In this document: positions 1 through 64,000 of the stretch, one piece after another
How positions within the stretch are numbered: the first letter of the stretch is position 1
Layout of the letters: each line of letters starts with the position of its first letter
Origin: Carboxylicivirga marina
GTDB lineage: Bacteria; Bacteroidota; Bacteroidia; Bacteroidales; Marinilabiliaceae
Assembly (NCBI RefSeq): GCF_016612505.1
Contig: NZ_JAENRR010000007.1
Coordinates: 62,001 to 126,000 of the forward strand
Reading direction: 5' to 3'
DNA: 64,000 nucleotides
Translations under genes and position numbers: made by a program
Notes under the pieces: generated by a model
What the model was told of the DNA's origin: nothing
What the model saw: only the letters and a program-made list of their open reading frames with translations
The model's database searches: none

Positions 1-1
1 T

Positions 2-790
2 AATCAGGAGGATAAATTAAGCAACCGAGCCGAAAGCCATATAGCTATTACCCATGCAATCGCTAAAGCATTGTCACTGGATGAATCGTTAGCGGAGGCA
101 TACATCACAAAAGGGAATATTCTGGGCAAATATGATTGGGATTGGGAAGGAATGAAGTCCATGGCAGAAAAAGGTTTGTTGCTTAACCCAAATAATCCAT
201 ACGGCCATATTTTATTAACCAAGTATTGGACAACAAAGGGGGATTATAAAAAAGCACTTGAAGAAGCATTGGTAGCTGAAAGACTTGATCCGCTGAACCC
301 TCATATAAGTTGCCTCTTAGCTGAACGCTATGAATTTACAGGCCAGTATGACTTAGCCATTAAAAAATACAAACAGGTACTCGAGCTCTACCCTGATTAC
401 GGTTTTGCCTGGAACGGAATTGGTTTTAGCTATTACCTGAAAGGAGAGAGAGAAAAAGCAAAAGAAGCATGGGCAGAACTACACACTATAATGGGCAACC
501 ATGCTATGGCAGAATATTTCAACGGTCACGACTTTAATACTTCAATTAATTACTGGCTAACACAGGCTACTGGTGGTTCAAAATTATATTGTTCCAATCC
601 ATCAATAATTGCCATGGCCCATACATTGGTTGATTTGGACGATGGCGTTATTGAATATTTAGATTTGGCACTAAAATTTAAGAATGAAGATTTGCCTATG
701 CTAATACAAAGTCCTGTTTTTAAACCCTATTACAACCACACACAATTTACAAAAATAGTGGCTGAGCTAGACATTATTATTGAGCGATAA
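2..790 (+). CDS. C-terminal part of a TPR-repeat protein (5' end outside window)
   Basis: The frame is open from base 2, so the gene starts before the window. The visible part has at least three degenerate TPR units, with the usual alternation of A/G/Y and a helix-ending P (for example LDPLNPHISCLLAERY and LYPDYGFAWNGIGFSYY). The end, with a PVFKPYYNHTQF-type motif, resembles the tail of bacterial winged-helix or adenylate-cyclase-type proteins that carry TPRs behind an N-terminal signalling domain. That domain cannot be seen here, so only a TPR scaffold is supported. No membrane segment is visible. The following gap contains only short imperfect repeats around the words TGCGCCATAA and TGCGTCATAA. 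Confidence 0.75.
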   Translation, partial: NQEDKLSNRAESHIAITHAIAKALSLDESLAEAYITKGNILGKYDWDWEGMKSMAEKGLLLNPNNPYGHILLTKYWTTKGDYKKALEEALVAERLDPLNPHISCLLAERYEFTGQYDLAIKKYKQVLELYPDYGFAWNGIGFSYYLKGEREKAKEAWAELHTIMGNHAMAEYFNGHDFNTSINYWLTQATGGSKLYCSNPSIIAMAHTLVDLDDGVIEYLDLALKFKNEDLPMLIQSPVFKPYYNHTQFTKIVAELDIIIER

Positions 791-920
791 ACAAGCAATA
801 TGCGCCATAATTGTAACAAATGCGTCATAAATACATCAATATTGCGCTTCATTTGATATGTTATAATCAATCGTCTGAAAGATATTTGTACAAAATATTA
901 ACCACTTAAAATCAGTACAA

Positions 921-1601
921 ATGAAAAGATTCAGATTATCTATCGGATTGGTTTCTATCGGTTTATTATTGACCACTTGTACACAAGATGCCGAAATAGA
1001 ACCAGAAACAACAACCGACACAAATACAATACTAAAATCAGTGTCGGTTGGTTTTGATGAATGGGGTTTCAATTATAGGGCTCATCTTTTTGAAGGCTAT
1101 TTAATAAATGCCATGTTTGCCGACCCTGTATTTAAATACATGCCTCATTATAAAAAGATGAATTATAATGGACAGGAAGATCAGTTCTGGAATGAAGTAA
1201 TGGAGAAATACCCTTATTTTAGCCATATTATGCCAGGCGAACTAATTGATTGTAAATTAATGATGAAATGGAATGAAGATTTACTCTCCAAAGAAGGACA
1301 ATATCCTGATACCTGGGTAGATTCAGATGCATGGATAGTATTCAAATATAAATTACATACCATGTCAGAACAATGGACCCATGTCAGACGATTAGTTGCC
1401 AGAAAAGGCAGCGATTATCTGGATGGCGGTTATTGGTATAATCAGGAAGGTGAAGAAATTGGCAAAGAGTCGTACTACTGGCCCGATTTGATTATTACTC
1501 AAGTGGTAAATAATGGTAATAATCCTTTTATTCCGGCCATAATGCCTGATGATTATTTAAGCCCCAACGGTGTTGGTCAAGGCAAATACAAGGTGAAGTA
1601 G
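921..1601 (+). CDS. Putative lipoprotein of unknown function
   Basis: The product is 226 residues. The N-terminus MKRFRLSIGLVSIGLLLTTC is a type II signal peptide with the lipobox LTTC, so the mature protein probably begins at Cys20 and is membrane anchored. After an acidic, Thr-rich linker comes a compact domain rich in Trp and Tyr (EWGFNYRAHLFEGY, DAWIVFKYKLHTM, GGYWYNQEGEEIGKESYYW). I do not recognise a named family, although similarly Trp-rich lipoproteins occur in other Bacteroidota. The gene stands alone, with about 130 bases of AT-rich upstream sequence and a repeat-like element downstream. Confidence 0.75.
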   Translation: MKRFRLSIGLVSIGLLLTTCTQDAEIEPETTTDTNTILKSVSVGFDEWGFNYRAHLFEGYLINAMFADPVFKYMPHYKKMNYNGQEDQFWNEVMEKYPYFSHIMPGELIDCKLMMKWNEDLLSKEGQYPDTWVDSDAWIVFKYKLHTMSEQWTHVRRLVARKGSDYLDGGYWYNQEGEEIGKESYYWPDLIITQVVNNGNNPFIPAIMPDDYLSPNGVGQGKYKVK

Positions 1602-1673
1602 ATTATATCTAAAGCAAATCTCACTATCACGGCAATTGCTTTTAAGCATTTTAAGCTCTTCCCTATTTCGTGA

Positions 1674-1745
1674 TTCTCCTCTTTTTTTTAGAGGAGAACG
1701 AAAAAAGATGTCCCCTCCTGAATTCCGGGAGGGGTGCCTATAGGT
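1674..1745. repeat. Intergenic double-hairpin, REP-like element
   Basis: Two inverted repeats lie back to back. TTCTCCTCT (1674-1682) pairs with AGAGGAGAA (1690-1698) around a T-only loop. CCCCTCC (1712-1718) pairs with GGAGGGG (1728-1734). The second is followed by GTGCCTATAGGTGG, which resembles the family of CCCCTCC...GGAGGGGTGCC elements scattered between genes in many Bacteroidota. It may also terminate the upstream lipoprotein transcript. Assignment to a repeat family is by eye. Confidence 0.45.
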
Positions 1746-1812
1746 GGAGTAGTATATTTATTTTTAAAAGCAATTTTACTGCTCTCACTATTTGAAATGC
1801 GCTATGAGTAAT

Positions 1813-2031
1813 CTATGTCATTTCATAAAAATTCTCGCCGTTTTTAATGCAGTTCTCAATGGCTTTTAGCTCGGCATCAGCCAGTTCTTCTGATTCATAC
1901 TTACCTAAATCAACACCCGCACTTAAACTTGCCTGACAGATGCCTTGAAGACTATAGCTTTTTCTTGTCTTATATTTTTTTACCTGTATCACCTTTACCA
2001 AGGTCTTTTTGCTTTTCGTTTTTATCCACAT
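1813..2031 (-). CDS. Small conserved-looking hypothetical protein (72 aa)
   Basis: This is a short basic protein. Its plan (MWIKTKSKKTLVKV start, a glycine-containing middle, then LGKYESEELADAELKAIE) resembles the small 'MWIRSQDK...LGEYKTKERALEVLDEI' proteins common in Firmicutes and their phages. That similarity is from memory. No function is known to me. It has no signal peptide or membrane segment. The gene is transcribed in the same direction as polA and lies 80 bases downstream of it, so it could be a late gene in the same transcript. The start was taken at the first Met of the MWI motif. Confidence 0.55.
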   Translation of the reverse strand: MWIKTKSKKTLVKVIQVKKYKTRKSYSLQGICQASLSAGVDLGKYESEELADAELKAIENCIKNGENFYEMT

Positions 2032-2111
2032 AGGTTTAGTTTTAATAATTAACTGTTGAATGAATTGCGAAACTAATAAACCACAAACTCTAAACTATTC
2101 ACTCTTCACTA

Positions 2112-4889
2112 TCAATGCGCTTCCAGCCAGTTAACACCTACGCCCATATCCACATCAAACGGCACCGATAAGCTAATGGCATTTTCCATTTCTTCTTTCA
2201 CAATGGCTTTTACTTGCTCCTCTTCCGATTTCAACACATCAAAGTTTAATTCATCATGCACCTGAAGAATCATTTTAGAGGCAATATTTTCGCTTTCAAA
2301 GCGTTTTTGGATGTTCACCATGGCTTGTTTGATAATATCAGCTGCTGTGCCTTGTATTGGAGCATTAATCGCATTTCGCTCGGCCATGCCACGCACCACT
2401 CCATTTTTTGAATTGATATCACTCAGGTTACGTTTTCGACCAAACAGCGTCTCTACGTAGTTGTCCTCACGCGCCTTGGCCACACTGCCATCCATAAATA
2501 TTTTCACACCCGGGAAACTCTCAAAATAGCCATCGATAATCTCTTTGGCTTCTTTTCGTGAGATGGTTAAACGCTCGGCCAAACCGAAAGCCGAAATACC
2601 GTAGATAATACCAAAGTTAGCTGTCTTGGCTTTTCGACGCATATCACCGTCAACTTCATCCAAAGGCACTTTAAATATTTTAGCGGCGGTAGCAGCGTGA
2701 ATGTCCTCCCCATTATTAAACGCTTTAATCAAATGCTCATCTTCGCTAAAATGCGCCATCAAACGCAATTCCACCTGCGAATAATCGGCCGATAAGAATA
2801 CATGTTCTTCATCGGATGCTGTAAAGGCTTTACGTATCTCTTTACCATTTTCATCTCGAATAGGAATATTCTGAAGATTGGGATTATTAGAGCTTAAACG
2901 ACCTGTTACCACAGTCGCCTGACTATAGCTCGTGTGTATCTTACCTGTTTTCTCATTAATCAGCTTCGGCAAGGCTTCCACATAGGTATTTAAGAGTTTC
3001 ACCAAACCGCGGTATTCTAAAATGGCAGGAATGATTTCATGCTTATCTTTAAGCTTTTGCAGAATTTCTTCACCGGTGCTGTATTGCCCACTCTTGGTTT
3101 TCTTTGCTTTAGCATCAATCTTCAAATGATCAAACAACACTTCGCCCACTTGTTTGGGGCTAGAGATATTAAAGGCTCTGCCAGCCAGTTCTTCAATCTT
3201 CTTCTCAAGTCCAATAATCAGCTCACGTAATTTAGCCGCAAAATCTTTCAAGGCATTATCATCCAACGAAACCCCTTCAAACTCCATATTGGCCAATACC
3301 TCAATCAAAGGCATCTCAATATTGTGAAACAATTTCTCTACATCACTCCCCTTTAATTCCTCCTGAAATTTAAGAGCCAGTTGAAGTGTGATATCAGCAT
3401 CTTCTGCGGCATAATCCAACACATTTTCAGGCGTGATATCGCGCATATTCTTTTGCTTCTTCCCTTTTGGCCCAACAATGGATTCGTATGATATGGGCGT
3501 ATAATTCAGATAGGTTTCTGACATAAAATCCATGCCATTCTTTAAGCCAGGATACAAAAGATGATGCGCCACCATGGTATCAAAATAAGGTCCTTTAACA
3601 TCGATGCCATAGTTTTTTAATACCAGCATATCGTATTTCAGATTCTGCGCCACTTTCGTGGTTTTATTGTCTTCAAATACTGCTTTAAACGACTTGATGG
3701 TATCAACATCTACCACCCCATTTGTCATTACCGGCACATAATAAGCCTCGTTGGCTTTCCACGAAAAAGACATGCCCACCATCTCTGCTTCCATGGCGTT
3801 GACAGAAGTTGTTTCGGTATCAAAACAAAATTGCTTTTTGGTGCTTAGTTCAGCTTTTAAAGATGCCAGTTTCTGAGCATTATCCACCAGGTAATAATGG
3901 TGCACCACATCTTTGATAGTTTGGCATGAGGTATATACTTCTTCCACCACTTCTTCCTGAGGAGTAGCCGCCATACCAAATAAATCGCCTTGAACGGGCT
4001 TGGTGCCATACAAGGAATTAATACGCGAAATAAGATTTTTAAATTCGAGCTCATCAAATAACTTATTGATGGCATCCATGTTTGGCTTTTCTTTCTTTAA
4101 AGCCTCCACATCTAACTCCACCGGCACATCTAATCGAATGGTAGCCAGGTAATATGAATCCTCCACTTGCTTGCGGAAGTTAATCATGTTCTCTTTTTGC
4201 TTGCCTTTTAGCTCATCAATATGTTCGTATATACCAGGAATACTGCCATAAGCTTTAATCAAATCTTTGGCGCGCTTCTCACCCACTCCCGGACATCCGG
4301 GAATATTATCGGCTGCATCACCCCACAATGCCAATATGTCAATTACCTGCAGTGGATTATCTATTTCAAATTTCTCCTTTATCTGCTCAACACCCCAAAT
4401 ATCAATACCGCCACCCTTGCTTCGTGGCTTGTACATAAACACATTGTCTTTTACCAATTGGGCGTAATCCTTATCGGGCGTTACCATATAAGTATTAAAA
4501 CCAGCCTCTGATGCTTTAGCTGATAAGGTGCCAATCACATCATCGGCCTCAAACCCATCCTTTACAATTACAGGTATATTCATGGCTTCGATAACCTGCT
4601 TGATGTAAGGCACCGATAACTTTATATCTTCTGGTGTGGCATCACGATTGGCTTTATAATCGGGAAATTCATCATGTCGAAAAGTAGGTCCTGATGGATC
4701 AAAAACAACCGCAATATGTGTTGGATTTTCTTTTGTAAGTATCTCCAATAATGAATTGGTAAAACCAAAAACTGCTGATGTATTAAATCCTTTAGAATTA
4801 ATGCGCGGGTTACGAATAAACGCATAATAAGCCCTGAATATTAATGCATAAGCATCCAACAAATACAAATCCTTCTTTTCGTCAGCCAT
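2112..4889 (-). CDS. polA: DNA polymerase I
   Basis: The product is 925 residues, full length for Pol I. Residues 1-290 are the 5'-nuclease (FEADDVIGTLSAKA acidic motif and GDAADNIPGCPGVGEKRA helix-hairpin-helix). Residues about 330-520 are the 3'-5' exonuclease with an intact FDTETTS motif, so proofreading is probably active. The C-terminal half is the polymerase: motif A DYSQVELRLMAHFSED, motif B RRKAKTANFGIIYG, motif C QVHDEL. It acts in Okazaki fragment maturation and repair synthesis. The ATG at 4889 is preceded by AT-rich leader sequence. A strong terminator separates it from the upstream queD-like gene, so it has its own promoter. Confidence 0.98.
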   Translation of the reverse strand: MADEKKDLYLLDAYALIFRAYYAFIRNPRINSKGFNTSAVFGFTNSLLEILTKENPTHIAVVFDPSGPTFRHDEFPDYKANRDATPEDIKLSVPYIKQVIEAMNIPVIVKDGFEADDVIGTLSAKASEAGFNTYMVTPDKDYAQLVKDNVFMYKPRSKGGGIDIWGVEQIKEKFEIDNPLQVIDILALWGDAADNIPGCPGVGEKRAKDLIKAYGSIPGIYEHIDELKGKQKENMINFRKQVEDSYYLATIRLDVPVELDVEALKKEKPNMDAINKLFDELEFKNLISRINSLYGTKPVQGDLFGMAATPQEEVVEEVYTSCQTIKDVVHHYYLVDNAQKLASLKAELSTKKQFCFDTETTSVNAMEAEMVGMSFSWKANEAYYVPVMTNGVVDVDTIKSFKAVFEDNKTTKVAQNLKYDMLVLKNYGIDVKGPYFDTMVAHHLLYPGLKNGMDFMSETYLNYTPISYESIVGPKGKKQKNMRDITPENVLDYAAEDADITLQLALKFQEELKGSDVEKLFHNIEMPLIEVLANMEFEGVSLDDNALKDFAAKLRELIIGLEKKIEELAGRAFNISSPKQVGEVLFDHLKIDAKAKKTKSGQYSTGEEILQKLKDKHEIIPAILEYRGLVKLLNTYVEALPKLINEKTGKIHTSYSQATVVTGRLSSNNPNLQNIPIRDENGKEIRKAFTASDEEHVFLSADYSQVELRLMAHFSEDEHLIKAFNNGEDIHAATAAKIFKVPLDEVDGDMRRKAKTANFGIIYGISAFGLAERLTISRKEAKEIIDGYFESFPGVKIFMDGSVAKAREDNYVETLFGRKRNLSDINSKNGVVRGMAERNAINAPIQGTAADIIKQAMVNIQKRFESENIASKMILQVHDELNFDVLKSEEEQVKAIVKEEMENAISLSVPFDVDMGVGVNWLEAH

Positions 4890-4965
4890 AGTTATATTGT
4901 GTTTTTTTGCTAAAGATATAAAAAGCTAATGGCTGATGGCTTATTCGCTGCTTGGTAAAACAAAA

Positions 4966-5014
4966 AAAGGATGACATCTCTATTTTCAGTTTCAAAATAG
5001 AGATGTCATCCTTT
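4966..5014 (-). terminator. Intrinsic terminator downstream of the queD-like gene (21-bp perfect stem)
   Basis: AAAGGATGACATCTCTATTTT (4966-4986) is exactly complementary to 4994-5014 across a 7-base loop. On the minus strand the stem follows the stop of the queD-like gene by about 30 bases and is continued by a T-rich run, as expected for a Rho-independent terminator. The stem is unusually long and perfect. Confidence 0.8.
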
Positions 5015-5045
5015 GCAGAAGCTTATAGCTACTTGCTAACAGCTT

Positions 5046-5501
5046 TTATTCATTATCACTTGCAAACCACTCGGCATAGCTGGTGGCTGTTTCGTTTAAT
5101 TTTAAGCTGAATAATTGAATGTTTACGGGCAAACGCTTTTTGATACGCTCTGCGAAGTCCACCAGCATATTTTCACATGTTGGCTGATAATCAACAATTT
5201 CATGACGTTGACCCATTTGTGGTAAAGCCAATAACTGTTCTGATGGTGCATTTTTGCTTAAAACAATGGCATGATCCAACTTATCGACAATTTCCTCATT
5301 AACGATTGTTTTTAAATCGCCAAAATCCATCACCATACCTAACTTAGGATTCCCCTGTTCGGCTATAGGTTCACCAAGTACGGTTACGTTTAAGATATAA
5401 GAATGTCCATGCAGGTTTTTACATAAACCATCATAGTTCCACAAAGCATGCGCCATTTCAAACCTAAACTCCTTTGTTAATCGTATTTTTGCCATCTTCA
5501 C
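5046..5501 (-). CDS. queD: 6-carboxytetrahydropterin synthase / 6-pyruvoyl-tetrahydropterin synthase family
   Basis: The product is 151 residues. The zinc-binding histidines are visible in FEMAHAL and NLHGHSY, with Cys27 (LCKNLHGH) in the catalytic position. The downstream motifs LDHAIVL and PTCENM also match the family; the usual PTSEN reads PTCEN here. QueD converts dihydroneopterin triphosphate to 6-carboxytetrahydropterin for queuosine synthesis. Other queuosine genes are not in the window, so a biopterin-like role cannot be excluded. The gene has its own terminator. The start may be the second Met two codons downstream (5495). Confidence 0.9.
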   Translation of the reverse strand: MKMAKIRLTKEFRFEMAHALWNYDGLCKNLHGHSYILNVTVLGEPIAEQGNPKLGMVMDFGDLKTIVNEEIVDKLDHAIVLSKNAPSEQLLALPQMGQRHEIVDYQPTCENMLVDFAERIKKRLPVNIQLFSLKLNETATSYAEWFASDNE

Positions 5502-5555
5502 TACATAAAAAAAGACTGAAAAAATCAGCCTTCATATCTTCAACTAATTATTCGA

Positions 5556-5861
5556 TTACCTTACAATTGTACATTTACTAACACAATCAACTATATTGCG
5601 TAAACTATTGTGTTTAAGATAGTAGAATGTATTTTTACCTTGTCGCTCGCTTGCTAAAACACCTTTATCCTTTAAGATACCTAAATGATGAGATGTAGTT
5701 GACTGCTCAATATTCAACAATTTATGTATTTCGGTAACAGTCAGTTTATTTCCATCTTCTAAATGGCTCAGAATAGCGATACGCATTGGGTGAGCAATAG
5801 CTTTGAGCATACCTGCTGCTCTGTCCAGCATCTCCGTATCTAAATCTTTAATCTTCATCAT
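5556..5861 (-). CDS. ArsR-family winged-helix transcriptional regulator
   Basis: The 101-residue protein is almost entirely one winged-helix domain. It shows the ArsR signature AIAHPMRIAILSHLEDG, the recognition-helix region IEQSTTSHHLGILKDKGVLASERQGKNTFYYL, and a short C-terminal helix. No ELCVCDL metal-binding box is seen. Two cysteines near the C-terminus (CVSKCTIV) could be ligands or redox sensors. It reads away from the divergent polyprenyl synthase gene, from which it is separated by 190 AT-rich bases, so that gap probably holds both promoters. The regulated target is unknown. Confidence 0.9.
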   Translation of the reverse strand: MMKIKDLDTEMLDRAAGMLKAIAHPMRIAILSHLEDGNKLTVTEIHKLLNIEQSTTSHHLGILKDKGVLASERQGKNTFYYLKHNSLRNIVDCVSKCTIVR

Positions 5862-6050
5862 TTGAGCTTATCTTAATAAAATAATTACAAATACAAATAT
5901 ATAACTATCTTGTTATATTAGTGTTACGAACGGGCAAAAATATTTAAATATTTAGATAATATCAATATGATGGATAAAAATCCTTAATAATAATTAAATT
6001 TGGCGTCCGATGTGAATTCGTTGTAATACGTGTATTGAAAGAGGTTAGAT

Positions 6051-7025
6051 ATGTCAGATACATCCATTATTAAAGCTCCCATTAAGGAGGAAATGAAACG
6101 CTTTGAACCTTACTTTAAGGAACAATTAAAGTCAAAGATTCCGCTTCTTGATATCATCACCAATTATATTCTTCGTCGTAAAGGGAAGCAAATGCGGCCT
6201 ATGCTGGTTTTTCTTTCAGCTAAACTAAATGGTGAAATAAGCGATGCTAGTTACATATCAGCCACACTAATAGAACTTCTACACACTGCTACATTAATAC
6301 ATGATGATGTGGTTGATGAAACCTATCAGCGAAGAGGTATTTTTAGCATCAATGCCCTATGGAAATCAAAAGTGGCAGTATTGGTTGGCGATTTCTTTTT
6401 ATCAAAAGGACTTAGCCTATCATTAAATACCGACCAGATTGACGTCCTTAAGGTGGTGTCTGAAGCTGTAACCGAAATGAGCGAAGGAGAACTATTGCAA
6501 ATAGAGAAGTCGCGCAAACTGGATATAACAGAAGCGGTGTATTATGAAATAATTCGTAAGAAAACAGCCACACTTATTGCTGCTTGTACCAAAGCAGGAG
6601 CACTTTCGGTTAAGGCCAACGGTGAGAAACTTCAAAATATGGCTGAATTTGGTTCTAACCTGGGTATTGCTTTTCAAATTCGCGATGACCTGTTTGACTA
6701 CGAACAAAACGGGTTAGTTGGCAAACCAACAGGCAATGATATCAAAGAAAAGAAATTAACACTCCCTTTAATTCATGCACTTCATTCAACTGATAGTAAG
6801 CAACGAAGAAAAATACTAACCCTGATTCGTCGTCATCATAAAAATGAAAAGAAAGTGCAGGAAATTATCGCCTTTGTAAAAGCGAATGGTGGCATTGAAT
6901 ACGCCAATGAACAAATGCAGATGTATGCGCAAAAAGCGAAGGATTCGCTTTCTGCTTATAAAGATTCGGAAACAAAAGAAGCGCTTTTGACCATGGTTGA
7001 TTACACACTTAAGCGCAAAAAATAA
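6051..7025 (+). CDS. ispB: Polyprenyl (octaprenyl-type) diphosphate synthase
   Basis: The 324-residue all-helical prenyltransferase has both aspartate-rich motifs: LIHDDVVDETYQRRG (first) and FQIRDDLFDYE (second). It also has the GKQMRPMLVFLSAKL substrate motif near residue 45. It elongates farnesyl or geranylgeranyl diphosphate with isopentenyl diphosphate. In Bacteroidota this is probably the side chain of menaquinone. The exact chain length cannot be read from the sequence. It is monocistronic, divergent from the ArsR gene and convergent with deoC, with a hairpin between the latter two. Confidence 0.93.
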   Translation: MSDTSIIKAPIKEEMKRFEPYFKEQLKSKIPLLDIITNYILRRKGKQMRPMLVFLSAKLNGEISDASYISATLIELLHTATLIHDDVVDETYQRRGIFSINALWKSKVAVLVGDFFLSKGLSLSLNTDQIDVLKVVSEAVTEMSEGELLQIEKSRKLDITEAVYYEIIRKKTATLIAACTKAGALSVKANGEKLQNMAEFGSNLGIAFQIRDDLFDYEQNGLVGKPTGNDIKEKKLTLPLIHALHSTDSKQRRKILTLIRRHHKNEKKVQEIIAFVKANGGIEYANEQMQMYAQKAKDSLSAYKDSETKEALLTMVDYTLKRKK

Positions 7026-7028
7026 TAC

Positions 7029-7056
7029 ATCAGGTGAATCATCAAATACACCTGAT
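7029..7056. terminator. Bidirectional hairpin between convergent ispB and deoC
   Basis: ATCAGGTG (7029-7036) pairs with CACCTGAT (7049-7056) across a 12-base loop. It lies exactly in the 41-base gap between two converging stop codons. The flanks are AT-rich but lack a long T-run, so termination efficiency is uncertain. Confidence 0.55.
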
Positions 7057-7066
7057 ATATAATATT

Positions 7067-7957
7067 TTAAAAGTATTTAATTTCTTTTCTGAAACCATTT
7101 TCTATTTCAGCAACATCGGACAATAAGTTATTGGCTAAGCGACTGGCACCAATTCTAAATAGCTTATTATTCAACCAATCATCGCCACAAATTTGTTTCA
7201 CTAAACAATAGTATACCAATGTATCTTCGGCTGTTGATATACCTCCAGCAGGCTTAAAACCAATCTTTTTCCCTGTCTCAGTATGAAATGATTTGATGGC
7301 TGACAACATCGTAAAAGCAGCTTCGAAGGTGGCAGCAGGTTGTTGTTTACCAGTTGATGTTTTGATAAAATCACCTCCATACTCCATGGCGATAATACTC
7401 GCCGTCCAAATTTCATTTGGCTCTTTTAATGCGCCTGATTCAAGAATCACTTTCAAGTGCGCATCTCCCATTACACTCTTGATGGCAGTAATCTCCTCTC
7501 CTACAAATTCGTAGTTTCCTTCAAGAAATTCACCTACCGAGATCACAATATCAATTTCATTGCCGCCAAAATCAATGGCTCTTTGCGTTTCAAGCTTCTT
7601 TACATCCAGGTAGGTTTGGGATGATGGAAATCCGGCAGATACCACTGCACGGCCTATGTTTTTATCTTGTAATCCACTTTTTAAAACCGATGCAAACGCA
7701 GGATACACACACATGGCCGCAACCTGAGGAACAAGAGAAAAGTGTTTTGGCAATTCGTTTACTTTTTCTACAAAGTCCCGAATACTATCCGATGAATCTT
7801 CTGTATTTAATGATGTTAGGTCGATGCAATTAAATAATAGTTTTAAAACATCTTTATCCTGTTTTAGTAATGCAGCTTCAGCTTTTGCAGCTTCTATCCC
7901 TTTTGCGATTTCCTCGTCTGTTAATTTAAACGGAAATTTATCCATTAATCCATCCAT
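7067..7957 (-). CDS. deoC: Deoxyribose-phosphate aldolase
   Basis: The 296-residue class I aldolase has the Schiff-base lysine in DFIKTSTGK and the catalytic region around EIDIVISVGEFLEG. GFKPAGGIST forms the phosphate-binding end of the TIM barrel. It cleaves 2-deoxyribose 5-phosphate to glyceraldehyde 3-phosphate and acetaldehyde, allowing use of deoxynucleosides. It is the last gene of a minus-strand run with the MazG-like and dtd genes (17-base gap upstream). Two N-terminal Met codons close together (MDGLMDKFPF) leave a small start ambiguity. Confidence 0.96.
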   Translation of the reverse strand: MDGLMDKFPFKLTDEEIAKGIEAAKAEAALLKQDKDVLKLLFNCIDLTSLNTEDSSDSIRDFVEKVNELPKHFSLVPQVAAMCVYPAFASVLKSGLQDKNIGRAVVSAGFPSSQTYLDVKKLETQRAIDFGGNEIDIVISVGEFLEGNYEFVGEEITAIKSVMGDAHLKVILESGALKEPNEIWTASIIAMEYGGDFIKTSTGKQQPAATFEAAFTMLSAIKSFHTETGKKIGFKPAGGISTAEDTLVYYCLVKQICGDDWLNNKLFRIGASRLANNLLSDVAEIENGFRKEIKYF

Positions 7958-7974
7958 CTTTATAGTATTTAAGG

Positions 7975-8304
7975 TTATTTAGTGAGTTTATTATTATTTA
8001 AATGACGCGTATTATCACGCTTCGTTTTCTTATCCATATTACGCTTAAAAGCATCTTCAAGGTCAACACCTGTTTGATTAGCCAAACAAATGAGCACCCA
8101 AAGAACATCAGCCATTTCATCGGCCATATCTACTTTTAGGTCTGACTTTTTAAAGGATTGATCGCCAAATTTACGCGCCATAACACGCGCCAGTTCACCA
8201 ACTTCTTCAGTAAGAATAGCCATATTGGTTAGTTCACTAAAGTAGCGAACACCATAGGTTTGTATCCATTTATCTACTTTATCCTGGGCTTCAGATATAT
8301 CCAT
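7975..8304 (-). CDS. MazG-like nucleotide pyrophosphohydrolase
   Basis: The 109-residue single-domain protein carries the acidic metal-binding signature of the all-alpha NTP pyrophosphatases: LTEEVGELARVMARKF followed by DMADEMADVLWVL. Such enzymes hydrolyse nucleoside triphosphates, often damaged or non-canonical, to monophosphates. The substrate is not predictable. It overlaps the stop/start of dtd by one base, so the two are translationally coupled, with deoC following. The grouping suggests nucleotide and translation quality control. Confidence 0.93.
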   Translation of the reverse strand: MDISEAQDKVDKWIQTYGVRYFSELTNMAILTEEVGELARVMARKFGDQSFKKSDLKVDMADEMADVLWVLICLANQTGVDLEDAFKRNMDKKTKRDNTRHLNNNKLTK

Positions 8305-8756
8305 TATTCTTTTCTTTTTGAATCAATTATAATTGTTACAGGACCATCATTAACAAGCTGAACCTGCATATTGGCACCAAACTCACCTGTACCAACTTTT
8401 ACGCCACTGGCTTTTTCAAGTTCAGTCACAAATTCATCATAAAGCGGTATTGCAATATCTGGTCCGGCTGCATTCACATATGAGGGTCTGTTTCCCTTTT
8501 TAGTGCGGGCATGTAAAGTAAACTGACTTATAACCAATAAACCTCCTTTGACATCCAGAACAGACTTATTCATCACGCCATTTTCATCATCAAAAATCCG
8601 AAGATTACAGGTTTTATTTACTAACCATTCAATGTCCTTCGAATCGTCATTTGGCTCTATTCCTACGAGGATTAATAAACCACAGTCAATAGCAGACTTG
8701 AGCTCTTCATTTATTGAAACGGATGCCTCACTAACCCTTTGAATAACTAAACGCAT
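8304..8756 (-). CDS. dtd: D-aminoacyl-tRNA deacylase
   Basis: I chose the start at 8756 because the family begins MR(L/V)VIQRVSEASV. An upstream in-frame extension of 17 residues has no counterpart in the family. The resulting 150 residues are the usual length. The two active-site motifs are present: SQFTLHARTKKG and NRPSYVNAAGP, the latter carrying the cis-proline that excludes L-aminoacyl-tRNAs. The enzyme hydrolyses D-aminoacyl-tRNAs. It is the first gene of the dtd-mazG-deoC run. Confidence 0.96.
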   Translation of the reverse strand: MRLVIQRVSEASVSINEELKSAIDCGLLILVGIEPNDDSKDIEWLVNKTCNLRIFDDENGVMNKSVLDVKGGLLVISQFTLHARTKKGNRPSYVNAAGPDIAIPLYDEFVTELEKASGVKVGTGEFGANMQVQLVNDGPVTIIIDSKRKE

Positions 8757-9053
8757 TATCTTTATATTTTTGGCAATCGAAAATACGACTAATCTTTTAA
8801 CCCGCAATATGCATTAGAAAATCTATTACACATTGAAATTACTTCAAAAGAAGTCACTTCGTTATTTCATCTCAACTCACCAGAACAGTGCTATGCCTCG
8901 TTTCGATAAAACCTTGTTTTATTGCACTTTCAATGTTCATGACGACATTCTAATTCATAATTCGGGTTTAATGTTGATTTGTTAATATGCCAATTTGTGT
9001 ATTTGTTTGTCATTATAATAAACAAATCAATACTTCAGCAGTTTTAGAATCAT

Positions 9054-10031
9054 ATGAACGGACTACTTAGTAACACCAACGATCCTGCCATTAACCTGGC
9101 AACTGAGGAATATTTACTGCGTCATTCAAATAAAGACGTATTTTTTCTTTACACTAATTCACCATCTATTATCGTTGGCAAACACCAAAACACTTTAGCA
9201 GAAATAAACTATAGTTACATCAATGCGCATAACATACCTGTTTACAGAAGACTATCGGGTGGAGGAACTGTGTACCATGACTTAAATAACTTAAACTTTT
9301 GCTTTATTCAAACTGGTGAAAAAGGTCATTTAGTGAACTTTGAGCGTTATTCAGAACCTATCCTATTGGCCCTAAAAGAATTAGGAATACATGCAACTTT
9401 TGGCAAACGTCATGACATACAGATTGATGGCAAAAAAGTTTCTGGCAATGCCTCGCATGTGTTTAAAACCAGAGTGATGCATCATGGTACTTTATTATTT
9501 AGTTCTGATTTAAGTGTTTTAAATAATTCACTTAAAACCAATCCATTAATAATTAAAGATAAAGCAGTTAAATCTGTAAGAAGTGAAGTCACAAATATTT
9601 CTAACTATGTAGACCAAAGCTTTACATACACTGACTTTGTTAAACACATTTTTAACTACCTTTTAAAGCACTACTCCAACAGTAATGAACTTAGCCTTGA
9701 TAATGAAGAATTAAAGCAAATTAAGGCTATTTCAAGAGATAAATACAACACTTGGGAATGGAACTATGGATACAGTCCTGTTTTTGAATTAAACAAACGA
9801 TACAAGCTCGAGAGCGGCGTAAGAATACAATCCAGGATAAAAATCGAAAAAGGTGTATTTACAGAATGTGAAATAAAGACATCCGATTCTTCAATTAAGA
9901 ATGCATTAGAAAATTTAGCTAAAAATATCATTGGTCACCAGCATAATACAAATGATATATTATATTTACTAAATTCATCATCATTAACAAAATCTGACAA
10001 TGAGGCAATCTTAAATGGCTTTTTTAGCTAG
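9054..10031 (+). CDS. lplA: Lipoate-protein ligase A
   Basis: The 325-residue protein has the lipoyl ligase core RRLSGGGTVYHDLNNLNFCF, an NPAINLATEEYLL-like N-terminus, and DIQIDGKKVSGNASHV with the catalytic lysine region. The C-terminal accessory domain is present. It activates free lipoate with ATP and transfers it to apo-proteins such as E2 subunits and GcvH. The window also carries lipB-lipA (39.7-41.3 kb), so the organism appears able both to scavenge and to synthesise lipoate. It is monocistronic on the plus strand between minus-strand genes, with about 300 bases of AT-rich sequence upstream. Confidence 0.94.
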   Translation: MNGLLSNTNDPAINLATEEYLLRHSNKDVFFLYTNSPSIIVGKHQNTLAEINYSYINAHNIPVYRRLSGGGTVYHDLNNLNFCFIQTGEKGHLVNFERYSEPILLALKELGIHATFGKRHDIQIDGKKVSGNASHVFKTRVMHHGTLLFSSDLSVLNNSLKTNPLIIKDKAVKSVRSEVTNISNYVDQSFTYTDFVKHIFNYLLKHYSNSNELSLDNEELKQIKAISRDKYNTWEWNYGYSPVFELNKRYKLESGVRIQSRIKIEKGVFTECEIKTSDSSIKNALENLAKNIIGHQHNTNDILYLLNSSSLTKSDNEAILNGFFS

Positions 10032-10087
10032 ATGATGAAAAAAGTAGTTAAATATTAAATTATTATATTCGTCTGTATTTCAATATA

Positions 10088-11911
10088 TTAAATAGTTTTA
10101 TCTGGATTAAAATAAGAATATACTTTAGCTGCTTTATCTTTAGCCACAACCGCTTCTAAATTTTCAATTGTAGCCTCTTTAATTTTGTTAAATGACTTGA
10201 AATTCTTGAAAAGTAGTTCAATTGTCTTATCTCCTATTCCGGAAATATTATTCAGCTCTGATTGAATAAAATTAATCGATCGTTTTTGACGATGAAAAGT
10301 AATTCCAAAACGATGTGCCTCATTTCGTAAATATTGAATTATTTTTAACGATTCTGAGTTTTTATCAAGATACAAAGGTACCGGATCACCTGGATAAAAT
10401 ATCTCCTCTAATCGTTTAGCAATACCAATAACTGATATTTTATCAGTTAAATCTAAATCCCGAAGTATCTTAACAGCGGCTCCTAACTGACCTTTACCAC
10501 CATCAATTACCACTAACTGTGGTAAGCCCTGACCTTCTTCTTTTAAACGCTTGTAACGTCGATAAACCACTTCTTCCATTGAAGCAAAATCATTTGGCCC
10601 TTCAACAGTTTTTATATTAAAATGTCGGTAATCCTTTTTATAAGGTTTTCCATTACGAAACACCACACATGCAGCCACTGGATTTGTTCCCTGAATGTTT
10701 GAATTATCAAAACACTCGATGTGGCGAGGTAACACTTTTAAGCGCAAATCAGATTGCATTACTTTAAGTATTCGCTCTTCTCTCGGTTCCTTTTTATGCA
10801 AGGATTGTTGCTTAAGTTTATCTAAGCGAAAATATTTAACGTTTCGTTCAGATAAATCCATTAACTTTTTCTTATCTCCTATTTTAGGAACGATAAACTT
10901 TGCATTATCTAATTCGATATTCAACTTAAAAGGAACCAAAATTTCGCGGGCTAATAGTTTAATTCTGCTTCTCATTTCAAAGATGGCAAGCGGTAAAATC
11001 TCAGACTTTTCTTCTGAAAGTTTCTTGCGATACTCCATTGTATGCGACTGAATAATTGCTCCATTAACCACGCGAATAAAATTAACGTAAGCTGCTTTGT
11101 CGTCATCAGTAATACTAAATACATCTACGTTGGTTATTTTTGGATTAACCACAGTGGATTTCGATTGATGTCCTTTTAATAATTCAATCTTTCTTTTGAC
11201 TTCTTCCGCTTTTTCAAACTCCAGTTCATCGGCGTAATTAAGCATGATACCATGCATATATTTAAGAACTGAAGTGATATTACCATGTAAAATTTCTTTA
11301 ATCGATTGAATATTCCCCTGATAAATATCCTTATCAAACTGACCTATACAGGGTGCTTTACATTTTCCAATATGATATTCTAAGCACTCACGAAACTTTC
11401 CGTCCTTAATATTCTCATCACTTAAATTTAGCTTACAGGTGCGCAAAGGGTATATTTGACGGAACAAATCGATTAATGTACGTACCATTCCAATGGATGT
11501 ATACGGCCCAAAATAGGAACTTCCATCGCGTATAAAATTTCTGGTTTGAAAAACACGTGGGTAAGGTTCATTCTTTATGACAATATAAGGATAAGATTTA
11601 TCGTCCTTTAATAAGATATTATAACGAGGTTGGTACTTTTTTATTAAGTTATTCTCGAGCAATAAAGCATCTTCTTCCGAATCAACAACAATGTGTTTAA
11701 TATCGGCGATTTTTTTAACAAGTATTCTTGTCTTTCCATCCTCATGTTTTTTGGAAAAATAGGATGAAACGCGTTTTTTTAAATCCTTTGCTTTACCAAT
11801 ATAAATGATAACACCATCTTCATTATAATACTGGTAAACACCAGGTGAAGATGGTAAGGATTGAACTAATAGTTTTAGTTTATTTTCTAATTCTATGCGA
11901 GCTTCATTCAT
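10088..11911 (-). CDS. uvrC: Excinuclease ABC subunit C
   Basis: The 607-residue UvrC has the GIY-YIG nuclease at residues 15-100 (SPGVYQYYNEDGVIIYIGKAKDLKKRV). The UVR motif follows at about 205-240 (ELEFEKAEEVKRKIELLK), then the RNase H-like second nuclease (ECFDNSNIQGTNPVAACVVF and VVIDGGKGQL) and a C-terminal helix-hairpin-helix (ISGIGDKTIELLFKNF). It makes both incisions in nucleotide excision repair. Its start overlaps the end of ade by 8 bases, so the pair is co-transcribed. Confidence 0.98.
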   Translation of the reverse strand: MNEARIELENKLKLLVQSLPSSPGVYQYYNEDGVIIYIGKAKDLKKRVSSYFSKKHEDGKTRILVKKIADIKHIVVDSEEDALLLENNLIKKYQPRYNILLKDDKSYPYIVIKNEPYPRVFQTRNFIRDGSSYFGPYTSIGMVRTLIDLFRQIYPLRTCKLNLSDENIKDGKFRECLEYHIGKCKAPCIGQFDKDIYQGNIQSIKEILHGNITSVLKYMHGIMLNYADELEFEKAEEVKRKIELLKGHQSKSTVVNPKITNVDVFSITDDDKAAYVNFIRVVNGAIIQSHTMEYRKKLSEEKSEILPLAIFEMRSRIKLLAREILVPFKLNIELDNAKFIVPKIGDKKKLMDLSERNVKYFRLDKLKQQSLHKKEPREERILKVMQSDLRLKVLPRHIECFDNSNIQGTNPVAACVVFRNGKPYKKDYRHFNIKTVEGPNDFASMEEVVYRRYKRLKEEGQGLPQLVVIDGGKGQLGAAVKILRDLDLTDKISVIGIAKRLEEIFYPGDPVPLYLDKNSESLKIIQYLRNEAHRFGITFHRQKRSINFIQSELNNISGIGDKTIELLFKNFKSFNKIKEATIENLEAVVAKDKAAKVYSYFNPDKTI

Positions 11912-13538
11912 TTACAAACAGGCTTGTAAATTCAAACTTATTGACATCAAACAATCCTTTATCACCAATTTTTAAGGATGGTATAACAAGCAAAGACATA
12001 AAGGCAAGCGTCATAAATGGTGCCCTTATAGTACAGCCCATCTCCTCAACCAGAGTATTTAATTCAGCATATTTCTTCGCAACAACATCACCTGGCTCAA
12101 CCGACATTAACCCAGCTACGGGTAATTCTAGGCGATTTAAACACTCATTATTACAAACAGAAATTCCTCCTTTGCATTCAATAACACTATTTATTGCCTG
12201 TATCAAAGCATTATCATCACAACCAATCGCAACAATATTGTGGCTGTCATGAGCAACCGAACTAGCTAATGCCCCATTTTTTAAACCAAAGTTTTTTATA
12301 AATCCAACAGTTGGTTTACTCTGACTATATCTATTAACAACTACTATTTTTAGAATGTCATTATTAAGATCAGATTGAATGAACTGCCCCTTTTTTATGT
12401 TTGGATGCCAAATAAATTCATTGGTTAATAACTCACCATCCTGTGCTTCTATTACCCGTACTTTAGGTGAATCATACGGTGCTGAAATGGTGATATCAGC
12501 TATTGAAATTGGTGAACAATTGAAATTATTTATTAGATCTGATTTTGGAAAATCGAACAATGCGTTACCATTACTGGCCACCTTTAAACCATCAATGTAT
12601 GTTTCTATAACATTGAAATCACTTAAAGAATCAACAACTATAAAATCAGCAGCATCGCCTTCTCGTAATAAACCAACCGGTAAATTATAGTGTTTTACAG
12701 GATTAATAACTGCCACCTGATAAAGTTCAAAAATTGAGTATCCCTTACTTAATCCAAGCTTTATTAACCGATCAATATGTCCTTTTTCAATAATTAAATC
12801 CGGATGACTATCGTCAGTACATAACATTGTTTGTAAAGGTTCCTTGCTAATTAAAGGATGTAAAACCTCAAAATTTCGTGCTGCACTCCCCTCTCTAATC
12901 TGCGTTTTAATACCTAGTTTTATCTTTTCAAGTGCTTCATCAATCGTAAAAGATTCATGGTCGGTGGTGATATTTCCAGCCGCATATTTTTCTAAATCTT
13001 CACCGCGCACACCAGGTGCATGCCCATCAATCGGAACATTGTATTTTTTAGCCAGTTTTAATTTACTCCAAACCTCTTGATTTCCGTAAATCACACCAGG
13101 GAAATTCATCATCTCAGCCAAAAATGGAGCGCCTTTTTGTAATAAATATTCCACTTCTAGACTCTCAATTTTAAAACCGGAGGTCTCAAAACTTGTTGCA
13201 GGAACACACGAAGGAACACCAAAAAAACATTTTAAGGGTACATTATTTCCATCCTCAATCATGTACTCAACCCCTTTTACACCACAGATATTTGCTATTT
13301 CGTGCGGATCAGAAACAACTCCTATCGTTCCACGTGGAACAACTAATTTAGCAAAACCTGAAGGTGTAAGCATACTACTTTCAATATGCACATGACTGTC
13401 AATTAAGCCAGGTAAAATATAATTTGAATAAGTACTATTATCTCTCTCTATTTTGTGGATAATATTATCTCGTAAATAGACTTTACCAGGATAAATATCT
13501 CTATTAATAATATCAACTATATTTCCAGAAATAATCAT
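11904..13538 (-). CDS. ade: Adenine deaminase
   Basis: The 544-residue amidohydrolase has the metal-binding motif GLIDSHVHIESSM, the later HAPGVRG and TTDHES motifs, and CTDDSHPD. The C-terminal adenine deaminase domain contains VAHDSHNIVAIGCDD. It converts adenine to hypoxanthine in purine salvage. The gene starts 22 bases after mnmG ends. That gap is filled by a perfect parS-like palindrome, and a second parS-like site lies inside the coding region at 13326. Confidence 0.95.
   Translation of the reverse strand: MIISGNIVDIINRDIYPGKVYLRDNIIHKIERDNSTYSNYILPGLIDSHVHIESSMLTPSGFAKLVVPRGTIGVVSDPHEIANICGVKGVEYMIEDGNNVPLKCFFGVPSCVPATSFETSGFKIESLEVEYLLQKGAPFLAEMMNFPGVIYGNQEVWSKLKLAKKYNVPIDGHAPGVRGEDLEKYAAGNITTDHESFTIDEALEKIKLGIKTQIREGSAARNFEVLHPLISKEPLQTMLCTDDSHPDLIIEKGHIDRLIKLGLSKGYSIFELYQVAVINPVKHYNLPVGLLREGDAADFIVVDSLSDFNVIETYIDGLKVASNGNALFDFPKSDLINNFNCSPISIADITISAPYDSPKVRVIEAQDGELLTNEFIWHPNIKKGQFIQSDLNNDILKIVVVNRYSQSKPTVGFIKNFGLKNGALASSVAHDSHNIVAIGCDDNALIQAINSVIECKGGISVCNNECLNRLELPVAGLMSVEPGDVVAKKYAELNTLVEEMGCTIRAPFMTLAFMSLLVIPSLKIGDKGLFDVNKFEFTSLFVNE
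13326..13341. promoter_or_regulatory. parS-like ParB binding site inside ade
   Basis: CGTTCCACGTGGAACA has a perfect 14-bp palindromic core (GTTCCACGTGGAAC). It matches the bacterial parS consensus TGTTYCACGTGRAACA at 15 of 16 positions, the first base differing. It lies within the ade coding sequence, 219 bases from a second site. Confidence 0.65.
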
Positions 13539-13544
13539 AAAATA

Positions 13545-13560
13545 TGTTTCACGTGGAACA
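13545..13560. promoter_or_regulatory. parS site between mnmG and ade
   Basis: TGTTTCACGTGGAACA is a full 16/16 match to the parS consensus TGTTYCACGTGRAACA; its reverse complement equals the classical Bacillus subtilis parS. It occupies the short gap between the mnmG stop codon and the ade start. ParB proteins load here to begin chromosome segregation, and parS sites usually cluster near oriC. Confidence 0.85.
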
Positions 13561-15438
13561 TTACCTTCCCATTAATACTAATAATACATTTATATCACTT
13601 GGAGAAACACCAGAGATTCGACTTGCCTGTCCGATTGTTTCTGGCTGAATACTGTCTAACTTTTGCCTTGCTTCTGTAGAAAGTGATTTAATTGATTTAT
13701 AATCGAATTTATTCACAATATTCAAATTTTCAAGTCTTTTAAACTTATCAGCTAATAATCTTTCTCGATTAATATAACCTGAATATTTAAGAATAATTTC
13801 AGTTGACTCAAGAATCTCATCCTTTCGAGCCATATTTAACTTTTCTATAAATTCGGCAAATGGTTTAATACCATCAAGTAAATCATATATATTAATCTGA
13901 GGGCGCGAAATAATATCAATTAACTTCACTCCTTGTTTTAATGGCGCTGTGCCCATATATTCAAGCCACGAATTAATCAGAGCTGGCTTAACACTAAATT
14001 CCTTTAGAAATTCAATAATCTGATTTCGCTTATCAATTTTTTCATTCAAATGATCGATTCGCTTTTGAGAAGCTAAACCAATTGCAAAGCTTTTTGGAGA
14101 TAAACGCGAATCTGCATCATCTTGTCTCAGAAGAATTCTAAATTCAGCACGAGAAGTAAACATACGATAAGGTTCATCAACACCTTTTGTTACCAAATCA
14201 TCAATCAACACGCCAATATATGCTTCATCCCGACTTAAAGTAAAATCAGTTTTGTTGTTAATTTTTTGATGTGCATTAATTCCAGCGATTAAACCTTGAG
14301 CAGCAGCTTCCTCATAACCAGTTGTACCATTAATTTGACCAGCAAAAAATAAATTACTAATCTTTTTTGTTTCAAGGGTATGTTTAAGTTGAGTTGGCTC
14401 GAAAAAATCATATTCAATAGCATAACCAGGTCGAAATACTTTTACTTCTTCTAAACCAGGAACAAGTTTTAAGGCATCTATCTGAGTCTTTAATGGTAAA
14501 GAAGAACTAAAGCCATTTAAATAATATTCGATAGTAGTCTCCCCTTCTGGTTCGAGAAATAGTTGATGGCGTTCTCTTTCTGAAAAAGTAACAATTTTAG
14601 TTTCAATACTAGGACAATATCTAGGTCCAATACTTTGAATCGTGCCATTATACATTGGCGATTCATCTAAACCTGTTTCAAGCACTTTGTGAACCTCAGG
14701 ATTTGTATAGGTAATAAAACAACTACGTTTTCTCAATCCATTATCAGGAGAAGGCAAATAACTAAATCGATAATCATGCCCATCACCCTTCTGCTCGTCT
14801 AATTTATCAAAATTAATACTTCGCTCATCAATACGTACGGGTGTACCAGTTTTCATACGACCAACTGTGAATCCACGCGATAATAATTGCTCAGACAAGC
14901 CTTTTGATGCTGGTTCAGAAACTCGACCTCCTTCGGAAGTCACTGAACCAATGTGCATTAGACCATTTAGAAAGGTTCCTGTTGTTAAAACAACGGCCTC
15001 CGATAAGAACTCTACATTATTTGACGTTCTAACGCCTTTAATTATGTTATCTTGAAAAATAAATTCAACGACTGAGTCTTGCCAAAAAAATACGTTTGGA
15101 ATTTTTTCCAACTGAATTCGCCATTCAGATGAAAAAACCATTCTATCACATTGCGCTCTTGGACTCCACATGGCAGGTCCTTTAGAACGGTTAAGCATTC
15201 TAAATTGAATGGATGACTTATCTGTTATAATTCCAGTATAACCACCTAACGCATCAATCTCACGCACTATTTGTCCTTTAGCAACACCTCCAATTGCCGG
15301 ATTACATGACATTTGGGCAAAACGCCCCATATCCATAGTTATAAGCAACACTTTACTTCCGAGGTTAGCAGCCGCGGCTGCAGCTTCACATCCAGCGTGT
15401 CCTCCACCTACGACAATTACATCGTATTTAAAATCCAT
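13561..15438 (-). CDS. mnmG: tRNA uridine-5-carboxymethylaminomethyl modification enzyme MnmG
   Basis: The 625-residue flavoprotein begins with the FAD-binding motif VVGGGHAGCEAAAAAANLG. It has the family motifs GGVAKGQIVREIDALGG, GRMKTGTPVRID and FAGQINGTTGYEEAAAQGL, and a C-terminal helical domain ending in EARQKLDSIQPETIGQASRISG. With MnmE it modifies the wobble uridine of several tRNAs. The gene is a classical neighbour of oriC in many bacteria. It ends directly against a parS site. Confidence 0.98.
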   Translation of the reverse strand: MDFKYDVIVVGGGHAGCEAAAAAANLGSKVLLITMDMGRFAQMSCNPAIGGVAKGQIVREIDALGGYTGIITDKSSIQFRMLNRSKGPAMWSPRAQCDRMVFSSEWRIQLEKIPNVFFWQDSVVEFIFQDNIIKGVRTSNNVEFLSEAVVLTTGTFLNGLMHIGSVTSEGGRVSEPASKGLSEQLLSRGFTVGRMKTGTPVRIDERSINFDKLDEQKGDGHDYRFSYLPSPDNGLRKRSCFITYTNPEVHKVLETGLDESPMYNGTIQSIGPRYCPSIETKIVTFSERERHQLFLEPEGETTIEYYLNGFSSSLPLKTQIDALKLVPGLEEVKVFRPGYAIEYDFFEPTQLKHTLETKKISNLFFAGQINGTTGYEEAAAQGLIAGINAHQKINNKTDFTLSRDEAYIGVLIDDLVTKGVDEPYRMFTSRAEFRILLRQDDADSRLSPKSFAIGLASQKRIDHLNEKIDKRNQIIEFLKEFSVKPALINSWLEYMGTAPLKQGVKLIDIISRPQINIYDLLDGIKPFAEFIEKLNMARKDEILESTEIILKYSGYINRERLLADKFKRLENLNIVNKFDYKSIKSLSTEARQKLDSIQPETIGQASRISGVSPSDINVLLVLMGR

Positions 15439-15479
15439 ACGTTAAAAATTATTCGTTTACTGTAAGATAAACAGCAAAA

Positions 15480-15902
15480 TTAATGAAAAGTTGATAATAA
15501 TGATAAAGCCTTATTTTCTTCAGCTCTCATTTGGTCTTTTTCTTCAACAGTAGAATCCTTGAAACCAAGTAAATGAAGAACACCATGAATAACAACACGT
15601 TTCAATTCTGTTTCATAAGATGTATTAAACATCTCTGAATTAGAACGTACTGTGTCTAAACTAATAACTAAATCTCCGGATATAACCTTACCAGTACAAT
15701 AATCGAAAGTAATAATATCGGTATAATAATCGTGTTGTAAGTATTGACGATTAATTTCAATAATATAATCATCATCACAAAAAAGGTAAGATAAGTCACC
15801 AAGTTCGTAATCATACGAAGCAATTACAGACTTAATCCAATCTTTAATTTCTTCTTTAATGAAATGTGGTAAGTTAACTTTTTCAGCAAGAAAATCTATC
15901 AT
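15480..15902 (-). CDS. ybeY: Endoribonuclease YbeY (rRNA maturation factor)
   Basis: The 140-residue protein has the YbeY metal motif in the form HGVLHLLGFKD. The canonical H-x3-H-x5-H has Asp in place of the third His, which I believe is common in this phylum. It acts in 16S rRNA 3'-end maturation and ribosome quality control. The ATG overlaps the stop of the upstream HATPase gene (TAATG), so the two are translationally coupled. It is 41 bases upstream of mnmG in the same direction. Confidence 0.94.
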   Translation of the reverse strand: MIDFLAEKVNLPHFIKEEIKDWIKSVIASYDYELGDLSYLFCDDDYIIEINRQYLQHDYYTDIITFDYCTGKVISGDLVISLDTVRSNSEMFNTSYETELKRVVIHGVLHLLGFKDSTVEEKDQMRAEENKALSLLSTFH

Positions 15903-16309
15903 TAATCAATATTGAAAGTCATTTTGACAATACTTCCTTCTTCGTCGAACTCAATATCATCAGCTAAATGATGCATTAAAAATACGCCTCTCCCATGCGT
16001 TTTTTCAAGATTTTCAGGTTTGGTAGGATCTGGAATATTTGTATAATCAAAACCAGAACCTTCATCACTTATTGTAAACTCGACCTTTTCTTCATCGATC
16101 ATGTAATCAACTGTTACAACCTTCTCTTTGTCAAGCTTATTACCATGTACAATTGCATTATTAACACCTTCAACTACAGCCAATAATAATTTTCCATAAA
16201 TATCATTATGAAGATCAAATTCATTGGACAAATCGTCAATCAATTTCTCAACAATATTAATATTTTTGGTTTCGGAGTTGAATTCGATTTTATTTGCAGT
16301 CAATTCCAT
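15902..16309 (-). CDS. RsbW-like ATP-binding anti-sigma/serine-kinase domain protein
   Basis: The 135-residue stand-alone HATPase_c protein has an N box VVEGVNNAIVHGN, a G1 box ISDEGSGFDY and a G2 box THGRGVFLMHHLAD, as in the SpoIIAB/RsbW family. Such proteins bind and phosphorylate anti-anti-sigma factors in Gram-positives. In Bacteroidota, where no SigB is known, the partner is uncertain. No STAS-domain partner is encoded nearby. It is coupled to ybeY and preceded by about 110 AT-rich bases. Confidence 0.88.
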   Translation of the reverse strand: MELTANKIEFNSETKNINIVEKLIDDLSNEFDLHNDIYGKLLLAVVEGVNNAIVHGNKLDKEKVVTVDYMIDEEKVEFTISDEGSGFDYTNIPDPTKPENLEKTHGRGVFLMHHLADDIEFDEEGSIVKMTFNID

Positions 16310-16419
16310 TTTATATAGCTTAAATTTAGAGGTTTTTCAATTAAATAACACCGAAAAATTCTAATAATAATACAAGTATTTCGTTTATACGCGGCTTAGT
16401 TAAAAAAGTTATACAAAAT

Positions 16420-17571
16420 TTACTTTTTCAACCAATGCTCAGGGTTCAATTTCACACTTTCTTCCCAAATTTCAAAGTGAAGTACGCCAGAATTTTCGCC
16501 CTTACCACTGTATATAGTACCCAATATCGAACTTTTAGTTACATTTTGCCCCGGTTTTACATTAACTTCACCAATATTAGCATAAACGGTTAAAAAACGT
16601 CCATGACGGATTAAAATAGCTTTATTATAACCAGGTATAGGAACAATACGACTTACTTTTCCTGCGAAAACAGGGCGAACCTTTTTATCCTCTGAAGCTT
16701 GTAAATCAAGACCGTTATTATTTACTTTAACGTACTTTAAAACAGGATGAGGATGCTCTCCAAAACGACTTATTACAACACCATCTCTAACAGGCCAAAT
16801 TAGTTTACCTTTAGACAGATGGAAGTCAGAAGGTTCTACTGTTTCATTAGAAATCTCTTCGATTAGTTTAACAATTTCGTCTTCAAGCTTCTTCAAGGAC
16901 TTCTTTTGTTTACGAATATCTTGTTTTAATGATGTTTCCTTCTGCTTTAGTTCCTGAATATTTTTATTAACCTTTTGTTTATCATTAATAAGTTGTGCGT
17001 ATTGTTGTTGCACACTATTTAAAGCGTTGTTCTGAACCTTTAAATTAGTATTTAACAACTTGTATGACTCGTCTAATTTTATAGCCTTATTTTGGATTAA
17101 AACACCTTGATTGTGTCTGAATTTATTGTACTCCTTTAGCATAGCATAACGTCTGTATGCTTCATTGAATGATTCAGCCCCAAAAAAGAATGAAAGTTCA
17201 TTATATTTCTTCTTATTTAAATAAGCTTCATTTATAAGCTTAGTATACTGTTCTTTTAAGGAGGATAATTCCTTTTCATTATTATCTATTTCCGATTCCA
17301 GAATATTTATATCAGCCTTTAACACATCTATTTCACTATGATATACAGCAATTAAGCTTTCTCGGTCTTTAATTTGATTATCAAGTAAACGAACACTATT
17401 AATATTTGATTGCTTCTTTTTTGAATAGCTTAATAATAATTTGTTAGCATTTTCAATACGTATATTTAATCTATTCTTTTCTTTTTCAAGCTCATCAAGC
17501 GTTTGAGCTACAGAAGATAAAGAGAAGGTTAAAATCAGACCTAATAACAGATTTTGAATCTTAATGCTCAT
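16420..17571 (-). CDS. EnvC-like murein hydrolase activator (degenerate M23 domain)
   Basis: The 383-residue protein has a signal peptide ending SLSSVAQ, a long coiled coil (about residues 25-250) and a C-terminal LytM/M23 domain. The zinc-binding residues are lost. The usual HxGxD reads NNGLDL, and the usual YxHL after HGRFLTV reads YANI. Only LHFEIW resembles an active enzyme. EnvC-type proteins with such losses activate amidases at the division septum. It overlaps the DUF4292 gene by 11 bases and ends the operon from nadA. There is no visible reason to expect hydrolase activity of its own. Confidence 0.9.
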   Translation of the reverse strand: MSIKIQNLLLGLILTFSLSSVAQTLDELEKEKNRLNIRIENANKLLLSYSKKKQSNINSVRLLDNQIKDRESLIAVYHSEIDVLKADINILESEIDNNEKELSSLKEQYTKLINEAYLNKKKYNELSFFFGAESFNEAYRRYAMLKEYNKFRHNQGVLIQNKAIKLDESYKLLNTNLKVQNNALNSVQQQYAQLINDKQKVNKNIQELKQKETSLKQDIRKQKKSLKKLEDEIVKLIEEISNETVEPSDFHLSKGKLIWPVRDGVVISRFGEHPHPVLKYVKVNNNGLDLQASEDKKVRPVFAGKVSRIVPIPGYNKAILIRHGRFLTVYANIGEVNVKPGQNVTKSSILGTIYSGKGENSGVLHFEIWEESVKLNPEHWLKK

Positions 17572-18412
17572 TACTTAAATCAACTTTTTTATACTTACCT
17601 GAAACTTTGAATCCAATAGAATTTTGACTATTAATATCAATATGATCAAACTGTATAGTTAAAGAAAAGTTGTCGGAACCACGCTGTCCATTAAATAATA
17701 TTGTTGATGGAACAAGGCCTGACTGAACTTCAATAAACTTACCATACTCAATAGTAATCTCACTATTTACCTCAAAATCCTTAATGTAAACTTTAGATAT
17801 TTTAAAGATTTCAGGCAAGATTGAAAACTGATGATAGATAATATTTGTAGTCTTATCCTTTTTGTACTTACGTGTGAATTTTCCCTCTTTTAACGATTGT
17901 AGTTGATAAACATTATCACTGCAATAATGTTTGTAACGTTTTAAATGTTTATCGTTATCACCAATAGGATAAGCAAATAATTCATTTAAGAGAATGCTTT
18001 GAAGCGTATAAAAATCCATTTCAATTAGGAATTTATCCCACAAAATTCTGTAATCACCATGTGAATAAACCTTCTTCGTACGATCGATTATTTCAACTTT
18101 TCCAGGTTGAAGTTTTACTCGTAACAACTCAATACCCATTAATGGATTAATAGAGACCACAATTGAAGAATCCTTTAGCACATATAAATTTCCTTTAAAG
18201 GATTTACTTTCGCCTTTAAAATCAAATTCAGCTTTAAACTTTTTATAAAAGATTGAATGACAATCAATATACTTCGTTTCCGTTGAATTGATTAATTTAT
18301 AATCTGGTATATTTTTGAGTTGGCCATTTTTATTATAAAATACTTGTGATGATTTACATCCAAAAAATGAAAGCATCAATCCCACTAATAAGAAATACTT
18401 ATATCTTCCCAC
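17561..18412 (-). CDS. DUF4292-family lipoprotein
   Basis: The 283-residue protein has a lipoprotein signal peptide (LVGLMLSFFGCKSS, lipobox FFGC). It has the beta-rich fold of DUF4292: a long run of short strands such as FKGNLYVLKDSSIVVSINPLMGIELLRV and VNSEITIEYGKF. The pattern resembles LolA/LolB-type lipid-binding proteins, so a role in outer-membrane lipoprotein or lipid handling is possible but inferred. Its start shares a base with the stop of the TPR lipoprotein gene, and it overlaps the EnvC-like gene. The three form a tight cell-envelope set. Confidence 0.85.
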   Translation of the reverse strand: MGRYKYFLLVGLMLSFFGCKSSQVFYNKNGQLKNIPDYKLINSTETKYIDCHSIFYKKFKAEFDFKGESKSFKGNLYVLKDSSIVVSINPLMGIELLRVKLQPGKVEIIDRTKKVYSHGDYRILWDKFLIEMDFYTLQSILLNELFAYPIGDNDKHLKRYKHYCSDNVYQLQSLKEGKFTRKYKKDKTTNIIYHQFSILPEIFKISKVYIKDFEVNSEITIEYGKFIEVQSGLVPSTILFNGQRGSDNFSLTIQFDHIDINSQNSIGFKVSGKYKKVDLSNEH

Positions 18413-20163
18413 TACTCTACGTATGATTTTGTATCAATTTTTTGTTGAATGGTTTCACTTTCACTTCCCATTTCAACAGCTTTATTCCATTGTTCTACAG
18501 CCTTGTCAATATCACCATTCTTATAAAGAATATCGCCGTAATGTTCGACTATAACATTGCTTGAATCACCACCATTATCAATTGCGCGTTCAATAATATA
18601 TTTAGCTTCAAAATAGCGTTCACGTTTAAATAAAACCCAGGCATAAGTATCTAAGTATGTTGAGTTGCCAGGTTCCATTTCGATGCAACGACTACTCATT
18701 CTTTCAGCCTTATCTAAATCTTTGTTTTCCAGAGTCAGGTAGTAGCTATAGTTATTAAGAACCACAATATTTAATTCATCAATTGCCAAAGATTTGTCAT
18801 ATGATTTGAATGCTCTTTCTGCATCATTATTAGCAAAAGCAATATCACCAATATTGGCATAAATTTGTGCTTCCATTGCCTTATTATCCCCAACCTTTGT
18901 TAAACCTTTTTCTAACAACTTTAGTGCCTCATCATTATCATCTAATTGACCAGCAGAACTACCTGCAATTAAATAAAAGAAGGCATTGTCAGGAAAATGA
19001 GTGAGCGCTACTTTAGCATTTCCATAAATATTTATGAAATCCTGCGTATCAATCATAAGGAGCAAATAATCTTGCCAGATTAACTCATTACGATCTTCAA
19101 TTGATAATGCTTGTTTATAGGATTTTAAAGCTTTATCACTTTCATTAACAGAGCGATAAAAGTTTCCTTCATACACATAAGCCATTGCTTCATATCGATG
19201 AACATCAACAATTACATCGAAAAATTCCGTAAGAAACCCTTTATTGGAGGCAATCGTCTTATTATCCATTAAGAAAGGTAAAATCCGCTGAAATTTAAGT
19301 TCAAACGGTGTTGTTTTACTCTGTAATGCCAACTTATAAAACTTAATAAAATTGGCTGTATCCTTTTCCTGAAAAGACAAATTTCCAAGACTAAAGTAAG
19401 CCGTTACATTAGCTGGGTCCTTTTCTAGTACGATATTGTAATACTTACGAGCATTTTCCTTATCGTCAAGAAATAAGTAATAATCAGCAATGAAACCATA
19501 ATAACGACCTTCATTAGGGTACTTCTTTACTAATTTGTTTAACTCTTGTAGGGCTGATTTATTCTTTCCAATATTCAGTAAAATCTTTTCCTTTTCAAGA
19601 ATTACAACCTCGTTTAATCCAATAGATTTCTCAAGCTTTGAATAGGCTTCTAAAGCTTTTTCATTTTCACCATTTCGATTATATACCTGGGCTAAACCAT
19701 ACAAATATTCATCGTTATCGGGATAATCAGCTACAATTTGCTCATATAACTGAATGGCTTGAAAACCCATCTTGTTTTTTTGGTATAGTTCTGCCAACAT
19801 CAACTTATACCAAATATTATTTGGCTCAAAACTAATTGCACGTTCTAACAATCCTTGGGCTTTAACAATCTCATTACCTGCAACCAATATATTGGCCAAC
19901 TCATACATTGCAGCACTACTTGTACCATCAATTTTCAAACACTCACTGAGGTACATCGCAGATTTTTCAAGATTACCCTTCATCTTTTCACGACTAGCTT
20001 CGTAAAAGAAATAATCGAACTTGCGTTTATCTACATCATTAAGTTGCACCTTTTTCAGTTGCTCAGAACTTACATTAGAGCTAGAACTTGTCTTTACTGA
20101 AGAGCAACCAGCCAAAAGAATTGTGCTTATACAAAGAGAAAACCAAATTAGCTTAAAACTCAT
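18412..20163 (-). CDS. Large TPR-repeat lipoprotein
   Basis: The 583-residue protein has a type II signal (STILLAGCSS) and is filled with TPR units from about residue 50 to the end (for example NDEYLYGLAQVYNRNGENEKALEAYSKLE and TYLDTYAWVLFKRERYFEAKYIIERAI). It is probably a periplasmic scaffold anchored to a membrane. Its place between dut and the DUF4292/EnvC-like pair is consistent with an envelope-assembly role, but no specific partner can be named. Confidence 0.9.
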   Translation of the reverse strand: MSFKLIWFSLCISTILLAGCSSVKTSSSSNVSSEQLKKVQLNDVDKRKFDYFFYEASREKMKGNLEKSAMYLSECLKIDGTSSAAMYELANILVAGNEIVKAQGLLERAISFEPNNIWYKLMLAELYQKNKMGFQAIQLYEQIVADYPDNDEYLYGLAQVYNRNGENEKALEAYSKLEKSIGLNEVVILEKEKILLNIGKNKSALQELNKLVKKYPNEGRYYGFIADYYLFLDDKENARKYYNIVLEKDPANVTAYFSLGNLSFQEKDTANFIKFYKLALQSKTTPFELKFQRILPFLMDNKTIASNKGFLTEFFDVIVDVHRYEAMAYVYEGNFYRSVNESDKALKSYKQALSIEDRNELIWQDYLLLMIDTQDFINIYGNAKVALTHFPDNAFFYLIAGSSAGQLDDNDEALKLLEKGLTKVGDNKAMEAQIYANIGDIAFANNDAERAFKSYDKSLAIDELNIVVLNNYSYYLTLENKDLDKAERMSSRCIEMEPGNSTYLDTYAWVLFKRERYFEAKYIIERAIDNGGDSSNVIVEHYGDILYKNGDIDKAVEQWNKAVEMGSESETIQQKIDTKSYVE

Positions 20164-20194
20164 ATTAATCGATTAATTATGTTGATATGAATGA

Positions 20195-20632
20195 TTAATT
20201 GGTTCCCGTGTGTCCAAAACCACCACTACCTCGTACTGTTTCTTCTAATAATTCAACCTCAGTTAACGACACTTTGGTATATTGCGCAATGACCATTTGG
20301 CAAACTCTCTCGCCATCATTAATTGTAAAATCATCGTTAGACAGGTTAACGAGAATCACTTTAATTTCTCCACGATAATCAGCATCTATCGTTCCAGGAG
20401 TATTTAACACAGTAACACCATATTTGGCTGCTAAACCACTGCGTGGTCTGATTTGAGCTTCATGTCCTTCAGGCAGTTGAATAAATAAACCAGTTGGTAT
20501 TAAAATTCGTTGTAAAGGTTTTAAAACTATCGGACCATCAATATTAGCTCGTAAATCCATACCAGATGAATGTTCTGTACTATATCCAGGCAATTGGTGC
20601 CTGCTTTTATTAATAATTTGAACGTTTGTCAT
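20195..20632 (-). CDS. dut: Deoxyuridine 5'-triphosphate nucleotidohydrolase
   Basis: The 145-residue trimeric dUTPase has all five motifs: [41 protein letters not shown] and the C-terminal [10 protein letters not shown] arm. It hydrolyses dUTP to dUMP, keeping uracil out of DNA and feeding thymidylate synthesis. Its ATG overlaps the stop of the flippase gene by four bases (ATGA). Confidence 0.98.
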
Positions 20633-22089
20633 GACAAAATTTTTATTAACTCCTTTCTTTCAATTACATAAAGAAAAGCAAAATAACTAACAAATATAGT
20701 GCCTTTAAGCACCAAATGAAATAATAGATTATCTAAGTGAATAAAAGAACTACCGTAAACAACAATTACAGCAACTGAGATATGTAAAATAATTTTGAAA
20801 ACAGGATACTTTATGGGGTAATATTTCTGTCCAATAAAGTAAGAAATTACAGTCATTAAAAGGAAACAAATTAGGGAACTAATTGCTGCACCTACATAAC
20901 CATAAATTGGCACTAAAACTATATTGCCTATAATAACTAAAACGGCACCAATACCACTAATTATTGCTCCATAATTGGTTCTATCTGTAAGTTTATACCA
21001 CAATGATAAAGAGTAGTAAATTCCAAAAAATAATTGTCCCAGTAAGATAAAAGGAATGATAATATTGCCTTCAATATAGTCAGGCAAGAGAAGCAAATTA
21101 ACAACATCGATAAAGACTAAAACACCCACAAAAATTAAACAACCAAAAAGGACAAAAAATTTAAGTATTTGTGCATATAGTTCCTTTGATGCACAATCCT
21201 TTCCTTCTTTAAAAAAGAAGGGTTCAAATGCCAGTCGATATGATTGAATAAATAGCGCCATTAGAATACCAATTTTATAATTAGCACCATATATAGCCAA
21301 TTGTTCCATCGCGTCTTCGGAAATAAGATGTGGCATTAATATCTTATCGATATTTTGAATAAGCATACCAAACAATCCGACAATCATTATCGGATAGGAA
21401 TACTTAATGACATTACGAAGTAAACTAAGATCATATTTAGCCTTAACTTTTATTAATTCAGGAATAAAAAACAGACCGATTATAATTGAACTTAACAAGT
21501 TTGATACAAAAACGTAATAGAGCTTATTATTTGGATTAAAAAAGTACTCTACGAATCTAAATTCATTTTTAATCAATAGAGGGCAAATAACAAGAAAAAA
21601 GACGGTAAATAGGATATTCAGAAGAACTGAAACAAACTTAAGCGTAGCATATCTTTTTGTTTTATTCTGAATTCGTAAATCAGCAAACGGAATGCTAATG
21701 ATGGCATCAATACTTACAATCGCCACAGCAATCGTGAAATATTTTGCTGTCAAAAACTGATTACCAAGAACATTACTAATTTGATCTTGAAATAAAAATA
21801 CACAGACAGTCAGAAGAATACTAAAAGCTGTTATAAAACTTGTTAGCGTTTTTAGTAATACTTCTTGCTTATAATCTTTAATAAACCGAAAATAACCAGT
21901 CTCAAATCCAAACGTCAGCAGCACTAATATTACAGCTATATAACTATAGATATTAAAAACACCACCAACCTCAGCCATATTAAGCGTTCGAATATAAAAT
22001 GGCATTAACAACCAATTTAATAAACGACCTAGAATGGTACTTAGTCCATAAATTATTGTATCGCCCGCAAGTTTTTTAAGTTTACTCAA
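20629..22089 (-). CDS. Polysaccharide flippase-like (MATE/Wzx superfamily) membrane protein
   Basis: The 486-residue protein is very hydrophobic, with about 12-14 membrane spans. It begins [30 protein letters not shown], the classical start of Wzx/RfbX-type flippases, with later paired spans and few charged loops. It would move lipid-linked sugar units across the inner membrane. No glycosyltransferases or wzy lie beside it, so its substrate is open, and a peptidoglycan-lipid role is also possible. It is embedded between ruvB (4-base gap) and dut. Confidence 0.88.
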
Positions 22090-22093
22090 AATA

Positions 22094-23107
22094 CTAAGAA
22101 AATAGGGTTCCCTGGTTTAAGTTAGTTTCGCGTCCTAAATGTTCGTAAGCATGCGCTGTTGCCATTCTTCCACGAGGAGTTCTTTTGATAAAACCTTCCA
22201 TTATTAAAAAAGGTTCATATACTTCTTCAATTGTTCCAGCATCATCACCAACAGCTGTTGCAATGGTATTAACACCAACGGGACCACCATTAAATTTATC
22301 AATCAAAGTTAGCAGTATTTTATGATCCATGGTATCCAAACCAAAGGTATCAATGTTTAATGCATTAAGAGCTATTTTACTAATATCCAAATTAATAGTA
22401 CCATCACCTTTAACCTGTGCAAAGTCACGCACACGACGTAATAGTGCGTTAGCAATACGAGGTGTTCCACGACTACGGCGTGCTATTTCATCGGCCGCAT
22501 TTTGATGAATTCTAACTTCCAGAATATCTGCTGAACGTTCAATGATATGAGATATAGTTTCAGCATTATAATATTCAAGGTGGCTGTTGATTCCAAAGCG
22601 TGCACGCAACGGAGCGGTAAGTAATCCACTTCGTGTGGTAGCACCAATTAAAGTAAATGGATTTAAGTCAATTTGTATGCTTCGTGCTCCAGGACCTTTA
22701 TCGATAACAATATCAATTCTAAAATCCTCCATGGCACTATAGAGGTATTCTTCAACAACCGGACTTAAGCGATGAATTTCATCAATAAAAAGCACATCAT
22801 TCTCTTCAAGGCTTGTTAAAATACCTGCTAAATCACCGGGTTTATCTAACACAGGTCCACTCGTTAATTTAAATCCAACCCCAAGCTGATGTGCAATAAT
22901 ATTTGAAAGGGTTGTTTTTCCCAATCCCGGTGGTCCATGCAATAATACATGATCCAAAGCATCGCCACGCATCTTAGCTGCCTGAACGAATATTTCAAGA
23001 TTTTCGACAATTTTATCCTGCCCTTTAAAATCATCAAAAGAGAGGGGGCGCAATGCCTTCTCCAACTCTTTTTCTGTATCCCCACTTTCTCTTATGTCGA
23101 AACTCAT
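22094..23107 (-). CDS. ruvB: Holliday junction branch migration helicase RuvB
   Basis: The 337-residue AAA+ protein has Walker [10 protein letters not shown], Walker B FIDEIHRL and sensor 1/arginine-finger motifs [18 protein letters not shown]. The C-terminal winged helix has TPRGRMAT. With RuvA it drives branch migration of Holliday junctions. ruvA and ruvC are not adjacent. It starts 8 bases after the response regulator gene ends, inside the nadA-to-EnvC operon. Confidence 0.98.
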
Positions 23108-23115
23108 ATAGTTGA

Positions 23116-23505
23116 TTAGATAATATTTAATTTTTTAAGGTTAGAGAAAAACTCCTGCAAATCGAAAGGTTTAGCCATATATTCATCCATACCATACGAT
23201 AAACATTTTTCTCGATCGGCATCATATGTGTTAGCGGTTAAACCTACAATTGGCATATGCTCATTGGAAACTTTTTCCTTAGCGCGGATAGCTACCGTCG
23301 TTTCTAAACCATCCATTATAGGCATCATTAAATCCATTAAAATTAAGTCATACTGACCGTGTTCTAATTTTTCCAAAGCTTCGCGCCCATGGTTAGCAAT
23401 ATCAATTTTGAATCCGTATTTAGATAAATTTAAGAAGATAAGTTTTTGATTTAAAACATTATCCTCAACTAATAAAACAGATATAGGTTGTTCAAGTTTT
23501 TCCAT
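23116..23505 (-). CDS. Single-domain response regulator (receiver only)
   Basis: The 129-residue CheY-like receiver is complete: acidic pair VEDN, phospho-acceptor Asp in LILMDLMMP, Thr in GLTAN and Lys in AKPFD. There is no output domain. It must act through protein contact or as part of a phosphorelay. Receivers of this sequence type often resemble the C-terminal receiver of hybrid kinases. No histidine kinase is encoded in the window, so its partner is elsewhere. It lies between nadA and ruvB. Confidence 0.93.
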
Positions 23506-23528
23506 TCCAGGTTAGGTTGTAGTATGTT

Positions 23529-24524
23529 TTAAAGGCCGGCTTTTTTCGATATCTCTAACATTCGATTAATAGGTTTCACCGCATCTTTCCTTATTTCTTC
23601 ATCAACATCAATTGAAGGCCATTCATATTTTAGTGCATTGTATAATTTTTCCAATGAATTTAATTTCATGTATTCACAGTCATTACAAGCACAAGTTGAA
23701 TCATTTGGTGGTGCAGGAATAAAAACCTTTTCAGGACTTTCTTTTTGCATTTGATGAATGATACCTGATTCGGTAGCCACAATAAACTTATTAGCGTCAG
23801 AACTAATGGAGTGCTTAAGTAAGGCAGCTGTACTTCCAATAAAATCGGCTAACAATAATAATGGTTTTTTACATTCTGGATGTGCTAAAACAACTGCATC
23901 CGGATGCTCAGCTTTTAATTCAACAATTTTCTCAACTGAGAATTTTTCATGCACATGACAGGCACCATCCCATAAAACCATTTCACGTCCCGATATACTA
24001 TTCAGGTAATTTCCAAGGTTTCTATCCGGACCAAAAATAATCTTTTCGTCCTTAGGTAAACTATCTACTATATTTTTAGCGTTGGTTGATGTTACTACAA
24101 TATCAGATAAGGCTTTAATCTTAGCAGTTGTATTTACATAGGTTAAAACGGTGTGATCAGGATGCTTATCAACGAAAGCTTTAAACGCTTCTGGCGGACA
24201 ACTATCAGCTAAGCTACAACCCGCATTTAAATCAGGTACAAGTACCGTTTTATAGGGCGATAATATTTTAGCCGTTTCCCCCATAAAGTGCACACCGGCT
24301 AAAACAATGATTTTAGCGTCAGTTTTGGCCGCTTTTTGTGCTAAAGCTAAACTATCCCCAACAAAGTCTGCGATGTCCTGAATCTCGTTCGTTTGATAGA
24401 AATGGGCCATTATAATAGCGTCCTTCTCCTCTTTCAATCGAACAATTTCTTTTTTAATATCGATATTAGTTGGAACCGATTCGTTCACATATCCACTTTT
24501 CAACCAACTATCTTTTATATTCAT
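23529..24524 (-). CDS. nadA: Quinolinate synthase
   Basis: The 331-residue NadA has the three cysteines expected for its single [4Fe-4S] cluster: in AGCSLADSCPPE, HPECKKP or CHVHEKF, and CACNDCEYM. Substrate-binding motifs MAHFYQ and GVHFMGETAKIL are present. It condenses iminoaspartate with dihydroxyacetone phosphate to make quinolinate for NAD. It is the first gene of the long minus-strand operon. Its promoter must lie in the AT-rich divergent gap to rpiB. Confidence 0.97.
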   Translation of the reverse strand: MNIKDSWLKSGYVNESVPTNIDIKKEIVRLKEEKDAIIMAHFYQTNEIQDIADFVGDSLALAQKAAKTDAKIIVLAGVHFMGETAKILSPYKTVLVPDLNAGCSLADSCPPEAFKAFVDKHPDHTVLTYVNTTAKIKALSDIVVTSTNAKNIVDSLPKDEKIIFGPDRNLGNYLNSISGREMVLWDGACHVHEKFSVEKIVELKAEHPDAVVLAHPECKKPLLLLADFIGSTAALLKHSISSDANKFIVATESGIIHQMQKESPEKVFIPAPPNDSTCACNDCEYMKLNSLEKLYNALKYEWPSIDVDEEIRKDAVKPINRMLEISKKAGL

Positions 24525-24981
24525 ATCTATATATAGAAAGTAATTTAAAAACTATAGTAATAATAATATCCTGTTAGCAAGGTTAGTATTTTTTTTTCAA
24601 AAACTTTGTTTGTAGAGTTTTTATATTGAGATCAACCTTTACTAACCATTTATTAACAAGGGTAAAACCACTTAATTTACTGATAATAATACGCTTTTTA
24701 ATCCTATCAACAATTTGTTAATAGGGTTCAAATTTAATAATTTCTTTGTTTGTTAATGTTCAAAGCAGGGTTAAAAACGGTTTAAAAATCGTATCAAAAT
24801 AATACGTTTACCAACAGCAATTATTCAATAGTATGCTTGTATTGTAATTATTTGATAGAAAATCAAGCATTATTTTTAAAAATTAATCAAATGCTTTTCA
24901 CAAGTTTTTAACATTAAAGAACAGGTTTTTTAACATGTTTTTAAATGCGCTTAGCATCGTTATCTTTGCAAAAAAAACAAC
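24525..24981. other. AT-rich divergent intergenic region, candidate oriC
   Basis: This 457-base gap has no gene. It lies where the long minus-strand block (nadA leftwards) meets a plus-strand run (rpiB rightwards), so both promoters are here. Three 9-mers match the relaxed DnaA box TTWTNCACA at 8 of 9 positions in one orientation at 24894 (CTTTTCACA), 24905 and 24927 (TTTTTAACA twice). The spacings are 11 and 22 bases. A fourth (TTATTAACA) is at 24650. Weaker inverse copies occur at 24716 and 24751. parS sites lie on both sides. Origin function is inference; no dnaA gene is present in the window. Confidence 0.45.
24961..24968 (+). promoter_or_regulatory. Bacteroidota-type -7 promoter element of rpiB
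   Basis: TATCTTTG matches TAnnTTTG exactly and ends 13 bases before the rpiB ATG. The 5' leader would therefore be only a few bases long. A clear -33 TTTG is not visible, although a T-rich stretch sits at the right distance. Confidence 0.6.
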
Positions 24982-25419
24982 ATGATATTCAAATCAATAG
25001 CATTAGCTGCCGATCATGCTGGTTACCCAGCTAAAGAGGCCATCAAAAAACACTTAATAAGCAAGGGTATTGAGGTAAAAGACTTTGGTACTCATTCAGA
25101 GGATAGTACTGATTATGCAGACTACGCCCACCCGATGGCATCGGCCGTTGAAAATAATGAATTCGAAATTGGCATTGCTGTTTGTGGTAGTGGAAATGGT
25201 ATTAACATGACTGTTAACAAGCACCAGGGGATTAGAGCAGCCTTATGTTGGTCTGTTGAAATCTCTGAAATGGCAAGGTTGCACAATGATGCTAATATCT
25301 GCACTGTTCCAGGTCGTTACGTATCAGAAGAAGATGCTATTAGTATTGTTGATAAGTTTGTTAATACTGCTTTTGAAGGTGGTCGTCATCAAAAACGTAT
25401 TGATAAAATACCTGTTTAA
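24982..25419 (+). CDS. rpiB: Ribose 5-phosphate isomerase B
   Basis: The 145-residue RpiB/LacAB-family isomerase begins SIALAADHAGYPAKEAI. It has VCGSGNGINMTVNK with the active-site Cys-Gly-Ser-Gly loop and the phosphate-binding HNDANICTVPGRYVS. It interconverts ribose 5-phosphate and ribulose 5-phosphate in the pentose phosphate pathway. The LutB-like gene begins 5 bases after its stop, so they are co-transcribed. Confidence 0.97.
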   Translation: MIFKSIALAADHAGYPAKEAIKKHLISKGIEVKDFGTHSEDSTDYADYAHPMASAVENNEFEIGIAVCGSGNGINMTVNKHQGIRAALCWSVEISEMARLHNDANICTVPGRYVSEEDAISIVDKFVNTAFEGGRHQKRIDKIPV

Positions 25420-25424
25420 AACTA

Positions 25425-26801
25425 TTGCCGTTGAGTAAAGTTAAATCCTTTAAAAGTGATGCCGGTATTATTGCTGGTGATTTGAATCATCGTCGTATTA
25501 TTCATTTTAATATGTCGAAATACGATGCTGCAGTTACTGTTGGTAAGGCTCGTTATTCAAATCTCAAAGAGGCTAAACTAAGGGCATCTATCATAAAGGA
25601 TAAGGTTATAGAATACCTACCTGATTATTTGGTTGAGTTTGAACGTAATGCTCAGAATAATGGCGCTGAAGTATTTTGGGCCGAAAATAGTCAGCAAATA
25701 ATCAATCAACTAACCACTGTTTTACAAGATGAGCAAACTAAAATGCTTGTAAAAAGTAAATCAATGGTGACTGAAGAAATAGAACTCAATCATCACCTTG
25801 AAAATATAGGTATTGAATCTGTAGAAACAGATTTAGGAGAATTTATTGTGCAGGTGGCTGGTGAGAAGCCATATCATATAGTAACACCAGCCATGCACAA
25901 ATCCAAGCAGAATATTGCTGAACTTTTTCATCAGCATTTTAATACCGATGAGAATTTGTCGGCGGAAGCACTCACCGATTTTGTGCGACAATTACTGCGA
26001 ACCAAATTTATAAACGCTGATGTAGGTATTACCGGTGCCAACTTTCTGTGTGCCGAAGAAGGTGCTGTTGCGGTCACTGAGAATGAAGGCAATGCTTTTT
26101 TATCAGCATCTTTTCCAAAAATACACATTGTTATTGCAGGTATCGAAAAAGTAATTCCAGGAATTAAGGACTTACCTTTATTTTGGCCCTTATTGGCTTC
26201 GCATGGTACTGGTCAACAACTAACTGTTTATAGTAATTTATTTTTTGGTCCTAAGCAGACAACAGAAACAGATGGTCCTGAGCGAATGTTAATATTTTTA
26301 TTAGACAACAAACGCTCCGAGGTTTATCAGAAAGATACTTTAAAGGCATCTCTAAAATGTATTCGCTGTGGTGCTTGTTTAAATGGCTGTCCTGTGTATA
26401 AAAATATTGGAGGCTACACTTATAATACCACTTATAGTGGTCCGATTGGTTCTGTTATTTCCCCTCATTTTAAAGGCTTTGATGAATATAACCACCTGAG
26501 TTTCGCTTCTTCGTTGTGTGGTAAGTGTGATGAAGTATGTCCCGTTAAAATACCATTAACTAATCTTTTATTACATAACCGGCAAAAAGCCCAGGCCAAT
26601 CAATCATTTTCTGATAAAAGTATTAATACAGGGCTTTATAATACATTGTCAAGTCGTCGTACAATGAATTTATTTGGTGGTTTTGTAAAAACGTTTTTTA
26701 CACGATTATTCTTTCCAAAACTAGTAGGTACACACAAAACTTTATCACCATTTGCGCCAAAAACATTTAATCAAGAGTGGAAAAAGAAGATAAAGAGATA
26801 A
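25425..26801 (+). CDS. LutB-like iron-sulfur protein (lactate oxidation family)
   Basis: The 458-residue protein has a LUD-type domain (residues about 60-300) with KSMVTEEIELNHHLE and ADVGITGANFLCAEEGAVAV. A two-cluster ferredoxin segment follows (CIRCGACLNGCPVYKNIGG and CGKCDEVCPVKIPL). This is the LutB/YkgF plan. With LutA and LutC such proteins oxidise L-lactate, but neither partner is adjacent. The start is a TTG (25425 or 25431), chosen because relatives carry the HRRIIHFNMSKYD segment downstream of such a start. Confidence 0.88.
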   Translation: MPLSKVKSFKSDAGIIAGDLNHRRIIHFNMSKYDAAVTVGKARYSNLKEAKLRASIIKDKVIEYLPDYLVEFERNAQNNGAEVFWAENSQQIINQLTTVLQDEQTKMLVKSKSMVTEEIELNHHLENIGIESVETDLGEFIVQVAGEKPYHIVTPAMHKSKQNIAELFHQHFNTDENLSAEALTDFVRQLLRTKFINADVGITGANFLCAEEGAVAVTENEGNAFLSASFPKIHIVIAGIEKVIPGIKDLPLFWPLLASHGTGQQLTVYSNLFFGPKQTTETDGPERMLIFLLDNKRSEVYQKDTLKASLKCIRCGACLNGCPVYKNIGGYTYNTTYSGPIGSVISPHFKGFDEYNHLSFASSLCGKCDEVCPVKIPLTNLLLHNRQKAQANQSFSDKSINTGLYNTLSSRRTMNLFGGFVKTFFTRLFFPKLVGTHKTLSPFAPKTFNQEWKKKIKR

Positions 26802-26846
26802 AGGTTTTTTAATGATTTTATTACCTTAGCCACAAACTCAATACAA

Positions 26847-27290
26847 ATGTTATCAAATACATGTAAATATGCCATCCGTGCCGTTATATATCTAGCTGTA
26901 AATGATGAGGATGGGAAGAAGATTGGTATTAAGCAAATATCCAAAGACTTAGATATTCCTACACCATTTTTAGGAAAGATACTTCAAAGCCTGGCCAAGC
27001 AAAAATTGCTTAAAAGTACCAAGGGGCCGCATGGAGGTTTTAGTATTGGTCGTTCTCCTGAAGAAATTACATTGTTTGATATTGTTTCTATTATTGATGG
27101 TAGTGATGTATTTACCAATTGTTTAATAGGTATGCATTCATGTAAAAGTAATAGTGATGGTGGTTATGCTTGTCCTGTTCATGATCAGTACAGTTCCATC
27201 CGAAAGCAGATGTATGATTTCTTTTCAAATGAAACGATTGCAAAAATTCTTTCTAATATGGAAGAAAAATCAGATTACATTAAGCTTTAA
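26847..27290 (+). CDS. Rrf2-family transcriptional regulator
   Basis: The 147-residue protein has the Rrf2 winged helix (YAIRAVIYLAVN, LDIPTPFLGKILQSLAKQKLLKSTKGPHGGFSIGR). The C-terminal cluster-binding region has three cysteines in CLIGMHSCKSNSDGGYAC, suggesting an Fe-S cluster and a role in redox or iron-sulfur sensing. It follows the LutB-like gene by about 45 bases and may regulate it, which is inference from position. Its stop overlaps the 3' end of the convergent VanZ-like gene by 11 bases. Confidence 0.92.
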   Translation: MLSNTCKYAIRAVIYLAVNDEDGKKIGIKQISKDLDIPTPFLGKILQSLAKQKLLKSTKGPHGGFSIGRSPEEITLFDIVSIIDGSDVFTNCLIGMHSCKSNSDGGYACPVHDQYSSIRKQMYDFFSNETIAKILSNMEEKSDYIKL

Positions 27291-27702
27291 ACATTGGTTG
27301 TTTTAATGGGAATAACATCCATTTTCGTAAAAAGGTGTTATTCCTAAAAAAAGCCACAGCTACAAATGCTGAGAATATACCGCATGAATTAGCCAGCATA
27401 TCCCACCAGTCTCCACTTCTGTAAGGAGTAATCGAATATTGCAGAATTTCCATCAAACCACCATAAATAAGCGGAAGAATTAAAATTTTAGAAATTCGCT
27501 TAATGGTTTTATGATGGTGAATGTAATATTCAAACATAAATATAAACCCCAGCGTGAAGTACATTAAGAAGTGAACAATTTTATCGAAATGTGGTATTAT
27601 TGGCAGGTTATCGGGTTTTATGCGAGCAGTATTAACCAAGCTCAATACCGTAATAATGAAAATAATACTTAATGTTTTGTGGTATTTTTTAAAATAGTAC
27701 AT
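27280..27702 (-). CDS. VanZ-family membrane protein
   Basis: The 140-residue protein has four predicted membrane spans and the VanZ signature: IPHFDKIVHFLMYFTLGFIFMFE near residue 37 and MEILQYSITPYRSGDWWDMLANSCG near residue 85. VanZ proteins have no firmly established function in Gram-negatives. It is convergent with, and overlaps, the rrf2 gene. A hairpin (GGAATAACA with TGTTATTCC) lies in its last codons and may help end the opposing transcript. Confidence 0.88.
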   Translation of the reverse strand: MYYFKKYHKTLSIIFIITVLSLVNTARIKPDNLPIIPHFDKIVHFLMYFTLGFIFMFEYYIHHHKTIKRISKILILPLIYGGLMEILQYSITPYRSGDWWDMLANSCGIFSAFVAVAFFRNNTFLRKWMLFPLKQPMFKA

Positions 27703-27783
27703 TTTTAATTATTAGTGTTAATAACTATTGTTTTTTTTGTTTAAAAACTGTTGATAACGCGTTAATAAAACATTGTTCCTCAG

Positions 27784-27799
27784 TGTTTCACGTGAAACA
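27784..27799. promoter_or_regulatory. parS site upstream of hemW
   Basis: TGTTTCACGTGAAACA is a perfect 16-base palindrome and an exact match to the parS consensus. It lies 9 bases before the hemW start, about 14 kb from the pair of sites at 13.3-13.6 kb and on the other side of the divergent gap at 24.5-25.0 kb. Confidence 0.88.
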
Positions 27800-27808
27800 A
27801 TCCTAGTA

Positions 27809-28942
27809 ATGGCAGGCATTTACATACATGTTCCGTTTTGTTATACACGATGTTCATATTGTGATTTTTACAAAACCACCGATCAACAATTCAAGGACGA
27901 ATATATTAAAGCTCTTTGTAAAGAAATAGAACTTAATCGTTCTTTTTTGTTAAATGAAGACATCCAAACCATTTATTTTGGTGGAGGTACACCATCTACC
28001 ATAAAAGTTGAAGAGATTACAGTTATTATTAAGGCCATTAAAAAGCATTCATCTTTAAAGCATTTACAAGAGTTCACTCTTGAAATAAATCCGGATGATG
28101 TCAGTGACGAATACATTGGTGGACTTGTTGACCTTGGTGTTGATCGTTTAAGTATGGGCATTCAAAGTTTTTATGATGTTCATTTACGTAAAATGAATCG
28201 CAGACATAATGCTAAGCAGGCAAAAGAAGCCATTCGTATTGCCAAAGAAAATGGCATTACTAATTTGAGTATCGACCTCATTTACGGTCTACCATACATG
28301 ACTTTTGAAGAGTGGGAACGCAATGTTCAAATGGCCATTGAAAGTGGTGTTCAGCATATTTCGGCTTATCATCTAACTTTCGAAAAAGGTACTTTGTACT
28401 ATGATTACCTGAAAAAAGGAAAGTTACAGGAAGTACCTGAGGAATCGAGTGTTAAGCAATTTGATTACCTGGTTAAAGAACTTTCCTGTGCTGGTTTTGA
28501 ACATTATGAGATTTCTAATTTTTCACTACCGGGTCTTGAGTCAAAGCATAATAGTAATTACTGGACTGGGCAAAAATACCTGGGATTAGGACCATCGGCA
28601 CATGCTTTTGATGGTAAAAACCGTAGTTGGAATGTAAGAGATGTGAGAAAATACATTACTGCTTTAGAGGGTAATGAAACTTATTTTGAAAAGGAAGAAC
28701 TCAAGGAAATTGACCGATATAATGAATTAATTATGCTCGGATTAAGAACAAAGTATGGCTTTAATATGTCGCTACTTGATGGTTTTAATACGACTATTTG
28801 CACATTCTTTAATAAGGAATTAAAGCGTCAGATTAGTAGTAATAATGTCATGCTTGAAGATGGATTCTGTAAGGTTGCTGACAATCGTAAAATGATAACT
28901 GATCGCATAATTTCTGATTTCTTTTTCGTTGATGAAGATTAA
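27809..28942 (+). CDS. hemW: HemW-type radical SAM protein (heme chaperone)
   Basis: I chose the start at 27809 because the family begins M(A)GIYIHVPFC. The longer frame upstream runs through the parS palindrome and is unlikely to be coding. The 377-residue protein has the radical SAM motif CYTRCSYCDF, FGGGTPST, and the C-terminal HemW domain. HemW proteins, once annotated as oxygen-independent coproporphyrinogen oxidases, bind heme and insert it into target proteins. A true HemN activity is not suggested because the N-terminal HemN trip-wire is missing. Confidence 0.94.
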   Translation: MAGIYIHVPFCYTRCSYCDFYKTTDQQFKDEYIKALCKEIELNRSFLLNEDIQTIYFGGGTPSTIKVEEITVIIKAIKKHSSLKHLQEFTLEINPDDVSDEYIGGLVDLGVDRLSMGIQSFYDVHLRKMNRRHNAKQAKEAIRIAKENGITNLSIDLIYGLPYMTFEEWERNVQMAIESGVQHISAYHLTFEKGTLYYDYLKKGKLQEVPEESSVKQFDYLVKELSCAGFEHYEISNFSLPGLESKHNSNYWTGQKYLGLGPSAHAFDGKNRSWNVRDVRKYITALEGNETYFEKEELKEIDRYNELIMLGLRTKYGFNMSLLDGFNTTICTFFNKELKRQISSNNVMLEDGFCKVADNRKMITDRIISDFFFVDED

Positions 28943-28989
28943 ACAAAGTCTTTTAAAAATTGTCTAATCCATGAAGTAAAACCAATTCA

Positions 28990-29847
28990 ATGGAAAATAA
29001 GGCAGGTATTAAAGCTACTTTTGGCTCTATCTTTTTAAATATATTTTTATTCGCCATTAAACTGTGGGCCGGTATTGTAAGCTCTTCTGTAGCTATTATT
29101 GCCGATGCATGGCATACATTAAGCGATAGTATTTCTTCGGTTGCAGTTCTTATTGGTCTTAAAGTTTCGGCTAAGCCAGCTGATGAGGAACACCCATATG
29201 GCCACGGACGCGCAGAAGTAATAGCCTCAATTATAGTTGGAATGTTACTGGCTATAATTGGTTTTAGTTTTCTGAAAGAATCCATTGTTAAACTGCAGAC
29301 TAAGAGTGAAGTAGAATATGGAACCATTGCTGTAGTGGTTACTATTGTTTCTTTATTAGTGAAGGAATTTATGGCGCAATATTCTATTATTATAGGCAAA
29401 CGAACGAATTCAAAATCGATGATAGCTGATGGTTGGCATCATCGATCTGACGCGATTTCATCATTGGTAATATTGGTCGGTATTTTTATTGGTAGATATT
29501 ATTGGTGGATAGATGGTGTGCTTGGAATTATCGTTTCTTTGCTCTTGTTTTATACTACCTATTCAATTCTTAAAGAGAATATTAGTCATCTTCTTGGTGA
29601 AGGTATCGATAATGAATTAAGAGATGAAATAGTATTGTTGGCCAAAGAAGTCTCTGAATTTGAAATGTATCCACACCATTTTTTGGTGCATCAATATGGT
29701 AACCATACCGAAATGACCTTTCATATTCGATTACCCGGAACTTTAAGTATTCATGAAGCGCATGAAATAGCCACTTCTTATGAAATACTCATAAAAAAAC
29801 GAACCAATATACAAGCTACCGTGCATATTGATTCGTTGGATGTATAG
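28990..29847 (+). CDS. Cation diffusion facilitator (CDF) transporter
   Basis: The 285-residue protein has six membrane spans. The metal-site motifs of transmembrane helices II and V are visible: IIADAWHTLSDSIS and MIADGWHHRSDAISS. The cytoplasmic C-terminal domain (VHQYGNHTEMTFHIRLPG) is also present. CDF proteins export Zn, Fe, Co or Mn. The D/H pairs fit a divalent-metal exporter, but the metal cannot be told. It is about 45 bases after hemW and may be co-transcribed. Confidence 0.93.
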   Translation: MENKAGIKATFGSIFLNIFLFAIKLWAGIVSSSVAIIADAWHTLSDSISSVAVLIGLKVSAKPADEEHPYGHGRAEVIASIIVGMLLAIIGFSFLKESIVKLQTKSEVEYGTIAVVVTIVSLLVKEFMAQYSIIIGKRTNSKSMIADGWHHRSDAISSLVILVGIFIGRYYWWIDGVLGIIVSLLLFYTTYSILKENISHLLGEGIDNELRDEIVLLAKEVSEFEMYPHHFLVHQYGNHTEMTFHIRLPGTLSIHEAHEIATSYEILIKKRTNIQATVHIDSLDV

Positions 29848-29856
29848 TTTTTTATA

Positions 29857-31053
29857 TTAGTAATTTAGAGACTTTCCGGTAATGCTCATGAAGATATCTA
29901 AACTTCGTAACTCATTTTTTATATTAAGCAAATCTGCCAGTTTAATAAAGCCAATTTTATAACTGTACTCCTGCCCTTTGTATTCTTCGGTAATTGACTG
30001 GAAATTAAACTTGTTCAAAACTGAATCATCAGAATACCTTAGGTATAATTCTACCTGATGTTCTTTTGAGTAGTTAAAATCATTGGCGTAGTTCATTTTT
30101 TTATACTCGTAGGCATAATTGTGTGCCAATGCAGTAATGTCTGATAATACCGCAGAACCTGTTGGATGTGCCCCGGCACCTTTTCCAAACATAAACTGCT
30201 TATCGTAGGCTTTTCCTTTTATAACAACACCATTGAATTCATCTTCAACACTATAAATGTATTTATCTTTGCGCACAAAGCGCGGAAGAACAAATAAAGT
30301 AATGTTGTTGCCTTCCAGACGCTCCACCTGGCCAACGAGCTTTATTTTGTAGCGCTTTTCACGCGCATACTGAATATCAAAATCAGATATATTTGAAATA
30401 CCATAGGTCAAAACATCTTCAGGATCGATAACTGAACCAAAGCTGTGTACGGTTAAGATAATGAGCTTGTATAGTGCGTCAAAGCCTTCTACATCAAATG
30501 TAGGATCACTCTCGGCAAAGCCTAAATCCTGAGCATCTTTTAAGGCAGAATCGTAAGATTGGTTGTGGTCAAATATCTTAGAAAGAATGTAGTTAGATGA
30601 ACCATTTAAAATACCTGTAACAGAAAGCAGAAGGTCATTATCGTAGTATTCTTCGAGGTTACGAATCACGGGTATGCTTCCACAGGCTGATGCTTCATAT
30701 AAAAGCGAAACCTTGTTTTCTTTCTGCAACTGAATCATTTCAGCCATGTTTTCGGCCAACATTTTTTTATTGGCTGATACCACATGCTTCCCTTTTTTAA
30801 GGGCTTTTTTTACAATGTGATAGGCTTCGTCAGCATTATCAATCAGTTCAACAACTGTATTGATATTCGGATCGTCTAAAATATCATCAGGATTATAACA
30901 AAAATATTGATCTGGGAGTGAACGACTTTTTTTGTTCTTAACACATATTTTTGATATTTCGGAATCGAATGCCGGACTGGTTTTTAATACTTCGTAAAGC
31001 CCCTGCCCTACTACACCAAAGCCAAACAGGCCGATGTTGAGTTTTTGCTTCAT
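29857..31053 (-). CDS. hom: Homoserine dehydrogenase
   Basis: The 398-residue protein has the NAD(P)-binding start IGLFGFGVVGQGLYEVL and the catalytic homoserine dehydrogenase motifs: ASACGSIPVIRNLEEYY, GILNGSSNYILSKI and FAESDPTFDVEGFDA. The C-terminus is a variant domain and no clear ACT domain is visible. It reduces aspartate semialdehyde to homoserine, precursor of methionine and threonine. It follows the O-acetylhomoserine sulfhydrylase gene by 118 bases and probably shares its transcript, so both would be under the leader control described upstream. Confidence 0.95.
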   Translation of the reverse strand: MKQKLNIGLFGFGVVGQGLYEVLKTSPAFDSEISKICVKNKKSRSLPDQYFCYNPDDILDDPNINTVVELIDNADEAYHIVKKALKKGKHVVSANKKMLAENMAEMIQLQKENKVSLLYEASACGSIPVIRNLEEYYDNDLLLSVTGILNGSSNYILSKIFDHNQSYDSALKDAQDLGFAESDPTFDVEGFDALYKLIILTVHSFGSVIDPEDVLTYGISNISDFDIQYAREKRYKIKLVGQVERLEGNNITLFVLPRFVRKDKYIYSVEDEFNGVVIKGKAYDKQFMFGKGAGAHPTGSAVLSDITALAHNYAYEYKKMNYANDFNYSKEHQVELYLRYSDDSVLNKFNFQSITEEYKGQEYSYKIGFIKLADLLNIKNELRSLDIFMSITGKSLNY

Positions 31054-31171
31054 GGTTTTTTGTTTCTACGAATTAAAGGAATTCGTTGTTGGTTTTTGTT
31101 TTGCTTCACAAATGTACAGTAAATTACAAACCATCCAATGTTTGAGTGCATCAGATGGTTTGTTGTCATAC

Positions 31172-32479
<1,308 letters not shown>

Positions 32480-32483
32480 TTAT

Positions 32484-32584
32484 GGTTAATGTTTTACTTT
32501 AACCTCTACCTGTGCTCAACGCACCGGTCTGTACTAAATATTTTTTTGATTATCAGATACGATGCGTTGTGACACTTAGCGCGT
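32484..32584 (-). promoter_or_regulatory. Putative attenuator / competing stem region
   Basis: Read on the minus strand, AACGCATCG (32568-32560) can pair over 9 bp, with one G-U, with CGGTGCGTT (32526-32518). The last two sense codons of the leader ORF (ACGCGC, 32584-32579) can pair with the same GTGCGT, so the two pairings exclude each other. Nearer the gene, GGTTAA (32504-32499) pairs with TTAACC (32489-32484) just before the start codon. There is no T-run after the main stem, so this is not a textbook intrinsic terminator. Rho-dependent or translational control is possible. The pairings were found by eye. Confidence 0.55.
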
Positions 32585-32677
32585 CATCATCATACACATC
32601 ATCATATGAGAAGCGTTCTTAAATACATTTGTTGTATTTAAGGCTGTAGAAGTAATATGAAATAATTGCTTTTTCAT
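32576..32677 (-). CDS. Methionine-rich leader peptide of the sulfhydrylase operon
   Basis: The 33-codon ORF starts at ATG 32677 (MKKQLFHITS...) and ends ...ASHMMMCMMMTR at TAA 32576. Six of the last nine codons are Met and one is Cys. It lies upstream and in the same direction as the O-acetylhomoserine sulfhydrylase gene. The ATG falls at the start of the predicted transcript (leaderless or nearly so). This matches the design of amino-acid-specific leader peptides, in which ribosome stalling at the run of regulated codons changes mRNA folding. An internal perfect 10-bp inverted repeat (32618-32627 with 32633-32642) adds a hairpin. No protein function is expected. Confidence 0.75.
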   Translation of the reverse strand: MKKQLFHITSTALNTTNVFKNASHMMMCMMMTR

Positions 32678-32683
32678 TGATTA

Positions 32684-32714
32684 CAAATAAAGAGAATTTA
32701 CTCTTAAATTCAAA
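32684..32714 (-). promoter_or_regulatory. Promoter of the Met leader / sulfhydrylase transcript
   Basis: On the minus strand, TTTG (32714-32711) is followed after 19 bases by TTTATTTG (32691-32684). This matches the Bacteroidota TTTG-N19-TAnnTTTG promoter with one mismatch. The predicted start is near 32677-32679, right at the leader ATG. Confidence 0.6.
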
Positions 32715-32903
32715 TAGATATTGAATAGTTTTTTAATTGATTTATAATAATTAGTAAATCAATGCGTTAAATTAGATGAGAGTGATAGGTGAAAAAAATA
32801 TGCGTATTAACGCAACCTTATTCCCGATGTTACGTCTTAATATTTGGAATCGGGAGTTGTATAGTTGTTAATTGCTAAAATATTTAGCTAAACCCAAATT
32901 GCT

Positions 32904-33023
32904 ATGATGACTCGAAGTTTATTAACCGTTAAACACTGGGCAAGAAGTATTGATATTCCGGTAAGATTTCTGATTTTACAGATTTTTATACTTTCAATTA
33001 TTGCCTTAAGTTTGGCCTTGTAG
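32904..33023 (+). CDS. Possible 39-residue single-pass membrane peptide
   Basis: A short ORF, MMTRSLLTVKHWARSIDI..., has a basic N-terminal half and a hydrophobic C-terminal helix (FLILQIFILSIIALSLAL), and ends in TAG. A strong intrinsic terminator begins 6 bases later. The unit of ORF plus terminator, in its own orientation between two minus-strand genes, suggests a real small transcript. It could be a small membrane protein or a toxin-like peptide. Upstream, TCCCGAT...ATCGGGA forms a hairpin (about 32820-32855). No homologue is known to me, and a clear promoter was not found. Confidence 0.45.
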   Translation: MMTRSLLTVKHWARSIDIPVRFLILQIFILSIIALSLAL

Positions 33024-33028
33024 GATTT

Positions 33029-33071
33029 AAAGCCAATTGAAGTATGCCAGAATCATACTCCAATTGGCTTT
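33029..33071 (+). terminator. Strong intrinsic terminator
   Basis: AAAGCCAATTG-a-AGTATG pairs with CATACT-c-CAATTGGCTTT (17 bp with one mismatch) across a 7-base loop, followed by TTTTATTTTA. It ends the small plus-strand ORF. On the other strand it lies just past the GH92 stop codon, so it may serve both. Confidence 0.8.
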
Positions 33072-33077
33072 TTTATT

Positions 33078-35324
33078 TTAGTACGATGGCGGAAATGCTT
33101 CCTTGGAATTCCATAACTGCTTATTAGGCTTATTTGTCATCTCAAACTCCAATTGCCCTCCGTTAATAATTTCCTGATGAGTAATAAAACATCGCTTTAA
33201 TTCCTGACCATTTAATTTGACAGATTGTATATAGATATTCTTATCTGATGTATTGGAACAGGTAATTTCAAACGATTTATTATTTGGTAGATTAATTGAT
33301 GCTGAGTCCCATAAAGGTGTTCCTATTACATAAATACCATCTGCCGGATTAACCGGATAAAAGCCAAGTGAGCTTAAAGTATACCAGGATGACATTTGAC
33401 CACAATCTTCGTTTCCACAATGTCCATCAGGAACTGGTGCATATTGCGTTTCCAGAATTTCTCTGACGCGTTCTTGTGTTTTCCAGGCTTTACCAAAATA
33501 ATTGTAAAGATAAGCTACATGATGGCTAGGCTCATTACCATGAGCATATTGGCCAATCATACCTGTGCTAAATATCGGTAGTTTATCATCATCTTTAGGA
33601 TAATACGTAAACATACTATCCAACTTTTCTTCGAAGCGATTTGAGCCGCCTGTGATATCGATTAAGCCCTGAATGTTATGTGGAACAAACCAGAAGTAGT
33701 GCCATGCATTACTTTCACAGAAATGATCGGTATAATCTTTGGCTATAAAATCACTGATAAATTTGCCATCTGCTTTTTTCGGGCGCATAAATGATGATTC
33801 ATTATCGTAATGGCTTTTCCAATTATTCGCTCTTTCTAGAAAGTAGTTGTAATCATCCGTTTTGTTTAAATCTTTGGCTAATTGAGCAATGCACCAATCA
33901 TCGTAGGCATATTCTAATGTTTTTGATACCGACCAGTTTTCATGGTCATAAGAAACGGGCACATAACCTAATTCGCGATATTCTTTAATACCATGTGCGT
34001 CATCCATTGCATTTGATTTACAGGCTTCAAATAACAGATCGCTATCAAATTCATTCAGTAAACCCTTAAAATAAGCGTCAACAATTACCGGAATCGCATG
34101 ATAACCAATCATCATATCTGTTTCATTCCCCTGCATCGGCCATACTGGCGTAAGACCTGTTTGCTCGTAATGACTCAGCATGCTACTTACAAAATCTTTA
34201 ACACGCTCAGGGTGCATGATGGTATATAATGGGTGAGCAGCCCTAAATGTGTCCCAGAGTGAAAATGTATCATACTTATCGTACCCTTCGGCATGATGAT
34301 ATTTGCCATCTGCACCTTTGTAATGGCCATCAGTATCACTAAACAGTGTTGGAGCCAGCATCGATTGATAGAGTGTTGTGTAAAATGTTTTTTTATTCGT
34401 CTCATTATTCGATGTTATGCTGATCTTACTCAATTCTTCTTCCCATGTGTTAGAAGCTTCCTGTCGATACCTATCAAAGTCGTTATGCGCTGCTTCTACC
34501 GTTATGCTTTTTGTTGAACCTATATTTGATGCCGACGAAACACCTACTTTAACGATAACTTTCTCCTGGTTTGAGGTGGCAAACTGCACTATTATTTTTG
34601 TGTTTTTCCCCTTTGTATTTCTGGTATTTTCCTTCTCATTGTTGTTATACAGTTCGAACGAGGTAAATGGTTTTGAAAATTTAGCCGTAAAAAACACCCG
34701 CTGATCTTTAGCCCAGCCTTTTGAGAAACGATAACCTTCAATGGTTGTATCATCAATCACTTTTAAATAAGTATCGGTTGGCGCATCCCAGTTTAAAGAG
34801 TAACCTAAGTCAATGATAAAACCTGAGTTATCATCTTCCGGAAAAGTGTATTGATGAATACCTGTTCGTTTGGTAGCAGTTAGTTCAGCATTAATACCAT
34901 AATCTTGCAAAAACACTTGATAATAACCTGGCTCGGCCTGTTCATTATCATGTGAAAACGTGCTATAAGGTCGATAACCATTTTCTTTAAGTGTTTTAGT
35001 TGCTTTCGAGTTTATCGGACTAACTAATATATCATATAAGTCGCCCGCTCCTGTTCCCGTTAGGTGCATATGGCTAAAACCTGTTATAATGGTGTCTGGA
35101 TAAAAATAACCTGCGATTCTATCCCAGCCCGGTATGCCATGATCGGGGCTTAACTGTACCATACCAAATGACACCGTTGCACCTGGGTACGTATTTCCAG
35201 GACCATCGGTTCCCATAAATGGATTTACAAGCGATGTAAGTCTTTCATTCTGAACTTTATTGTTAGAACATGAAACGTAAAACAAGGCAACTACAAGTAT
35301 TAATATTGTGTTCGTGGTTTTCAT
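33078..35324 (-). CDS. GH92 alpha-mannosidase, lipoprotein
   Basis: The 748-residue protein has a lipoprotein signal (LVALFYVSCSNNK). The GH92 hallmarks are NPFMGTDGPGNTYPGATVPFG-like start, WPMQGNETDMMIGYHA and GNEDCGQMSSWYTLSSLGFYPV, with HGNEPSHHVAYLYNY just before the last. GH92 enzymes are Ca-dependent exo-alpha-mannosidases acting on N-glycans or mannans. The linkage cannot be read. It is not part of a PUL: no SusC/SusD pair is adjacent. It probably faces the periplasm or cell surface. Confidence 0.95.
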   Translation of the reverse strand: MKTTNTILILVVALFYVSCSNNKVQNERLTSLVNPFMGTDGPGNTYPGATVSFGMVQLSPDHGIPGWDRIAGYFYPDTIITGFSHMHLTGTGAGDLYDILVSPINSKATKTLKENGYRPYSTFSHDNEQAEPGYYQVFLQDYGINAELTATKRTGIHQYTFPEDDNSGFIIDLGYSLNWDAPTDTYLKVIDDTTIEGYRFSKGWAKDQRVFFTAKFSKPFTSFELYNNNEKENTRNTKGKNTKIIVQFATSNQEKVIVKVGVSSASNIGSTKSITVEAAHNDFDRYRQEASNTWEEELSKISITSNNETNKKTFYTTLYQSMLAPTLFSDTDGHYKGADGKYHHAEGYDKYDTFSLWDTFRAAHPLYTIMHPERVKDFVSSMLSHYEQTGLTPVWPMQGNETDMMIGYHAIPVIVDAYFKGLLNEFDSDLLFEACKSNAMDDAHGIKEYRELGYVPVSYDHENWSVSKTLEYAYDDWCIAQLAKDLNKTDDYNYFLERANNWKSHYDNESSFMRPKKADGKFISDFIAKDYTDHFCESNAWHYFWFVPHNIQGLIDITGGSNRFEEKLDSMFTYYPKDDDKLPIFSTGMIGQYAHGNEPSHHVAYLYNYFGKAWKTQERVREILETQYAPVPDGHCGNEDCGQMSSWYTLSSLGFYPVNPADGIYVIGTPLWDSASINLPNNKSFEITCSNTSDKNIYIQSVKLNGQELKRCFITHQEIINGGQLEFEMTNKPNKQLWNSKEAFPPSY

Positions 35325-35625
35325 ATTAATAAATTTTAAATCAGATACTTCGTATTAAAATACAAAGAAAATATTCAGGGTGCATAGTAAAGGTAGATAG
35401 AGGTTCAAATTGGTATACTATCTATGTACTTGAAGCTATTATGAAAAGTAAATAGATGATTTTAATTAGACCGATTCTAAAATGGAGGAATTAATGTTAA
35501 AAAAGCCTTAAATAAAAGTTATCTGAATATTAATAAAATAAAAAAAATCACATCTTTGGGCTCGAATTTGGGATGTAGAATCTATGTATTATTGAAGAGG
35601 TGTTACCTCTGCTTTACAACTAATT
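35325..35625. other. Intergenic region between divergent GH92 and Na/Pi transporter genes
   Basis: The 301 AT-rich bases have no gene. A 7-bp inverted repeat TAGATAG...CTATCTA lies around 35394-35430 and could be an operator. CATCTTTG near 35552 is close to the TAnnTTTG element and may drive the transporter gene. Nothing else was recognised. Confidence 0.35.
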
Positions 35626-37320
35626 ATGAATTACTCACTTTTTGATTTATTAACCCTTATTGGTTCATTGGGGTTATTTCTCTTCGGGATGAAGATGATG
35701 AGCGAGGCCTTGCAAAAGGTTGCTGGTGATCGTATGCGAAAGATTTTATCCGCTATGACATCGAATCGCTTTTTGGGCGTATTAACGGGCTTTTTGGTAA
35801 CCACTATTATTCAGTCTTCTTCGGCTACAACCGTAATGGTGGTAAGTTTTGTGAATGCCGGATTAATATCACTAGTGGAATCCATTGGTGTTATTATGGG
35901 GGCAAATATTGGAACCACCATTACAGGTTGGATGATTACTTTGCTCGGATTTAAAGTAAAAATTAGTGCTTTTGCTCTTCCTTTAATTGGTTTGGGATTA
36001 CCTCTAATTTTTTCAAAAAATTCTTCACGCCGTTCTTGGGGTGAATTTTTAGTAGGCTTTGCATTACTATTTTTAGGCTTAGAATATCTCAAGGGATCTG
36101 TTCCTAACATTAAAGAGAGTCCTGAAGTTTTAAGCTTCCTTCAGCATTATACCAATTTAGGTTTTGGTTCAACACTTATTTTTCTTTTTATAGGAACTAT
36201 ACTAACTGTTGTAATTCAGTCATCAAGCGCAACGATGGCACTCACATTTGTTATGTGTAGTCAAGGTTGGATTGATTTTCAAATTGCTGCGGCAATGGTG
36301 ATGGGGGAAAATATTGGAACAACCATTACTGCAAATATCGCTGCTGCTGTTGGTAATGTATCGGCCAAACGGGCAGCTCGAGTACATTTACTGTTTAACC
36401 TCTTAGGTGTTACTTGGATGTTAATGTTATTCCCTTGGTTCGTCGAAACAATTGATGGATTCGTTTTAAAAAGTAATGGTGTTTCACCTAGTGAGTCTGT
36501 GGCTGCTATTCCAACGGCCTTATCTATTTTTCATACATCCTTTAATGTGTTAAATGTATTGATATTCATCTGGTTTGTGCCACTTTTTAACAAAGCTGTT
36601 GTTAAAATGGTGCCTGCATCTGAAATGGAAGAAGAAGAATTTAGGTTGAAGTTTATTACCACTGGTATGTTATCGACTTCTGAGCTTTCGATTTTACAAG
36701 CTCGTAAAGAGGTTCACTCATTTGGGAAACACAGTCATAAAATGTTTGGATTCATACGTAAGCTGATGAATCAAAATAAAGACAGTAAGTTTAGTAAACA
36801 GTTTGCCCGTATTGAGAAATATGAAGGTATTTGTGATAATATAGAGGTTGAAATAGCTAATTACCTGTCACAGGTTAATCAGGGTAAATTAAGTGATGTA
36901 GGACGTAAACGCGTTCGATCTATGCTTAAGCTTGTTGATGACCTGGAAAGTATTGGAGATTGTAACTATAATCTGGCTAAGACGATTAATCGCATGCGTA
37001 ATGCCAGTGTTAAGTTCGATGAGGACATACTTAAGAAGCTTGATTTAATGTTTAATTTGGTTGATGCTTCTTTAGAAGTAATGATATCGAACCTGGATGA
37101 TGCCAACGAAGATATTCATTTAACTAAAGCCAAGCAGCTTGAGGATGAAATTAATAATTATCGCAATCAGCTTAAAGTGGAGCACCTTGATAATTTAAAG
37201 AATGGTGTTTATGCTTACGAAGCAGGTATTATATTTAATGATTTATTCTCGGAATGTGAGAAATTGGCTGATTATGTAATTAATGTAACGGAAGCCTTGT
37301 CAGAGGTGAATCCGCAGTAG
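35626..37320 (+). CDS. Na/Pi cotransporter family protein with C-terminal PhoU-like domain
   Basis: The 564-residue protein has two inverted membrane repeats, each with the QSSSAT signature (IIQSSSATTVMVVSFVNAGL and VIQSSSATMALTFVMCSQGW). It also has GANIGTTITGWMI and GENIGTTITANIA. From about residue 340 the C-terminus is a PhoU-type helical bundle. Such proteins take up phosphate with sodium, though some members act in phosphate efflux or regulation. The gene is monocistronic with a clear terminator. Confidence 0.92.
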   Translation: MNYSLFDLLTLIGSLGLFLFGMKMMSEALQKVAGDRMRKILSAMTSNRFLGVLTGFLVTTIIQSSSATTVMVVSFVNAGLISLVESIGVIMGANIGTTITGWMITLLGFKVKISAFALPLIGLGLPLIFSKNSSRRSWGEFLVGFALLFLGLEYLKGSVPNIKESPEVLSFLQHYTNLGFGSTLIFLFIGTILTVVIQSSSATMALTFVMCSQGWIDFQIAAAMVMGENIGTTITANIAAAVGNVSAKRAARVHLLFNLLGVTWMLMLFPWFVETIDGFVLKSNGVSPSESVAAIPTALSIFHTSFNVLNVLIFIWFVPLFNKAVVKMVPASEMEEEEFRLKFITTGMLSTSELSILQARKEVHSFGKHSHKMFGFIRKLMNQNKDSKFSKQFARIEKYEGICDNIEVEIANYLSQVNQGKLSDVGRKRVRSMLKLVDDLESIGDCNYNLAKTINRMRNASVKFDEDILKKLDLMFNLVDASLEVMISNLDDANEDIHLTKAKQLEDEINNYRNQLKVEHLDNLKNGVYAYEAGIIFNDLFSECEKLADYVINVTEALSEVNPQ

Positions 37321-37340
37321 AAGAAATATTTTACAATAGA

Positions 37341-37364
37341 AAATCCCGCTAATTGGCGGGATTT
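37341..37364 (+). terminator. Intrinsic terminator of the Na/Pi transporter gene
   Basis: AAATCCCGC (37341-37349) pairs with GCGGGATTT (37356-37364) across a 6-base loop, followed by a T-run. It lies 20 bases after the stop codon. Confidence 0.85.
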
Positions 37365-37843
37365 TTTGTTTTATACCAACTAATAAACTGTGAATTGAAT
37401 ACCATAGAGTTTAATTACGAAGAGCCAAAGAAGTATTGTAGTATGAAAACCTTTGTATAGCCGGACGAGAAGTATATATACGCAAAAAGGTCCGGCTGAA
37501 CCGAACCTTTTTTCATCTGGATTTTATCTGATATAAGGGAAAGGGCTTAACTTTCACGTGTTAAATATATATAAAAATGTCATTCGTGATTCATATCGTT
37601 TAAGAAAAAATAAGATGTAATTAACTCAGAGTTAATATATTGGATTGTAGTATTCTACAAATCTAGAAACTAACCCCTAAAAAGTAGATGTAAAAAATTG
37701 TTAAAATATATTTTATAAAGATTAACCCCTTAGAATTTTACAATATTGACTTTAAAAGAGGTTTTTTGTAAGATACCCCCTGTTTGAGCTTGGAATTTGA
37801 ATAATTATCGAAATAGCTTATTTATACTGATTCAAAACAAGAC
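37365..37843. other. Long intergenic region with two competing hairpins
   Basis: About 480 bases between convergent genes hold no ORF of note. AAAAAGGTCCGG (37484-37495) pairs with 37501-37513 and runs into T's, forming a terminator-like hairpin usable on both strands. AGCCGGAC (37459-37466) pairs exactly with GTCCGGCT (37490-37497), which would break that hairpin. The rest is AT-rich. A small RNA ending at 37513 is possible, but no promoter was found. Confidence 0.4.
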
Positions 37844-39565
37844 TTATTCCGAATATGGAAATTTTATATCTTTCACCATCACTTGTAAAGTAGTAACACC
37901 ATTATAGACATTTTCTTCAACCGTGTAACAGATATCAAATGGGTCGTTTGATTTGATGCTATCAATAATACTTCCCATGGAAAAAGCGATACCTTGTTTG
38001 ATGGCCGCTGAATGTTCTTCTATAATCTCCAATTTAAGATGATCGCGATCTTTACCAACACATTTACTGGTACCATAATCGAATACACGTTCAGAAGAAA
38101 ATGTAGGTTTCATGTTTCCAGGACCAAATGGTCGGAATTGTTTCAATATGCGATAGAACTTAGAATTGATATCTTTCAAGTGTAATTTTGAATCAATTTC
38201 AATTTGTGGAATTAGTTGCTCTGGTAAGATATTATCTTCTACAAACTGCTCGAAACGACGCTGGAATTCAGGTATGTTTTCAATCTTTAAAGTGAGACCG
38301 GCTGCGTACATATGACCACCAAAGTTTTCGAGTAAATCACTACATGACTCAATGGCTTTATACAAATCGAAGCCATCAACAGAGCGTGCACTGCCGGTGG
38401 CAAATCCCTTTGATTCTGTTAGAATAACCGTTGGACGATAAAAGGATTCGGTAAGACGAGAGGCCACAATACCTATCACTCCTTTGTGCCAGTCTTTATT
38501 ATAAAGTACGGTTGATTTTTTGGCTAATAATTCAGGATTCGTTGCAATTAAATCGTGTGCTTCAACGGTAATGCTTCTATCCAGATCTTTACGTGTTTCG
38601 TTGCATTCGTCAATATCTTTACTCATTAAGCCTGCATTACCCGAATCACGACTAACCAGCAAGTCTACGGCATCGCTTCCTGCATCAATTCGGCCAGCCG
38701 CATTAATGCGTGGGCCAATTTTAAATACAATATCACTGATGGTAATTTCCCGGCCTTCCATACCGGCAATTTTAATGATGGATTTTAAGCCAATACCCGG
38801 ATTAGAATTTAGTTTTTCAAGACCATAATAGGCTAAGATGCGATTTTCGCCTACGATGGGAACAATATCTGATGCAATACTTACAGCTACTAAATCAACT
38901 AAATCATATAGCTGCGATTCCTTATAATCATTGTATCGACAAAAACCTTGCATTAATTTAAATCCAACACCGCATCCCGATAGGTTTTTATCAGGATAAT
39001 TACAATCCGGACGTTTTGGATCGAGACAAGCTGCTGCATTTGGTAAAACATCACCTGGTGTATGGTGGTCGCAAATAACAAAATCAATGCCTTTTTCACG
39101 GGCATAATCCATTTTTTCAACAGCTTTAATACCGCAGTCAAGCGCTATTACGAGGGTGATACCATTGTCGGCTGCAAAATCAATGCCTTTGTATGAAATA
39201 CCATAACCTTCTTCGTAACGGTTAGGTATATAATAATCAATTTGATTGTAGTGAAGGCTTAAGAAGGAGTAAACCAATGATACACTGGTAGTACCATCAA
39301 CATCGTAATCGCCATAAATAAGAATTTTTTCATTGTTATCGAAAGCCTTTACAATGCGGTGAACCGCCTCTTCCATATCCTTCATTAAAAAAGGATTATG
39401 AAGGTCAGTTAGTTTGGGACGAAAAAAAGCTTTAGCCTCATCGTAATTGGAAACTCCTCTTTGTACAAGCAGGTTTGCCAATACACGATTGATATGTAAT
39501 ACCTCTGATAAGTGATTGATTGTTTCGTCATCACTTTCGGGTTTTATGCTCCACCTTTTTTCCAT
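37844..39565 (-). CDS. recJ: Single-stranded-DNA-specific exonuclease RecJ
   Basis: The 573-residue DHH-family nuclease has IYGDYDVDGTTSVSLVYSF, ALDCGIK, the DHH motif ICDHHTPGD, DPKRPDCNYPDKNLSGCGVGFK, and the DHHA1 part FGGHMYAAGLTL. The C-terminal OB-like domain is present. It degrades single-stranded DNA 5'-3' in recombination and mismatch repair. It is monocistronic on the minus strand, about 130 bases from lipB. Confidence 0.97.
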   Translation of the reverse strand: MEKRWSIKPESDDETINHLSEVLHINRVLANLLVQRGVSNYDEAKAFFRPKLTDLHNPFLMKDMEEAVHRIVKAFDNNEKILIYGDYDVDGTTSVSLVYSFLSLHYNQIDYYIPNRYEEGYGISYKGIDFAADNGITLVIALDCGIKAVEKMDYAREKGIDFVICDHHTPGDVLPNAAACLDPKRPDCNYPDKNLSGCGVGFKLMQGFCRYNDYKESQLYDLVDLVAVSIASDIVPIVGENRILAYYGLEKLNSNPGIGLKSIIKIAGMEGREITISDIVFKIGPRINAAGRIDAGSDAVDLLVSRDSGNAGLMSKDIDECNETRKDLDRSITVEAHDLIATNPELLAKKSTVLYNKDWHKGVIGIVASRLTESFYRPTVILTESKGFATGSARSVDGFDLYKAIESCSDLLENFGGHMYAAGLTLKIENIPEFQRRFEQFVEDNILPEQLIPQIEIDSKLHLKDINSKFYRILKQFRPFGPGNMKPTFSSERVFDYGTSKCVGKDRDHLKLEIIEEHSAAIKQGIAFSMGSIIDSIKSNDPFDICYTVEENVYNGVTTLQVMVKDIKFPYSE

Positions 39566-39692
39566 CTCCCTGTTTTAGCCCATTTAAGAGCATAAATTTT
39601 TCGAAAATTTATCTTAAATCAAAAGCCGAAAGTGCAATTGTTAATAAAAATTAATTTCCAATGATTAATAAATAACGCTATGTTATTTGTGC

Positions 39693-40400
39693 TCACTTAT
39701 TTAATTGCCATTCAAAAAGATCAGATAATTTGCCAAGCAGATTGTCTTTTACCTCTTGCATGTCTAGTTTTCGACCTAATTCCTTTTCCATAGATGTAAC
39801 ACCCTTATCAACAAAACCACATGGATTTATATGATTAAAATACGATAAGTCGGTATTGATGTTTAATGCAAAGCCATGCATAGATACATAACGGCTGGCT
39901 TTTACGCCTATTGCACAAATCTTGCGCGATTTTCCAGGTATTTGCGTATCTATCCATACACCAGTGGCTCCGTCAAGGCGCTCGCTGGTAATGTTATAGT
40001 CGGCCAATGTTTGAATAATGGCTTCTTCTAATTTATGAATATATGTTTTAACCGTTAAGTCTAATGCTTCTAAATCAAGAATTGGATAACCTACTAGCTG
40101 CCCCGGTCCGTGATAAGTGATATCTCCTCCCCTGTTTATTTTGTAAAATGTGGCATTTATCTGTTTTAGAAACTGATCGTTTATCAGCAAATTGTTTTGC
40201 ACACCACTTTTACCCAAAGTATATACATGTGGATGTTCTACAAATAACAAATGGTTGGTAATCTGTTTTTCATCTTTAGGATTATCGCGATTGTGTAGTT
40301 TTACATCAACAACTTCAGAAAATAATTTCTCCTGATAGTCCCAAACGTCTTTGTAGTCGCTCGAACCAAGGTCTTTAAATACGGTATGTTTGTTGTCCAT
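39693..40400 (-). CDS. lipB: Octanoyl-[acyl-carrier-protein]:protein N-octanoyltransferase
   Basis: The 235-residue protein has RGGDITYHGPGQLVGYPILDL (substrate pocket), the lysine/cysteine pair in GKSRKICAIGVK and the catalytic Cys in HINPCGF. It moves octanoyl groups from ACP to lipoyl domains, ready for LipA. Its ATG shares one base with the lipA stop, so the pair is a coupled operon. Confidence 0.96.
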   Translation of the reverse strand: MDNKHTVFKDLGSSDYKDVWDYQEKLFSEVVDVKLHNRDNPKDEKQITNHLLFVEHPHVYTLGKSGVQNNLLINDQFLKQINATFYKINRGGDITYHGPGQLVGYPILDLEALDLTVKTYIHKLEEAIIQTLADYNITSERLDGATGVWIDTQIPGKSRKICAIGVKASRYVSMHGFALNINTDLSYFNHINPCGFVDKGVTSMEKELGRKLDMQEVKDNLLGKLSDLFEWQLNK

Positions 40401-41272
40401 TATTGGTTTTTTAAAGCATTAATGTGTTTCTCGGCATGGTATGATGATCTCACCATCGGGCCGCTTTCGACGTATTTAAAACCCTTTTCGAGGCCTACTT
40501 GTTTATATTTTTCGAATTGTTCGGGGCTTACGTACTCAGAAACAGGTAAGTGGTTTTTTGTTGGTTGCAGGTATTGGCCAATGGTCATAACGGTTACACC
40601 AGCCTCAAGCAGATCATCCATGGTTTCAAAAACCTCTTCTTCTTTTTCGCCCAAGCCAAGCATAATACCCGACTTGGCTACCATGCCACCATCGGCAATG
40701 TATTTTAAAACCTTTAAGCTTAAATCATATTTAGCTTTGGTTCGTATTTGTGGTGTTAATCGACGAACAGTTTCCAGGTTGTGCGAAATTACTTCGGGTT
40801 TGGCATCCATAACTTGCTGAATCAAGTGGTGTAAACCGTTAAAATCTGGTATTAGCACTTCCATTGTAGTATTCGGATTCAGTTCTTTAGTTTTGGTGAT
40901 GGTTTGTGCCCAAACACCAGCACCTCCGTCTTCCAAATCATCGCGATCGACCGAGGTGATAACGGCATGCTTTAACTTCATGATTTGAATTGAGCGTGCA
41001 ATGCGCAACGGCTCTTTAATATCAACGGCATCGGGCTTACCTGTTTTTACATTGCAGAACTTACAGGCGCGGGTACAAATATCACCCAATATCATAAAAG
41101 TAGCAGTTCCAGCAGCCCAGCATTCTGCCGCATTTGGACATTTACCACTGGTACAAATAGTGTGCAGTTTATTATCGCGGATGGTATTATGCATCCATTT
41201 ATAATCACTAGTATTAGGGAGTTGTATTTTAAGCCAGTCTGGTTTTACTATTTTGCTCTTAATCTTCACCAT
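40400..41272 (-). CDS. lipA: Lipoyl synthase
   Basis: The 290-residue radical SAM enzyme has both clusters: the auxiliary site in CTSGKCPNAAEC and the radical SAM site CTRACKFCNV, with the C-terminal RSSYHAE serine ligand region. It inserts two sulfurs into the octanoyl chain. It is the first gene of the lipA-lipB pair. It complements lplA at 9 kb, so both routes to lipoylated proteins are present. Confidence 0.98.
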   Translation of the reverse strand: MVKIKSKIVKPDWLKIQLPNTSDYKWMHNTIRDNKLHTICTSGKCPNAAECWAAGTATFMILGDICTRACKFCNVKTGKPDAVDIKEPLRIARSIQIMKLKHAVITSVDRDDLEDGGAGVWAQTITKTKELNPNTTMEVLIPDFNGLHHLIQQVMDAKPEVISHNLETVRRLTPQIRTKAKYDLSLKVLKYIADGGMVAKSGIMLGLGEKEEEVFETMDDLLEAGVTVMTIGQYLQPTKNHLPVSEYVSPEQFEKYKQVGLEKGFKYVESGPMVRSSYHAEKHINALKNQ

Positions 41273-41697
41273 GCTATCTTCTTATTTAAGCCTTTACATT
41301 GCGGCAATATTACTTAAAAAATATGGTCTAAAAAATGAGGGTTATTTCGATTTTCGAAAGTTGAGTATCATTCTGAATTTCAACCTACCGAATCAGAACA
41401 GCGGATTTCGAACATTGTTCATCATGGTTAAACGTAAAATGCTACTGTTTGGTCAATAAAACAGGCCTTATTTTCAGCTATGTTTCGATAACGCTCTTTA
41501 TTGATGCAACGGTATTTACCATTCTAGTAAGCAAAGTAATCTATAGCTCATTTTATGATAGAAATGGCATAATGTGTTGCACGACATATGTAAAACTGAC
41601 TTTTGTTATGTCATAAGTCATCCCATTTTATTTATCTTGCGACACTTCAAAATAAAAAAACAACCGATAGAAACTCAATAATATAAATTAACGACAG

Positions 41698-43818
41698 ATG
41701 AGACAATTTTTATTGCTTTCGTTGGCCATGGTATTTGCTTTTAGCGCATGCCAGTCGCCACAAAAAACAGAAACAAGCGTGGAAAACCCGTTTTTTAGTA
41801 AGTATGATACGCCCTTTAATGTGCCTCCATTTGAGCAGATAAAGCCAGAGCATTACATGCCGGCAATTGACAAAGCGATGGCGGAACACAAAGCTGAGGT
41901 AGACGCGATTATTAATAATACAGAAGCACCGTCATTCGAAAACACCATTGTGGCTTTAGATGAAGCTGGTAAGATGTTATCAGAAGTGATGTCGGTGTAT
42001 TACAGTTTAAAATCGGCACATGGTACTGAAGGTATTATGGCTATTGCTTCCGAAGTTGGAAAAAAGATGAGCGCACATGGTGATGACATCAGCTTAAACC
42101 CAGCTTTATTTGAAAGAGTGAAAGCTGTTTATGAGCAAAAAGATGCTTTAACTTTAACAGGTGAGCAGCAAATGTTGCTAAAAGATACTTACAAGGGATT
42201 TGTACGTAGTGGTGTTAGTTTAGAGGAAGATGAGAAAGTGGAGTTAAGAAAAATCAACTCGCGTCTTTCAGAACTTTATAACTCATTTTCGACCAATGTT
42301 TTGAAAGAGACTAACAACTTTAAGTTAGTGATTGAGAATAAAGCTGATTTAGCTGGTTTGCCTGAGTCATCAGTAATTGGTGCTGCCGAAACGGCTAATG
42401 AAATGGGAATGGAAGGCAAATGGGTATTCACTACTCAGAAGCCAAGCATGTTACCATTTTTATCATATGCTGATAAGCGTGATTTACGAGAGCAGTTATA
42501 CAAAGGTTACTTCATGCGTGGCAACAATGGTAACGAGTTTGATAACAAACTAATTATCGAAGAGATTGTAAACCTTCGCGTTAAGAAAGCCAACTTGTTA
42601 GGGTATAACAACTATGCCGATTATGTATTGGAAGAGCGCATGGCTAACACAACCGATAAAGTATATGGTTTGCTTGAGGAGCTTTGGGCTCGTGCTATTC
42701 CAGTGGCTAAGAAAGAGCTTGCAGATATGCAAAAAATCATCGACCGTGAAAAAGGTGGTTTCGAATTAGCTTCTTGGGATTGGTGGTACTATGCTGAGAA
42801 AGTACGTCAGGAAAAATACAATCTGGATGAGAATGAAGTACGTCCGTATTTTGAGTTAAACAATGTACGTGATGGGTCTTTTGCTGTTGCTACCAAGTTA
42901 TGGGGACTTCAGTTTGAAGAAATCACCACTGAGTTTCCTAAGCCTCATGCCGATGCACAGGTTTTTAAAGTAACTGAAGCTGACGGTTCGCACAAAGGTA
43001 TTTTATACATGGATTGGCATCCACGTGCCACTAAGAAGCAAGGTGCATGGTGTGGTGTTTTCCGCAAGCAACATCGTGAAAATGGTGATAATGTACCTCC
43101 GGTAGTTACGATCGTATGTAATTTTTCTAAACCTGTGGGGGATAAGCCAGCTTTATTAAGCTTTGATGAAGCTTCTACCTTGTTCCACGAGTTTGGGCAT
43201 GGTTTACACCAGCTCTTGAGTGATTGTAATTACAAAGGCCTGGCAGGTACTTCGGTTCCTCGCGATTTTGTTGAATTACCATCGCAGGTAATGGAAAACT
43301 GGGCCGGTGATGCTGAAGTAATGAAAGAATATGCTCGTCATTACAAAACAGGTGAGGTTATTCCTGATGAGTTAGTTGAGAAATTAAAGAATAGCGCACA
43401 CTTTAACCAGGGCTTTGCCACAACTGAATACTTAGCTGCTGCTTTGTTAGATATGAATTACCATACACAAACAAAAGAGCAGAAACTTGATGTGAATAAG
43501 TTTGAAGAAGACTATTTAGCCGGTATTGGTTTAATGCCAGAGATTATTTCACGTTATAAGTCAACTTACTTTATGCACATTTTTGCCAGTAGCGGTTATA
43601 CAGCCGGATACTACAGCTACATTTGGTCGGCTGTGCTAGATGCTGATGCTTTTGAAGCATTTAAAGAAACCAGCTTATATGATCAGGCAACAGCTACTTC
43701 GTTTCGTAAAAATATCCTTGAAAGAGGAGGTACAGTAGAAGCGATGGAGATGTATAAGAACTTCCGTGGTCGTGAGCCGAAAATTGAAGCATTGCTTCGT
43801 CAGCGAGGATTAGATTAA
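41698..43818 (+). CDS. M3-family peptidyl-dipeptidase (Dcp-like), lipoprotein
   Basis: The 706-residue thimet-type metallopeptidase has the zinc motif FHEFGHGLHQLL and the distal SGYTAGYYSYIWSAVLDADAFEAF. The N-terminus is a lipoprotein signal (MVFAFSACQSPQ), so the enzyme is probably anchored in the periplasm rather than cytosolic. It removes dipeptides from C-termini of peptides. It has its own terminator. Confidence 0.95.
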   Translation: MRQFLLLSLAMVFAFSACQSPQKTETSVENPFFSKYDTPFNVPPFEQIKPEHYMPAIDKAMAEHKAEVDAIINNTEAPSFENTIVALDEAGKMLSEVMSVYYSLKSAHGTEGIMAIASEVGKKMSAHGDDISLNPALFERVKAVYEQKDALTLTGEQQMLLKDTYKGFVRSGVSLEEDEKVELRKINSRLSELYNSFSTNVLKETNNFKLVIENKADLAGLPESSVIGAAETANEMGMEGKWVFTTQKPSMLPFLSYADKRDLREQLYKGYFMRGNNGNEFDNKLIIEEIVNLRVKKANLLGYNNYADYVLEERMANTTDKVYGLLEELWARAIPVAKKELADMQKIIDREKGGFELASWDWWYYAEKVRQEKYNLDENEVRPYFELNNVRDGSFAVATKLWGLQFEEITTEFPKPHADAQVFKVTEADGSHKGILYMDWHPRATKKQGAWCGVFRKQHRENGDNVPPVVTIVCNFSKPVGDKPALLSFDEASTLFHEFGHGLHQLLSDCNYKGLAGTSVPRDFVELPSQVMENWAGDAEVMKEYARHYKTGEVIPDELVEKLKNSAHFNQGFATTEYLAAALLDMNYHTQTKEQKLDVNKFEEDYLAGIGLMPEIISRYKSTYFMHIFASSGYTAGYYSYIWSAVLDADAFEAFKETSLYDQATATSFRKNILERGGTVEAMEMYKNFRGREPKIEALLRQRGLD

Positions 43819-43847
43819 GAACTCTCATATCCAATCAACAATAACTG

Positions 43848-43878
43848 AAATGGCCACCTTGTAATGAGGTGGCCATTT
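43848..43878 (+). terminator. Intrinsic terminator of the M3 peptidase gene
   Basis: AAATGGCCACCT (43848-43859) pairs exactly with AGGTGGCCATTT (43867-43878) over 12 bp with a 7-base loop, followed by TTTATT. Confidence 0.88.
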
Positions 43879-44116
43879 TTATTGAATAGAAATGACTGTT
43901 GATTAAAATTACATTACTTACAAATTCAAATGAGTGATAATGTACTAGTTGTTTGTGTTTGATAAATAGCCCCTTATAAACGACAGATGGCTGCATGTTT
44001 TTGATTGTATCCCTAAAGAAAATGACGATTACCCATTTATTTTTGATGCATTTCCAATAATAAACGGCTCACTCCCACACAAAAATGACAAAGTACCTGT
44101 CATCAATGAAAGTATT

Positions 44117-44200
44117 GTGGGTATGAGTCAAAAAATTGTGGTCATGAATGATTTTTACGTGGTCATGAATGATTTCTGAATGGGCATGAGTGATTTACAG
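44117..44200 (+). repeat. Degenerate 21-bp tandem repeat (four units)
   Basis: Units begin at 44117, 44138, 44159 and 44180, around the consensus GTGGTCATGAATGATTTNNN. Units 2 and 3 share their first 17 bases. Less regular copies may follow to about 44240. The period equals seven codons, so in one frame it would encode VVMNDFY-type repeats, but that frame has a TGA inside unit 3. Confidence 0.7.
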
Positions 44201-44530
44201 AAGGTTGCACATGATTTTTATGCGGTTATCAGTCATTAATTTTAGGGAAAGTGTGATTAAAAAGGCGTTATCTGTCAAAAAAATGAGGTTTAGTTTCAGA
44301 AATATCGGGTTTTGCGTCATTTATATGTCGTCATTAATGACATTTTTGAGGTAATAAATGATTCTTATGTAAAAAATAAGATTTCTATATGGTCAACTAA
44401 GAGAAATGCCAGGGAAATGACGATAAATTGATGTTCATGAATAAAAATCAGGCCATAATCCGATGAATGTTAAAGCTCATTAATGATTTCGGTATAGTGT
44501 TAAAGCAATTATTGTTTGGCATTAATCACT

Positions 44531-44538
44531 TATCTTTG
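44531..44538 (+). promoter_or_regulatory. Bacteroidota-type -7 promoter element of the AI-2E gene
   Basis: TATCTTTG is an exact TAnnTTTG element, 31 bases before the ATG at 44570. A clear -33 element is not visible. Confidence 0.55.
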
Positions 44539-44569
44539 CAATGCTTAATTTTGACTTAGAAGTATTTCG

Positions 44570-45601
44570 ATGAACGACCAAAAAACCACTAACAGATTAT
44601 TACTAATACTAGTCATTCCTTTTATTTTCTACCTGCTAAAAGTCCTCTCTTTTATATTTGTGCCGTTGGTAATGGCGATGTTTATTTCTTTGTTGTTTCT
44701 GCCAATCATGCGATGGTTATCAAAAAAGAAAGTACCAAAAGCCATTAGTATTCTCATAGTTGTGATGATGATAACGGGCATTTTTAAGGTTGGTGGCGAA
44801 CTGATTAAATTATCCAGTCAGGAGATTCTTTCGGCTGACAATCAGTTTTTTCAAATGGCGGAAGAAAAGCTGGTTGGTGTTATTGTTTCTATTGAAGATT
44901 TCTTTGGTATTACACGTGTACAGGGCGAAACGGTTTTCAGTCATTACTTTAAGGGTAATAACATGCTGAATAATATAAGCATGACCATTGATTTTATTGG
45001 CAGTTCATTGTCACTAACACTGACCACTGCCTTTTTTGTGGTATTGCTACTAACGGGGTCAATGAATTTTCAGAAGCTCATGAACTCTACTTTGTTTAAA
45101 GTGAAGTATTCATCCGTTAAAGCCTTTCGTCAGGTTGAAAAGGACATCATTAAGTTTGTACAGGTTAAGTTTGTCATTAGTCTGTTAACCGGACTTGGCT
45201 TTAGTTTGGCTTGCGTATTTTTCGATGTGAGCTTTCCCATTTTCTGGGGTTTGTTTGCCTTTGCCATCAACTTTGTTCAGATGATCGGCTCCATTGTTTC
45301 GGTGGTTTTACTTTCTTTATTTGCGCTCGTGGAATTAGATCCGACAGGCACCTTGCTGTTTTTTATATTGACAATTATAGCAGTACAGGCTGTAATGGGT
45401 GGCGTGCTAGAGCCTGTTATGATGGGGAAAACCTTTTCGGTTAACGTCATTGTCATTTTGGTGATGTTAATGCTGTGGGGTTATATATGGGGAATACCGG
45501 GGTTAATACTCTCTATTCCTTTAACTGTATTTGCTAAAATTTGCCTCGACCAGTTTCCACGCTATAAAGTGATTTCAAGCATTATTAGTGGGAAGAATTA
45601 A
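44570..45601 (+). CDS. AI-2E family transporter
   Basis: The 343-residue membrane protein has about eight spans and the family layout: early paired helices (LLLILVIPFIFYLLKVLSFIF), a central amphipathic region, and the conserved end GGVLEPVMMGKTFSVNVIVILVMLMLWGYIWGIPGLILSIPL. Members include TqsA-like exporters and Na/H antiporters. The substrate here is not predictable. It is monocistronic. Confidence 0.92.
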   Translation: MNDQKTTNRLLLILVIPFIFYLLKVLSFIFVPLVMAMFISLLFLPIMRWLSKKKVPKAISILIVVMMITGIFKVGGELIKLSSQEILSADNQFFQMAEEKLVGVIVSIEDFFGITRVQGETVFSHYFKGNNMLNNISMTIDFIGSSLSLTLTTAFFVVLLLTGSMNFQKLMNSTLFKVKYSSVKAFRQVEKDIIKFVQVKFVISLLTGLGFSLACVFFDVSFPIFWGLFAFAINFVQMIGSIVSVVLLSLFALVELDPTGTLLFFILTIIAVQAVMGGVLEPVMMGKTFSVNVIVILVMLMLWGYIWGIPGLILSIPLTVFAKICLDQFPRYKVISSIISGKN

Positions 45602-45907
45602 TATAACTATAATAAGGTTAGTTGTAATGTTGATAGTCTGGCACCTGGTTAGTGTCAGGCTCACTCGTTTTTAAATGTTTGTATCTGTTTTTGGTTGCAC
45701 CAATAGCCTTGTGTGCGAAAGGTATTTTAAGCATACATTTTAAGGTAAATATTATACTATTAGATATAAGGTATGATTTTATATTTATAATATTTTGTTT
45801 CGAATGAAACCTTATTCTATAAATCGCGTCTAATCGTTCTTTATCAACAAAATAAGATGATTAATTAAGTCAATTATAGTATTCATCAAATCATACAAAT
45901 ACAGAAC
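45602..45907. other. Intergenic region with a weak hairpin
   Basis: GTCTGGCAC (45636-45644) can pair with GTGTCAGGC (45652-45660) through two G-U pairs, and may terminate the AI-2E transcript. The rest is AT-rich with no gene seen. Confidence 0.35.
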
Positions 45908-46351
45908 ATGAAAAAAACGTTTACACTCTTTTGTTTATTGACATTTGGATTATTTGCGCATGCGCAGACCAACGCAGAAACGCTTCAGGAGTTTTTAGGA
46001 GATGTTATTTCTTTTGAAGACGTTAAGCTTGATCCTAATCGTCCAATGACAAAAATACGACAATTGGCATCGGTGCAGGCCGATACTCTTTATGTCTTAA
46101 CTCCTGCCAACGCTAATGAAGTTTTTAAAACAGCTACAGTTTATCAGCATTGTATCGTTTTTACAGGTAGCCATACAATAGCGCGTGTAACTGATTTTGA
46201 AAAGACTTTAGCTTCGGGTTCATGGAAAACAAAGATGCCCTACGCCGAAGGCTTTATTCAACGTGGTGACATGTCCAAAAAGAATGATTATCTCAATAAC
46301 ATTATTGGTATGCCCAGCGACCAAAAAAGAGTTGTATTTCTGTTTCGATAA
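45908..46351 (+). CDS. Secreted hypothetical protein (147 aa)
   Basis: A signal peptide (MKKTFTLFCLLTFGLFAHAQ) ends at an AXA-type cleavage site. The mature part is about 127 residues, mixed alpha/beta by eye, with no cysteine pair or motif I recognise (NEVFKTATVYQHCIVFTGSHTIARVTDF). It is probably periplasmic. It stands alone with a palindromic terminator. Confidence 0.75.
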   Translation: MKKTFTLFCLLTFGLFAHAQTNAETLQEFLGDVISFEDVKLDPNRPMTKIRQLASVQADTLYVLTPANANEVFKTATVYQHCIVFTGSHTIARVTDFEKTLASGSWKTKMPYAEGFIQRGDMSKKNDYLNNIIGMPSDQKRVVFLFR

Positions 46352-46366
46352 ACAACACTTTGGGAT

Positions 46367-46390
46367 CCACGTGAATGGCCATTCGCGTGG
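46367..46390 (+). terminator. Hairpin downstream of the secreted hypothetical gene
   Basis: CCACGTGAATGG and CCATTCGCGTGG are adjacent and complementary with one G-U pair, forming a tight hairpin 15 bases after the stop. A weak T-rich tract (CTATTTTATTT) follows. Despite the CACGTG core it is not a parS site. Confidence 0.65.
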
Positions 46391-46532
46391 AGCTATTTTA
46401 TTTAATGATTATCACATGTTATAACACGAATATAAACGCTACATCATTTAAATGTAGCGTTGTTCGTTAAGTGTAATCTGTTATGTGAAAGAATTTCTGC
46501 AGTAGCTGACAAATTGAAATGTGATGTATTAT

Positions 46533-47087
46533 TTAAAGTCTATATCCTACTCCAATAGTAATGCCTGGAAAATTATTATAACTAACATCATAAAAAACCC
46601 ATTGAAACTTTATACCACCATTAATGAATAGATGCTCTGATACAGAATACTCCATTTGAATGCCAATGTTTGCCAAAAGTGTAATAAGGCTATCATCGAT
46701 ACTTACATTATAAGCTCCCGAATATTTTGTCGGTTTTCCTGACATATACCCGTCAATGTTTTCATAAAACAGTCCGAGTCCGGCATATGGTATTAAACAA
46801 AAACTTTCGTTACTTGAAATGTTATAAGCTAAATTAACGTTGAAAGAAGCATAACTGCTGTAGTATTCATTCTGATTATTATCTTCAAACGTGCCATTAT
46901 ACCTTTTAAAAAAGTAGGCTGCATCAGACAATAATAAAGTATTCTTCCAACCTGGTGTTTTAAAGCCCACCCCTATTCCGTGCTTACCCGTCTTATTCAA
47001 GTGTTGATAATTTAAAGAAAATGAAGTGTTGTTCTGAGCAAAAGCCTAACACACCATTATAATATAAGCGCAGGGAAATAGTATTCT
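46533..47087 (-). pseudogene. Outer-membrane beta-barrel protein, broken signal peptide
   Basis: From 47000 to the stop at 46533 the frame encodes alternating strands typical of small outer-membrane barrels, ending IGVGYRL with aromatic residues at strand ends. Upstream in the same frame, the codons read RILFPCAYIIMVC, then TAG (47046-47048), then AFAQ. This looks like a signal peptide and cleavage site with an amber codon inside it. The preceding codons are AAT TAA, with no ATG. The gene therefore seems unable to make an exported product. It lies about 100 bases downstream of the beta-helix gene. Confidence 0.65.
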
Positions 47088-47103
47088 TTAATTCCTGATT
47101 AAT

Positions 47104-49089
47104 CTATTTCGTTTTTAATATCTTCATCAACTCTTCCGGCAATGGAGTGAAGTTTAAATCAGTGGTGTCGATCACACTCTTGATTTTATCAATATTAAAC
47201 TGATTGATTTCTGGTACCACCGTTTCCACATTATCCTTCCATATTAACAATTTTGGGTTTCCTCTTTTTAACTGGTCACAATTGATAAAGATATTTTTAA
47301 GGACATAGTTCTGGTTCATATTTTCATCATAAAGCAACAACTGAGGGTACTTATTAATATAGGTCATTTGATTATCGAGGTAGGTGTCAATGGTTTTTCG
47401 GGTATAGTGTTTCCAATGGTCAAAACTCCAGGGAGTGAATGACATTCCTTTATCACAGTCATAAAAAATATTGTTCCAGACAATGTTTTCTTTTCCGCCA
47501 TGAATCTGTATACCTCCAAACTTACCTTTTGAGCTATTGTTAAATACATTACCGTAAATCAACACACCACTGATGGCATCATCCAGTCGCACGCCTGCCC
47601 GGCCATGTGCGGCATCAATGGCATCGTTATTCTGCGGGCCAACATTGTAAAAATGATTATAACGGATAATATTGCCCCGGTAGTTGGCGGTTCCCCACAT
47701 ATCAATGGCGCCTTGATCATCCGATTCGGTCACCACGGCATACATTGTATTGAATTCCACCATGTGGTCGTTGCCATTCAGGCGGATGGCACTGCTGGGT
47801 ATGTTGTGCATGGTGCAGTGTGATATGCTGATGCCGACACCATCTACCCAAATACCCGGGGTGTAGGTTAAATCGATGCGCGACAAGTGGTGTATGTGGC
47901 AGTTTTTAACACTTGCGTACCCACTTTCCAATGTGCTATAAGAACCTGCGTTGAGGCGTATACCGCCGCGTCCGGTGTTCCATATTTCGCAATTTATAAC
48001 ACTATTGTGCTGGCCTCCATCAATTATCATCCCTTCTCTTGCTACAGAGGTAACTGCGCAATTATCAATCAGTACATTATTGCTGTTCACAATTTTAATA
48101 CCTGTGTGTGCACTGTTTTTAATACTCAGATTTCTGATAATAACATTATTGCAGTTCTCTATCTCGATGAGAGGAGTTTGACAAACCGATAACTCTAAGC
48201 TCTCTATTTCATCGGGAGGAAAGAAATATATCTTCTTATTCTGATAGTCATAAGCATATTCGCCCGGCTGATCGATTTCGCGGATAACATTGACAGCAGC
48301 AAAGGGTTTGTCGCCTCTGAACAGATAGTTATTATAGGGAGGCTCTAACCATAGTATGTTATCATCAGCAGCAATGTGGCTCACTGATTCATAGGCATCA
48401 GCCCATAACCAATACCAGTAGCCATGCAGCAGGATGTTGGGTTCATCTGCCCACTCACTGATTTTTTGATTTTGAAATTTGATGCCGTATAAAGTTGTAT
48501 CTCCACTCTGCTTTTTTGCAACACCTGAAAATTTAGTATACCCTTTATTGGGCCACCTGCTAAGCGACATTGGCTCATTATTGAAGATGATTTCATTTAA
48601 TGCATAATTCTTGGACTGCTTACTTCCTGCAAAACCAGCCAGGCGTATCTTTTGCTGATTTATGGGCAACTTAGCTGTACTTATCTCAATGATTTTTTCA
48701 CCATTCTTTGGATTTTTCCGATACAAAGGATGTTGGCGATTCAACTTTTTATAATCATCGATCACAACGCTTCCACAGATACTGGTCGACTCTTTTGATT
48801 GTCCCTGGACAATAAGTGTACCATCAAATGTTTTTAGTGTCTGATTATTAATTCGAATACCAGAATAACTACGATAAACAGGACTTGCGATATTGATGAC
48901 AATAGAATCTGATGATTCGCTCAAGTGCTGGTTAATGTGCCTCAATGCCGCTTCAATAGACTGTAATGGACGGTCTTTTGTTCCGTCATTTGTGTTATCG
49001 CCTGTGTTGCTGATAAAGATGTGAGTGTTTTGAGCATGTAGTGACATTGAAAATAACATGCACAATATTAATAATATTGTCTTTTTCAT
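47104..49089 (-). CDS. Secreted right-handed parallel beta-helix protein
   Basis: The 661-residue protein has a signal peptide (ILCMLFSMSLHAQ). From about residue 20 it carries the GDNTNDGTKDRPLQSIEAAL motif common in beta-helix and pectate-lyase-like proteins. Coils of repeats such as VIIRNLSIKNSAHTGIKIVN and VINCEIWNTGRGGIRL follow at residues 300-520. It may bind or cleave a polysaccharide, but no catalytic set can be assigned. It lacks a type IX sorting tail. The barrel pseudogene lies downstream. Confidence 0.85.
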   Translation of the reverse strand: MKKTILLILCMLFSMSLHAQNTHIFISNTGDNTNDGTKDRPLQSIEAALRHINQHLSESSDSIVINIASPVYRSYSGIRINNQTLKTFDGTLIVQGQSKESTSICGSVVIDDYKKLNRQHPLYRKNPKNGEKIIEISTAKLPINQQKIRLAGFAGSKQSKNYALNEIIFNNEPMSLSRWPNKGYTKFSGVAKKQSGDTTLYGIKFQNQKISEWADEPNILLHGYWYWLWADAYESVSHIAADDNILWLEPPYNNYLFRGDKPFAAVNVIREIDQPGEYAYDYQNKKIYFFPPDEIESLELSVCQTPLIEIENCNNVIIRNLSIKNSAHTGIKIVNSNNVLIDNCAVTSVAREGMIIDGGQHNSVINCEIWNTGRGGIRLNAGSYSTLESGYASVKNCHIHHLSRIDLTYTPGIWVDGVGISISHCTMHNIPSSAIRLNGNDHMVEFNTMYAVVTESDDQGAIDMWGTANYRGNIIRYNHFYNVGPQNNDAIDAAHGRAGVRLDDAISGVLIYGNVFNNSSKGKFGGIQIHGGKENIVWNNIFYDCDKGMSFTPWSFDHWKHYTRKTIDTYLDNQMTYINKYPQLLLYDENMNQNYVLKNIFINCDQLKRGNPKLLIWKDNVETVVPEINQFNIDKIKSVIDTTDLNFTPLPEELMKILKTK

Positions 49090-49327
49090 TTTTCTGATTT
49101 TGTGATAACTGTTAGTAAAAGATAATCAGCGGTGTAGTGTTGTTGGTTATACTGTATTTACTAACGTAAAGGTACTATATTCAAATTATTCTAAAAAAAA
49201 TCAAATTTTCGGTAGGGTAAAAATAAGTTGATGCGGTATGCCAATGTAAGAGTACTTAAAACCGATTCAAAGGAATCATCAAAATGCTCTTGAAACAGAA
49301 TAAACTAATCACATAAAAATAAAAGTT

Positions 49328-50272
49328 ATGAAGAAGGTATTATTATCATTAGCAGTTGCAGCAGCATTAGTATCGTGCGATAAGAATGACAACATAATTG
49401 ACGAAATGCCCATGGCAGATGTTGATTTAAAATCAACAACCGAGTCAGTTGTAACAACCGAAGCATCTTTAGATGATGTGGCCGAAGCAGCTGAATACGA
49501 AGTTGATTTATTTACCGGAACAGATGAGGCAGTTGAACAAATAGCAGCCGAGCAAGCCGGAACAACCCTTAAAGCAGGTGGTGATGGTGAGCAAAATCAA
49601 ACACGCTACCGCAACCGTTACAAGTGGGGTAAATGTCCGGATATCCACATTGTGAAAGAAGAAGGCGGATGGCCACGTACGATTACCTTAAACTATGGTG
49701 AATCAACTGAATTAGAGAATGGTCGTGTTATTGCTGGGATCATCGAAATTTATCAAACAGCACCTCGTCGTGATAATGGAGTACGAACTGTTACATACGA
49801 TGAGTTTAGCGTTGATGGAGTTGCTATTGTTGGGACAAGCGTTAAAACTTTTAAGTCTGAAAGTTTAAGTGTAAATATTGTTCGTGATTTAACATTTACT
49901 CTACCGGAAGATGGAACAACTATAGACCGTGTTTCAGAACGCAATCGCATCTGGACGCAAGGTATGGAAACTCCACTTGATCACACCGATGATATTTTTG
50001 AAATCACAGGTTTTGTTCAGTGTCAAGACTCAGATAACAATGTTTACCGTCGTGATATTACTTCACCACTTATCAAAAAAGGCGGATGTCGTTGGATTGT
50101 TGCCGGAGAAGTATCATTATCTAAAAACGGTGTTGAGTTTGCAACCATTAACTATGGCGATATGGAATGCGACCGCGTTGCAACCATGACAACTGAAGAA
50201 GGTAGCAAAGAATTTAATATTGGCGAACGCAAGCGTGAAAGACGTCAGAAAGAAGAAGATACTAATGCTTAA
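49328..50272 (+). CDS. Putative lipoprotein near the ECF sigma unit
   Basis: The 314-residue protein has a lipoprotein signal (AVAAALVSCDKND), an acidic linker rich in Thr and Glu to about residue 100, then a beta-rich domain (ITLNYGESTELENGRVIAGIIEIYQ). It ends in a basic Arg/Lys tract (GERKRERRQKEED). I do not recognise the family. Proteins of similar plan occur next to ECF sigma genes in this phylum. A terminator separates it from the sigma gene, so it is its own transcript, possibly a target of that sigma factor. Confidence 0.7.
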   Translation: MKKVLLSLAVAAALVSCDKNDNIIDEMPMADVDLKSTTESVVTTEASLDDVAEAAEYEVDLFTGTDEAVEQIAAEQAGTTLKAGGDGEQNQTRYRNRYKWGKCPDIHIVKEEGGWPRTITLNYGESTELENGRVIAGIIEIYQTAPRRDNGVRTVTYDEFSVDGVAIVGTSVKTFKSESLSVNIVRDLTFTLPEDGTTIDRVSERNRIWTQGMETPLDHTDDIFEITGFVQCQDSDNNVYRRDITSPLIKKGGCRWIVAGEVSLSKNGVEFATINYGDMECDRVATMTTEEGSKEFNIGERKRERRQKEEDTNA

Positions 50273-50302
50273 ACAACTTCCCGTTCACTCATATTGAGAG
50301 CT

Positions 50303-50335
50303 AACCCCGGAGTAGTAAACTTACTACTTCGGGTT
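50303..50335 (+). terminator. Intrinsic terminator of the lipoprotein gene
   Basis: AACCCCGGAGTAGTAA pairs with TTACTACTTCGGGTT across a two-base gap with one bulge or mismatch, followed by TTTCAAAAAAA. It lies 30 bases after the stop codon. Confidence 0.8.
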
Positions 50336-50425
50336 TTTCAAAAAAATAATAGAAACAACGAAACATATAGGTTTACTTTTTACGTACTAACTTAGCTAAC
50401 GGAAAGACAATCAATTTTATTTATT

Positions 50426-50914
50426 TTGAAGCGGGAAGATTTTAAAAGTTTATTTAATGAGCAATTCGATCCACTGCGTAACTACATTTATTACCGTTGT
50501 GGAGATGCTGAGCTAGCCACCGACATAGCACAAGATGTGTTTATGAAACTGTGGGAAAAGAAACTGGATAAACCGCCCAAGGAACTGATAGGCCTACTCT
50601 ATAAAATGGCAAAAGATGCCTTTATCAGTAAATACAGGCGAAGCAAAACAGAACAGGAGTTTATAGCAAGGCCGCCTGATAATGCCGAGAGTCAGTCGCC
50701 CGAAGAGGAGCTTAATTACAAAGAACTGAAAAGGACTTACGAAAGAGCCCTCAAGGAAATGCCGGAGATTCAAAGAGAAGTTTTCATGATGAGCCGGGTG
50801 GAAGAACTCAAGTATCACGAGATAGCCGAACGACTCGAATTAAGCATAAAGGCAGTAGAAAAGCGGATGAAAAACGCATTGCAATTTTTAAGACAAGAAC
50901 TGGCAGTACAATGA
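50426..50914 (+). CDS. ECF-type RNA polymerase sigma factor (FecI-like)
   Basis: The 162-residue protein has sigma70 region 2 (YRCGDAELATDIAQDVFMKLWEKK) and region 4 (MPEIQREVFMMSRVEELKYHEIAERLELSIKAVEKRMKNALQFLRQEL). The start is a TTG at 50426. It overlaps the FecR gene by four bases (ATGA), so it is translationally coupled to its anti-sigma. The pairing and the downstream TonB receptor are the classical FecI-FecR-FecA arrangement. Confidence 0.93.
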   Translation: MKREDFKSLFNEQFDPLRNYIYYRCGDAELATDIAQDVFMKLWEKKLDKPPKELIGLLYKMAKDAFISKYRRSKTEQEFIARPPDNAESQSPEEELNYKELKRTYERALKEMPEIQREVFMMSRVEELKYHEIAERLELSIKAVEKRMKNALQFLRQELAVQ

Positions 50915-51798
50915 AAAAAGAAGATTTACATAACGAACAATGGACCAATGATGATGACTTAATGAAGTCGTTGCCTAAGGTTGAGCTGCCATACTCGCGT
51001 TCAAAAGCCGACGTTTGGAAGGAGATGGAGGCGATGATGGATGATTTGTCACAGACCGAAAAGGAGATGATTCAGCAACCACAAGCTAAAGTAAGAAGTT
51101 TACGTCCGGTCTTCATGTCTGTTGCGGCGCTACTAATTATATTGTTAGGTACTACAGCATTCTTTAGTTTGTATACCAAAACTGTTAATGCACAGGCCGG
51201 ACAGCACCTCACAGCCTTATTACCAGATGGTTCAAGCATTGAACTTAATGCTGGCTCTGTGATTAAGTACAAACCTTTCTGGTGGCGCTTTAATCGAGAA
51301 GTACAATTTGAAGGCGAAGGCTTTTTTAAAGTACAAAAAGGTAAATCGTTTGAGGTGGTTTCATCCATGGGACGTACCATTGTATTAGGAACCAGCTTTA
51401 ATATCTATGCCCGCAAAAATGAATACAAAGTAACTTGTTATACTGGTAAAGTACGTGTAGTGAGTGTAGTAAGTGGCGAGTCAACCGACATTACCCCTAA
51501 TATGCTGGCCTACATCAAAGACAATGGTCGCGTTTTAAGTGAAGAGGAAGCTCAAATGAGCGAAACCATTTCGTGGTTACACGATATGTTTATTTTTACT
51601 GGTGCTGATATTGAAGATGTATTTGAAGAAGTTGAGCGTCAATATGGCGTGAGCATTAAACTAAACGAACAAATGGGATATCAATACACCGGTAATTTCT
51701 CACGTGAACGTTCGGTTGACGATGTGATGTACAAAATTTGCCGTGGCTTGGGACTCGATTTTGAGAAAACCAGTTATGGCTATAAAGTGAGTAAGTAG
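50911..51798 (+). CDS. FecR-family anti-sigma factor
   Basis: The 295-residue protein has an N-terminal cytoplasmic segment, one membrane span near residues 70-90 (VFMSVAALLIILLGTTAFFSLY), a periplasmic FecR domain (LLPDGSSIELNAGSVIKY, FEVVSSMGRTIVLGTSFNIYAR), and a C-terminal DUF4974/STN-like part (VERQYGVSIKLNEQ). It holds the ECF sigma factor and receives a signal from the TonB receptor. It is coupled to the sigma gene. The receptor gene starts 250 bases later. Confidence 0.93.
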   Translation: MKKEDLHNEQWTNDDDLMKSLPKVELPYSRSKADVWKEMEAMMDDLSQTEKEMIQQPQAKVRSLRPVFMSVAALLIILLGTTAFFSLYTKTVNAQAGQHLTALLPDGSSIELNAGSVIKYKPFWWRFNREVQFEGEGFFKVQKGKSFEVVSSMGRTIVLGTSFNIYARKNEYKVTCYTGKVRVVSVVSGESTDITPNMLAYIKDNGRVLSEEEAQMSETISWLHDMFIFTGADIEDVFEEVERQYGVSIKLNEQMGYQYTGNFSRERSVDDVMYKICRGLGLDFEKTSYGYKVSK

Positions 51799-52049
51799 TT
51801 GGATGTTAGGATGTGTGATTGATGATGTACGATGTAGGAATTATTGAAAGCATTATGACTTGTAATATTTCGGATTCCCGGGTTAGAGTTAGCGATTCAT
51901 CAATTATTCAAATCGACAGTATTGTCAAGTGATAGTAAATGAATAATATATGCCGACTTTCACAATGGTGTGTCAACAAAAGGCGAAGGGATTTAAAAGT
52001 AGTTTACATTCGGACTTCGAGCTTCGGACTCCGTACTAAAGGTTTTTGA

Positions 52050-54569
52050 GTGAAACAAGTAATCACCATTTTCATATGTATTTGGAGTTTATCCATCTCA
52101 GTAGTTAAAGCACAATCTATTGAGGTGGATTACCTGTCTAAACCCCTGAATGAAATACTGGTTGAGTGGCGCGAACAATATAATTTGCAATTTTCGTTTA
52201 ATGATGCCTTGTTAGCCAACTACAAGATAAGCATCAAACAAAGCTTTAAATCTACTGATGAAGCCCTCAAAACGATTCTCAAAGGGCTACCACTTGATTT
52301 CGAGAAAAATGATGAAGTCTATATCATCTTTCCGCTTAAAAAAGAGAAGAAACCAAAGCATTATACTTTAGTTGGAAAAATTATTGAAAAGGGATCGGGT
52401 GAACCGTTGCCCTTTTCGCATATAATGGCTAATGGTCAGCAGTCTGTAACGGATATCAAGGGGGTGTTTAGCTTCAATTTTTCTGATGATAGTGTGTATC
52501 AGATAAAAGCATCGCATCTGGGATGTTATATTCTGGATACGACCCTGGTGGCAGGTAATGGTCACACGCTGGTATTGAATCCCTCAGCCGTTGGAATTAA
52601 AGAAGTGGTGGTCACCAATAATATTGTTGAAAAAGCAACGCAGATAGGAGAGGAGTCGGGTCTGACGAGTTTAAACCATCACATTGCTAATTACCTGCCG
52701 GGTAACGGCGATAACTCAGTGTTTAACCTGTTACGATTACAACCCGGTATTCTGGCAGCGGGAGAACAACCTAATGACCTAATCATCTGGGGAGGCCCTG
52801 AAGGAACTAGCCGCGTTACTTTTGATGGCTTCACCATTTGGGGTTTAAAAAATTTTAATGATAACATTAGCGCGGTTAACCCATACATGGCCAAAAATAT
52901 AGAGGTTCATAAAGGTGGCTACGGGGCTTCGAACGATGACGTGGTAGGTGGCATTGTTCGAATAACAGGTAAAAATGGTAGTACCATTAAGCCCGGTGTT
53001 AATCTCTTTCTTAACAACCAGACTTTAAATGGCATGGTTGAATTGCCAATGAATAAGAAATCATCTCTAATGTTGGCTTTCAGACAGACCTATTATAATT
53101 TGTTTGGTTCGGAAGATATTGAATACCCCAATAACATGATGATAGGAAGCGATAATATCACCGAAACGCCAGCGTATGATTTTCGCGATTTTAATGTGAA
53201 GTATTCGTTGCAGGGCGACAATGGAGATTTGTTTTATATGAGCATGTTGTATGGTGCCGATAATTTTGAATTAGATGTTGACCGCCAGTTTAAGCGCGAA
53301 AATAAACAAGGACAAGAAGTAGATACTAATGTTAACCATGAACAGGAGGAAGATAATAAACAGATTGGCAGCACAGTATTTTATGGTAAAACATGGTCGA
53401 ATGGCCATTCTTCATCTCTGAAAGCGAGCTATTCGGCTCTCAAATCTAATTACTCCTTAAGGCGTGAAGACAGTTCTGCGAGAAGGAATGTTAACCTTGT
53501 AAAGAGGGATGATAATGCCCAAAATGATGTGAGTGAAGTAAGTGTTAATTGGGAAAATAACTTACTGGCCGGAGAAAAACAGACGATAACAGTTGGTTTG
53601 GAGTGGATAAACAACGATTTAGTATTGACTGAAGATTCTTTTGGTATTGAATATATCAACCTGTCGGAGCGGGCTAATCGATTAGCTCTGTATGTACAGG
53701 ATCGATTCCGAATAAATCAGCGTTTAAGCTTAACGGCTGGTCTACGATATAACCATTCATTTTTTGTTAATAAAGTTTATTTCGATCCTCGCCTTAGTTT
53801 GTCATTCAGAGCATCTGGTAACATTAAATTGAATGCCTCATGGGGGCGATATCATCAATTCGTGGTCAAGAGTTCGATTGATGATGAAGATGGTAATTAT
53901 CTTTATACATGGACATTAGCGGATAATGATGAAGTGCCTGTGTTGAGCTCAACCCATTATGTACTCGGAGGAGCGTATACGCGGCAGAAGTTCTTATTTA
54001 GCATTGATACCTATTTTAAAGAGAATGATGGTTTGACCCGATTTATTCGTTACCGTCAAAACGATTTTATTTTTTATGGAGACAGCCGTTCGTATGGGGT
54101 CGATCTTTATGTCAAGCAGGATTTTAAAGGACATTCCATTTGGGCATCCTATTCTTTAGGCAAAACAGAAGAGCATTTCTCTTATTTCGAGGAGGATGGA
54201 TACCGTCGTTCAAGCCAGGATCAGCGACATGAGGTGAAGGTGGCCGGATTATTTAATATTGGATCTTTCCACCTTTCAGCCAGTTATATTTATGGTTCAG
54301 GATTTCCCTTTTTTAAATCTTTTCAGGATTATGTCAACCAGCGATATACTGAGCCAAATTATAACCGCCTGGATGCTTCGTTGGTGTATCGTTTGTCATC
54401 TCAAAAATTTAGCGGTGAAGTCGGGATCTCAGTACTGAATGTAACCGATGTCTACAATATTAAATACAATCAATTTAGTCGCATTCCTAAGGATCAAACT
54501 AACTCGGTCTTTATTAATTCAGAAGCAGTACCTTTTACCCCTCTTTTGTATCTTAAATTATCTTTTTAA
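52050..54569 (+). CDS. TonB-dependent receptor with N-terminal signalling (STN) domain
   Basis: The 839-residue protein has a signal peptide (WSLSISVVKAQ) and an STN domain (residues 25-90; LNEILVEWREQYNLQFSFNDALL) as in FecA transducers. A carboxypeptidase-regulatory-like domain (about 105-190) follows, then a plug (EVVVTNNIVEKATQIG, LLRLQPGILAAGEQPNDLIIWGG) and a beta-barrel ending in LYLKLSF. The start is GTG. No SusD partner is present, so this is a stand-alone transducer whose ligand is unknown. The STN domain probably contacts the FecR protein. Confidence 0.92.
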   Translation: MKQVITIFICIWSLSISVVKAQSIEVDYLSKPLNEILVEWREQYNLQFSFNDALLANYKISIKQSFKSTDEALKTILKGLPLDFEKNDEVYIIFPLKKEKKPKHYTLVGKIIEKGSGEPLPFSHIMANGQQSVTDIKGVFSFNFSDDSVYQIKASHLGCYILDTTLVAGNGHTLVLNPSAVGIKEVVVTNNIVEKATQIGEESGLTSLNHHIANYLPGNGDNSVFNLLRLQPGILAAGEQPNDLIIWGGPEGTSRVTFDGFTIWGLKNFNDNISAVNPYMAKNIEVHKGGYGASNDDVVGGIVRITGKNGSTIKPGVNLFLNNQTLNGMVELPMNKKSSLMLAFRQTYYNLFGSEDIEYPNNMMIGSDNITETPAYDFRDFNVKYSLQGDNGDLFYMSMLYGADNFELDVDRQFKRENKQGQEVDTNVNHEQEEDNKQIGSTVFYGKTWSNGHSSSLKASYSALKSNYSLRREDSSARRNVNLVKRDDNAQNDVSEVSVNWENNLLAGEKQTITVGLEWINNDLVLTEDSFGIEYINLSERANRLALYVQDRFRINQRLSLTAGLRYNHSFFVNKVYFDPRLSLSFRASGNIKLNASWGRYHQFVVKSSIDDEDGNYLYTWTLADNDEVPVLSSTHYVLGGAYTRQKFLFSIDTYFKENDGLTRFIRYRQNDFIFYGDSRSYGVDLYVKQDFKGHSIWASYSLGKTEEHFSYFEEDGYRRSSQDQRHEVKVAGLFNIGSFHLSASYIYGSGFPFFKSFQDYVNQRYTEPNYNRLDASLVYRLSSQKFSGEVGISVLNVTDVYNIKYNQFSRIPKDQTNSVFINSEAVPFTPLLYLKLSF

Positions 54570-54721
54570 ACGATCAGAATAGTTTTCACTGCCTAATTTT
54601 TCTAATAAATGAGTATAATTGTAACTCTTTGGTTACAAAATCGTAATCAAATGCAGCTATCTGAATTGGAGTTTTATTAACTACATTCACATACAATTTA
54701 TTTACTCAAACTATTAATGAC

Positions 54722-55042
54722 ATGAAAAAAATTCTAGTAGTATTAGCAGTGGCAGCCATGGTGGTTTCATCATGTGGTATGAAAACAAATGCACAAGGCG
54801 AAGATGCCAAAGAAAAAACTGCTGTAGAAGCAACAACTGAAGTGCCTGCTGAAAAAGCTTGTTGCCCAAAAGATGCTGCACAAGCCGAAGCTTGTTGCGA
54901 TAAGGATAGCACTGAATGCACAGATGCTGAGAAAAAAGCTTGTTGTGATAAAGATAAGACTGCTGATGCTGCAAAAGCTGACTGCGAAGAGAAGTGTGAC
55001 GAAGCTTGTAAGAAAGAGTGTGAGAAGAAAGAAGAGGCTTAA
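54722..55042 (+). CDS. Small Cys-rich lipoprotein
   Basis: The 106-residue protein has a lipobox (MVVSSCGMK). The mature part is acidic and carries eleven cysteines, arranged as three CC pairs (ACCPKD, ACCDKD, ACCDKD) then spaced C-x3-C type singles (DCEEKCDEACKKEC). There is no other motif. The even pattern suggests metal (Cu, Zn) or disulfide binding near the membrane. This is inference; no known family is recognised. It follows the TonB receptor by 150 bases and has a terminator 40 bases after its stop. Confidence 0.8.
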   Translation: MKKILVVLAVAAMVVSSCGMKTNAQGEDAKEKTAVEATTEVPAEKACCPKDAAQAEACCDKDSTECTDAEKKACCDKDKTADAAKADCEEKCDEACKKECEKKEEA

Positions 55043-55083
55043 TACGCTTTTTTAGGAAATCATCTCATTTATGATATGAAAAT

Positions 55084-55110
55084 AAAGGCTGTCCAAATCG
55101 GACAGCCTTT
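55084..55110. terminator. Bidirectional intrinsic terminator
   Basis: AAAGGCTGTCC (55084-55094) pairs exactly with GGACAGCCTTT (55100-55110), loop AAATC, followed by TGTTTTATT on the plus strand and TTTATT on the minus strand. It sits between the Cys-rich lipoprotein gene and the convergent SIMPL gene. Confidence 0.88.
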
Positions 55111-55114
55111 TGTT

Positions 55115-55837
55115 TTATTCAAATGCCCACTCAATATAAATCGACTTTTGAATTTGGTGCTCTTTGGGGTTGAGTTCGACGCCTGAAAAGCTTTTGGCTT
55201 GTCTGGTAATTGGTGGTGTATCAAACTCAGTGTCCATTAACATATCAACCGGTTCATAGAAAGACGCTGACGAACCATACTTTATAGTTGCTATACCAGC
55301 AATCTTCAGGTTTGCTGCCAAGGCAATTGTTTCAGCCTTTTCTTGAGCGTCGGTCACAGCTAATTCAATAGCTTTCTTTCTAAGTTTTGTTTTTTGCTCA
55401 TCGCTAAAGCCAAAACCGATACGGTAATTAATATCCAGGTTTTCCTGATCGAGGCTTTTTAACAATGATTCCGAGAATTTCTGGGTGAATTGTCCCTTTA
55501 CTTCCAAAGAAATGTTAGAGACATAGCCCGTTTTAACTCGTTTGTTATGACGATATTCATAACTTTCATTCACACTGATGCTTTTTGATTTTATCAGCTT
55601 TGGATCTATTCCGTTCTTTTTAAACGTCTTTTTCAAAGCATTCAGTGATTTCATCGATTGATTAAAACATGCCTGATACAGGCTATCCTTAATGCTCAAA
55701 TCGACCGATACGATAATCTCTTCAGGCACTTCTCTAATGCGGGCAATGCCTTCAACTTTGATGTGTTTTGTCGTTTGTGCCGATAGAGTCAAACTAATAA
55801 ATAATAAGAAAAGGCTAATGTAGGTTGAACGTTTCAT
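55115..55837 (-). CDS. SIMPL domain (DUF541) periplasmic protein
   Basis: The 240-residue protein has a signal peptide (LLFISLTLSAQ). The SIMPL fold is shown by VEGIARIREVPEEIIVSVDLSI near the N-terminus, and by YEYRHNKRVKTGYVSNISLEV and AVTDAQEKAETIALAANLKI later. Such proteins are usually of unknown role and some help stress resistance or adhesion. It lies 65 bases downstream of the DUF4139 gene in the same direction. Confidence 0.88.
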   Translation of the reverse strand: MKRSTYISLFLLFISLTLSAQTTKHIKVEGIARIREVPEEIIVSVDLSIKDSLYQACFNQSMKSLNALKKTFKKNGIDPKLIKSKSISVNESYEYRHNKRVKTGYVSNISLEVKGQFTQKFSESLLKSLDQENLDINYRIGFGFSDEQKTKLRKKAIELAVTDAQEKAETIALAANLKIAGIATIKYGSSASFYEPVDMLMDTEFDTPPITRQAKSFSGVELNPKEHQIQKSIYIEWAFE

Positions 55838-55901
55838 ATTGTTTATTTTAAGTTAATAATCGTTTAATATTAAGATGTTTAAAGCGCATTTCACTCCTAA
55901 A

Positions 55902-57788
55902 TTATTCTATCACCAAGTTACGGTTTTTAGGATATTTGACTGAATAGCGTATTTGTAATTTCTTTTCTTCTGAGGGTTTCATATTAAGTTGCCAGTTAAC
56001 TTCACCCGTTTCTTTATTGTATTTTCCTTTGCTAAGTTCTTCAATTTTAACCTCTATTTCTTCGAGTGTCGAAATTGGTATTTGGTCGAGTACCATCATA
56101 TTAATAGATTCACTTTTATTATTTCTGATAATGGTTTCCCAGACTCTTAACTCTTGCTTTTTAGTGCCAATGTATTGTTTCGTTGTAAAGTCCTTTGCTT
56201 TTTCACGGGTAACCTGTACTTGCTTGTCTCTGCCTAATGAGATATCAAGGGTGTCGCTGGCAAATCGCACATCAAGTAAGGTTTTTCCAATGTATGTGTC
56301 TTCAAAAAAGATATTAGCTTCACCTTCCAGTAAATTATATTGCTCCCAATCGGTTATTTGTGCTATCAAAAAGGCATCACGATCCAGTTTAGGTACGCAG
56401 TAATACTGATACGACGATTGTAATTCATAGGCATCCATATCAACCGTATAGTTTTTGTTATCAGCCGGAATGGAATAGGCTTGCTTTATTTTAAAATCAA
56501 GCGTTGTTTGATTACGAATTTGTTGCGTTGGTACTGCCAGACTGTTAGTTCCTCTAATGCGTATTGGTTTCTCTTTTTTTGCTCTACTCGAAACGCCCGC
56601 TACTTTTCCTTGTAGGGCTTTAGAGTAATCACTACCGCTTCCGTATCCCACTACCACAACTTCATCTAAAGCAAGCTGACTGGGTGTTAATTTTACATTC
56701 ATATTCTGACTGGTAATAGGCAGTGTTTTTGTATCAAATCCTATAAATGAGTAATCAAGATAATCGACTTTGTTGGGTATTGTAAGCGAATAAAAACCAT
56801 CGGCATTACTAACTGTTCCAATTGTTGTTCCCTTGACAACCACGTTAGCTCCTGGCAGAGATTGATTGTTATCATCGAAAATACGGCCACTTACTTCATT
56901 TATAGCTTTTTTATAGCTCGGAGGCAAAAGGTTATAATCCAGGTAATAGGTTTGTAACTGTGGAGCCACACCCGACGCTTTTGGGTCTGATGATGAAAAG
57001 GTGAGTTTAACATTTTTCCAATCGACCTTTGTGTCCTGGCGTACATTAGCTTTGTAAATTAACTGAACTGGTTCATTCACATTTTTAGCTCTGATATCGT
57101 ACGATGGAAACCAGCCTGCATTATTGACCAAATATGATAGAACGAAGCGTGCTTTACCTGCTTGTTTAACATCTACTTTAACCAATACTTCACCACTCGG
57201 AAACTCTTTAACACCAAACAGGGCGCTAATTTGCTGCTGAAGGTTTTGTATTTCTTTTTTCAAATGTTCTATCTTTTTATTGTGGTCAATCTCTTTCAAT
57301 TTAAGTTCAGTCAGTCTTTTGCCATAATAATCTGATGTTTGCTGAAGATTTGTAAGATCAATGGCATTATTACCAGCAATGTTTCGATTGGTTCTTAAGA
57401 ACTCTAATTCTTCTTTTATAATAGCAAGGTAAGTTTGTTGCAACTGCTGTTCTTCATTAAGTTGCTTTTGCTGTTCTTTTAAAGCATTTAGTTCATCCGA
57501 TTGCTTGACCTGATTAAGGTAATTTTGCTGATGATTAACGGATAAAACTATTAAATCGCCATTGGCCTTCACCTGTATGCTTTTAGTATCAACAAATGGG
57601 GATAGTTTTGTAAACTTTAGAGTTTGTACGCCTTTGCTTAGCTCAATGGTTGTTTGACGCGATACCTGCGCTCCTTTCAAAAAAACGGTTACTTCGTTGA
57701 CACTTGAAGTGATTTCCTTTTCAAAAGTAGTATTAGCAAATATGGTTTCGACTAGTAGGCATAAAAGAATGAGGTTTAGTAATTTCAT
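55902..57788 (-). CDS. DUF4140/DUF4139 (MuiA-like) protein with inserted SusC-type segment
   Basis: The 628-residue protein has a signal peptide, an N-terminal DUF4140 domain (EVTVFLKGAQVSRQTTIEL), a coiled coil (about 90-190) and the DUF4139 beta domain (LSYLVNNAGWFPSYDIRA at the start, YNKETGEVNWQLNMKPSEEKKL at the end). At about residues 290-425 the DUF4139 domain is interrupted by a carboxypeptidase-regulatory-like repeat (GRIFDDNNQSLPGANVVVKG) and then a piece matching the start of a SusC plug (LDEVVVVGYGSGSD, ALQGKVAGV, IRIRGTNSL). No barrel follows. The role is unknown. Confidence 0.85.
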   Translation of the reverse strand: MKLLNLILLCLLVETIFANTTFEKEITSSVNEVTVFLKGAQVSRQTTIELSKGVQTLKFTKLSPFVDTKSIQVKANGDLIVLSVNHQQNYLNQVKQSDELNALKEQQKQLNEEQQLQQTYLAIIKEELEFLRTNRNIAGNNAIDLTNLQQTSDYYGKRLTELKLKEIDHNKKIEHLKKEIQNLQQQISALFGVKEFPSGEVLVKVDVKQAGKARFVLSYLVNNAGWFPSYDIRAKNVNEPVQLIYKANVRQDTKVDWKNVKLTFSSSDPKASGVAPQLQTYYLDYNLLPPSYKKAINEVSGRIFDDNNQSLPGANVVVKGTTIGTVSNADGFYSLTIPNKVDYLDYSFIGFDTKTLPITSQNMNVKLTPSQLALDEVVVVGYGSGSDYSKALQGKVAGVSSRAKKEKPIRIRGTNSLAVPTQQIRNQTTLDFKIKQAYSIPADNKNYTVDMDAYELQSSYQYYCVPKLDRDAFLIAQITDWEQYNLLEGEANIFFEDTYIGKTLLDVRFASDTLDISLGRDKQVQVTREKAKDFTTKQYIGTKKQELRVWETIIRNNKSESINMMVLDQIPISTLEEIEVKIEELSKGKYNKETGEVNWQLNMKPSEEKKLQIRYSVKYPKNRNLVIE

Positions 57789-58133
57789 AGCTCTGTCTGT
57801 TTAATTTATAAATCGTATTTTGCTTTAAGGATGCACCTGTTGATGTTATTCCATAAAACGATTGAATATTTTTTTTGACAGCTAACTTATAATGCAGTAA
57901 ATTGAAAGTTTATATGTGTCTGGTTAATTGTTTGTAAAGACGGTTTACATGCTGCTAATTGAAAAAAATAGTCATAGACTACTTGGAAATTGACATCATT
58001 CTATTGCAAGAATTAAGGCAATTTTTATTAGCTATTTGATTTGCAAATAAATAGAGTTTGCTATTTAGACAGGATAATTACAAATAATTCACTACTATTG
58101 CAGTTAAGTTTAATTTAAAATGAAAAATTACTA
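57789..58133. other. Intergenic region between divergent DUF4139 and cold-shock genes
   Basis: The 345 AT-rich bases hold no gene. TACTATTG near 58090 is one mismatch from TAnnTTTG and may serve the cold-shock gene. No repeats or hairpins of note were seen. Confidence 0.35.
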
Positions 58134-58583
58134 ATGGCGAAATCGCAACAAACATTTGGCAAGAAGGAAAAAGAGAAGAAACGTTTACAAAAACGTAAAG
58201 AAAAACAGCAGAAGCTTGAGGAAAGAAAAGCTAATCCAAAGAGTTCATCGCTTGATGATATGATTGCCTATGTTGACGAGTTTGGAAATATTTCAACAAC
58301 ACCCCCAGATCCAACCAAAAAGAGGGAAAAAATTGATGCCGAGAGTATCGAGATTAGTATTCCTAAAAAAGAGGATGTAGAAGAAGATCCAATTAAAAAA
58401 GGACGAGTTGACTTTTTTGATAGTTCGAAAGGTTTCGGATTTATTATTGAGCAAGATACAAAAGAGCGTTTCTTTGTTCACGTTAATGGATTATTAGAAG
58501 AAATAGTTGAAGGTAACCTGGTAAGTTTTGAATTAGAGCAAGGCTTAAAAGGGCTAAATGCCGTTCGCGTTAAGAAGATTTAA
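58134..58583 (+). CDS. Cold-shock-domain protein with long basic N-terminal extension
   Basis: The 149-residue protein has a C-terminal cold-shock domain from about residue 88 (RVDFFDSSKGFGFI with RNP1, RFFVHVNGL with RNP2, then LKGLNAVRV). It is preceded by a highly charged Lys/Glu/Arg tail (KKEKEKKRLQKRKEKQQKLEE) that is probably a flexible RNA-binding helix. This plan is frequent in Bacteroidota. It is probably an RNA chaperone. It has its own strong terminator. Confidence 0.92.
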   Translation: MAKSQQTFGKKEKEKKRLQKRKEKQQKLEERKANPKSSSLDDMIAYVDEFGNISTTPPDPTKKREKIDAESIEISIPKKEDVEEDPIKKGRVDFFDSSKGFGFIIEQDTKERFFVHVNGLLEEIVEGNLVSFELEQGLKGLNAVRVKKI

Positions 58584-58609
58584 TCTTTTAGATACAATGA
58601 TATAAAATG

Positions 58610-58636
58610 AACCACGCATAATTATTATGCGTGGTT
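58610..58636 (+). terminator. Intrinsic terminator of the cold-shock gene
   Basis: AACCACGCATAA pairs exactly with TTATGCGTGGTT around a three-base loop, followed by a T-run. It lies 25 bases after the stop codon. Confidence 0.88.
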
Positions 58637-58659
58637 TTTTTGTCGATTATCAATAGCGT

Positions 58660-58940
58660 CCTAAACGATTTTATTCAAGGCTCTAAGCATCATGTTACGA
58701 AACGGCCTCAGCCGGTAAACCAAAAAACAAGTTTGATTTGACGGTTAAGAATCGATTTCTGTTTGCGACTTTTTGAGGGGAGAGAAAAGTTGAGTTTAAT
58801 CGATTTCAGTCAATCAAACGTAGCTTTTTTGAGTGAAGCGGGTGTAGCCTTGAATTTCTTTGCTTGCGTTTCTTGCTTCAAGGCAAGAAATGAAGTCGGG
58901 TTTGGGCTGAAAGCCCAATTGGTAAAAATAATTAGGACAA
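58660..58940. repeat. Likely dispersed intergenic repeat element
   Basis: The stretch contains small hairpins (CTTGCttcaaGGCAAG; GGGCTgaAAGCCC). In one frame it would read ...LNFFACVSCFKARNEVG..., a phrase I associate with repeated intergenic sequences of this phylum that are mis-annotated as small proteins. GC is a little higher than its flanks. No promoter or start context supports a gene. The rest of the gap to 59088 is AT-rich. Copy number was not checked. Confidence 0.4.
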
Positions 58941-59088
58941 TATTGGTCGATTATTATAAACTACGATCATCGAACTATTAGATATTTTCATCAAATAATA
59001 GCGATAAAAATCGCTATGTGTTCTTGCCCCTTTGGAAACTCGTTAATTATAATTAGTTTAGGTTAACAATGATAACCCGAACTAATCC

Positions 59089-59886
59089 ATGAAAAAAATT
59101 AAGAGAGCATTTAAACGCAATACACATTCATACTGCTTTAAACAACTAGCCGGGCTTGGCCGGGCATTAAATCGTCTTTACGAGAATCGTAATCATGACA
59201 TCTACAGTAATGGAGAACTAATCATTCATAAGAAATTGGCTGCCTTTAAACCTAAAGTGATTATCGATGGAGGTGCTAATGTTGGTAATTATAGTAAAAT
59301 GCTAAATCGGTTTCATGCAGATTGCACGATTTATGCTTTTGAACCAGTGAAGAGCACCTTTGATACTTTAGTTGCCAATGTTAAAGACATCAACAGTGTG
59401 GTTGCTGTTAACAAAGGACTGTTTGTTAATAATTGTCAGAAAGAAATTCACCTTTTTGATTCAAGTACACACTCCTCATTATTTGAATTAAAAGGTGGCA
59501 AAAAAGTCTCCAATGAAACGCAAACTATAGAGTTGATTAGTGGCGATAGTTTTGCGATTGAGAATAAACTGGATCAAATTGATTTTATTAAACTGGATCT
59601 TGAAGGCGCCGAATATGATGCCATTAGAGGATTTGAAAATTTATTAAAGAGTAAAAGCATCAAAGCCATACAGTTTGAATATGGCTATATTAATATTACC
59701 ACCAAAAAATTACTGATCGACTATTATGAACTTCTAAATGCCTACGGTTATAAGGTGGGAAAGATATTTCCTAAAACTGTAGAATTCAGGAAGTATGATT
59801 TTAAATATGAAGATTTTCTTGGTCCAAATTTTATTGCTGTTAATGAAGATGAAACAGAATTAATACATGTATTGGAAAATCGCTAA
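59089..59886 (+). CDS. FkbM-family methyltransferase
   Basis: The 265-residue protein has the SAM-binding core VIIDGGANVGNYSKML, the next strand CTIYAFEPVKSTFDTL, and the FkbM motif IDFIKLDLEGAEYDAIRGFENLL. FkbM enzymes O-methylate sugars or secondary metabolites. No biosynthetic cluster surrounds it, so the substrate is open. It is monocistronic. Confidence 0.9.
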   Translation: MKKIKRAFKRNTHSYCFKQLAGLGRALNRLYENRNHDIYSNGELIIHKKLAAFKPKVIIDGGANVGNYSKMLNRFHADCTIYAFEPVKSTFDTLVANVKDINSVVAVNKGLFVNNCQKEIHLFDSSTHSSLFELKGGKKVSNETQTIELISGDSFAIENKLDQIDFIKLDLEGAEYDAIRGFENLLKSKSIKAIQFEYGYINITTKKLLIDYYELLNAYGYKVGKIFPKTVEFRKYDFKYEDFLGPNFIAVNEDETELIHVLENR

Positions 59887-59950
59887 TACGTCAACCATTT
59901 TTCATTAACTTTATTAGAATTAGCTAATGTGAGTTCGCACTAATTGAACG

Positions 59951-60247
59951 ATGACTATTTACACTCCAAACTAACCTCCATGCGGTATTAACTGTGCTCA
60001 ACGCCCCAATTACAAACGCCCTAAAAACAAATGTGCGGGTTTTGAAGCTGGTTGTAAGGGACGTAAATGCAAAAGCATTTATGTTTGTTGCGTCGAAAAA
60101 CGTGGTTTGAGATATTGCCATCAGTGCCCCGTTTATCCGTGCAGCCGATATAAACAATTTGCTGCAAGCTGGTTAAAATACGGTCAAGATTTATATCAAA
60201 ACCAGGAAAATATCAAGAAGCAACTTAAAGCTTCTTCGCCACAATAA
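59951..60247 (+). pseudogene. DUF3795-like Cys-rich protein with an in-frame stop
   Basis: The frame starts ATG at 59951 (MTIYTPN), meets TAA at 59972-59974, then continues PPCGINCAQ... to a stop at 60245. The part after the stop carries the cysteine layout of DUF3795 (CGINCA, KCAGFEAGCKG, CVEKRGLRYCHQCPVYPC). The stop sits just before the conserved CGxxC start, so a single GAA-to-TAA type change would explain it. No alternative start codon is near. The 3' end overlaps the convergent methyltransferase gene by 23 bases. Confidence 0.6.
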
Positions 60248-61274
60248 TATCGCGCTTTATCGATTTATCAACCATGTGCTCGAAGCCGTCGTAAGGGGCT
60301 TTAGTCAATACTTTTAAGCCGTGTTCCTTAAATATGTCAGCTAGTTTTTGCTTTGGTGCCACAAAACTGTTCCATGCCAGTACAATAGTGCCGCCCTTTT
60401 TTAATACGGCTTTCCAGGCAGGCAGGCAAGAGGCAATTAATTCAGATGGATCGCGCGTGCCTGTGGTGGCTTTATTAGCCCCTGTATTGCCATGGGCAAT
60501 GCCATAGGGTAAATCACCTACAATTAGATTAATGCTATTCTTTTTAAAGTATTTATCGGCATCTTGCGAGTTACCGTTAATCAAGCCCAATTGTTTACGG
60601 TCTTCTTTGTTTTTAAAGGCTTCTTTACTGTTGGCATACTCAAACTCATGCATGTAGATAGCATCCTTCTTACTTTTACCATGTACCATGCGCTTATCGG
60701 CAGTGAATTTATAGCGCTCGTTTTGTAAGTATTTTTTAAAGAAGATTTGATTCTCGTGTACCGACTTATTCTCAATCTCAACACCAAATGCGTTAAATCC
60801 ATAGACGGTAGCTTCATTCAGTGTAGTACCTCGTCCGGCTACAGGGTCGAGAAGGCTGATTGTATCATCGTAAGTGAAATCGCTGGCCAGTAGTGCAACA
60901 TTCACCATCATTTTGGTGAATAACTCGTTGGTTTTGCCCGCGTATTTCTGAATAGTACTGATTTTGCTGTCAATGTATTGGAAGTTGGCCATTGGAATAG
61001 GCGCCAAACCATCATCGGCATGCAGGCCAAACTGGTTAAAAATGGCGAACACAAACGATAGGCGCGATAAGATGGCAATGTCTTCAGTGCTTAACTCATC
61101 GTCTAATGTTATAGTGATATAGCGCACCCCACACACATCTTCAAAATCAATTTTCTGACATTTTACACTTAATCGTTTGGCAGCAATGCTCAACTCCGAA
61201 ACAGCCAATTGAGCCGCTACGTTATAATACACGCGGTTGTGCCCCGGGTATTGCAGAATCAAATACTTCATCAT
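60225..61274 (-). CDS. TRM11-like RNA (guanine-N2)-methyltransferase family protein
   Basis: The 349-residue protein has a Rossmann methyltransferase core in the C-terminal two thirds: SLLDPVAGRGTTLNEATVYGFNAFGVEIE, then the catalytic NLIVGDLPYGIAHGN (the D/N-P-P-Y motif with Leu in place of the first Pro) and GGTIVLAWNSF. The N-terminal part (QYPGHNRVYYNVAAQLAVSEL) resembles the THUMP-linked region of TRM11/TrmG10-type enzymes. A tRNA or rRNA guanine is the expected substrate. Confidence 0.82.
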   Translation of the reverse strand: MMKYLILQYPGHNRVYYNVAAQLAVSELSIAAKRLSVKCQKIDFEDVCGVRYITITLDDELSTEDIAILSRLSFVFAIFNQFGLHADDGLAPIPMANFQYIDSKISTIQKYAGKTNELFTKMMVNVALLASDFTYDDTISLLDPVAGRGTTLNEATVYGFNAFGVEIENKSVHENQIFFKKYLQNERYKFTADKRMVHGKSKKDAIYMHEFEYANSKEAFKNKEDRKQLGLINGNSQDADKYFKKNSINLIVGDLPYGIAHGNTGANKATTGTRDPSELIASCLPAWKAVLKKGGTIVLAWNSFVAPKQKLADIFKEHGLKVLTKAPYDGFEHMVDKSIKRDIIVAKKL

Positions 61275-61488
61275 GGGGCAAAGATAGGGATAAATAGTCA
61301 GTAGCGAATAGTCAGTAGAATGGGAGTTGGCAGTCGAATTGATTGCGTATGCAGCCTATAATTTTTGTACCGTGCTATTCAATACTCCACTTAGCTTGTC
61401 CCAACTCAGACGGGAGGGAGCTGTCTGAACGACTGAGAGGGAACAGAATTTCAGTACCAGGGCGAATAAACTAAATGAACGTGACTAT

Positions 61489-63080
61489 TTACTGAGTTAG
61501 TAAGGATTCTTCCTGATTATCGTATTCCAGCAAGGGCATGAAATAGTCTTCCAGCTTACTGTCTTTCGATAGGTTTAACTTTTCACGCACACGCGATTTC
61601 GCTTTTCTTACTGTAGATGATTGTACACTTTGTATCTGGCAAATGGCCTCAGTTGACATACCCAAGGCAAACATGAGCGCATAGCGGGCATCAGCTTTGG
61701 TGAGTTGAGGGTATTCATTTAGTATAGCCTGATATGATTCTTGGTAACACAAATCGAAATTTTCCGACAGTGTTAATTTGTTTTTTTTGTGGTTTGATAT
61801 TGATTCATCTGCTATGCCTATTCGTTTTTGCATACGCAGCTTTTCATTAATACCAACCACCAGGTTGTGTAAGTCCTTGTTCTTAGCCTTTATTTGTAAT
61901 TGACGTTTCTTATTTCTATTGATGAAATAATAGGCCACCATTGTAACAAATAGTAAACCTATAATAGCTGCCATTATGAGCATGGATCGCTGTGATTTAA
62001 GGGATGCATTATCCTCTTTAAGTGCATCGACTTCTGCGTTAATATTAAGTATGTGAGTTAAGCGCTTTTTTTGTTCCGCTTCTTTTAATTTTTGGTATTT
62101 TACAGCAGCTGTCAAGTGCAGGAAGGCCGCTTGATAATCCTTTTTTATGGTATCAATCCTACTGAGCAATTTATATGGATAGTATTTATTGGAATGCAGT
62201 TTATATTTATCGTATGAATCAATTGACTGATAAATCAACTTTTCCGCTTCATCGTAGTCTTTCTTTTTATAAAAAAGTGCCCCTTTAAATTGTAGGAGAC
62301 TTGGTAAAAGTGAATTATTTATATTTTTTGAGAAAACTAACTCAAGTGCTTCATCAACATAGTATTCAGCAGAATCATATTGACGTTGTTTGTAATAGTT
62401 ATGTGCTAATCCTTTGTATATATTAATAGCTTCTCTATTAAGATTAAGTTGTAAATATTCATTTCCGATACCATCAAGTTTTTTAAAGGTTTCTGGCTTG
62501 CCTTGATTCATTAATGACAAATAGGATTTCTCTGCAAACAGTTGTTGAGCATAGGACCCGTTTTCCTTTAGTTGTTGAACGCCTTTTTCTAGTGTGCTGG
62601 AGAAATCATTTTTCTTATAATTATTGCATCTTGCAATGCCTATGTTAGCATAACCTGTGTAAATGGTTGATTGATCTTCCAATAAATCAACACACTTATA
62701 ATAGTTAATAATAGCTTGATCCCAATTACCTATATCCTCAGATATGAATCCTATTAATAACTGACATTTCGCTTGTCCGCTTAAATTGTATTGTTTGCCA
62801 TATCTCGGCAGAATATCCTTAATAACAACTAATGCCGAATCATAGTCATTTTTCCGGTATAACTGGAGTGCTTTTATATAAGCAATGTCTTCAGCATATT
62901 TTTCGATAACGCTTTGTGATGTTGATTCATTGAAGTGTTCTAATTCTTTTTCAGCCGTATCAGGGTAATGAATAACAAGCTGTTCAATTTTATTTAACTG
63001 TTCTTCAACCGACAGTTGTGCCGAGGTAAGTACAGGGCAACTTAACAATATCAGGATATATAGAATGACATTATATTCAT
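61489..63080 (-). pseudogene. TPR-transmembrane-HTH regulator with a frameshift at codon 2-3
   Basis: From 63048 down to 61489 the frame encodes TPR units (residues 20-330), one membrane span (MLIMAAIIGLLFVTMVAYYFI), a coiled coil and a C-terminal LuxR-like helix-turn-helix (ALMFALGMSTEAICQIQSVQSSTVRKAKSRVREKL). The natural start is ATG 63080, but as written it reads MNIMSFYIS-stop. Adding one A after ATGAA gives MKYNVILYILILLSCPVLTSAQ, a perfect signal peptide in frame with the rest. A one-base loss, real or from sequencing, is likely. Initiation at TTG 63048 is the alternative. Confidence 0.65.
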
Positions 63081-63463
63081 AACACTTTCAATGTGATAGT
63101 AGGTATACGTTAGTTGTTGCTAAGCTAATCAAATCATAAAGATTATTGTATGCAGGGATTAAAATTTTCGTAACAATCTTTTATATCCGACTACCGTTAT
63201 TATTTATTCGCAACAATCTTAAAGCACAGAATTATTGTACTATACAAAATGCCGCACTAATTGCCACACTGTTCTTTAGTATTTATTTAGGAGGAATATT
63301 TGTTTTGTAGTCGTGTGGTTTACCAATGCAACTTAATCAGGATAAAGATTTATAATTCCCCGATTCAAAACCTGCCTAACCCTTTTTTATTTGTTTGCTT
63401 GGATAAGTATTATGATTAGAATGAGTCTGTATTAGAGTATTTATGATTGAATGTGTCAAGTTT
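63081..63463. other. Intergenic region between two divergent damaged genes
   Basis: About 380 AT-rich bases hold no gene. The phrase AACAATCTT occurs twice (near 63170 and 63212). Both promoters presumably lie here. Nothing else was recognised. Confidence 0.35.
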
Positions 63464-63994
63464 ATGTTATTTTCAAATGCACAAACAAATGTCTTATTAT
63501 TATTCACCATCCTTTTATTCACCAGCACAAGCATTACAAAAGCACAATAGTGTAATTATACTCATGAAAAAGTAGACGAGTTTTCAGGGGAAGTGGAAAG
63601 ACGCATCCTTAAGGCCCATAACTTCTATTTTAAGTTTGCTTTTTACCGCTTGGGTGATGATTTCAGACTCGAATCCTATGTCAATATTCCGGGTGATCAG
63701 GCCTTTTTAATTCCCGAAGGCAGTCAGTTGAATTTGAAACTTGGTGATAAGTCGGTAATGGAGCTCACTTCAATCAAAAATGCCACACCCCAATCATTTG
63801 TATCTGGTAATCAAATATACTCAGGCTTTGCCATGACCTACCCGATTACCAAAGAACAATTAATGCAAATTGAAGAAGTGGGCATTAAATTTATTCAAAC
63901 CATGCTGAAGGATGAATCCTATTACGACATGGATTTAAAAAAGAAAAAGATAGAAAAGACAAAGGAATATGCGCGGTGTATTCTTATGGATTAA
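63464..63994 (+). pseudogene. Secreted protein of unknown function with amber codon after its signal peptide
   Basis: The frame begins ATG 63464 and encodes MLFSNAQTNVLLLFTILLFT... ending ITKAQ, a good signal peptide. It meets TAG at 63548-63550, then stays open (CNYTHEKVDEFSGEVERRIL...) to 63994. A single CAG-to-TAG change would produce this. The mature part (about 145 residues) is beta-rich with DDFRLESYVNIPGDQAFLIPEGSQL and a Lys-rich tail; I do not recognise it. A GTG at 63593 could start a shorter cytosolic product, but this would lose export. Confidence 0.65.
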
Positions 63995-64000
63995 TTCTAG

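Follow-up and report, generated by a model that had tools for sequence, protein, structure and literature searches.

A methionine-codon leader peptide with alternative RNA stems upstream of O-acetylhomoserine sulfhydrylase in the Marinilabiliaceae: a probable attenuator

Leader-peptide attenuators are textbook regulatory devices for several amino acids. In the his, trp, leu, thr and ilv attenuators a short ORF carries codons for the product of the pathway, the pairings 1:2, 2:3 and 3:4 exclude one another, and the ribosome that finishes the leader covers arm 2. The element that we describe here is proposed to follow the same plan, but it would read methionine, would be nearly leaderless, is without a U-tract in the window and is found in the Bacteroidota. 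Leaders rich in the codons of a sulfur amino acid have been described elsewhere. The poly-Cys leader of actinobacteria is reportedly leaderless, to go by the title of the paper by Canestrari et al. of 2020. The Cys-rich leader peptides of actinobacterial cys operons resemble the present one in having sulfur amino-acid codons near the stop and no obvious terminator, as set out in the available text of PMC1262725, which reports that the methionine operons of that group showed no conserved RNA structure; they differ in belonging to another phylum and in reading Cys where ours has Met, and covarying alternative stems are found here. Similarly, the available text on uORFC-8-2 of the Rhodobacterales (PMC8632094) describes stems formed with the Cys codons of a short upstream ORF and proposes attenuation, but this ORF precedes cysS, the gene for Cys-tRNA synthetase, in alphaproteobacteria, and has a terminal U run. 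In other Bacteroidota the same gene of the same pathway has in the same position a SAM-I riboswitch (RF00162), where here there would be a codon-reading device instead. That a riboswitch or T-box and a leader peptide may replace each other at the same gene has been documented, according to the available part of PMC2965389. Signs of leader peptides in Bacteroidota are mentioned, with no methionine case, in the text available for two papers (PMC9723704, PMC7366714). The preliminary description of this locus knew of no methionine leader of the kind, and the literature that we searched likewise held none (supplements, such as Table S7 of PMC9723704, and subscription attenuator surveys were outside its scope). 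That search found little on leader peptides in Bacteroidota, and no paper joining SAM riboswitch, Bacteroidetes and leader peptide.

The window is the whole stretch of Carboxylicivirga marina DNA that was analyzed, 64 000 nucleotides in length, and the features of the locus within it are collected in Table 1. O-acetylhomoserine sulfhydrylase (OAHS) produces homocysteine, the direct precursor of methionine. The gene is assigned by the NCBIfam model TIGR01326 (OAH_OAS_sulfhy), scoring 682.8 bits, above the cut-off of 495.1. The ORF of 33 codons noted in the preliminary description is indeed present upstream of it, as is the promoter-like sequence TTTG-N19-TTTATTTG at 32714-32684. The 33-residue peptide has the C-terminal sequence MMMCMMMTR, with a single Cys codon in the Met run, and 108 nt lie between the leader stop codon and the ATG of OAHS (32467). 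In the alignment of the 14 members of the window's genus the -7 box is conserved as TTTATTTG in 13 and TTAATTTG in one, at a distance of 6-10 nt from the leader ATG; TTTG is found at -33 in 11 of the 14, the other three having only a T-run. Since TAnnTTTG is placed at -12 to -5 in Flavobacterium, in the available text of PMC9723704, transcription of the window's leader would start at about 32679, some 2 nt 5′ of the leader ATG, giving a nearly leaderless ORF. Between the promoter of the leader and a GH92 gene the minus strand also has a terminator-like inverted repeat, TGCGTTAATACGCA, with a T-run (window 32801-32814).

Table 1. Features of the leader and the adjoining genes in the window.
Feature	Position	Strand	Basis
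-33 element TTTG, Bacteroidota-type promoter	32711..32714	minus	read from sequence
-7 element TTTATTTG	32684..32691	minus	N19 spacer from TTTG; sequence and genus alignment
Leader peptide ORF, 33 codons, MKKQLFHITSTALNTTNVFKNASHMMMCMMMTR and TAA stop, ATG start	32576..32677	minus	
Hairpin P1, inside leader ORF, 10 bp, CUUAAAUACA/UGUAUUUAAG	32618..32642	minus	fold of the window's leader RNA
Met codon run ATGATGATG TGT ATGATGATG (arm 1)	32585..32605	minus	sequence and genus alignment; pairs with arm 2 in silico
Hairpin P2, spans leader stop codon, GACGC/GTGTC	32571..32585	minus	pairing in the genus
Arm 2, 5′ arm of stem 2:3	32560..32569	minus	alignment A1
Stem 2:3 (P3), proposed antiterminator (ON)	32517..32569	minus	RNAalifold, covariation, genus-only model
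Hairpin 3:4 (P4), CCGGTGC-GTTGA-GCACAGG, exclusive with stem 2:3, proposed OFF	32509..32527	minus	arm matching
O-acetylhomoserine sulfhydrylase (OAHS), proposed regulated gene	31172..32467	minus	TIGR01326
Homoserine dehydrogenase, next gene after OAHS	29857..31053	minus	NCBIfam

How general is the leader? All 14 genomes of the window's genus (its own included) have one OAHS gene, and in all 14 a short ORF ends 104-113 nt 5′ of it. The ends of these leaders read MMMCMMMT, TMMCMMMT or TMMYMMMT, and the N-terminus is variable. When the 14 are aligned the -7 box stands out as a conserved island, as do the Met run and the arms of the RNA, and the length change that occurs in the alignment preserves the reading frame. 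In the family Marinilabiliaceae OAHS was detected in 66 of 71 genomes (E up to 1e-120), and the upstream regions of the 14 genus loci and 56 further family loci were inspected. Met leaders are found in 23 of those 56, distributed over ten other genera (22 by scan, L113 by eye). One more, that of G042, was found by RNA model and reading; it ends SLCMRMMMTL, and is the 24th leader outside the genus and the representative of an eleventh genus. Scan matches unlike the leader in position or content were set aside (extra ones in L109 and L119, and those in L121, L143 and L150), and L003 (Thermophagus xiamenensis, Marinilabiliaceae), having the same 400 nt of upstream sequence as L102, was counted with it once. 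The alignment of orthologous upstream regions that was suggested in the preliminary description thus reveals Met-rich short ORFs with covarying stems in 14/14 members of the genus and at 24 loci of 11 other genera, and supports its reading of the ORF as a Met-codon leader.

The 14 genus sequences and 23 of the others form alignment A1, of 37 sequences (38 in total with G042). The reading frame is open in 37/37. The Met run takes different forms in different genera, such as GMMDMMCMMTK (L098), GMMWNMMMAQ (L100), GMMMGRMSMFMA (L103), GMMCRMMMMTF (L108), MMCRMMMTL (L120) and TMTMHRMYTFG (L112); since it is rearranged between genera, this is not a single conserved DNA motif. Met accounts for 203 of the 444 residues in the last twelve positions, compared with 8 of 804 elsewhere, and the N-terminal part of the leader has a modest codon-position bias (265/239/404). 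The start codon, as picked by script, is ATG in 28 of the 37 and either GTG or TTG in the other nine, which all belong to genus g18 (L108, L110, L116, L117, L120, L124, L131, L134 and L136). A box matching TAnnTTTG with a score of at least 5/6 lies 5′ of every one of the 37 leaders, a permissive count that was made without a null.

The leader and its structure are not due to chance. When the 400 nt upstream in the window were shuffled 300 times with dinucleotides preserved, none of the shuffles gave six Met within ten residues. In the same test on 11 genera, each represented by one sequence, the observed Met density was reached in 0/300 shuffles for nine of them, and in 10/300 and 9/300 for the weakest two, L113 and L112, respectively. 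The 178-nt leader RNA of the window has a folding energy of -49.1 kcal/mol (z = -4.46), which was matched in 0/200 shuffles. DNA resembling MMMxMMM, with one mismatch allowed, appears in six rows for the window's genome, corresponding to five places, and the four besides that of the window all lie within open frames of 289-554 codons. Separately, a 28-base sequence elsewhere in the window's genome (L002, 1501-1528), 3′ of a gene of the cystathionine gamma-synthase family, matches the 5′ region of OAHS at 93%. We rejected it as a second copy of the leader, none being seen there, and take it to be a shared A/T-rich stretch.

Two RNA models were constructed, R1 from the 37 sequences of A1 and R2 from the genus alone. 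R1 makes exactly one match in each of 38 of the 71 family genomes, and all 38 lie directly 5′ of OAHS; 37 are in the training set, and the match outside it is that in G042 (E = 1.4e-9). At E up to 0.05, R2 matches 15 of 57 sources, from eight other genera, the weakest having E values of 0.02-0.05. It recovers 15 of the 24 leader loci outside the genus and misses nine, together with L069 (discussed below). The remaining 33 of the 71 family genomes have no R1 match. Fifteen of these belong to genus g20, in which OAHS is only 50-54% identical or was not found, and some of those outside g20 have a close OAHS with no visible leader. Applied to 247 genomes sampled evenly across the order, R1 gives four matches, two in the family and none convincing outside it; the R1 matches L199 and L200 (E ~0.002) have no Met/Cys-rich leader ORF.

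The RNA downstream of the Met run has a well-defined set of pairings. Unaided, RNAalifold finds the core of the post-stop stem in A1 as 8 pairs. The full stem 2:3 comprises 14 pairs, and 82.8% of its 516 cells are paired, compared with at most 46.3% when the alignment is slid. In 42 cells both sides of the pair have changed, against 18.5 in shuffles, none of 500 of which was as high, and 28 in the best slide; the number of pairs with both-sided change is 6, which is not above shuffles. The stem AACGCATCG/CGGTGCGTT of the preliminary description is present as a part of this longer stem, at 32569-32517. In 37/37 sequences the stop codon is followed by arm 2 at a distance of 5-8 nt. Hairpin 3:4 scores at least 6 of 7 with its own arms in 30 of the 37, compared with 24% when the arms are swapped and 6.9% for shuffled sequence. 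The form of the arm varies by genus (CCGGTGC, CCGATGC, CCAATGC or ATAATGC), each having the matching partner. The Met codons are predicted to pair in turn with arm 2 (1:2), with a mean probability of 0.55 compared to 0.09 for shuffled codons, and the value is higher with the real codons in 34/37. ATG and CAT are complementary, so that a part of the 1:2 pairing is forced once both are present. The pairings of the downstream RNA are mutually exclusive and are kept by compensatory change, as attenuators of the his and trp type require. The earlier proposal of competing stems is thus borne out to the extent that alternatives exist, but the partners are different, arm 2 being able to pair with the Met codons and arm 3 with arm 4. 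The pair ACGCGC:GTGCGT on which it relied is found just in the window and in one other of the 14 genus members (L083, L086).

Further structure is found within the leader ORF and at its end. The interior of the ORF, folded against shuffles, has a mean z of -1.6 in A1, with z < -1 in 26 of the 37 sequences. In hairpin P2 all 70 cells are paired among the 14 genus members, and one pair is changed from CG to AU, on both sides, in five of them. No Rfam family matched between positions 30000 and 36000 of the window up to E = 1. Two known elements were considered for the window's leader and rejected on these searches: a SAM-I riboswitch, there being no RF00162 match up to that limit, and a T-box, there being no match to the Rfam T-box family.

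On this comparative and computational evidence we think it likely that the element is a ribosome-mediated attenuator that reads Met codons, in which the ORF would be translated, the leader would respond to methionine and a termination step would follow. The nearly leaderless ORF of 33 codons would be translated once transcription begins. When Met-tRNA is plentiful the ribosome would pass through the Met codons, reach the stop codon and cover arm 2. Hairpin 3:4 would then pair and shut off the expression of OAHS, most probably through premature termination of transcription. Under a shortage of Met-tRNA the ribosome would wait on the Met codons and disrupt the 1:2 pairing, and arm 2, thus freed, would pair with arm 3 in stem 2:3, allowing OAHS to be expressed.

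The ORF, the Met codons, the placement of the promoter, the covarying stems, their exclusivity and the geometry of the ribosome could all be shown here by comparison or computation. For the last of these the RNA was folded under constraint, with a ribosome footprint reaching 18 nt upstream and 12 nt downstream of the first base in the A-site codon, a size that was chosen from general knowledge, and pairing was called above 0.5. With the ribosome on the last Met codon stem 2:3 forms in 30/37 sequences and hairpin 3:4 in 5/37; on the first Met of the run the corresponding counts are 29/37 and 8/37. With the ribosome at the stop codon 2:3 forms in 0/37 and 3:4 in 35/37, and with no ribosome 2:3 forms in 11/37 and 3:4 in 25/37. 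Thus in the model a shortage of Met favours 2:3 and a plentiful supply favours 3:4, which would be the polarity of classical attenuation. One sequence, L118, does not fit the attenuator model, forming 3:4 in every state of the ribosome. The RNA of the window itself prefers 2:3 in the absence of a ribosome (0.92), so that it would be read through if the leader were untranslated, and this counts against an attenuator.

How might the switch control the gene? In agreement with the preliminary description no T-run follows the stem in the window. There is no U-tract 3′ of hairpin 3:4 there, and runs of four T lie within reach of 3:4 in 16 of the 37 sequences, compared with 10.9 in shuffles, which is no clear excess. 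An intrinsic terminator is therefore not demonstrated, and the effect of 3:4 is something that we infer; we favour premature transcription termination as the output, whether intrinsic or Rho-dependent. The lack of a U-tract in the window and of a clear T-run excess in the family would suit a version in which Met codons are sensed and the output is Rho-dependent termination or destabilization of the mRNA, with Rho admitted by 3:4 or by the RNA exposed behind the released ribosome; the poly-Cys leaders of Mycobacterium cys operons are also without conserved terminators, in the available text of PMC1262725. Yet the conservation of 3:4 with matched arms is not needed by a model based on a rut site, and the C content of the region is only slightly above that of G (0.176 vs 0.161). 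We therefore regard this version as possible but somewhat unlikely. Control might alternatively be translational, the leader structures opening or closing the ribosome binding site of OAHS, and the closeness of the leader to the gene and the lack of a terminator tract at the window's hairpin 3:4 would agree with that. However, the predicted accessibility of the OAHS start is equal across ribosome states (mean 0.516 vs 0.510), the shift exceeds 0.1 in just 7 of 36 sequences (L131 left out), and the 3:4 hairpin of the window ends 41 nt 5′ of the start codon. Sequestration of the ribosome binding site was rejected in view of this unchanged accessibility, and we consider translational attenuation improbable.

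Two other explanations concern what is sensed. The nearly fixed end of the leader in the genus, MMMCMMMT, could be that of a TnaC-like nascent chain which arrests the ribosome on sensing Met or SAM directly, instead of the supply of Met-tRNA being read by codon. Across the family, however, the positions of the Met residues and their neighbours are permuted (DMMCMMTK, WNMMMAQ, GRMSMFMA, CRMMMTL, RRMYMVM) and the N-terminal part varies, so that codon reading suits the data better than a specific arrest sequence; we hold direct sensing by the chain to be very unlikely, and a strict arrest peptide of the TnaC or SecM type was rejected, there being no conserved stall-site peptide across the family. 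It might also be supposed that the ORF is not translated at all, the ATG repeats being kept for their pairing with arm 2 in a structured RNA that senses something else. It is true that arm 2 pairs with the Met codons, that the two readings cannot be told apart through synonymous codons, Met having none, and that the nine leaders of genus g18 are without an ATG start. Against this stand the open frame in all 37 leaders with an ATG start in 28, the preservation of frame by the length change in the genus, the promoter-like box directly 5′ of the start of the ORF, and the lack of an Rfam match. Moreover, the comparable ORFs outside the family, which are mostly poly-Cys leaders, use both TGT and TGC, and since both Cys codons are in use the peptide can be separated from the RNA there. 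An untranslated sensor is thus scarcely to be expected, and we return to the attenuator that reads Met codons.

It had been suggested that the regulated transcript is shared with homoserine dehydrogenase, which adjoins OAHS in 27 of 30 loci. The gap of 118 nt between the two genes in the window (31054-31171) has a 15-bp hairpin (31163-31126) and a -7-like box, TACATTTG (31116-31109), and 12 of the 14 genus members have a TAnnTTTG box here, a count without a null for such AT-rich sequence. With the hairpin and box lying between the genes, a single transcript of OAHS and homoserine dehydrogenase is doubtful, and from the sequence of the gap homoserine dehydrogenase may have a promoter of its own.

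A different arrangement is found at OAHS outside the family. For comparison we took the best 80 of at least 591 OAHS loci from named genomes and scanned them all with Rfam, counting a SAM match only when it lay no more than 900 nt 5′ of OAHS; in L012, L047 and L064 it lies farther away, and these were scored as without. A SAM-I riboswitch is present 5′ of OAHS in 59 of these best 80 of at least 591 loci, and it is in this place that the leader stands in the window's family. A Met/Cys-rich ORF (at least 5 such residues in 10) is found in 39 of 79 loci of the same best 80, where 0.2 would be expected from shuffles, L017 having been left out of the test as it has 119 nt of upstream sequence only. 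Still among the best 80 of at least 591, such an ORF is found in 36 of the 59 loci that bear the riboswitch, compared with 3 of the 21 that do not (including the untestable L017), and in 36/36 the end of the run lies 3′ of the riboswitch and 5′ of the gene (for example L013:2617-2881; loci L007-L082). A sample of the phylum that is separate from the 80 has a Met/Cys ORF in 14 of 29 loci, and a sample of the order in 3 of 29, one of the three being a family member. Outside the family the leaders are mostly poly-Cys, such as MCMCCCCC (Pontibacter, L007), CCMCCCCCCC (Cyclobacteriaceae, L013) and CCCMCCCCMCC (L057), and the combination of riboswitch and poly-Cys ORF is a possible two-input leader. 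The role that the preliminary description allowed to Cys-tRNA is thus a minor one in the leader of the window, with its one codon, although poly-Cys leaders prevail outside the family.

Within the family no SAM riboswitch was found 5′ of OAHS in any of the 20 non-genus loci scanned, and the window and three further members of its genus have none there either. On a genome-wide scale SAM-I occurs as one copy each in 15 of the 71 family genomes, none of them at OAHS, and the one copy in the window's genome precedes aspartate kinase (L206:582-678, equivalent to G000:C122:6881-6977). In a Labilibaculum MAG of the Marinifilaceae, in the same order (L069:2419-2657), there follow consecutively a SAM riboswitch, a Met-run leader ending TTMMRMQRMMRMI and a post-stop stem. 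This looks like an intermediate between the riboswitch and Met-leader designs, where the likeness of its stem to stem 2:3 is our own reading of the fold. Leaders in which Met and Cys runs are mixed (MMQMCMMMCCCMRGTCEN) precede OAHS in L072 (a Kapaibacterium MAG), L162 and L168, and no SAM riboswitch was found in L072. R1 finds no match in the poly-Cys loci tried or in L069 (22 sources), and shared descent of the Met and Cys leaders is thus not shown by sequence. A history that we offer tentatively, thinking it plausible but rather short of probable, is that much of the Bacteroidota has a two-input OAHS leader, consisting of SAM-I and a Cys or Cys/Met peptide, and that in the window's family the riboswitch was lost, Cys codons became Met, and the attenuator, re-addressed in this way, took over the task of the riboswitch.

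The methionine leader also poses a puzzle, in that methionine is shared by the initiator and elongator tRNA, so that the leader must start with Met and yet stall on Met. If our reading is right, a codon-reading sensor of methionine would be added to those for other amino acids, one gene would offer a case of riboswitch and leader peptide trading roles, and the loci outside the family would indicate that riboswitch and leader peptide are a recurring arrangement.
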